A stretch of 39,575 nucleotides of DNA from Betaproteobacteria bacterium (lineage in GTDB: Bacteria > Pseudomonadota > Gammaproteobacteria > Burkholderiales > Ferrovaceae), in NCBI GenBank assembly GCA_028868905.1, contig JAGWTQ010000009.1, positions 1 to 39,575 of the forward strand, read 5' to 3'. Positions 1 through 39,575 of this stretch are shown here, one piece after another (within the stretch, counting starts at the first letter, position 1; the number at the start of each line of letters is the position of its first letter). A program made the position numbers and the translations under genes. The notes under the pieces are model-generated. The model did not search any database. It had not been told where the DNA came from and worked only from the letters and a program-made list of their open reading frames with translations.

Positions 1-54
1 CGCCGACAACGCCTGGAAGAACTGGCTGATTTCATCGTTAACCGCCGCAGTTGA
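1..54 (+). CDS. ispA: 3' end of a polyprenyl synthetase, probably farnesyl diphosphate synthase (partial)
   Basis: Frame 1 reads [18 protein letters not shown]-terminal style of IspA and position directly upstream of dxs. Only 17 codons visible. Confidence 0.55.
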
Positions 55-68
55 AGGGCAAAATTTCC

Positions 69-1955
69 ATGTCACCCACACCGCTGCTCGATCAGATTCA
101 ATGGCCGCACCAGCTGCGCCAACTCGATCGGCGCGAGCTGGACACGCTGGCCAAGGAATTGCGGCAATTCATCGTGGAATCCGTGGCGCACACGGGGGGG
201 CATCTCTCCAGCAACCTGGGAACGATTGAGCTCGCCATTGCGCTTCATTACGTATTCGACACCCCCGATGACCGCCTGGTATGGGACGTGGGGCACCAGA
301 CCTATGCCCACAAGATCCTGACGGGGCGACGCGCCGGCATGAGCCGGTTGCGCATGAAGGGAGGGCTGTCCGGATTTCCGCGGCGTTCCGAAAGCGAATA
401 CGATACATTCGGGACCGCCCATTCCAGCACCTCCATCAGCGCCGCACTCGGCATGGCCACCGCTTTCAAGCGTTCGGACAGCCCTCGGCGGGCCATTGCC
501 GTCATTGGCGACGGCGCCCTCACCGGAGGGATGGCCTTCGAAGCCATGAACAATGCGCGCAACACCGGGGCCAACCTGATCGTCGTCCTCAACGACAACG
601 AAATGTCCATCTCCCACCCCGTAGGGGCCCTGAGCAATCATCTGGCCCGCATCATGTCCGGCCGGGTCTACAACACCATGCGCCGCGGCGGGGAAAAAGT
701 GCTGGGGGTTGCCCCGCCGATCCTGGAATTTGCCAAGCGCTGGGAAGAACACATGAAGGGCATGGTGAACCCTCCCGCCACCCTGTTCGAGGAATTTGGT
801 TTCAACTACATCGGCCCCATCGACGGCCATGACCTCGACACCCTCATTTCAACGCTCAACAACGTGCGCAAGCTCGATGGGCCGCAGTTCCTGCATGTGG
901 TGACACGCAAGGGAAAGGGTTACGAACCTGCCGAAGCGGATCCCATCCTGTACCACGGCGTGACGCCCTTCGACCCCCAGGTGGGCATTCGCCCCAAGGC
1001 AGCCCAAAAACCCACGTACACCCAGGTATTCGGCGACTGGCTGTGCGACATGGCGGAACAGGACGGGCGGCTGTACGGCATAACGCCCGCCATGTGCGAA
1101 GGCTCCGGCCTGGTCCGTTTCTCCAAAGCGTTCCCCGAGCGCTATTTCGACGTGGGCATTGCCGAACAGCATGCCCTCACGTTTGCTGCAGGCCTGGCCT
1201 GCGAAGGCATCAAGCCGGTCGTAGCCATTTACTCCACCTTCCTGCAACGGGCCTATGACCAGCTGATTCATGACATCGCCTTGCAGAACCTGCCCGTGCT
1301 GCTGGCCATCGACCGCGCGGGACTCGTGGGGGCCGATGGCGCCACCCATGCCGGCAGCTTTGACTTGAGCTACCTGCGCTGCCTGCCCAACATGACGGTC
1401 ATGGCGCCAGCGGACGAAAACGAATGCCGGCAGATGCTCTACACCGCGTTCCAGATCAATGGCCCCACGGCGGTCCGCTACCCGCGCGGCAGCGGGCCGG
1501 GGGTACTGCCCCAGAAGGAAATGAGCGCCTTGCCCATCGGCCGGGGCGAAATCCGTCGCCAGGGCCGGTCAGTGGTCTTGCTGGCCTTTGGTGCCCTGCT
1601 TCAGCCCGCCCTGGAAGTCGGCGAACGCCTGAACGCCACCGTGGTCAACATGCGTTTTGTGAAACCACTGGACGAAGCGCTGGTCATAAAGATGGCGCTG
1701 ACCCATGACCTGGTGGTTTCGGTGGAAGAAAACACCATCCTGGGAGGGGCCGGATCCGCTGTCGGCGAGGTGCTATCCCGGGAAAACATTGCGACCCCCC
1801 TGCTGCAACTGGGGCTGCCGGACCGCTTCATAGACCAGGGGGATCCCGCCCAGCTGCTGGCCGATTGCGGACTCGATGCCGCCGGCATCGAGTCCGCCGT
1901 GGAGTCACGCCGGCAGGGCATGGCTTCCCTGCGCACCGGCGCAGCAAATGGCTAA
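69..1955 (+). CDS. dxs: 1-deoxy-D-xylulose-5-phosphate synthase
   Basis: ORF 51..1955; ATG at 69 ([10 protein letters not shown]...). Motifs [62 protein letters not shown]. Confidence 0.97.
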
Positions 1956-2000
1956 TTTCCGCGTCATCACAGAATACGATTTCACTTCAGGAGCTTTTTC

Positions 2001-2816
2001 ATGAACGCCCGCGACCCCAACCCGATTCCGGACATCCAGTCCACGCCGGACACCCGCCAGATTGCCATCGATCGCGTGGGGATCAAGGGCATCCGCCATC
2101 CCGTCCGCATTTCAGACCGCGAACTCGGTGGAGCCCAAAGCACCATTGCCACGTTCAACATGTACGTTCACCTGCCCCAGCATTTCAAGGGAACGCACAT
2201 GTCGCGTTTCGTGGAAATCCTCAACCGCGAGGAACGGGAGATCTCCGTCAAATCCTTCGGCGCCATCCTGCGCGAAATGGTGGAACGGCTGGAAGCGCCG
2301 GCCGGCCACATTGAAATGAACTTCCCCTATTTCATCAACAAGGCGGCTCCGGTGTCCGGAGTCAAGTCGCTGATCGATTACGATGTCACGTTCATCGGTG
2401 AAATTACCGAGGGCAAGCAATCCTTCACCATGAAGGTGGTCATTCCCGTCACCAGCCTGTGCCCCTGCTCCAAGGAAATTTCGGACTACGGTGCGCACAA
2501 CCAGCGCTCCCACGTGACCATCACGGCACGCATCAACGCCTTTGTGTGGGTTGAGGAGGTCATCCGGATCGCTGAAGAATCAGCCTCCTGCGAATTGTTC
2601 GGACTGCTCAAGCGCCCGGATGAAAAATGGGTGACGGAGCGCGCCTACGACAACCCCAAGTTCGTGGAAGACATCGTGCGGGATGTGGCGCACCGTCTGG
2701 ACCAGGACACGCGCATCGATGCCTATGTGGTGGAATCCGAAAATTTCGAATCCATCCACAACCACTCGGCCTACGCCATGATCGAAAAGGACAAGCGCCG
2801 GGCTCCCGCCCCCTGA
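2001..2816 (+). CDS. folE2: GTP cyclohydrolase FolE2 (type IB)
   Basis: 271 aa; [39 protein letters not shown] characteristic of FolE2. Confidence 0.95.
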
Positions 2817-4496
2817 TCAGCGGGGCTTTGCCCAGGAATCGCGCAGCGTCACGGCCCGGTTGAACACCGGGCGACCGTCCTGGGAGGCGGCACCGTCCAT
2901 CGAGAAGTAGCCGTTTCGCTCAAACTGGAATTTCTCGCCGTCCCGGGCTTGGGCCAGGGCAGTTTCGATCCTGCAGTCCGGACGCAACTGTACGGAATGG
3001 GGGTTGAGCAACGGCCGGTAGTCCTCGGCGCCGCCTGGGTTGGGGTCACTGAACAGGCGGTCGTAGAGACGGACTTCCGCCTCGCTGGAATGTTCCAGCG
3101 ACAGCCAGTGGATGTTCCCTTTCACTTTGTATGTATCGGCGCCAGGCGTTCCGCTGCGGCTGTCCGGATGGTAAGTGCAGCGCACTTCCGTCACGGCCCC
3201 GGTGTGCGGGTCGGTGGTGAATCCGGTGCATTTGACCACGTAGGCATAACGCAACCGAACTTCTGCGCCGGGCGAAAGGCGGAAAAATCCTTTCACGGGT
3301 TCGGCCATGAAATCTTCACGCTCGATGACGAGTTCGCGCGAAAAAGGGATTGCGCGGCTGCCCCACTCCGATTTCTGGGGATGGTTGGGCACTTCGCACT
3401 GTTCCACCTGCCCTTCCGGATAGTTTTCGATCACCAGGCGCACTGGGTCGAGTACGGCAATGCGACGGATTGCCCGTTCATTGAGGTCGGTTCGCAGACA
3501 GTCTTCCAGCACGCTCACGTCAATCAGGCTGTCCGCCTTCGACACGCCGATGCGATCGCAAAACAAACGGATTGATTCGGGCGTGTATCCTCGTCTGCGC
3601 AAGCCCACCAGCGTTGGCATGCGGGGGTCGTCCCAGCCGCTCACATGCCGCTCCTCCACCAGTTCCAGCAATTTGCGCTTGCTCATCACGGTGTATGTGA
3701 GATTGAGGCGCGCAAACTCGTACTGGTGGGGCTGCCCGGGGACCGGGGTATTTCCCACCACCCAGTCGTAGAGGGGGCGGTGGTCTTCGAACTCGAGGGT
3801 GCAAATGGAATGCGTGATGCGCTCTTCCGCATCGGAAATGGCATGCGCATAATCGTACATGGGGTAGATGCACCAGGCCGTCCCGGTCCTCCAGTGCGGT
3901 ACGTGGCGAATCCGGTAAATGGCAGGGTCGCGCAAGTTGAGATTGGGCGAAGCCATGTCGATCTTCAGGCGCAGCACATAGGCGCCATCCCCAAACTCAC
4001 CGGCCCGCATGCGACGGAACAGGTCCAGGCTTTCCTCCGCAGGCCGGTCGCGCCACGGGCTGTTTTTTCCGGCCTCGGTGAGGTTACCGCGGTAAGCCCT
4101 GATTTCCTCGGCGCTCAGGCCATCCACATAGGCTTTTCCGGCCTTGATGAGACCTTCGGCATACTGGTAGCAGCGCTCGAAATAGTCGGAAGCGTAGTAC
4201 AGGTGAGACCCCCAGTCGAAGCCCAGCCAGTGCACGGTGTCCAGAATGGAGTCGGCGTATTCGGTGTCCTCTTTGGCCGGGTTCGTGTCGTCGAAACGCA
4301 TGTGACACACGCCGCCAAAATCCCGGGCAATGCCGAAATTGAGGCAGATGGACTTGGCATGGCCTATATGCAGGTAGCCGTTGGGTTCCGGCGGAAAGCG
4401 CGTGGCAATCCGGCCGCCGGTTTTTCCGCTGGCAAGGTCCTCTGAAACGATGTTACGGATGAAATTGGTGGCAGGAGCGGGCGTAGGATTGGACAT
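2817..4496 (-). CDS. glnS: Glutaminyl-tRNA synthetase
   Basis: 559 aa; TRFPPEPNGYLHIGHAKSICLNFG, FDDTNPAKEDTEY, VMSKRKL (KMSKS-like). Confidence 0.97.
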   Translation of the reverse strand: MSNPTPAPATNFIRNIVSEDLASGKTGGRIATRFPPEPNGYLHIGHAKSICLNFGIARDFGGVCHMRFDDTNPAKEDTEYADSILDTVHWLGFDWGSHLYYASDYFERCYQYAEGLIKAGKAYVDGLSAEEIRAYRGNLTEAGKNSPWRDRPAEESLDLFRRMRAGEFGDGAYVLRLKIDMASPNLNLRDPAIYRIRHVPHWRTGTAWCIYPMYDYAHAISDAEERITHSICTLEFEDHRPLYDWVVGNTPVPGQPHQYEFARLNLTYTVMSKRKLLELVEERHVSGWDDPRMPTLVGLRRRGYTPESIRLFCDRIGVSKADSLIDVSVLEDCLRTDLNERAIRRIAVLDPVRLVIENYPEGQVEQCEVPNHPQKSEWGSRAIPFSRELVIEREDFMAEPVKGFFRLSPGAEVRLRYAYVVKCTGFTTDPHTGAVTEVRCTYHPDSRSGTPGADTYKVKGNIHWLSLEHSSEAEVRLYDRLFSDPNPGGAEDYRPLLNPHSVQLRPDCRIETALAQARDGEKFQFERNGYFSMDGAASQDGRPVFNRAVTLRDSWAKPR

Positions 4497-4602
4497 GAGA
4501 CTGGCAGTTTAAGAACGGGCATAGGTCAAGCGGACACTCTACATCAAGCAGGGGTTGCCGCCAATCCGTTAAAATGCCTGAAAGCACATCGGAAGCCGCG
4601 CT

Positions 4603-5481
4603 ATGGCCAAGGCCCCATTTTTCCAGAACACCATTGCCATTGTTTACGATTTCGACGGTACGCTGTCCCCCCAGCCCATGCAGGAATATACCGTCCTGCC
4701 CAAGCTGGGCATTCGCCCCAGGGATTTCTGGAACCAGGTCGAACGGGAGTCCGAAGAGACCGTCTCGGAAAAAATGCTGGTCTACATGCGGCTGCTGCTG
4801 GAAGAAGCCCATGCGCGCAAAGTGAACATCAGCCGCAGCGATTTCCAGGCCATGGGCAAGCACATCCCTTACTTCCCGGGCGTGGAAGGCTGGTTCCGGC
4901 GCATCAATACCTATGTCCGCCAACGGGGCCGGGGACAATGCCACATTCGCCACTACATCGTCTCGGCCGGAATGAAAGAGATCCTGGAAGGCATTTCCAT
5001 TCGCCCGTACTTCCAGCAAATCTACGCCTCCGAATACCATTTCAACTTCCAGGGCATCGCCACGTTTCCCAAACTGCTCATCACGGACACCACCAAGACC
5101 CAGTACCTGTTCCGGGTCAACAAGGGCAAGGAAACCCTGGGGGAGTCCATCAACGAGCATATGCCGGAACATGAACGGCCCATTCCATTCCAGAACATCA
5201 TCTACATCGGAGACGGCATGACCGATGTCCCCAGCATGGCCCTGACCAAGAAAAGCGGAGGGCATACCATCGCCGTTTACCCGGCCCGCAACCGGAACGA
5301 CCGTGAAACGTGCGTCAAGCTGCTCTCCGCCAATCGCGTGGATTTCATCGCCCCGGCCGACTACCGCTCTGAAAGCAAGCTCTCCTCGCGCGTGAAACTG
5401 CTGCTGGATGCCATCATCACGGACATTGCCTACCGCCAGGAAGTCGCCTCCTGCAGAACGGAGCACCGCCTGATCCGATGA
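4603..5481 (+). CDS. HAD-family hydrolase (phosphoserine phosphatase-like)
   Basis: 292 aa; VYDFDGTLSPQ HAD motif I and YIGDGMTDVPSM late HAD motif. Confidence 0.85.
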   Translation: MAKAPFFQNTIAIVYDFDGTLSPQPMQEYTVLPKLGIRPRDFWNQVERESEETVSEKMLVYMRLLLEEAHARKVNISRSDFQAMGKHIPYFPGVEGWFRRINTYVRQRGRGQCHIRHYIVSAGMKEILEGISIRPYFQQIYASEYHFNFQGIATFPKLLITDTTKTQYLFRVNKGKETLGESINEHMPEHERPIPFQNIIYIGDGMTDVPSMALTKKSGGHTIAVYPARNRNDRETCVKLLSANRVDFIAPADYRSESKLSSRVKLLLDAIITDIAYRQEVASCRTEHRLIR

Positions 5482-6278
5482 GCCTGCCCGATCTCAATGA
5501 GGATGCCGTGCGCTCCGGCCTGGGCCCTGAAAAGGAGACCCTGCACCTGGTGATCGCGGAAACCGTGGATTCCACCAACGAGCGACTTCTTCACCTGGCA
5601 GCGGAAGGCATGCCCGGTGGTTACTGCCTGGTCGCCCTGACCCAGACAGCCGGACGGGGAAGACAGGGAAATCGCTGGCTTTCGGACAGCCACGGATCGC
5701 TGACGTTTTCCCTGCTTTGGCGTTTTGACCACCGCACCCTGCCTCAGTTGAGCGGCCTTTCCCTGGCGGTATCGCTTGCGCTGGCCCGGGGACTCGACGA
5801 CATCGGCATCGACGGCCTCGCGCTGAAATGGCCCAACGATCTGCAGCGCCATGGCCGGAAGATCGCAGGCATCCTGGTGGAAACGGCGGAAACCGCCGCC
5901 ACGGGCGCAGCGGCCGTCATCGGCATCGGATTGAATGTGCGGCTTGATGAGCTGCTGGCCGACAGCCTGCCAAATCCGGCCTATGACCTGCGGGATGAAC
6001 AGGGCCGCACGCCATCCCGCAGCGACGTCCTGGCCGCGATTCTGCGCCACCTGCCTCCGGTGCTCCGGCAATTTGATGCCGAGGGGTTTATTCCATTCCA
6101 GGCGGAGTGGCTGTCCCGCAGCGCACACCGCGAACGCACCATCCGGATCACGCTGCCGGATCGCCGCGTCGAAACGGGAATCTGTGCCGGCCTGACCGGC
6201 GAAGGAGCCCTGCTCCTGAAACAAGGCGAGCGGATCACGCCCTTCCTCGCAGGCGACGTGTCGCTGCGCCTCAACTGA
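5478..6278 (+). CDS. birA: Biotin--[acetyl-CoA-carboxylase] ligase
   Basis: 266 aa; STNERLL, TQTAGRGRQGNRWLS, LKWPNDL, KIAGILVE motifs. Confidence 0.93.
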   Translation: MSLPDLNEDAVRSGLGPEKETLHLVIAETVDSTNERLLHLAAEGMPGGYCLVALTQTAGRGRQGNRWLSDSHGSLTFSLLWRFDHRTLPQLSGLSLAVSLALARGLDDIGIDGLALKWPNDLQRHGRKIAGILVETAETAATGAAAVIGIGLNVRLDELLADSLPNPAYDLRDEQGRTPSRSDVLAAILRHLPPVLRQFDAEGFIPFQAEWLSRSAHRERTIRITLPDRRVETGICAGLTGEGALLLKQGERITPFLAGDVSLRLN

Positions 6279-7003
6279 TGCGCCTCGCACTCGACATCGG
6301 CAACAGCCGCATCAAGTGGGGACTGCGCCAGAACCACCGATGGCATTCCCAGGGTGCCCTGCCGACGATCGAATGGCCGCGGATTGAAGCGCTGTTGCAC
6401 GACCATCAGGAAGTGACCGAAGTGTGGGCATGCCACGTGGCCGAAGCGTCCGTCGCTGCCGGCATTGAAGCGGCCTGCGCCGCGGCGCAGATCCCGTTGC
6501 GCTGGGTCGAGTCGGCCTCCTCTGCCGGGGGCATCGTCAACCGTTACGACAAACCCGGGCAGCTGGGAACGGACCGGTGGGTGGCCCTCATCGGCGCCCG
6601 CGCCCGGACAACCCATCCGGTCATTGTCGTCAATGCCGGCACCGCCACCACCATCGATGCCCTGAGCAGCACGGGAGAGTTTCTGGGGGGCATGATTCTG
6701 CCCGGATTGACCCTGATGCGGCAGGCCTTGCACCGTGGAACCGCTGCGCTGCCTTCAGAACCTTCCGGATGCTTCGCGCCCTTTCCCCGCAACACCGCCG
6801 ACGCGATCGTCACCGGCTCCATTGCGGCCACTGTCGGCGCCATCGAGTCCCTGGCACAAACCCTGACCGCTCACGAATCATCGGAAGTGTACCGCCTGCT
6901 CAGCGGCGGCCATGCGGAAACGTTGCAGCCTCATGTGAAAATGCCGACGGAGCGGGTGACTTATCTGGTTCTGGAAGGGCTGGCGCGACTGATGGAAAGC
7001 TGA
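6278..7003 (+). CDS. coaX: Type III pantothenate kinase
   Basis: Within ORF 6107..7003, start ATG at 6278 overlapping the birA stop; MRLALDIGNSRIKWG, GTDRWVALIGAR, VVNAGTATTIDAL, GGMILPGL. Confidence 0.93.
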   Translation: MRLALDIGNSRIKWGLRQNHRWHSQGALPTIEWPRIEALLHDHQEVTEVWACHVAEASVAAGIEAACAAAQIPLRWVESASSAGGIVNRYDKPGQLGTDRWVALIGARARTTHPVIVVNAGTATTIDALSSTGEFLGGMILPGLTLMRQALHRGTAALPSEPSGCFAPFPRNTADAIVTGSIAATVGAIESLAQTLTAHESSEVYRLLSGGHAETLQPHVKMPTERVTYLVLEGLARLMES

Positions 7004-7004
7004 A

Positions 7005-7496
7005 TCAAAGACGGATGCGCTGGAGCAAAGCCGTGGTGGAACGTTCGTGCTCGAAAGGGATGGAGTACACGCGCCCTCCTCGGGCCAGCACTTCGGCCGC
7101 ACCCACGATCTGTTCAACGGGCCAGTCGCCCCCTTTCACCAGCACGTCGGGTCGACATTCCAGGATACGTTGCAACGGCGTGTCTTCCTCAAACCAGGTC
7201 ACCGCATCCACGCTGCCCAGGGCTGCGAGCACGGCCATTCGATCAGCCAATACATTGATGGGGCGGTCGGCACCTTTTCCCAGGCGCCGTACCGAATCAT
7301 CCGAGTTGACGGCAACCACGAGGGCCGCCCCCAGTGAACGCGCCTGGGCCAGATAAGTCACGTGGCCCCGGTGCAGAATATCGAACACCCCGTTGGTAAA
7401 CACGAGCGGACGTGGCAATTCCCGGAACCGTTCCAGCCATTGGCCCGGTGAGGCGATTTTGCGTTCGAAATCCGGCGCCGGAAAAGCTTGGGGCAT
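7005..7496 (-). CDS. rfaE2: D-glycero-beta-D-manno-heptose 1-phosphate adenylyltransferase (RfaE2/HldE C-terminal type)
   Basis: 163 aa; VFTNGVFDILHRGHVTYLAQAR, VKGGDWPVEQIVGAAEVLARGG. Confidence 0.92.
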   Translation of the reverse strand: MPQAFPAPDFERKIASPGQWLERFRELPRPLVFTNGVFDILHRGHVTYLAQARSLGAALVVAVNSDDSVRRLGKGADRPINVLADRMAVLAALGSVDAVTWFEEDTPLQRILECRPDVLVKGGDWPVEQIVGAAEVLARGGRVYSIPFEHERSTTALLQRIRL

Positions 7497-7504
7497 GACC
7501 GCCC

Positions 7505-8826
<1,322 letters not shown>

Positions 8827-8854
8827 TCAGATGGGCCGCCCATGGGAAAAACGG

Positions 8855-9259
8855 TCACAGGCAGAAGATGTCGCGCAGCCATTCCAGTGTTTCTCCTGCC
8901 TCGCCCTCGATGAGTATGGCGTCAAAACGGCAGGCAAGGGTAACTCTGAATACCGCCAAGTAATGGCGGGCTGCCGCCGCCAGTCGCCGCTGCTTGCGGA
9001 CATCGATGCTTTCGGCAGCCCCTCCGAACCGCTTTCCGGAACGCCATCGCACTTCCACGAAAACCAGCGTATCCCGGTCGCGCGCCACAAGGTCCACTTC
9101 GCCCTGCCTGCAGCGGTAATTGCGCGCGATGATGCGCAGCCCGCGTTGTTCCAGGAACCAGGCAGCCAGGCCTTCCCCTTGTCGTCCCCGCTGCAGGGAC
9201 TGCGATCCCGAATGCTTGCCTAAGCTGCCTCGCCGCTCGAAAATGCCTTCATCTTTCAC
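8855..9259 (-). CDS. YraN / UPF0102 endonuclease-like protein
   Basis: 134 aa; GEGLAAWFLEQRGLRIIARNYRCRQGEVDLVARDRDTLVFVEVRWR. Confidence 0.9.
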   Translation of the reverse strand: MKDEGIFERRGSLGKHSGSQSLQRGRQGEGLAAWFLEQRGLRIIARNYRCRQGEVDLVARDRDTLVFVEVRWRSGKRFGGAAESIDVRKQRRLAAAARHYLAVFRVTLACRFDAILIEGEAGETLEWLRDIFCL

Positions 9260-9273
9260 GTTGGGGTCTCACC

Positions 9274-10122
9274 ATGTCGCAGCCTGCCGGTACTTTGTAT
9301 GTCATCGCCACCCCCATTGGAAATCGTGACGACATTTCCGCACGGGCCCTGAAAACGCTGGGGGAGGTGGACCTCATTGCGGCCGAGGACACCCGTAACT
9401 CCGGTTCCCTGATGGCGCATTTCGGCATTCACACCCCTTTGGCGGCCTTGCATGAACATAATGAGCGAAGCGCCTCGCGGGGTCTGCTCGAAAAACTCGA
9501 ATCCGGGCTGTCTGTCGGCCTGATTTCGGACGCAGGCACCCCGGGCATCAGCGATCCGGGCGCGCTGCTGGTGGATGCAGCACTTGCGGCCGGCGTTCGC
9601 GTGGTCCCGATTCCTGGGCCGAGCGCCTTGACGGCCCTGCTGTCCGTCGCCGGCTTTGCAGCAGGACCCACATTGTTTTACGGTTTTTTGCCACCCAGAA
9701 ACGGCCCGCGCGAGCGTACCCTGGAAAAGTTGCGAACGCTGCAAGCCACCCTGGTGTTCTACGAGGCGCCGCACCGCATCGAAGCCTGCATGGAAGCGCT
9801 GGCCCGCGTGCTGGGCGCTGAACGGCAAGTGGTGATCGGTCGGGAACTCACGAAACTGTTTGAGACGGTGCACCGGACCACGTTGGCCGGAGCGCTGGGG
9901 TGGCTTGCCGCAGATCCCAACCACCGCCGCGGGGAATTTGTCCTGGCCGTGGAAGGCGCACCTGCCGATGACAGCCCCGACCCGTCATCCTGCGACAGGC
10001 TTCTGAAGGCTCTTCTGGAAAAACTTAGCGTGGGAGACGCCGTTCGGGTGGCCGTGGAAGCCACCGGACTGGGCCGGAAACTCCTGTACGAACGCGCTCT
10101 GGTTCTGTCGGAGCGGCGCTAG
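9274..10122 (+). CDS. rsmI: 16S rRNA (cytidine-2'-O)-methyltransferase
   Basis: 282 aa; [62 protein letters not shown]. Confidence 0.95.
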
Positions 10123-10604
10123 TCGCGGAAATTGTTGAACTGGAGCGGCAGCCCCAGATCGCTGGATTTGATAAGGGCAATCGCTTCCTGCAAGGCATCC
10201 CGTTTGGCGCCGCTCACGCGCACGGCCGTTCCCTGGATGCTTCCCTGCACTTTCAGCTTGCTGTCTTTCAGCAGCTTCACGATTTTTTTGGCGATTTCGG
10301 TTTCGACACCCACTTTCACGGTCACCAGCTGCTTGACCTTCCCGCCGCTGATGGTCTCCTCGGGCTTGACATCGAGGGCCCGGATATCGATCCCCCGCTT
10401 GACCAGTTTGAGGTTGAGGATTTCCTTGACCTGTTCCAGCTTGAAGGGGTCGTCGGCAAACACCGTGAGGGCATATTCATTCTGCTCCACCCTTGCATCG
10501 GAGCCTTTGAAGTCAAAGCGGGCACTCACTTCACGGTTGACTTGCTCCACCGCGTTGCGCACTTCCTGCTTGTCCACTTCCGAAACCACGTCAAATGAAG
10601 GCAT
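10119..10604 (-). CDS. YajQ family nucleotide-binding protein
   Basis: 161 aa; [38 protein letters not shown]-terminal [10 protein letters not shown]. Confidence 0.95.
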
Positions 10605-10616
10605 GCCCCCTCCCGG

Positions 10617-11834
<1,218 letters not shown>

Positions 11835-11848
11835 GAATCCTCGATTCC

Positions 11849-12766
11849 TCAGTTTTGGGCCACTTGCCCCAGTATCAGATATTCCATCAGCGCCTTTTGG
11901 GCATGCAGGCGGTTTTCCGCTTCATCCCAAACCACGCTCTGCGCGCCTTCCAGCACTTCTGCGGACACTTCCTCGCCCCGATGGGCCGGCAGGCAATGCA
12001 TGAACAACGCATCAGGCCGGGCCACCGCCATCATTTCGGCATCCACCTGGAAGTCGGCAAAATCACGCTTGCGCTCGTCCGTTTCAGCCTCAAACCCCAT
12101 GCTGGTCCAGACATCGGTGGTCACGAGATCCGCGTTCCGGGATGCCTCCATGGGGTCGGCAAACAGGGTGAGATGGGGCTTTTCCGCTTCGGAAATCAGC
12201 GATTCGTTGATCCCATACCCCTCGGGCGACGCCACGTGGAGCTGAAAATCGAAAATCGCTGCCGCCTGCAGCCAGGTGCTGCACATGTTGTTGCCATCAC
12301 CGATCCAGGCCACGGTTTTTCCGGCTATATCCCCGCGATGCTCGATGTAGGTGAACACATCGGCCAGGATCTGGCAGGGATGAAACTGGTTGGTCAGCCC
12401 GTTGATGACGGGAACACGGGAATAGGCCGCGAAACGCTCGATGATGGACTGGTCGAAGGTGCGGATCATCACCAGGTCCACCATGCGCGAAATGACACGC
12501 GCCACGTCTTCGATGGGCTCGCCGCGGCCGAGCTGGGTTTCACCGGTCGTCAGGTTGATGGAAGAGCCGCCCAGCTGGTGGATGCCCGCTTCGAAGGAAA
12601 CCCGGGTGCGCGTGCTCTGCTTTTCAAACACCATGGCCAGCATCCGGTCCTTGAGCGGATGATAGATGGTGTAGGACTTGAACATGGCCTTGATGAGCCG
12701 CGTGCGTTCAAACAGGTATTCGAACTCGTCCTTCGTAAAATCCCTGAACTGGAGAAAGTGTTTCAC
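11849..12766 (-). CDS. argF: Ornithine carbamoyltransferase
   Basis: 305 aa; [43 protein letters not shown]. Confidence 0.96.
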
Positions 12767-12768
12767 GG

Positions 12769-13941
12769 TCAGGCACCCAGGAAGCGCTTGATGATGGGGA
12801 CCAGCACCGACACGATCTGCTCGGTTTCTTCGTCATTCACGATCAGCGGGGGCAACAGGCGCACCACCTTGTCCGAAGTGACATTGACCAGCAGCCCGGC
12901 TTCGAGCGCCTGTTTAACGATGTCGGCGCATGGGCGGTCAAGCTCCACGCCCAGCATGAGTCCCTGGCCGCGAATTTCCAGTACACCGGGCACGCCTTCA
13001 AGGCCGCTTTCAAGTCCGCGCCTGAGCCGCTCGCCCTGATGCAGCGCGTTGGCCCGCAGGCCCTCTTCTTCCATGATGTCGAGCGTGGCCAGTGCCGCCG
13101 CGCACACCAGCGGACCGCCACCAAAGGTGGTTCCGTGGCTGCCCGGCTTGAACACCTCGGCCGCTGGCCCGTCGGCCAGGCAGGCGCCGATCGGCACGCC
13201 GGAGCCCAGGCCTTTGGCAAGCGCCATGACGTCAGGCTTTACGCCCGCGTGCTGAAAGGCGAACCAGTGGCCGGTCCGCCCGATGCCTGTCTGCACTTCG
13301 TCCAGCATGTAAAGCCAGCCGCGTTCCCGGCACAAGGCATGCAATGCTTTCTGGTAGGCGATGTCGGCCACGTTGATGCCGCCTTCGCCCTGGATGGGTT
13401 CCAGCAGCACGGCCACGATGTTCTGGTTGTGCTCAGCGACCGCCTTGACCGCATCCAGGTCGTTGTAAGGCACGCGCACGAAACCGGCCACCAGCGGCTC
13501 AAAACCCGCCTGGGCCTTGCGGCTTCCGGTAGCCGACAGCGTGGCGATGGTCCTTCCGTGCCACGCCTTTTCCATGACGATGATGGTGGGCACTTCCACC
13601 CCGCGCTGATGGCCGTAAAGACGTGCCAGCTTGATGGCCGCTTCGTTGGCTTCGGCGCCCGAATTGCAGAAAAACGCCTGCGACATGCCGGACAAGGCGC
13701 ACAGGCGGTCAGCCAGCGCTTCCTGGCGCAGCACCCGGTAAATATTGGACGTGTGAATGAGTGCAGCCGCCTGGTCGGCAATCGCCCGAACCAGCTTGGG
13801 ATGCGCGTGCCCCACTCCGTTGACGGCAATGCCGGAAAGCGCGTCCAGATAGCGCCGTCCCGCCTCGTCCCACAGCCAGGCACCCTCCCCGCGCACAAAA
13901 GCCACAGGCAGTCTTGCGTAGGTGTTCATCACATGGCTCAT
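12769..13941 (-). CDS. argD: Acetylornithine/succinylornithine aminotransferase
   Basis: 390 aa; FCNSGAEANEAAIKLAR, LDEVQTGIGRTGHWFAFQ, DVMALAKGLGSGVPIGACL. Confidence 0.95.
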   Translation of the reverse strand: MSHVMNTYARLPVAFVRGEGAWLWDEAGRRYLDALSGIAVNGVGHAHPKLVRAIADQAAALIHTSNIYRVLRQEALADRLCALSGMSQAFFCNSGAEANEAAIKLARLYGHQRGVEVPTIIVMEKAWHGRTIATLSATGSRKAQAGFEPLVAGFVRVPYNDLDAVKAVAEHNQNIVAVLLEPIQGEGGINVADIAYQKALHALCRERGWLYMLDEVQTGIGRTGHWFAFQHAGVKPDVMALAKGLGSGVPIGACLADGPAAEVFKPGSHGTTFGGGPLVCAAALATLDIMEEEGLRANALHQGERLRRGLESGLEGVPGVLEIRGQGLMLGVELDRPCADIVKQALEAGLLVNVTSDKVVRLLPPLIVNDEETEQIVSVLVPIIKRFLGA

Positions 13942-13982
13942 GAGGCTATCCCTGCAATCAAAACGTCCGTTCCAAATGAAAT

Positions 13983-14008
13983 CGGCGGCGATATTGCTAT
14001 CGCCGCCG
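13983..14008 (-). terminator. Candidate intrinsic terminator of rpsT: 11-bp perfect stem, 4-nt loop
   Basis: CGGCGGCGATA-TTGC-TATCGCCGCCG; on the minus strand the loop is GCAA (GNRA type), followed by ATTTCATTT. Lies 35 nt past the rpsT stop. Confidence 0.7.
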
Positions 14009-14043
14009 CCTGTACCTGCCTTGCCGCGCGATTTCGCAGCAGA

Positions 14044-14310
14044 CTAGACGGCCATGCCCTTGACGGCTGCAGACAAGCGGCTCTTGGTGCGAGCGGCCGC
14101 ATTCTTGTGAATGATTTTCTTGTCCGCGATGCGGTCGATGGTGCTGGTAGCCGAATTGAAAACGGCCTGGGCCGCAGTCTTGTCGCCCGCAGCCACAGCT
14201 TTGCGAACTTTCTTGATGGCGGTGCGCAGCGTGGAACGCTGCGACATGTTGTGCGCGCGCTGCGCTTCAGCTTGCCGGGCCCGTTTTTCGGCCTGAGCAG
14301 AGTTTGCCAT
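14044..14310 (-). CDS. rpsT: 30S ribosomal protein S20
   Basis: 88 aa; [39 protein letters not shown]. Confidence 0.97.
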
Positions 14311-14382
14311 GGTAAGGCTCCTGTGCAGGAAGCAGCCCGTCCAGAGGCCGCTTCAAGTAAAAGTTTCAGTGGAAAACCGTGA

Positions 14383-14411
14383 ATTCTAAGAGGTTTTCTT
14401 GGAAAAATCAA
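14383..14411 (-). promoter_or_regulatory. Predicted sigma70-type promoter for rpsT
   Basis: Minus strand TTGATT-N17-TAGAAT, about 75 nt upstream of the rpsT ATG. Confidence 0.6.
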
Positions 14412-14438
14412 TCTGTGTTACCCTGAGCCAGCCTCATC

Positions 14439-15974
14439 ATGAACCTCCTCAAAGCACTGGCCCATACCAGCAGCATGACGCTGCTATCCAGGATCCTAGG
14501 TTTTATCCGGGACGCAGTCGTCGCCCATGTGTTTGGGGCAGGCGGCCTGACGGACGCTTTTTTCGTCGCCTTCCGCATTCCCAACCTGTTGCGTCGCCTG
14601 TTTGCAGAAGGCGCCTTTTCCCAGGCCTTCGTTCCCATTCTGGCCCATGCCAAAACGCGGGAAGGCGAGGCAACGGCCCATCGGCTGGTGAATCATGTAG
14701 CCAGCGCGTTGACGGTAGCCTTGATCTGCACCACGGCCCTGGGAGTGATTTTTGCACCGCAGGTGGCCTGGGTGTCCGCACCCGGGTTTCGTGCCGATCC
14801 GGGCAAACTGGCCCTGACCGCCCAGCTGCTGCGGATCACGTTCCCGTACATTTTTTTCATTTCGTTGGTGTCACTGGCTGCCGGCATCCTGAACACCTGG
14901 AACCGCTTCTGGGTGCCTGCTTTCACACCCGTACTGCTCAACCTGTCTTTCATCTTCTTCGCCCTGGTGGTAGCCCCCTGGTTTGACCAGCCGATCGTGG
15001 CGCTGGCCTGGGGCGCCTTTGCTGGCGGGTTGCTGCAACTGCTGTTCCAGTGGCCTTTTCTGCGAGCCATTCGCATGCAGCCCCGCTGGAGCTGGGCTCC
15101 GCGCGACCCCGGGTTGCGGCGCATGCTGAAACTGATGGGGCCTGCGGTCATCGGCGTGTCCGTGGGCCAGATCAGCCTGCTCATCAGCACGATCTTTGCG
15201 TCTTTCCTGCCTTCGGGCAGCGTGTCCTGGCTTTACTATGCGGACCGGCTGATGGAATTCCCGACCGGATTGCTCGGGGCCGCCCTCGGCACCATCCTGC
15301 TGCCCAGCCTGGTCAGTCATCACGCCGCAGGAGATGAAGGGCGTTATTCAGACCTTCTGGACTGGGGCCTGCGACTGACCCTGTTGCTCACCTTGCCTGC
15401 CGTAGCGGCATTAGCCATTGCGGGCATTCCGCTCGTTTCCACCCTGTTTTTCCGGGGCGCGTTCCAGCCGCATGACGTCCTGATGGTGCGCAATGCCCTG
15501 CTGGCCTACAGTGTCGGGCTTCTGGGCCTGATCGCCGTCAAGATCCTGGCACCGGGCTTTTATGCCCGCCAGGACGTCAAAACTCCCGTAAAAATCGCCA
15601 TCCTGGTGCTGGGAGCGACGCAGGTCATGAATCTGGTCTTCATGGGCCTGTTTCAGCATGCGGGGCTCGCATTGGCCACGGGGTTGGGTGCCTGCCTCAA
15701 CGCAGGACTGCTCTACCACGGCCTGCGCAAACGAAACCTGTACCACCCGCGGGCGGGCTGGCGCCTTTTCCTGCTGAAACTGGGGATCGCCGTGAGTGTC
15801 ATGGGTGCGCTGCTATACGGACTGCAGGGAGACAGCAGCCGATGGTTGAGCGGCAGCAGCCTGGATCACGTCCTGCAGCTCGCCCCACTGCTGGGCGCAA
15901 GCGTCGCTGCCTATTTTGGGACCCTCTACCTGCTGGGCTTCCGACCCCGGGATTTTTCACGCAGCGGCGCCTGA
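14439..15974 (+). CDS. murJ: Lipid II flippase MurJ
   Basis: 511 aa polytopic protein; RILGFIRDAVVAHVFGAGGLTDAFFVAFRIPNLLRRLFAEGAFSQAFVP. Confidence 0.96.
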   Translation: MNLLKALAHTSSMTLLSRILGFIRDAVVAHVFGAGGLTDAFFVAFRIPNLLRRLFAEGAFSQAFVPILAHAKTREGEATAHRLVNHVASALTVALICTTALGVIFAPQVAWVSAPGFRADPGKLALTAQLLRITFPYIFFISLVSLAAGILNTWNRFWVPAFTPVLLNLSFIFFALVVAPWFDQPIVALAWGAFAGGLLQLLFQWPFLRAIRMQPRWSWAPRDPGLRRMLKLMGPAVIGVSVGQISLLISTIFASFLPSGSVSWLYYADRLMEFPTGLLGAALGTILLPSLVSHHAAGDEGRYSDLLDWGLRLTLLLTLPAVAALAIAGIPLVSTLFFRGAFQPHDVLMVRNALLAYSVGLLGLIAVKILAPGFYARQDVKTPVKIAILVLGATQVMNLVFMGLFQHAGLALATGLGACLNAGLLYHGLRKRNLYHPRAGWRLFLLKLGIAVSVMGALLYGLQGDSSRWLSGSSLDHVLQLAPLLGASVAAYFGTLYLLGFRPRDFSRSGA

Positions 15975-15989
15975 ACCGGTCAGGCCGCT

Positions 15990-16922
15990 TCAGGTTTGAG
16001 GATCATTTTCCAGCACTTGCCGGACGACGGGTTTGGTCAGCCTGGGCGCAAACAGTTCGATGAAATCGTAAGTGTATTGCCGCAGGTAAGCGCCGCGGCG
16101 GATGCCAATGCGCGTCGTGCTGTTCTCGAACAGGTGGCTCACGTCCCGGGCACGCAAACCGCTGTCTCTTTCAGGGTCGTAGGCCATGGCGGCAATGATG
16201 CCCACTCCCATGCCCAGTTCCACATAAGTCTTGATGACGTCGGAATCCAGCGCAGTCAGCACCACGTTCGGCGTCAGCCCTTCACGCTCGAAAGACTGGT
16301 TGATTTTGGAACGACCAGTAAACGCGTAGTCGTATGTGATCAGCGGATACGAGGCAAGCTCCTTCAGCGTCAATCCGTCGCGTTCCAGCAGGGGGTGCCC
16401 CGGTGGCACCACGATGCTGCGGTTCCATTGGTAGCAGGGAAGCACCCGCAAGTCGGCAAACTGGTCCAGCCCTTCGGTGGCAATGGCGAGGTCGGCACGC
16501 CCGGACACCACCTCTTCAGCCACATTCACGGGATTGCCCTGATGCAGGGTCAACCGGACTTGAGGATAGCGCTCGGAAAACCGGGCAATGACGTGAGGCA
16601 GAACATAGCGGGCCTGGGTATGCGTGGTGGCGATCGTCAGGGTGCCCGTATGCTGGCTGCTGAACTCCCGACCGGCTTCCCTCAGGTTTTTGGCTTCCAG
16701 CAGAACGCGCTCGGCAATGGAGAGGATCTGCTTCCCGGGCTCCGTGATGCTGACCACGCGCTTGCCATTGCGAACGAAAATGTCCACGCCCAACTCGTCT
16801 TCCAGCAACCGGATCTGCTTGCTGACTCCAGGCTGAGACGTGTGCAGGTTTTCGGCCGCCTGAGACACGTTCAATCCTGCTTGCGCCACTTCCACCAGAT
16901 ATCTCAGCTGTTGCAGCTTCAT
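15990..16922 (-). CDS. cysB: LysR-family regulator CysB
   Basis: 310 aa; MKLQQLRYLVEVAQAGLNVSQAAENLHTSQPGVSKQIRLLEDELG; ATTHTQARYVLP; CysB-like effector domain. Confidence 0.92.
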   Translation of the reverse strand: MKLQQLRYLVEVAQAGLNVSQAAENLHTSQPGVSKQIRLLEDELGVDIFVRNGKRVVSITEPGKQILSIAERVLLEAKNLREAGREFSSQHTGTLTIATTHTQARYVLPHVIARFSERYPQVRLTLHQGNPVNVAEEVVSGRADLAIATEGLDQFADLRVLPCYQWNRSIVVPPGHPLLERDGLTLKELASYPLITYDYAFTGRSKINQSFEREGLTPNVVLTALDSDVIKTYVELGMGVGIIAAMAYDPERDSGLRARDVSHLFENSTTRIGIRRGAYLRQYTYDFIELFAPRLTKPVVRQVLENDPQT

Positions 16923-17045
16923 TGCATGCCCTCCATTTAGAACTTCGGGTTACATAAAGCTAACACAATATTACTTAATTTATCTATAGCCCTCTGGGTA
17001 AGATACGTCTTTTGCCGCTGGCCCGAGTGCCCGCTGGAGGTTTGA

Positions 17046-17813
17046 ATGGAATGGTCCTATGCGGTTTCCGGGCTGCTCGGCGGTTTCCTGGTCGGCCTGA
17101 CGGGCGTGGGCGGCGGCTCGCTGATGACGCCATTGCTGGTCATGGCCTTTGGAATCCCGCCGTCCACCGCGGTGGGCACCGATCTGCTGTATGCGGCCGC
17201 GACCAAGGCCAGCGGAGTCTGGGTGCATCATCGCAAGCGCAACGTGGACTGGCGGGCAACGGGGCTGCTGCTGCTGGGCAGCGCACCGGTGACCTTGCTC
17301 ACGCTGTTGGCCCTGAGAAGCTTCAAACCCACCCCCGGCTTTGAAAACGTGATCCGCCACGGCCTGGCCGTAGCCCTGGCCCTGACGGCTGCAGCCCTGT
17401 TGTGCGGGCTCTTCAAGCAACGCTGCACCCTCATTTCAACGGAAGCCTCAGCCTCTCCCTCCCCCATCCTGCTTACCCTGCTTCTGGGCGGTCTGATCGG
17501 CCTGCTCGTCACCGTCTCCTCGGTGGGCGCCGGAGCGCTGGGAACGGCCGTGCTGGTGGCCCTGTATCCCAAAATGCCCATGTCCCGCATCGTCGGCACG
17601 GACATTGCGCATGCCGTCCCACTCACGTTGATCGCCGGCCTGGGTCATTTCACCCTGGGGCACGTCAATGCGGGCTTGCTGGGCAACCTCCTCATAGGCT
17701 CCATCCCAGGCATCTGGCTCGGATCGCACCTCAACGCGCATATCCCGGAGCGGGTATCGCGCCTGCTGCTGTCCACGCTGCTGCTGCTGATTGCCGCCAA
17801 AATGTGGTTTTGA
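17046..17813 (+). CDS. TauE/SafE family membrane permease (putative sulfite exporter)
   Basis: 255 aa; GGFLVGLTGVGGGSLMTPLL and second-half repeat VTVSSVGAGALGTAVL; multiple hydrophobic segments. Confidence 0.9.
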   Translation: MEWSYAVSGLLGGFLVGLTGVGGGSLMTPLLVMAFGIPPSTAVGTDLLYAAATKASGVWVHHRKRNVDWRATGLLLLGSAPVTLLTLLALRSFKPTPGFENVIRHGLAVALALTAAALLCGLFKQRCTLISTEASASPSPILLTLLLGGLIGLLVTVSSVGAGALGTAVLVALYPKMPMSRIVGTDIAHAVPLTLIAGLGHFTLGHVNAGLLGNLLIGSIPGIWLGSHLNAHIPERVSRLLLSTLLLLIAAKMWF

Positions 17814-17893
17814 AGGCATAACGCCCGGCTCCGGGCGGCACTGGCAGAGATGAATTGATTGGCGATAAAATCAGCCCTTTGCCTGCCAGCGTC

Positions 17894-18829
17894 ATGCGCA
17901 TCCACTTGGGAATCCCGGCCTCCTGCGATCGCCCCATGGCCCTGACCATCGGAAACTTCGACGGGGTCCATGTGGGCCATCAGGCCATGCTGCACGCCCT
18001 GAAGCTGGCGGCCGAACCGCTGGGACTGCCCACAGGCGTCGTGACGTTTGAGCCTCATCCGCGGGAATTTTTTTCGCCGGGCGATGCCCCACCGCGCCTC
18101 ACGACCCTGAGGGAGAAGCTGGAACTGCTCGATGCGGCCGGCCTGGAACATGCGTTTGTGCTGCGTTTCAAGCGGGCGCTGGCTTCACTGCCTGCCGAAA
18201 CGTTCATCAGCGAGTGGCTGGTACGCCGGCTGCGCACACGCTGGTTGCTGGTGGGAGACGATTTTCGCTTTGGCGCCCGGCGCACCGGCGATTTTGACAT
18301 GCTGCGCAACGCCGGTAGCCGCTACGGGTTTGAATGTTTTGCGCTGTCCAGCATCATGGCCGCAGGACGGCGGGTGTCCAGCAGCGCGGTGCGGGAAACG
18401 CTGGCCTCCGGACAGCTGGATTTGGCCAGGCAGTTGCTGGGCCGGCCGTTTTTCATGAGTGGCCGGGTCATGCCGGGCAATCGGCTGGGGCGGACATTGG
18501 GCTACCCCACCGCCAACATCCGGGTGGGCAAGCGCACGCCGCCACTGGCCGGGATATTCGCCGTTTCCGTGGCGGGTCTGGGCGAAACGCCACTGCCCGG
18601 GGTGGCAAGCCTGGGCACCCGGCCAACAATCAGCAGCGACGGAGAGTGCCTGCTGGAAGTGCATCTCTTCGAATTCGACCGGAATATTTACGGCCACAGG
18701 ATTCATGTGAACTTTCTGCACAAGTTGCGGGACGAAGCGCGCTTTGAAAGCCTGGAAGACCTGACCCGGCAGATGGCTTGCGACGCGCAGGCCGCCCGGG
18801 ATTATTTTGCGCAACAGGCGACCTTTTGA
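17894..18829 (+). CDS. ribF: Bifunctional riboflavin kinase/FAD synthetase
   Basis: Within ORF 17855..18829, likely ATG at 17894; [47 protein letters not shown]. Confidence 0.95.
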
Positions 18830-18830
18830 A

Positions 18831-21677
18831 ATGACCGACTCCAAAAAAACGCTCAATCTGCCTGAAACTCCGTTTCCCATGCGGGCCGACCTTGCCAAAC
18901 GGGAACCGCTTTGGCTTGCGGCATGGCAAAAGCAGCAGCGTTACCAGAAGCTGCGCGCCCATTGCGCCGGCCGCCCCCGGTTCATCCTGCACGACGGCCC
19001 TCCCTACGCCAATGGCGATATCCATATCGGCCATGCCGTGAACAAGATCCTCAAGGACATCATCATCAAAAGCAAAACCCTCTCCGGGTTTGATGCGCCT
19101 TATGTACCGGGATGGGATTGCCATGGCCTGCCGATCGAGCACCAGGTGGAAAAGGCCCACGGCAAAAAGCTCGATCCCGCACATTTTCGCTCGCTTTGCC
19201 GCACCTATGCCGAAGCCCAGGTGGCACGGCAGAAGGCCGACTTCATCCGCCTGGGCGTGATGGCGGACTGGGACCATCCCTATCTCACCATGGATTTCCG
19301 GACGGAAGCCGACATCGTGCGCGCCCTGGCCGCCATCTGGAAAAAAGGCTATCTGGTGCAGGGCCAAAAACCGGTCAACTGGTGCCTCGATTGCGGATCG
19401 GCGCTGGCCGAGGCCGAAGTGGAATACGAGGACCGGCAGTCCACGGCCATCGATGTCGCGTTCCCCGTGACCGATCGCCCCATGCTCGAGCAGCTTTTCG
19501 GTGTTGCCCTGGGAGTCAGACCCGCCTTTGCGGTGATCTGGACCACCACGCCCTGGACCCTGCCCGCCAACCGGGCGGTGAGCGTCCACCCCGATCTCGG
19601 CTACGTTCTGGCGGAAACCGAAAAAGGCTGGCTGCTGCTGCTCGCTGATCTGGCCGATGCCTGCCTCGCCCGCTATGGCCTTTCCGCCTTGTCCAAGGCG
19701 GGTCCCGTGCAAGGTTCCCGGCTTGAACACCTGGCGCTGCGCCACCCCCTGCTCGACCGCGCAAGCCCCGTCATTTGCGGTGAGCACGTCACGGTCGAAA
19801 CCGGCACGGGGCTGGTGCATACGGCGCCCGCCCACGGCGTCGAAGATTACATCGTCGGTCAGCGCTACCGTCTGCCGGTGGACAATCCAGTAGACGATGC
19901 CGGCAAGTTTCTGCCCGCAGTACCGCTGGTCGGAGGCCTTGGCGTCTGGGCGGCCAACCCGGTTCTCGTTGAGGCTCTGAAGTCCGCGGGAATGCTGCTG
20001 GCAGCAGCGCCGCTCACACACAGTTACCCCCATTGCTGGCGCCACAAGTCGCCCATCATTTTCCGGGCCACGCCCCAATGGTTTATTGTCATGGACACGG
20101 CGCCGGCCCAGGCGGCTTCGCTGCGGGATCAGGCCCGCCAGGCCGTTGCGGACACCCACTTCTTCCCATCCTGGGGTCATGCACGCCTGTCGGCCATGAT
20201 AGAGAACCGCCCGGACTGGTGCGTGTCTCGCCAGCGATCCTGGGGGGTGCCGATCCCGTTTTTCGTCCATCGCACCACGGGCGAATTGCATCCGGAGACA
20301 GGAGACCTGTCCGAACGGATCGCCCGGAAAATCGAACAGCAAGGCATCGAAGCCTGGTTCCAGCTCGACCCTGCCGAACTGCTCGGAGAAGAAGCCGCGA
20401 ATTACCGCAAGCTCACCGACACGCTCGATGTCTGGTTTGATTCAGGAACGACCCATGCATCCGTGCTGCGCCGCCGTCCGGAACTCGGGCACCCGGCCGA
20501 CCTCTACCTGGAAGGCTCTGACCAGCACCGCGGATGGTTCCAGTCCTCGCTGCTGACCGGCTGTGCACTGAACGACCGCGCCCCCTATCGCTCCCTGCTG
20601 ACCCATGGCTTCGTGGTGGACGGTCAGGGCCGGAAAATGAGCAAATCCCTGGGGAACGTCATCCTGCCGCAGAAAGTGATGGACACCCTGGGCGCCGACA
20701 ACTTGAGACTGTGGGTCGCCAGCACCGATTACTCAGGCGAGCTTAACCTCTCGGATGAAATCCTCAAGCGCGTGGTGGAAGCCTACCGACGCATTCGCAA
20801 TACGCTGCGTTTCCTTCTGGCCAACCTGGCCGATTTCGATGCTGCGCGCGACGCCCTCCCGCTCGACCAATGGCTGGACATCGATCGGTATGCGTTGCAC
20901 CTGACCCATTCGCTGCAGGAACAGGTGGCCGCCCATTACGAACAATACGAATTTCATCTGGTGGCCCAGAAGCTGCAGACGTTCTGCTCGGAAGACCTGG
21001 GCGGCTTCTACCTCGACATCCTCAAGGACCGCCTGTACACCACGGCAGCCGCATCACAGGCCCGCCGTGCTGCGCAAAGTGCCCTCTGGCACATCACCCA
21101 GAGCCTGGTCCGGCTGATGGCACCGATTCTCACCTTCACCAGCGAAGAAGTTTGGGCCACGCTCCACGGAACCACGCCCGACCAATCGGAGTCCATATTC
21201 CTGCAAACCTGGCATGGACTGCCCGCATGGGCTGATGAAGCCACGGTCGCCAGCAACTGGTCCAGCCTGCGCGCGTTGCGGGGCCATGTCCAGAAACAGC
21301 TGGAAACCCTGCGGGCTGCCGGCATTCTGGGTTCGTCGCTGGCCGGCGAAGTCCGGCTGTACGCTTCCGGCAAGGCACTCGAGTGGCTGTCCCGATTCGG
21401 AGACGATTTGCGTTTTGTATTCATCACGTCAAAAGCCGAAGTCTGCGATAACGACCAGGTTCCGTTGCCGGCCGATGCGGTGGAAGCCTCGCTGGAACTC
21501 CCTGGCCAGGCGGACCCCGTTGCGGTTGGTGTGGAAGTGGTGGCCAGCCCCCATTCCAAATGCGACCGCTGCTGGCATTACCGCCAAGATGTGGGCCGCA
21601 ATGGCGCGTTCCCCGGACTCTGCGGCCGTTGCATCGCCAATCTGTCCGGTGAAGGCGAACCGCGTCGCCATGCGTAG
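18831..21677 (+). CDS. ileS: Isoleucyl-tRNA synthetase
   Basis: ATG at 18831 within ORF 18807..21677; [45 protein letters not shown]-terminal Cys zinc motif CDRCWHYR...CGRC. Confidence 0.97.
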
Positions 21678-22134
21678 CCTTCTGCGCTGGAGCCTGCTGG
21701 CTGCCGTCGTGGCCCTGCTCGACCAGTTGAGCAAAGCGGCAGTCATTTCCTGGATGGGTGACCGGCACCTGGTTCGGATCAATGACTTTTTCGATCTGGT
21801 GCTGGCGCACAACCAGGGCGCCGCTTTCAGTTTTCTTGCTGACGCCGGCGGTTGGCAGCGAAGCTTTTTCAGCGTCATCGCCTTGGCAGCCATCGTCTTC
21901 ATCGGTATTCTGATTTTTCGGCACCCCTCCCAGCCGCGGTTCTGTTTCGGCCTGACCCTGATCATGGGCGGTGCGCTGGGCAACCTGATCGACCGTATGC
22001 GGTGGGGCACTGTCACCGACTTCATCCAGTGGCATGTGGCCCAGCATTACTGGCCCGCCTTCAACCTGGCGGATTCGGCCATCACCCTGGGCGTGGTTGT
22101 GCTGTTGTGGGATGGCCTGAAGGCACGCAAATGA
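21670..22134 (+). CDS. lspA: Lipoprotein signal peptidase II
   Basis: Within ORF 21214..22134; ATG at 21670 overlapping the ileS end; [48 protein letters not shown]. Confidence 0.95.
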
Positions 22135-22790
22135 CCGATTGGAACAAGTTCATCCAGGCAAAGATCGCCGTTGCCCAGCGGGAGATGAAACCCGGCAGGC
22201 CACACCCTAATGAACGCATTCCGTCGGGACAAACCGAGGTGCGCAATTTCCCCATTCTCGATCTCGGCATCCGTCCGCTTATCCCTCTGGAGCATTGGCG
22301 CTTGCGGGTGTTCGGCCAGGTGGAAAAGGAGATCGACCTGAACTGGCCTGACTTCCTGGCTTTGCCGCAGACCGTTTCCGTTTCCGATTTCCACTGCGTG
22401 ACGCGCTGGTCCCAACTGGACATGGAATGGCACGGCGTGCTGGCGCGGGACCTTCTGCTTCTGGCCAACCCCCGGCCTACGGCGCGCTTTGTCACGCTTC
22501 ACGGCTACGACGATTACAGCACCAACCTGCCGCTCGAAGCGCTGCTCGACGACGACGTCATCATTGCCCATCGCTGGGCCGGACAGCCCATCCCGCGCGA
22601 TCACGGCGGGCCCGTGCGCATCATCGTGCCCAAGCGTTATGCCTGGAAAGGAGCCAAATGGCTGAAATCCATCGAACTCCATGAAAGGGATCGCCCGGGC
22701 TTCTGGGAAGTGCGCGGCTACCATAACGACGGGGATCCCTGGAAGGAACAACGATTTGGCTGGCCCGGGCAAACCGGAGAGGAGGACTGA
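22131..22790 (+). CDS. Sulfite oxidase-like molybdopterin-dependent oxidoreductase, no obvious Tat signal
   Basis: In frame with ORF 21852..22790; ATG at 22131 overlapping the lspA stop; [63 protein letters not shown]. Confidence 0.9.
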
Positions 22791-23725
22791 TGGCCTCGCA
22801 AAAGATTCGTGTGTTGCTGGCAAACCCGCGCGGTTTCTGCGCGGGCGTGGACCGTGCCATCGAAATCGTGGAACGCGCCCTTGAACGTTTCGGCCCTCCC
22901 ATCTACGTTCGTCACGAAGTGGTTCACAACCGTTTTGTGGTGGACAACCTCAAGGCCAAAGGTGCGGTCTTCATCGAGGAACTCGGCGAAGCGCCCATGG
23001 GCGCCACCGTCATTTTCAGCGCCCACGGCGTTTCACTCGCCGTACGCGCCGAAGCCGAATCTCGCGGACTGAGGGTATTCGACGCCACCTGTCCGCTCGT
23101 CACCAAGGTCCATACCGAAGTTTCGCGGCTGCACGCGGCAGGCCGCGAAATCATCATGATCGGGCATCGCGGACATCCGGAGGTGGAAGGAACGCTGGGT
23201 CAGGCACCGGACCGCATCTACCTCGTGGAAACACCCGATGATGTGGCGCAGCTTGCCGTACAGAATCCGGAGGCCCTTTCCTACGTCACGCAGACCACGC
23301 TCTCCGTGGATGATGCCCAGCGCGTCATACAGGCCCTGCGCGCGCGATTTCCGGCCATTCAGGGACCGCGCAAGGACGACATCTGCTACGCCACGCAAAA
23401 TCGCCAGGACGCCGTCAAGGCCCTCACGGCGCTTGCGGATCTGGTCATCGTGGTGGGCTCTCCCACCAGCTCCAATTCCAACCGCCTGCGCGAAGTGGCG
23501 ACCCATCGCGGGATCGAAGCATACATGGTGGACCGCGCGTCCGACGTTCGCCCGGAATGGCTGGCCGGAAAAACCCGGATCGGCGTCACGGCCGGCGCCT
23601 CGGCCCCCGAAGTGCTGGTTTCGGAAGTGATCGGGCGTCTCAGGGAACTGGGCGCCGGTGCGGTGGAGGAATTGTCCGGCACCCCCGAAAACGTGGTCTT
23701 CCCTTTGCCCAAGGCCCTGGGATAA
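22790..23725 (+). CDS. ispH: 4-hydroxy-3-methylbut-2-enyl diphosphate reductase
   Basis: 311 aa; [56 protein letters not shown]. Confidence 0.97.
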
Positions 23726-23755
23726 TTGATATCGGCCGCCGATCCGGGCTATATT
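23726..23755 (+). promoter_or_regulatory. Predicted promoter of the Fur-family gene with an inverted repeat in the spacer
   Basis: TTGATA-N18-TATATT; spacer edge contains ATCGGC-C-GCCGAT (23731..23743). Confidence 0.45.
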
Positions 23756-23800
23756 GAACGCCATGCGCTGAAATCAAACAGGGATTCGAGCCTCATCACC

Positions 23801-24223
23801 ATGGACACCATGATTTCCGACCGCCCCTTCCTGGCCGAAATGCTGCGTCGGCATGACATCATTCCCACGCACCAGCGGCTCATCATTGCGCAGGTGCTGC
23901 TGGCGCGCCATCAACATGTTTCGGCAGACCAACTGCTGGCCCTCGTCAATGAGCAGCACGCGGAAGTTTCCAAAGCCACCATATACAACACATTGAATTT
24001 GTTTGAAGAAAAAGGCCTTATCCGGGGCGTCATCGTGGACCCGGTGCGGGTGTTTTATGACACCAACACGCTCCCTCACCATCATTTTTTCGATGAGGAA
24101 ACCGGAACCCTGACGGACATCGAATCCGACAGTCTGTCCATCGGCGGACTGCCGTCGCTTCCCGCGGGCATGGTCCAGGAACGGGTGGATATCGTCGTGC
24201 GCATCCGCCGCCAATACCAATAG
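23801..24223 (+). CDS. Fur-family transcriptional regulator (Irr/PerR-like)
   Basis: ATG at 23801 in ORF 23726..24223; THQRLIIAQVLLARHQHVSADQLL, SKATIYNTLNLFEEKGLIRGV, HHHFFDEETG; no cysteine residues. Confidence 0.9.
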   Translation: MDTMISDRPFLAEMLRRHDIIPTHQRLIIAQVLLARHQHVSADQLLALVNEQHAEVSKATIYNTLNLFEEKGLIRGVIVDPVRVFYDTNTLPHHHFFDEETGTLTDIESDSLSIGGLPSLPAGMVQERVDIVVRIRRQYQ

Positions 24224-24254
24224 TTTTCCGGAAATCGTCCTTCACCCTACCCCA

Positions 24255-25166
24255 ATGACGTCGCCTGTCCTCCTTGTCGGTGGCAGCGGGTTTGTTGGCC
24301 GTTCCGTGACGGCACGCCTGATCGAGCACGGCCACACCGTCATCATCCCCACCCGTCGCCTGGTCCGTCCGGAACGCGTGGCCCGCATGCCCAAAGTGCA
24401 ATGGATTCAGGGTTCCGTGCACGATGGTTCGTTCCTGGCGGATTTATGCCGTTCTGTCGGACCTTCGGGCGCCGTCATCAATCTGGTGGGAATACTCCAT
24501 GACCGGCCCGGGCAACCTTACGGGGAAAAATTCAAATCAGCCCATGTGGACTTCGTGCGCCTGCTCCTGGAAACCCTGCAGTCTGCGGGAATCCGCCGTT
24601 ACATCCACATGAGCGCACTGGGTGCGGACCCCGACGGGCCGTCCATGTACCAACGCAGCAAAGGCGAAGGCGAGCGCCTGGTACGCGCCAGCCCCGTGGA
24701 TTGGACCATTTTCAGACCTTCGGTGATTTTCGGGGCACGCGACAACTTCATCAACCTGTTTTCACGGCTGGCGTCACGCCTGCCGTTGTTGCCGCTCGCA
24801 TGCGCCCGCGCAAAATTCCAGCCGGTCAGTGTGGAAAACGTGGCGGAGGCCATGGTGCGGGCACTCGAGATGCCCTATACCATCGGACAGAGTTATGACC
24901 TGGCCGGACCGGAAGTGTGGACGCTGGCTCAACTGGTCCGATTTGCCGCACGCCGTGCAGGCCATGCACGGCTGGTTCTGCCGCTGCCTCTTTGGGTTGG
25001 CATCGTTCAGGCCTACCTGTTCGAACTGATGCCGGGAGAACCCCTGATGTCGCGGGACAATCTTGCATCCATGAGGGTCGACAACGTGCTCCCTCCCGGT
25101 ACCGACCAGGTGCTCGACACCGTTTTCGGAATTTTCCCTGAACCGCTTGAGAGCCTTTCAAAATGA
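24255..25166 (+). CDS. NAD(P)-binding protein of the complex I NDUFA9 / extended SDR family
   Basis: 303 aa; VLLVGGSGFVGRSVTARLIEHGH, YIHMSALGADPDGPSMYQRSKGEGE, WTIFRPSVIFG. Confidence 0.88.
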   Translation: MTSPVLLVGGSGFVGRSVTARLIEHGHTVIIPTRRLVRPERVARMPKVQWIQGSVHDGSFLADLCRSVGPSGAVINLVGILHDRPGQPYGEKFKSAHVDFVRLLLETLQSAGIRRYIHMSALGADPDGPSMYQRSKGEGERLVRASPVDWTIFRPSVIFGARDNFINLFSRLASRLPLLPLACARAKFQPVSVENVAEAMVRALEMPYTIGQSYDLAGPEVWTLAQLVRFAARRAGHARLVLPLPLWVGIVQAYLFELMPGEPLMSRDNLASMRVDNVLPPGTDQVLDTVFGIFPEPLESLSK

Positions 25167-25954
25167 GCACTTCAAGTCCCGCTGCCGGCATTGCCCTGGT
25201 CACCGGAGCGGCCCGGCGTCTGGGCAAAAGCATGGCACTCGCCCTTGCCGCAGCAGGATGGGATCTTGCCATTCACTGCCATCGCTCACACGAGGAAGCG
25301 CTTGAAACCGCCGATGAGGTGAAACGTCTGGGGCGTCGCGTCCTGGTCCTGCAGGCAGACCTGTCCTCCCCAGAAGAAACAGGAAAGTTGCTGCCCGAAT
25401 GCAGGGCACGCCTGGGTCTTCCGCATTGCCTCGTCAACAATGCCTCGCTGTTTGAATTCGACGACGGGAACAACTTCCAGCCGGAGCTCCTGCAACGCCA
25501 CATGGCCGTCAACCTCAGCGCGCCCCTGTTGCTCTCGCGCGCGCTTTTTCATGCCCATCGCGAAGCCTGCCCTGACGGACCCAATTCTTCGCCCGGCGTC
25601 ATCATCAACCTGCTGGACCAAAAGCTGATCAACCTGAACCCGGACTTCCTTTCCTACACGCTATCCAAGGCAGCCCTGGAAACGGCCACCTACGCCCTGG
25701 CGCGCACCTACGCACCCTGGCTGCGCGTGGTCGGGTTGGCACCCGGCATCACGTTGCCATCCGGCGCCCAGAGCGAAGCGGAGTTCGTGCGTGCCCACCA
25801 CCAGACCCCGCTGGGCCATGCCTCCTTCCCGAAAGATATCGCACAGGCAGCCGTTTACCTGGCTTCCGCTTCCGCTGTCACGGGAACCACCCTGTACGTG
25901 GACGGCGGACAGCACCTGCAGCCCTCCCGCAGGGACATCATGTTCCAACCCTGA
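25163..25954 (+). CDS. Short-chain dehydrogenase, pteridine reductase/FolM-like
   Basis: 263 aa; ALVTGAARRLGKSMALALAAAGWDLAIHCHRS (Rossmann with R), LVNNASLFE, YTLSKAALE, GTTLYVDGGQHL. Confidence 0.82.
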   Translation: MSTSSPAAGIALVTGAARRLGKSMALALAAAGWDLAIHCHRSHEEALETADEVKRLGRRVLVLQADLSSPEETGKLLPECRARLGLPHCLVNNASLFEFDDGNNFQPELLQRHMAVNLSAPLLLSRALFHAHREACPDGPNSSPGVIINLLDQKLINLNPDFLSYTLSKAALETATYALARTYAPWLRVVGLAPGITLPSGAQSEAEFVRAHHQTPLGHASFPKDIAQAAVYLASASAVTGTTLYVDGGQHLQPSRRDIMFQP

Positions 25955-25979
25955 CGCCGACGTTTCATTGCGGTATAAT
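25951..25979 (+). promoter_or_regulatory. Predicted sigma70-type promoter of tRNA-Thr
   Basis: CTGACG-N17-TATAAT ending 15 nt before the tRNA 5' end. Confidence 0.65.
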
Positions 25980-25994
25980 CCCGGTTTTTCCGGG

Positions 25995-26070
<76 letters not shown>

Positions 26071-26099
26071 CGCATCCCCTTCCCTGGCACCGATATCCC

Positions 26100-26126
26100 T
26101 AAAGTTTTTTCCGGGTTGACCGATAA
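26100..26126 (+). promoter_or_regulatory. Predicted sigma28 (FliA)-type promoter
   Basis: TAAAGTTT (26100..26107)-N11-ACCGATAA (26119..26126); 15 of 16 positions match the enterobacterial FliA consensus TAAAGTTT-N11-GCCGATAA with exact spacer. Confidence 0.82.
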
Positions 26127-26160
26127 TTATCCCGATAAGGGGGATAAGGACAACCAACAC

Positions 26161-27006
26161 ATGCAGGCCGCAGAAAAAAAGGATTTGCACGCCTGGGCCA
26201 ACTACCTGGGGCAAGCTGACATTCCGGTCCTGGCTGAAACCGGGCGCCTGCTTGCCGAACTGCACGAAAATGACGACGACCTGAGCTCGCGCCAGGTGGC
26301 CAGGGTCGTGCTGAAGGATCCCCTGATGACCGCCAAGCTGCTGCGTTTCCTGCAGCAGCACAAGCCCAGAAACCAGCGTGCCGAAATCGCCCTGGTGGAA
26401 CAGGCCATTCTCATGCTGGGCATCGAACCTTTTTACCGCAACGTGCAGCCGCAGCCCACCGTGGAATTGCTGCTGGAGAGCCAGCCTGAAGCCCTGACCC
26501 ACCTCATGCAAGTGGTGGGCCGCGCACACCGTGCGGCAGACTACGCCATCCACTGGGCAGCACGCCTGAACGACCTGCATTTCGACGAAGTCTATGTCGC
26601 CGCACTGCTGCATGATCTGGCTGAAATCCTGCTATGGTGTTTTGCCCCGGCCGACATGCTCCGCATTCGGCACGACCAGCTCCAGGATAAAACCCTGCGC
26701 AGCCGAGCTGCCCAGGAACAGGTGCTGGGCTTCTCCCTCGCCAACCTCCAGTTGCTGCTGGCCCAGCAGTGGTCGCTGCCGCAACTGCTCCTGAATCTCA
26801 TGGAGGATGCCCAAGCCCAGAATTCCCGAGTCCGAAACGTCGAGCTCGCTGTCAACCTGGCGCGCCATTCCGCCAACGGTTGGAACGATGCGGCGCTTCC
26901 CGACGATTACCGTGACATCGGAGCCCTGCTGCATCTTTCCGTCGACAAAGTGATGGAACTGGTGTGTCCCCCGGGGACGGCCCGGGATGGAACCCCCACG
27001 CGTTAG
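26161..27006 (+). CDS. HDOD-domain signalling protein
   Basis: ORF track start 26116 lies inside the predicted promoter; ATG at 26161 with AAGGA upstream preferred. IPVLAETGRLLAEL, VVLKDPLMTAKLLRFL, VYVAALLHDLAEILLW. Confidence 0.88.
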   Translation: MQAAEKKDLHAWANYLGQADIPVLAETGRLLAELHENDDDLSSRQVARVVLKDPLMTAKLLRFLQQHKPRNQRAEIALVEQAILMLGIEPFYRNVQPQPTVELLLESQPEALTHLMQVVGRAHRAADYAIHWAARLNDLHFDEVYVAALLHDLAEILLWCFAPADMLRIRHDQLQDKTLRSRAAQEQVLGFSLANLQLLLAQQWSLPQLLLNLMEDAQAQNSRVRNVELAVNLARHSANGWNDAALPDDYRDIGALLHLSVDKVMELVCPPGTARDGTPTR

Positions 27007-27013
27007 GTGACCT

Positions 27014-27601
27014 GTGCATTTCCCGGCTACCCGGCTCATTGCCGTCGGCGCATCCACCGGCGGAACAGAAGCCCTCAAGGAATTCCTGAGCCATCTGCCT
27101 CCGGAAATCCCGGGGCTGTTGATCGTGCAGCACATGCCTGAAACGTTTACGCGATCTTTTGCGGCACGTCTCAATGATCTATGCCGCATCCGCGTGGAGG
27201 AGGCCGCGCAGGACATGCCCGTGCTTCCGGGCCACGCCTACGTCGCACCGGGCCACTCCCACCTGCTGGTGGAAAAGTCCGGTACCTCCTACCGCACCCT
27301 GCTCAGCAAAGACCCGCCTTTCAATCGCCATCGTCCGTCCGTGGATTTGCTCTTTCAGTCGGTTGCCCGGGTGGTGGGAAAAAATGCCACCGGCGTCATT
27401 CTCACAGGCATGGGCAAGGACGGCGCCAGCGGCATGCTGGAAATGAAGCGGGCCGGTGCCTACAATTTTGCCCAGGACGAAGCAACCTGCACCGTGTTCG
27501 GCATGCCCAAGGAAGCCATTGCCCTGGGCGCAGTGGACGAAATCCTGCCCATCGAAAAAATGGCGCTGCGGGTGGCCCAGCATTGCCTGGTTCCCGTCTG
27601 A
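27014..27601 (+). CDS. CheB-type methylesterase catalytic domain, no receiver domain
   Basis: 195 aa from a GTG start; [12 protein letters not shown] (Ser), [19 protein letters not shown] (His), [13 protein letters not shown] (Asp). Confidence 0.92.
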
Positions 27602-27629
27602 CCGCTTCCGCTATCGGCATCCGCCCCTC

Positions 27630-28823
27630 ATGAAAAAAATTCCCGTCAGCGATTTGCGTTTGGGAATGTATGTCCAGGAGATCTGCGGCAGCTGGATGGA
27701 TCACCCGTTCTGGAAAAACTCCTTCAAGCTGGATTCCCTGGACGATCTCCACACGTTGAAAAGCAGCGTGCGGGAAGTCTGGATCGACACCCGCAAAGGC
27801 CTGGATGTGGCTGCCGATGCGACCGTCCTGACCATGGAGGAAGCAGCAACCCAGGCACAGGAGGTGCTTGAAGCTTCCGAAGCCGCGAATGAAACCGCAA
27901 TCCTGATACCGCTGCATGAGGAAGTGGCGCTCGCCGAGATCCTGAAAGGCCGCGCCAAAACTGCCGTGATGTCCATGTTCAGCGACGTGCGCATGGGCCA
28001 TGCGCTGCACGCCGACATGGCCTATCCCATCGTGGAAGAAATTCACCAGTCCATCTCCCGCAACACCGACGCCCTGGTCAGCCTGGTTCGTCTTAAAAAC
28101 AAGGATGACTATACCTACCTGCATTCGGTCGCCGTATGCGCGCTGATGATCGCGCTCGGCAAGCGCCTGGGCCTGGACGGCGAAACACTGCGCCACGTGG
28201 GCATGGCGGGCCTGCTGCACGACGTGGGAAAAATGCTGGTTCCGGAGCACATTCTGAACAAGCCCGGGCGCCTCACCGACGAAGAATTCGAAATCGTCAA
28301 ATCCCACCCGAAACTGGGGCACGAAGTGTTGCTCCGGTCTCACGGCTTGAGCGAAGCCACGCTCGATGTCTGCCTGCACCATCATGAACGCATGGATGGG
28401 GGGGGATACCCTGACCGGCTGGCTGGCGAAAACCTTTCCTTGTATGCCAGAATGGGGGCCGTCTGCGACGTCTACGACGCCATCACGTCTGAGCGCTGTT
28501 ACAAGAAAGGATGGGAACCGGCAACGGCCATCCACAAAATGGCGGAATGGCAGCGCGGCCATTTCGACCTCAGGATTTTCCACGCCTTTGTAAAAACAGT
28601 GGGCATTTATCCTGTTGGCACTCTGGTCCGTTTGAAATCCGGCCGCCTGGGTTACGTCGTGGAGCAAGGCAAGCAAAGTTTGACGGCCCCGGTCGTCAAG
28701 GTGATTTTTTCGGAGCAGGCCAATGCCCACATTTTGCCGGAACTGGTGGATTTGTCCGAAGCGCAGGATGCCGTCCTCAGCAGTGAAGACCCTCAGCAAT
28801 GGGGCCTTGCCCCGCTCTTCTGA
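27630..28823 (+). CDS. HD-GYP domain protein with DUF3391-like N-terminus (putative c-di-GMP phosphodiesterase)
   Basis: In frame with ORF 27456..28823, ATG at 27630; KKIPVSDLRLGMYVQEI, GLLHDVGKMLVP, LHHHERMDGGGYPDRL. Confidence 0.94.
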   Translation: MKKIPVSDLRLGMYVQEICGSWMDHPFWKNSFKLDSLDDLHTLKSSVREVWIDTRKGLDVAADATVLTMEEAATQAQEVLEASEAANETAILIPLHEEVALAEILKGRAKTAVMSMFSDVRMGHALHADMAYPIVEEIHQSISRNTDALVSLVRLKNKDDYTYLHSVAVCALMIALGKRLGLDGETLRHVGMAGLLHDVGKMLVPEHILNKPGRLTDEEFEIVKSHPKLGHEVLLRSHGLSEATLDVCLHHHERMDGGGYPDRLAGENLSLYARMGAVCDVYDAITSERCYKKGWEPATAIHKMAEWQRGHFDLRIFHAFVKTVGIYPVGTLVRLKSGRLGYVVEQGKQSLTAPVVKVIFSEQANAHILPELVDLSEAQDAVLSSEDPQQWGLAPLF

Positions 28824-28826
28824 AGC

Positions 28827-30287
28827 ATGAAGCCGGCCAACGGTCGGACCCCTCCCTCCGACACGTCCCTTGACCCGGAAGACTGGGACGCCTTGCGATC
28901 CCAGGGGCACCGGATGCTCGACGACATGCTGGATTACCTGCAACACTTGCGCACCCGCCCCGTGTGGCAACCCATTCCGCCGGGCGTGCGGGAGCGCTTC
29001 CACGAACCGCTGCCGCAGGATCCGGAAGAACTGGCCGATCTTCACCAACGCTTCATGACCGAAATTCTCCCCTACGCAGTGGGCAACGCCCACCCCGGAT
29101 TCATGGGATGGGTGCATGGCGGCGGCACCGCGGTGGGCATGCTGGCGGAAATGCTGGCGGCCGGACTGAATGCCAACCTGGGCGGCCGCGACCAGGTGCC
29201 GGTTGCAGTCGAACGGCAGATCACAAACTGGATGCGGGATCTGTTCGGATTTCCTGAACGGTCCAGCGGCCTTTTTGTCACGGGCACCTCCATGGCCAAT
29301 TTCATCGCCGTCCTGGTGGCCCGGACCGCCGTGCTGGGTCCCGCTGTCAGGGAAAACGGCGTGGCTGCCGCCACCCGCCCGCTCACTGCCTACGCTTCCG
29401 CCGGCGCCCATGGCTGCATTGCCCAGGCGCTGGATATTTCCGGCCTCGGTTCCGGCGCCCTGCGCCGCATCGCGGTCAACGAACGTTTCCAGATCGACTT
29501 GCAGCAGCTGGAACAGGCCATTCTCGCCGACCGGGAAGCAGGCTTTCAGCCCTTCATGGTGGTGGGAACGGCCGGCACCGTGGATGTAGGCGCGCTGGAC
29601 GACCTGGGAGGGCTGGCGGCCCTGTGCCGCCGCCAGGGGCTGTGGTTCCATGTGGACGGAGCTTTTGGCGCACTCGCGCGGATGTCCCCCGAACTGGCCC
29701 CGCGCGTGGCTGGCATCGAGCTTGCCGACTCCATCGCTTTTGATTTCCACAAATGGGTGCAGGTCCCCTATGATGCCGGTTTCATTCTGGTCCGGGACGA
29801 AACCTTGCATCGGCAGACCTTCGCATCGCCAGCCGCCTACCTCCAGCGGGAAACCCGTGGTGTTGCCGCTGGCTCCCCCTGGCCCTGCGACTATGGCCCC
29901 GACCTCTCGCGAGGCTTCCGGGCCCTGAAAACCTGGTTCACTCTCAAGACTTACGGAACGGCTCGCCTCGGTGCCGTCATCGCACAAACCTGCGCGCTGG
30001 CACGCGACCTGGAAACGCGCATCCGGAAACACCCCGAACTGGAATTGCTGGCCCCGGTGGCCCTCAACATCGTGTGTTTCCGTTACCGCAGCGCTCACCC
30101 TGATGAAACAAATGCACGCCTCGTGGTGGCCCTGCAGGAATCGGGGGTGGCCGTACCGTCAACCACACGCATACGGGGAGTCCTGGCCATCCGCGTGGCC
30201 ATCGTCAATCATCGCACCCGCCTTGAGGACCTCGACCGGCTCTTGAAAGCCGTCCTGGCCTTCGGCGCCAAGGAAGCCCATCAATGA
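28827..30287 (+). CDS. Group II PLP-dependent amino acid decarboxylase (aromatic-L-amino-acid decarboxylase-like)
   Basis: 486 aa; HPGFMGWVHGGGT, VGTAGTVDVGALDDL, FHVDGAFGAL, DFHKWVQVPYDAGFILVR (PLP lysine). Confidence 0.92.
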   Translation: MKPANGRTPPSDTSLDPEDWDALRSQGHRMLDDMLDYLQHLRTRPVWQPIPPGVRERFHEPLPQDPEELADLHQRFMTEILPYAVGNAHPGFMGWVHGGGTAVGMLAEMLAAGLNANLGGRDQVPVAVERQITNWMRDLFGFPERSSGLFVTGTSMANFIAVLVARTAVLGPAVRENGVAAATRPLTAYASAGAHGCIAQALDISGLGSGALRRIAVNERFQIDLQQLEQAILADREAGFQPFMVVGTAGTVDVGALDDLGGLAALCRRQGLWFHVDGAFGALARMSPELAPRVAGIELADSIAFDFHKWVQVPYDAGFILVRDETLHRQTFASPAAYLQRETRGVAAGSPWPCDYGPDLSRGFRALKTWFTLKTYGTARLGAVIAQTCALARDLETRIRKHPELELLAPVALNIVCFRYRSAHPDETNARLVVALQESGVAVPSTTRIRGVLAIRVAIVNHRTRLEDLDRLLKAVLAFGAKEAHQ

Positions 30288-31492
30288 CTCCGGAATTTCA
30301 TGGCATGGCGGCTCTGATGACCCAGGCCTTCCGCGGCGTCGACCTCACGCCCATCGGCAACGAGTTGATCGAACGTGCGGGAAAACATCCCGGCGTTGAA
30401 AGTGCAGCCACGTTGCTGGACTTATCGATTCTGCTGCACCTGAAAGGAAGCCATGACATTGCCCTGAGCGTGCAGGCACAAGCGTTGCAATTGCGCCAGA
30501 TCTACACCCTGCCCGCCGCCCGGGAGCCTTCCATCCGCCTCCTGGCCTTCATGACGCCGGGAGACCTGTCGGCCAACACGCCGCTGGAATTCCTGGCACA
30601 AGGCTCCGACATCGAACTCACGCTGCTTTATTTGTCGCCCACTCTGCCCTTCCCTCAGCAGGTTCCCGAACACGATGTGGCTTTTGTGGCCGTGGGCGAA
30701 TCGGAATCCAGTCAGCCGTTGCTGCGCGCGTTGTCCGAGCTGGCAAAAATCTGGCCTCGCCCTGTGCTCAATGCGCCTGAACACATCGCACGCTTGTCGC
30801 GCAGTGAAGTGAGCCGGTTGCTGTCCGATGCCCCAGGTGTTGCCATTCCCCATGCCGCCCGTATCTCGCGGGAGCAACTGCAACGGCTTGCCGCCGGCGA
30901 AAACCTGGCGGGCATGCTGCCGGACGCCTCAGGCTACCCCATCATCGTGCGGCCGCTCGATTCGCATGCCGGGAAAGGCCTGATCAAGGCGGAAGCCGCC
31001 GAATCGCTGGTTAGCTATCTCGAAGTTCATTCCGAACCCGAGTTTTTCGTGGCGCGTTTTGTGGACTACCGGGGAGACGACGGGCTCTTCCGAAAATACC
31101 GCATCGTGCTGATCGACGGAAAACCTTACGCCAGCCACATGGCGCTTTCCGATCACTGGATGATCCATTACCTGAACGGAGGAATGACGGAGTCGGCCGA
31201 AAAGCGTGCAGAAGAAGCACTCTTCATGGAACGGTTCGATACCGGCTTTGCAGCGCGTCACAAACAGGCCCTGGAAGCCATCCATGAGCGCATGGGTCTG
31301 GACTACCTGGTGATAGACTGTGCGGAAACCTGCGACGGTGAGCTTCTGGTCTTCGAAGTGGACAGCAGTGCCGTGGTTCATGCCATGGACCCTGAAGACC
31401 TGTTTCCCTACAAACGACCCCAAATGGAAAAGGTGTTTTCCGCCTTCAAGGCCCTGCTGCAAAAGACAGCGGCCCGTCCATGTCTGACCTGA
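30284..31492 (+). CDS. ATP-grasp domain protein (putative carboxylate-amine/thiol ligase)
   Basis: 402 aa; YPIIVRPLDSHAGKGL, FRKYRIVLIDGKPYASHMALSDHWMIHYLNGGM, LLVFEVDSSAVVHAMDPEDLFPYKRPQM; 4-nt overlap with the decarboxylase. Confidence 0.85.
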   Translation: MTPEFHGMAALMTQAFRGVDLTPIGNELIERAGKHPGVESAATLLDLSILLHLKGSHDIALSVQAQALQLRQIYTLPAAREPSIRLLAFMTPGDLSANTPLEFLAQGSDIELTLLYLSPTLPFPQQVPEHDVAFVAVGESESSQPLLRALSELAKIWPRPVLNAPEHIARLSRSEVSRLLSDAPGVAIPHAARISREQLQRLAAGENLAGMLPDASGYPIIVRPLDSHAGKGLIKAEAAESLVSYLEVHSEPEFFVARFVDYRGDDGLFRKYRIVLIDGKPYASHMALSDHWMIHYLNGGMTESAEKRAEEALFMERFDTGFAARHKQALEAIHERMGLDYLVIDCAETCDGELLVFEVDSSAVVHAMDPEDLFPYKRPQMEKVFSAFKALLQKTAARPCLT

Positions 31493-32859
31493 CCAGCCTG
31501 TGGCTGACGAAAGACGGCGACGCCCGCATCGCCGTCGATCCCGCAACCGGCCGCAATCCCTACGGCTGCCCGCCCAAACCTGACCCCGCCCTGCTGGACT
31601 TCGGCTCCGCAACGGCTTCTGTCATCTCCGAAACGGCCTTTGCTGCCGCGGACCGTTTGCGCCACCTTCTCCTGCCTGCAGGTCGGGCCGTTCCGGACAT
31701 GGCTGACCTGTACCGTGAAACGGCCCGCATCGGCGACGAGCTGCTCCACCTTTGCGGCCTGCCTGCCCGTGAAGGCGTCAGGGTTTTTCTCACGGCATCC
31801 GGCACGGACGCCCATCGCCTGGCCTCTGAATGGACCTGGGCCGCTTCCGACAGGCCACCGTGCATCCTGGCCATGGAACCGAACGAGTCGGGACGGGGCG
31901 TGCCGGAAGCCCTGTCCGCACCCTGCCATGGAACGCTGCTGCCCATTCGGGTGCGCGACGACAGCGGCCTGTTGCGCCCGCAAGCAGCGGTCGATGACGA
32001 TGTCCTTGCCGCAGCCCGTCAGGCCTTTTCCGAACACCGTCCGTTTTTTGCCGTGCTCACCGACGTGAGCAAGACGGGACTTGTGGCACCTCGCAGGGCG
32101 GTGCTGCGGGAACTGGAACGACACCTCGGGCAACCCGTTCCGGTGCTGGTGGATGCCAGCCAGTTCCGGCTCGCGCCCGACTCCCTGAAAGCCTACCTGG
32201 ACCAGGGCGACCTGGTGGCACTGACCGGATCGAAATTCGTCGGCGGGCCGTCTTTCTCCGGCGCCCTCCTGGTCCCGCGCAATTTTCCGGCGCATTTGTC
32301 CATACCGCCTTTGTCACCGCTGCCGCTGGGGCAGCTACTGCGATGGGAAGCCGCCCTGGCTGAGCTGCGGCAATTCAGGGCACTTCCGGAAAACGACGTC
32401 CGGGATTTTTTTGGGAAATTTGCATCGGCAGTGACGGCTCACATCGCGCATCATCCCCAACTGGAAGCGTTGCCTTCCGGAGCGCCAAGCAGAGACCTGC
32501 CAGCGGAAAGCCCGGAGTGGGACAGTCTGCCAACGATTTTCCCCTTTCTGCTGAGCCATCCGGGAACGCAGGCCAGCGACCTGCTGGTGCCGCAGGAGAT
32601 GCAGGCCGTGTTTCGCCGCCTGCCCGAAATCCGTTCATCCGGTGCGGAAGGTGCAATACGCGGCCGGTTGGGGCAGCCGGTGGACTGCGGCTTGCGTCAC
32701 AACAAACCCATAAGCGCGCTGCGGCTGTGCGTCAGCGCCCGTCATGCGGTCCACGCAGTCAACAACGGGCCCCGGGGTGTGGAACAGGTGGTGGCTCAGG
32801 CCTGCGCCGTTCTGGACGAAGCGGCGAGAATCGCCGGAAGGATCAGGGAGAAACCCTGA
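31480..32859 (+). CDS. Fold-type-I PLP enzyme, class V aminotransferase/cysteine desulfurase-like, substrate unknown
   Basis: 459 aa; VRVFLTASGTDAHRLA, VLVDASQFRLAPDSLKAYLDQGDLVALTGSKFVGGPSFSGALLVP (Asp and Schiff-base Lys context); 13-nt overlap with the ATP-grasp gene. Confidence 0.75.
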   Translation: MSDLTSLWLTKDGDARIAVDPATGRNPYGCPPKPDPALLDFGSATASVISETAFAAADRLRHLLLPAGRAVPDMADLYRETARIGDELLHLCGLPAREGVRVFLTASGTDAHRLASEWTWAASDRPPCILAMEPNESGRGVPEALSAPCHGTLLPIRVRDDSGLLRPQAAVDDDVLAAARQAFSEHRPFFAVLTDVSKTGLVAPRRAVLRELERHLGQPVPVLVDASQFRLAPDSLKAYLDQGDLVALTGSKFVGGPSFSGALLVPRNFPAHLSIPPLSPLPLGQLLRWEAALAELRQFRALPENDVRDFFGKFASAVTAHIAHHPQLEALPSGAPSRDLPAESPEWDSLPTIFPFLLSHPGTQASDLLVPQEMQAVFRRLPEIRSSGAEGAIRGRLGQPVDCGLRHNKPISALRLCVSARHAVHAVNNGPRGVEQVVAQACAVLDEAARIAGRIREKP

Positions 32860-33550
32860 CGAGACCGTTGCCGTAAGCCGTGCCGGCAACCAGCCGGCCG
32901 GAAGCGGTCCGGATCTGGACACTCTGCCCTTCGGCCGCGTTGCCCATGGCCTGTCCGTCGGTACTGATCCTGAAACCGTTGCCTTCCACCCGGACCTGGA
33001 CGCTTTGCCCCTGGCGTATGGCATAAGGATCTCGCAGCATGTCCCGGCGCAGCACCTGCCCCGCCCCGAGCCCCTGCTTGACCACCTTGCCAATGGCCTG
33101 GGACGGATCCGTCAGGATGTCGGGCCGGGTTGCCTCGCCGTTTTGTTCCGCGATGTCATCGGCTGACAGGACTTTTTCGGCAGACAAAGGTTTGCGCGCC
33201 ACCAGCATGACGGTGCGAAGCGTCACCTGCACGGGCACGTAAATGGTCCAGGGGGCACCGGTGTCAGGTTTGGCGCAGCGAATACCAACGGAACCGTGCC
33301 CCAGGAGATGGCCGCCAGGCGGAATAAAGGGCTCCGGCGTGGGGCAGGAAGCCAGGTTCAGCCGGGGATCCAGGTGCTCCACCGAAATGACGGCCTTGCC
33401 GGGAAAGGAGCGGATCTGCCCCTGGACGAAATCGGTTACCGTCCGCAGCAGGGCTTCCTGGTCCTGCCCCCCTTCCGGAAAGGCGGAAAAACTGGCCAGC
33501 ACGAGCAGGCCGGATATCCATCGCATCGATTTCATGGGCGCTATTGTCAA
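32843..33550 (-). CDS. flgA: Flagellar basal body P-ring formation chaperone FlgA
   Basis: 235 aa with signal-like N-terminus; SADDIAEQNGEATRPDILTDPSQAIGKVVKQGLGAGQVLRRDML, GQSVQVRVEGNGFRISTDGQAMGNAAEGQSVQIR. Confidence 0.93.
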   Translation of the reverse strand: MTIAPMKSMRWISGLLVLASFSAFPEGGQDQEALLRTVTDFVQGQIRSFPGKAVISVEHLDPRLNLASCPTPEPFIPPGGHLLGHGSVGIRCAKPDTGAPWTIYVPVQVTLRTVMLVARKPLSAEKVLSADDIAEQNGEATRPDILTDPSQAIGKVVKQGLGAGQVLRRDMLRDPYAIRQGQSVQVRVEGNGFRISTDGQAMGNAAEGQSVQIRTASGRLVAGTAYGNGLVRVSP

Positions 33551-33686
33551 TCCCGCCGGCCCGGTTAGGGAAGCTCTTTAAGTGCGGAATTGAACCCTTA
33601 TCCTGCCCCTAATCAGATGATTCCCGCGGCGGTCGCTTCATTACCATGATCTGACCTATCTCCAGATGGACCCCGGGACCGTTTCA

Positions 33687-34091
33687 ATGACCAGCAGAAT
33701 CGATCAGGCGCTTCAGTTTCAGCAAACGGCATTGCGCCTGAGGGAAGCGCGCCAGGAGCTGATCGCCTCCAACATCGCCAATGCGGACACCCCAAAGTAT
33801 CAGGCGCGGGACATCGATTTCGCCAGCGCCCTTCAAAATGCTCTCAGCGGCCAAACCCAGGCAGTGCCCATGACCACCGGCGCATCGCAGCATCTGGGCG
33901 GAAGCAGCAGCGCATCGGTGCAGGGCGCTCCCTTGCTCTACCGCAGCGTGGTGCAACCCAGCGCGGACGGCAACACCGTCGACATGAATGTGGAACGCGC
34001 CCAGTTCGCCGAAAACACCATTCGCCACGAAGCGAGCCTCAAGTTCGTGAGCCAGCAGATCAAAGACATTTTGACGGTCCTCCAAGGGTAA
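33687..34091 (+). CDS. flgB: Flagellar basal body rod protein FlgB
   Basis: Within ORF 33666..34091; LREARQELIASNIANADTPKYQARDIDF. Alternative start at 33666. Confidence 0.94.
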   Translation: MTSRIDQALQFQQTALRLREARQELIASNIANADTPKYQARDIDFASALQNALSGQTQAVPMTTGASQHLGGSSSASVQGAPLLYRSVVQPSADGNTVDMNVERAQFAENTIRHEASLKFVSQQIKDILTVLQG

Positions 34092-34097
34092 TCGCTC

Positions 34098-34502
34098 ATG
34101 TCCCTGTTCAACATACTGAATATCGCGGGATCCGCCCTGACGGCCCAGTCCGAGCGGCTGAACGTGGTGGCGAGCAATCTCGCCAACGCCGACAGCGCCA
34201 CCGGTGCCGATGGGCAACCCTACCGCGCCAAGCAGGTGGTTTTCAGCGCCGTGCCCCTGCCGGGGCAAGCCGGTACTGCCGTCCAGGTGCAAGGCGTCGT
34301 GAATGACCCCACGCCCATGAAAACCGTCTATGACCCCAGCAACCCCCTGGCGGACAAGGATGGTTACGTCACCATGCCCAACGTCAACGTGGTGGAAGAA
34401 ATGGTCAACATGATTTCGGCTTCACGCTCTTACCAGAACAACGTCGAGGTGATGAACACGTCGAACACACTGCTGCTCAAGACCCTCACCATCGGACAAT
34501 AG
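34098..34502 (+). CDS. flgC: Flagellar basal body rod protein FlgC
   Basis: 134 aa; [62 protein letters not shown]. Confidence 0.96.
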
Positions 34503-34513
34503 GAATACACGCC

Positions 34514-35233
34514 ATGAGTGCCGTAACTCCCACCGTCAATCCTACCGCAAACCTCATTGCATCCCTCAACAGCGCCAACAGCTCGGTTGCGGGTTCCGGC
34601 AGCTCCACTTCAAGCAGCACAGCCGCTGCCTCCAGTGCCGCCGGACTGCAGGACAGTTTCATGACGCTGCTGGTGACCCAGCTGCAGAATCAGGACCCGC
34701 TCAATCCCATGGACAGCGGCCAGATGACTTCCCAGCTGGCCCAGATCAGCACCGTGGACGGCATCAACAAACTCAACGCCACGCTGCAGGCCCTCAATAC
34801 CAGCATGTCCAGCAGTCAGTCCATGTCCGCGGCCACCAGCCTGATCGGGCACAACGTGCTGGTTCCGGGCTCCACCATCAGCCTGGCTTCCGGCAGTACG
34901 GCAACGGCCGGAGTGCAACTCAGCCAGGGGGTGGACACCCTCACGGTGACCATTCAGGACAGCGCGGGCAATACCGTGCGCACCCTGAACCTGGGTGCCC
35001 AGAAAGCCGGGGTGCTGCCCGTCACATGGGACGGCCTGACCAATTCGGGCGCCAGCGCCGGCGCAGGCTCCTACACCGTGACTGCCACGGCAACCCAGGG
35101 GGGCAATAACATCCCCGTCACCACGTTGTCTTACGGCACCGTTGATTCGGTTTCGCTCGGTTCGCAGGGGGCATCCCTCAATGTCGGGACTTTGGGTGCC
35201 GTCAGTCTTTCTTCAGTAGCCATGGTCAAGTAA
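34514..35233 (+). CDS. flgD: Flagellar hook assembly protein FlgD
   Basis: 239 aa; SFMTLLVTQLQNQDPLNPMDSGQMTSQLAQISTVDGINKLN. Confidence 0.95.
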   Translation: MSAVTPTVNPTANLIASLNSANSSVAGSGSSTSSSTAAASSAAGLQDSFMTLLVTQLQNQDPLNPMDSGQMTSQLAQISTVDGINKLNATLQALNTSMSSSQSMSAATSLIGHNVLVPGSTISLASGSTATAGVQLSQGVDTLTVTIQDSAGNTVRTLNLGAQKAGVLPVTWDGLTNSGASAGAGSYTVTATATQGGNNIPVTTLSYGTVDSVSLGSQGASLNVGTLGAVSLSSVAMVK

Positions 35234-35245
35234 CAGGGGAGAAAC

Positions 35246-36553
35246 ATGGGATTTCAACAAGCTTTGAGCGGACTGGACGCATCCACCAGCCAACTGGACG
35301 CCATCGGCAACAACATCGCCAACGCCAACACCGTGGGCTTCAAGGCCTCCACCACGCAGTTCGCGGACGTGTTTGCCGCTTCCCTGAACGGGGCAGGAAC
35401 CAACCAGACGGGTATCGGGACCCGAGTTTCCGCGATCACGCAGAATTTTGCCCAGGGCAACATCACGGCCTCCAACAATTCGCTCGACATGGCCGTCAAT
35501 GGACAGGGCTTTTTCCGCATGAGCCAGAACGGCAGCATTTCCTACAGCCGCGAAGGCCAGTTCCAGCTGGACAAAAACGGCTACCTGACCAACGCCCAGG
35601 GGCTGCAGGTGACCGGCTACCAAGCCGATACCAACGGCAAGATCGTGGCCGCAACGCCGGTACCACTCACCATTCCCACAGCCAACCTGAGCCCGAGCGC
35701 CACCGCCAATGCCGTGGTGGGACTCAATCTGGATGCCACCAGCACCACGCCCACCGGCACCACGTTCAATCCGCTGGATCCCACCACGTTCAACAATTCC
35801 ACCTCGCTGACCATTTATGACAGCCTGGGCAACAGCCACATCGCCACGCTTTATTTTTCGCTCGACAAGCCAGCCAACACCACGGCCACGACCGCAAACC
35901 CGTCCGTCACAGCCACCTGGAGCACTTTCCTCACGGTGGACGGCACCACAGTCAATCTGGCCACGCCCTTGACGGGGGGAGCGCAGACCTCGGCCATTGC
36001 CACGTTGGGGTTCACCTCAAGCGGCTCCCTGGTCTATCCGCCGGCAGCCTCGCCGCTGAAATTAGGACAGCTCCAGGTTTCGGTGCCGCTCACGAACGGC
36101 GCCAACACGCCCCAGAAACTGACCCTGGATTTTTCTGCAACCTCCCAGTATGGCGCGCCCTTCGGCGTCAACCAGCTTTCCCAGGACGGTTTCACTTCGG
36201 GTCAGCTGAGCGGCTTCAGCACCAGCGCAGACGGGGTCATCCAGGGCCGTTATTCCAACGGACAGTCCAAGGACCTGGGCCAGATCGTCCTGGCCAATTT
36301 CACTGCTCCACAAGGGCTGGAACCCCTGGGCAACGGCCAGTGGGCTGAATCCACCGCGTCGGGTTCCGCCCTGGTGGGTGCGCCTTCCACGGGCAACCTG
36401 GGCGTCATCCAGGCGGGAGCCACCGAAGCGTCCAACGTGAACCTGACCACGGAACTCGTGGACATGATCACGGCCCAGCGGGATTACCAGGCCAATGCTC
36501 AGGCCATCAAAACCGAAGACCAGATCCAGCAGACCCTGGTCAACCTGAGATAA
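35246..36553 (+). CDS. flgE: Flagellar hook protein FlgE
   Basis: 435 aa; MGFQQALSGLDASTSQLDAIGNNIANANTVGFKAS, C-terminal ELVDMITAQRDYQANAQAIKTEDQIQQTLVNLR. Confidence 0.96.
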   Translation: MGFQQALSGLDASTSQLDAIGNNIANANTVGFKASTTQFADVFAASLNGAGTNQTGIGTRVSAITQNFAQGNITASNNSLDMAVNGQGFFRMSQNGSISYSREGQFQLDKNGYLTNAQGLQVTGYQADTNGKIVAATPVPLTIPTANLSPSATANAVVGLNLDATSTTPTGTTFNPLDPTTFNNSTSLTIYDSLGNSHIATLYFSLDKPANTTATTANPSVTATWSTFLTVDGTTVNLATPLTGGAQTSAIATLGFTSSGSLVYPPAASPLKLGQLQVSVPLTNGANTPQKLTLDFSATSQYGAPFGVNQLSQDGFTSGQLSGFSTSADGVIQGRYSNGQSKDLGQIVLANFTAPQGLEPLGNGQWAESTASGSALVGAPSTGNLGVIQAGATEASNVNLTTELVDMITAQRDYQANAQAIKTEDQIQQTLVNLR

Positions 36554-36566
36554 AGCCCGAGCTGCC

Positions 36567-37337
36567 ATGGATCGCCTGATCTACACGGCCATGACTGGCG
36601 CTTCCCATATCCTGGAGCGCCAGTCCGCGTTGTCTTCGAATCTTGCAAACGTCAATACCACGGCCTACAAAGGCGGCATCAACGCATTCAAGGCCATCCC
36701 CCTCAACGGGGAAGGGGCCCAGACCCGCACGTTCGTGACCAACTCCACCGTGGGATACGATTTCACGCCCGGCGCCTTGCAACGCACGGGCCGCTCCCTG
36801 GACGTGGGGCTGAACGGCAAAGGCTGGATTGCGGTGCTGTTGCCTGATGGCAGCGAAGCCTACACCCGGGACGGAAACCTGCAGGTTTCAGCCAACGGCA
36901 TCCTGCAGACCCATTCCGGCTATCCGGTCATCGATGACACGGGTCAGCCCGGCCCTCCCGGCCAGATCGCCATTCCGGCCGACAGCCAGGTCACCGTCGG
37001 CTCCGATGGAACGATATCCACAGTGCCCACGGGAGTGACTTCCAGCGCGCCCTCCCAGGTCACCACTGTCGGCCGCCTGAAACTGGTGAACCCTCCGGAA
37101 AGCCAGCTGGTCCGGGGCCAGGATGGCCTGTTCCGGACGCAAAGTGGAAAGCCGGCGCCACCTGATTCCAATGTCACGGTCACGCCCAACAGCCTGGAAG
37201 GCAGCAACGTCAACGCCATTGGCGCCATGGTGGACATGATCTCCATCGCGCGACAGTTCGAAATGCAGATGCAAATGCTGAAAACGGCAGCCGACGATTC
37301 GCAGCAGGCCAGCCAGTTGCTCAATATCACGGGATAA
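36567..37337 (+). CDS. flgF: Flagellar basal body rod protein FlgF
   Basis: 256 aa; [37 protein letters not shown]. Confidence 0.95.
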
Positions 37338-37381
37338 CGCCGGACCAGGCCCCCCCTCTCAAACTTAAGGAACTACAGGCC

Positions 37382-38167
37382 ATGCAACGATCCTTGTGGA
37401 TTGCAAAAACCGGGTTGGAAGCGCAGCAGACCCAGATGGATGTCATCTCCAACAACCTGGCCAACGTGGGCACCAACGGTTTCAAGAAGTCCCGCGCCGT
37501 GTTCCAGGACTTGCTCTACCAGAACATCTCGCAACCCGGGGCCCAGTCCTCCCAGCAAACCGTCATCCCGTCCGGCCTGCAGCTGGGAACAGGGGTACGC
37601 CCGGTGGCCACCGAACGCATCATGACCCAGGGCAACCTGCAGCAGACCGGAAACCCCCTGGATGTGGCCATCAACGGCGCCGGATTCTTTCAGGTGCTGA
37701 TGCCGGACGGCACCACGGCCTATACCCGTGACGGTTCGTTTCAGACAGACAACCAGGGCAACCTGGTTACTTCCAGCGGTTACCAGATCCAGCCGGCCAT
37801 CACGGTCCCGCTCAACGCCACCAGCGTCACCATCGGTCGTGACGGTACGGTGTCCGCAACCCAGGCCGGCGTGGTGACGCCATTGCAGGTGGGGAGCATC
37901 CAGCTCGCCACCTTCGTCAACCCCACCAACCTGCAAAGCCTGGGCGAAAACCTGTATGCCCAGACGCAATCCTCGGGACCGCCCAACCTCAACACCCCCG
38001 GGCTCAACGGCACGGGGCTGCTCAACCAGGGCTACGTGGAAACCTCCAACGTGAGCGTGGTGGAAGAACTCGTCAACATGATCGAAACCCAGCGCGCTTA
38101 TGAAATCAATTCCAAAGCCGTGCAGACGTCCGACCAGATGCTGCAGACGCTGTCGCAACTGAGGTAA
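37382..38167 (+). CDS. flgG: Flagellar distal rod protein FlgG
   Basis: 261 aa; [47 protein letters not shown]. Confidence 0.97.
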
Positions 38168-38174
38168 CCCACCC

Positions 38175-38861
38175 ATGCCCTATGCGCTGCGCCGGCTGTC
38201 GTTCGTCATCGCAACCCTGGTTCTGGCGGGGTGCGGAACGCCTCCGTCCACGCACATCACCCAGCCGTTCACGGCTCGCCCGACAGACCATTTGGCCGCT
38301 GCAGCACCTGCCAATGGCGCCATTTTTCAGACCGGAGGGAGCCTGCATCCGCTGTTCGAAGACGTGCGTGCCCGCAACGTGGGCGACACGCTCACCATCA
38401 TGATCCTGGAAAACAGTGCTGCCACTGAAAAGAATGGCAACGATGCCAACCACGCTTCGTCGATCACTTCCAACTTTCCCACTGTCACCGTCCCGGCCAC
38501 CGGAAAGCACATTCTGGATGGGCCCAGCGCCACAGCCACAGCGGCCAACAAACTGGCCAATACCGGCGACAGCTCCGGCAGTAACTTCCTGACCGGTTCC
38601 ATCACTGCCACCGTCATCCAGGTGTTGCCCAACGGCAACCTCATGGTCAGCGGCGAGAAACTGGTCTCGATCAATCAGGTGGACGAATACATCCGCATTT
38701 CGGGCGTGGTCAACCCGGCCAACGTCCAGACCGGCAACACGGTGTTGTCCACACAAGTGGCTGATGCGCGCATCGAATACAAGGGCGGCAATGCCAACAT
38801 CGATCGCGCAGCGGTGATGAGCATGCTGAGCCGGTTTTTCTTCTCTTCCATGCCGTTTTGA
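38175..38861 (+). CDS. flgH: Flagellar L-ring protein FlgH
   Basis: 228 aa lipoprotein (LVLAGC); [51 protein letters not shown]. Confidence 0.95.
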
Positions 38862-38866
38862 CTGTG

Positions 38867-39575
38867 ATGCCCATGAAAGCCCTGCTTAAACTTGCGCTGG
38901 TTGCCCTGCTGATCGCCCTCCCGCTCGGCGCCGATGCCAAGCGCATCAAGGACCTCTCTTCCATCCAGGGCGTGCGCGACAACCAACTGATCGGCTATGG
39001 TCTGGTAGTGGGCCTTGACGGCAGTGGCGACATGACCACGCAGACACCGTTCACCATCCAGAGCATTGTCAACATGCTGACCCAGATGGGAGTCAATATT
39101 CCCCCGGCAAGCGTGCTGCAAACCATGCTCAAGAACGTGGCTGCGGTCATTGTGACGGCCACCTTGCCGCCTTTTGCACGCCCCGGTCAGCCTATCGACG
39201 TTACGGTGTCCTCCATTGGCAATGCCATGAGTCTGGTGGGTGGCACCCTGCTCATGACGCCGCTCAAGGGGGCTGACGGCCAGGTTTACGCCATGGCGCA
39301 AGGCAATCTTCTGGTGGGAGGCATTGGTGCCGGTGCCAAGGGATCAAAAGTGGTGGTCAATCACCTGAGCGTGGGACGCATACCCAGCGGAGCTACCGTG
39401 GAGCGGGCGGTTGCGATGCCATTGGGTCAGGGCGAGTTCGTCAACCTCGAACTCAACGACACGGATTTCACCACCGCCTCCCTCATTGCCGAAGCGATCA
39501 ACCACGACCTTTCCAAAGGCAAGCCCATCGCCGCCCCTCTGGATGGGCGCACCATCCAGGTCCGGGCGCCGGAAG
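38867..39575 (+). CDS. flgI: Flagellar P-ring protein FlgI (3' truncated by window end)
   Basis: Not in the ORF track because it runs off the end; translates as [55 protein letters not shown]... Confidence 0.93.

Follow-up and report, generated by a model that had tools for sequence, protein, structure and literature searches.

The question raised by this locus is whether the sequence at positions 26100–26126, lying between a tRNA-Thr gene and a gene for an HDOD-domain protein, is a promoter for the flagellar sigma factor FliA (sigma28), and which genes such a promoter would place under flagellar control. We addressed it in the window, the 39,575-nt stretch of contig JAGWTQ010000009.1 analysed here, in the assembly to which the window belongs, and at orthologous loci of related bacteria. 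The site reads TAAAGTTT-TTTCCGGGTTG-ACCGATAA on the + strand. Compared with the FliA consensus TAAAGTTT-n11-GCCGATAA (PMC2859248), the −35 element TAAAGTTT (26100–26107) is identical at 8 of 8 positions and its TAAAG is kept in relatives, the spacer TTTCCGGGTTG (26108–26118) has exactly 11 nt, and the −10 element ACCGATAA (26119–26126) agrees with GCCGATAA at 7 of 8 positions, its first base being the one that deviates. The consensus scan therefore confirms the match at 15 of 16 positions that a preliminary description of this DNA had reported. No other site with at most three mismatches is present on either strand of the window. Given the usual distance between a FliA −10 element and the start point, transcription on the + strand would be expected to begin at about 26133 (26132–26134). 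We consider it highly probable that the site functions as a class 3 (late) flagellar promoter.

The main doubt concerns the sole mismatch, an A in place of G at 26119, which the preliminary description had passed over as to its position: the equivalent base is a G in all 43 FliA sites recognised in relatives. Yet two other sites in this genome also depart from G here: that of fliC has a T, and that of a PAS-receptor gene has an A. Elsewhere in the window, the flgA/flgB intergenic region holds no FliA site at up to six mismatches with spacers of 10–12 nt, in agreement with the preliminary description; none is expected there, because class 2 promoters use sigma70 together with FlhDC (PMC9387321). 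The other genes of the run that follows the HDOD gene have no internal FliA promoter, their best matches showing 7–8 mismatches.

The presence of fliA in the genome had been set beforehand as a test of the promoter reading, and a profile search of the assembly (1.75 Mb, 88% complete) found the gene above cut-off (TIGR02479, 275.8 bits). A gene for FlgM is also present (PF04316, E 7.2e-15) and has a FliA-type site of its own. The pattern scan of the whole assembly, proposed earlier as a way of finding out whether the motif marks flagellar genes, did mark them. Three sites have at most one mismatch, upstream of flhDC (a perfect match), of fliC and of the HDOD gene of the window, compared with about 0.04 expected for uniform base composition; with at most two mismatches 11 were seen versus 0.9 expected on the same assumption, and two-mismatch sites precede flgMN, motAB, the MCP gene after motB and a PAS-MCP gene. 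The identities of the genes behind these sites were verified by Pfam.

The perfect consensus, the only one found in this genome, lies at 4232–4258 of another contig (locus L185, G000 contig C86), between flhDC and the divergent cheR and ahead of flhDC. As flhDC is the class 1 master regulator, the position of this site suggests a positive feedback of FliA onto flhDC. Clarke and Sperandio reportedly described, in 2005, a FliA input to flhDC in EHEC (reference listed in PMC9387321).

Best matches among named genomes include Ferrovaceae and Ferrovum MAGs, which probably places the window in Ferrovaceae-like Nitrosomonadales, among relatives of iron oxidisers. Conservation of the site was assessed at 77 named HDOD orthologue loci from Ferrovaceae, Gallionellaceae and their kin. 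A FliA site with at most three mismatches stands about 50–90 nt ahead of the HDOD start in 23 of the 77, whereas 200 permuted motifs gave a mean of 0.09 such sites and a maximum of two, the reverse strand gave none, and the rest of the same loci predicted 0.17. When up to five mismatches are allowed the number rises to 43, all of these sites lying at −90 to −45, those with four or five mismatches being called by motif and position together; the proven FliA promoter of Escherichia coli aer, TAAAGATA-n11-GCCGACAT, is itself four mismatches away from the consensus (PMC2859248). The 36 sites with at most four mismatches fall into 19 spacer clusters with divergent spacers, and the logo of the relatives' sites is TAAAG[A/T]TT-N11-GCCGATAA. 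Congeners and sister genera carry it at about −60 to −79 from the HDOD start, with one mismatch in G002 and G021, three in G003 and G006 and four in G004 and G018. In six loci inspected in Gallionellaceae, Nitrotoga, Methylotenera and Nitrosomonas, four of which have the site, the neighbours of the HDOD gene are unrelated, and therefore the promoter would not be maintained through linkage to flagellar genes. This conservation in 43 of 77 relatives supports the earlier reading of a late flagellar promoter; it is the decisive evidence, and stronger than what was available to the preliminary description.

Several deep branches of the HDOD tree carry the FliA site, and its distribution needs 13 changes, which fits an old site that has been repeatedly lost, although it may instead have been gained repeatedly. 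Speaking against the promoter reading, no recognisable FliA site precedes HDOD in 34 of the 77 relatives. Loss of fliA was rejected as the cause, as 47 of the 50 genomes examined for it, mostly without the site, carry fliA. One Gallionella/Ferrigenium clade (n = 11) has no FliA site before HDOD. Seven loci of a Gallionella/Ferrigenium clade lacking the FliA site (L110, L111, L114, L124, L125, L132 and L137) share a motif like GAAAATTGCTAGTATATTGGC about 50–58 nt ahead of the HDOD start, which is perhaps a replacement promoter. The site is also absent from genus g2 (G005, G012 and G022), in which HDOD directly follows flgA on the same strand, so that the gene remains with flagellar genes by another route. 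In family f1, fliA is above cut-off in 16 of the 17 genomes with a strong HDOD orthologue and missing in 6 of the 8 without one; this co-occurrence, seen in mutually related genomes, is supporting evidence only.

The first gene downstream of the site encodes a bare HDOD protein of 281 aa (26161–27006, + strand; PF08668, E 5.5e-22), weakly similar to Cj0248 (E 0.0027). Its listed start, TTG 26116, falls within the FliA promoter, and had been judged too early on first description. The start is likely ATG 26161, which is preceded at a distance of 10 nt by the ribosome-binding site AAGGA (26146–26150, + strand) and from which the orthologues align. The next gene (27014–27601, + strand) begins with GTG, 7 nt past the end of HDOD, and encodes a CheB methylesterase domain of 195 aa with its GASTGG motif (PF01339, E 8.1e-67). 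The domain covers residues 9–185 and aligns solely to the C-terminal half of CheB, a departure from the canonical architecture of an N-terminal receiver followed by a C-terminal methylesterase. No CheB other than this receiver-less protein was found in G003, G004 and G011, where CheA is present. The same holds for the window's own genome, but there CheA is missing and the incompleteness of the assembly (88% complete) may play a part. If it is truly the sole CheB, chemotaxis adaptation would proceed without phosphorylation control of CheB. The third gene (27630–28823, + strand) encodes a protein with DUF3391 and HD-GYP domains (PF11871, PF13487), a predicted c-di-GMP phosphodiesterase. Its HDVGK (residue 197) and HHERMDGGGYP (residue 251) motifs are intact, and FliA control of c-di-GMP breakdown is therefore predicted, as with YhjH (PMC5300878).

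Three further genes on the + strand form a cassette. A PLP-dependent decarboxylase gene (28827–30287; PF00282, E 6e-66) begins 3 nt past the HD-GYP stop and is followed by a gene for an ATP-grasp (RimK-like) protein (30284–31492), with weak matches to TIGR00768 and to RimK/LysX-type proteins in the PDB. The third gene (31480–32859) is convergent with flgA (32843–33550, − strand; PF13144); its uncharacterised product has no match in Pfam, NCBIfam or PDB, and may be PLP-dependent. The cassette (28827–32859) has been kept together in many further genomes across the order, other families included. In Candidatus Gallionella acididurans (L119) it lies about 5.5–8 kb from the HDOD gene, on the opposite strand, and the HDOD gene of that locus has a two-mismatch FliA site. 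An anti-phage defence origin of the cassette was considered and rejected, with no PADLOC match.

From sequence we infer how the promoter would act, where it would start, how far its transcript would extend and what the proteins would do. Once the hook-basal body is complete and FlgM has been exported, FliA RNA polymerase would initiate at about 26133, and the transcript would cover HDOD, the receiver-less cheB and the HD-GYP gene. The decarboxylase, ATP-grasp and putative PLP cassette is probably also on this transcript, because the gaps within the run are at most 28 nt or the genes overlap (28823/28827, 30287/30284, 31492/31480). The encoded proteins would work on the flagellum once it is complete: CheB would demethylate receptors, the HD-GYP protein would lower c-di-GMP, the role of YhjH/PdeH in E. 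coli, and the HDOD protein would be an output protein of motility signalling. The promoter would in this way bring chemotaxis-adaptation and c-di-GMP-lowering functions into the late regulon.

How far the transcript extends is the point on which a variant of this explanation differs from it. The window and genera g1 and g8 share one gene order, namely HDOD, cheB methylesterase, HD-GYP, PLP decarboxylase, ATP-grasp, third cassette gene and convergent flgA, with variants in which cheB (genus g3) or HD-GYP (some genomes) is absent, and from this conserved order and the spacing we infer a single operon. The variant accepts the FliA promoter as real and has its transcript end after HDOD, or after HDOD-cheB-HD-GYP, the cassette being expressed separately and having a non-flagellar role. 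It is favoured by the occurrence of the three genes elsewhere as a unit and by the fact that outside f1 HDOD is mostly apart from the cassette, with the FliA site still present; sigma70-like matches are found within the gene run, and the HD-GYP gene contains, at 28679–28700, a stem-loop with T-rich sequence after it. Set against these observations are the abutting or overlapping cassette genes, at the same three junctions, and the order from HDOD to flgA, conserved across genera. We give this shorter transcript a little less than even chances.

Transcription of HDOD could also come from further upstream. The tRNA-Thr(CGT) gene (25995–26070, + strand; ARAGORN) has a sigma70-like promoter, CTGACG-N17-TATAAT (25951–25979, + strand; 10 of 12 positions in a consensus scan), and no terminator-like site was found between the tRNA end at 26070 and 26100, which makes this promoter a possible source of read-through into the HDOD operon. 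If such read-through were the main source of its transcription, the FliA site of this lineage would contribute little or survive as a relic, a proposal also favoured by the tRNA-Thr near HDOD in several relatives and by the −10 mismatch at a base invariant among them. However, G002 (REEB123) keeps the site at one mismatch with no tRNA within 1.5 kb, and many genomes keep it in other contexts; moreover, 15 of 16 retained positions are unexpected for a decaying site, and fliC in the same genome departs from the consensus at the same −10 base. We therefore regard this explanation as improbable. A chance resemblance without function was rejected by comparison with permuted motifs, with the reverse strand and with background rates, and is extremely unlikely: dinucleotide-shuffled windows contain a mean of 0.11 sites with at most three mismatches, and about 11% of shuffles have one, but only about 0.04 sites matching at 15 of 16 positions are expected genome-wide, and the position-specific conservation before orthologues far exceeds chance.

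A real, conserved FliA promoter is thus by far the best reading of the site. The element belongs to a known type, in a location that we did not find described: the open-licence papers searched do not mention FliA control of any HDOD gene. A broader proposal, for which we see the arguments as evenly balanced, is that HDOD proteins of this type have long been part of the FliA regulon of Nitrosomonadales (Ferrovaceae, and Gallionellaceae including Nitrotoga) without being recognised as such, possibly as a conserved output of flagellar signalling, and that in Ferrovaceae-like bacteria this gene drew into the late flagellar regulon the only CheB, which is receiver-less and hence outside CheA phosphorylation control, and a small-molecule-type enzyme cassette. 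A fliC-type promoter before one HDOD family in many iron- and nitrite-oxidising bacteria and their kin would link this family directly with the programme of late flagellar genes, and the gene run would connect chemotaxis adaptation and c-di-GMP breakdown with flagellar completion in bacteria that are uncultured or hard to grow. HDOD proteins have repeatedly been found to affect motility, and the shared promoter makes a clear genetic test possible.

In E. coli, class 3 FliA promoters precede fliC, tar-tap-cheRBYZ and motAB-cheAW (PMC9387321). The genome studied here resembles this set in the two-element architecture of the sites with their 11-nt spacer and in the presence of sites before fliC, motAB, flgMN, receptor and cheB genes. 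It differs from it in that an HDOD gene comes first in the run of the window, and in that cheB lacks the receiver domain and is found alongside an HD-GYP gene, not with cheR, cheY and cheZ. A flagellar sigma factor that drives a c-di-GMP phosphodiesterase favouring swimming has a precedent in YhjH, which FliA controls in E. coli and Pseudomonas putida, BifA being partly under FliA control in P. putida (PMC5300878); unlike YhjH, the predicted enzyme of the window combines HD-GYP with DUF3391 and is encoded third in a run led by HDOD. Finally, the HDOD domain is shared with GsmR of Xanthomonas campestris, CJ0248 of Campylobacter jejuni and SadB of Pseudomonas, all three of which affect flagellar motility (PMC6543031, PMC11004494, PMC4114195). 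GsmR is a response regulator under Clp and SadB carries a YbaK domain, whereas the protein of the window is a bare HDOD protein preceded by a FliA promoter.
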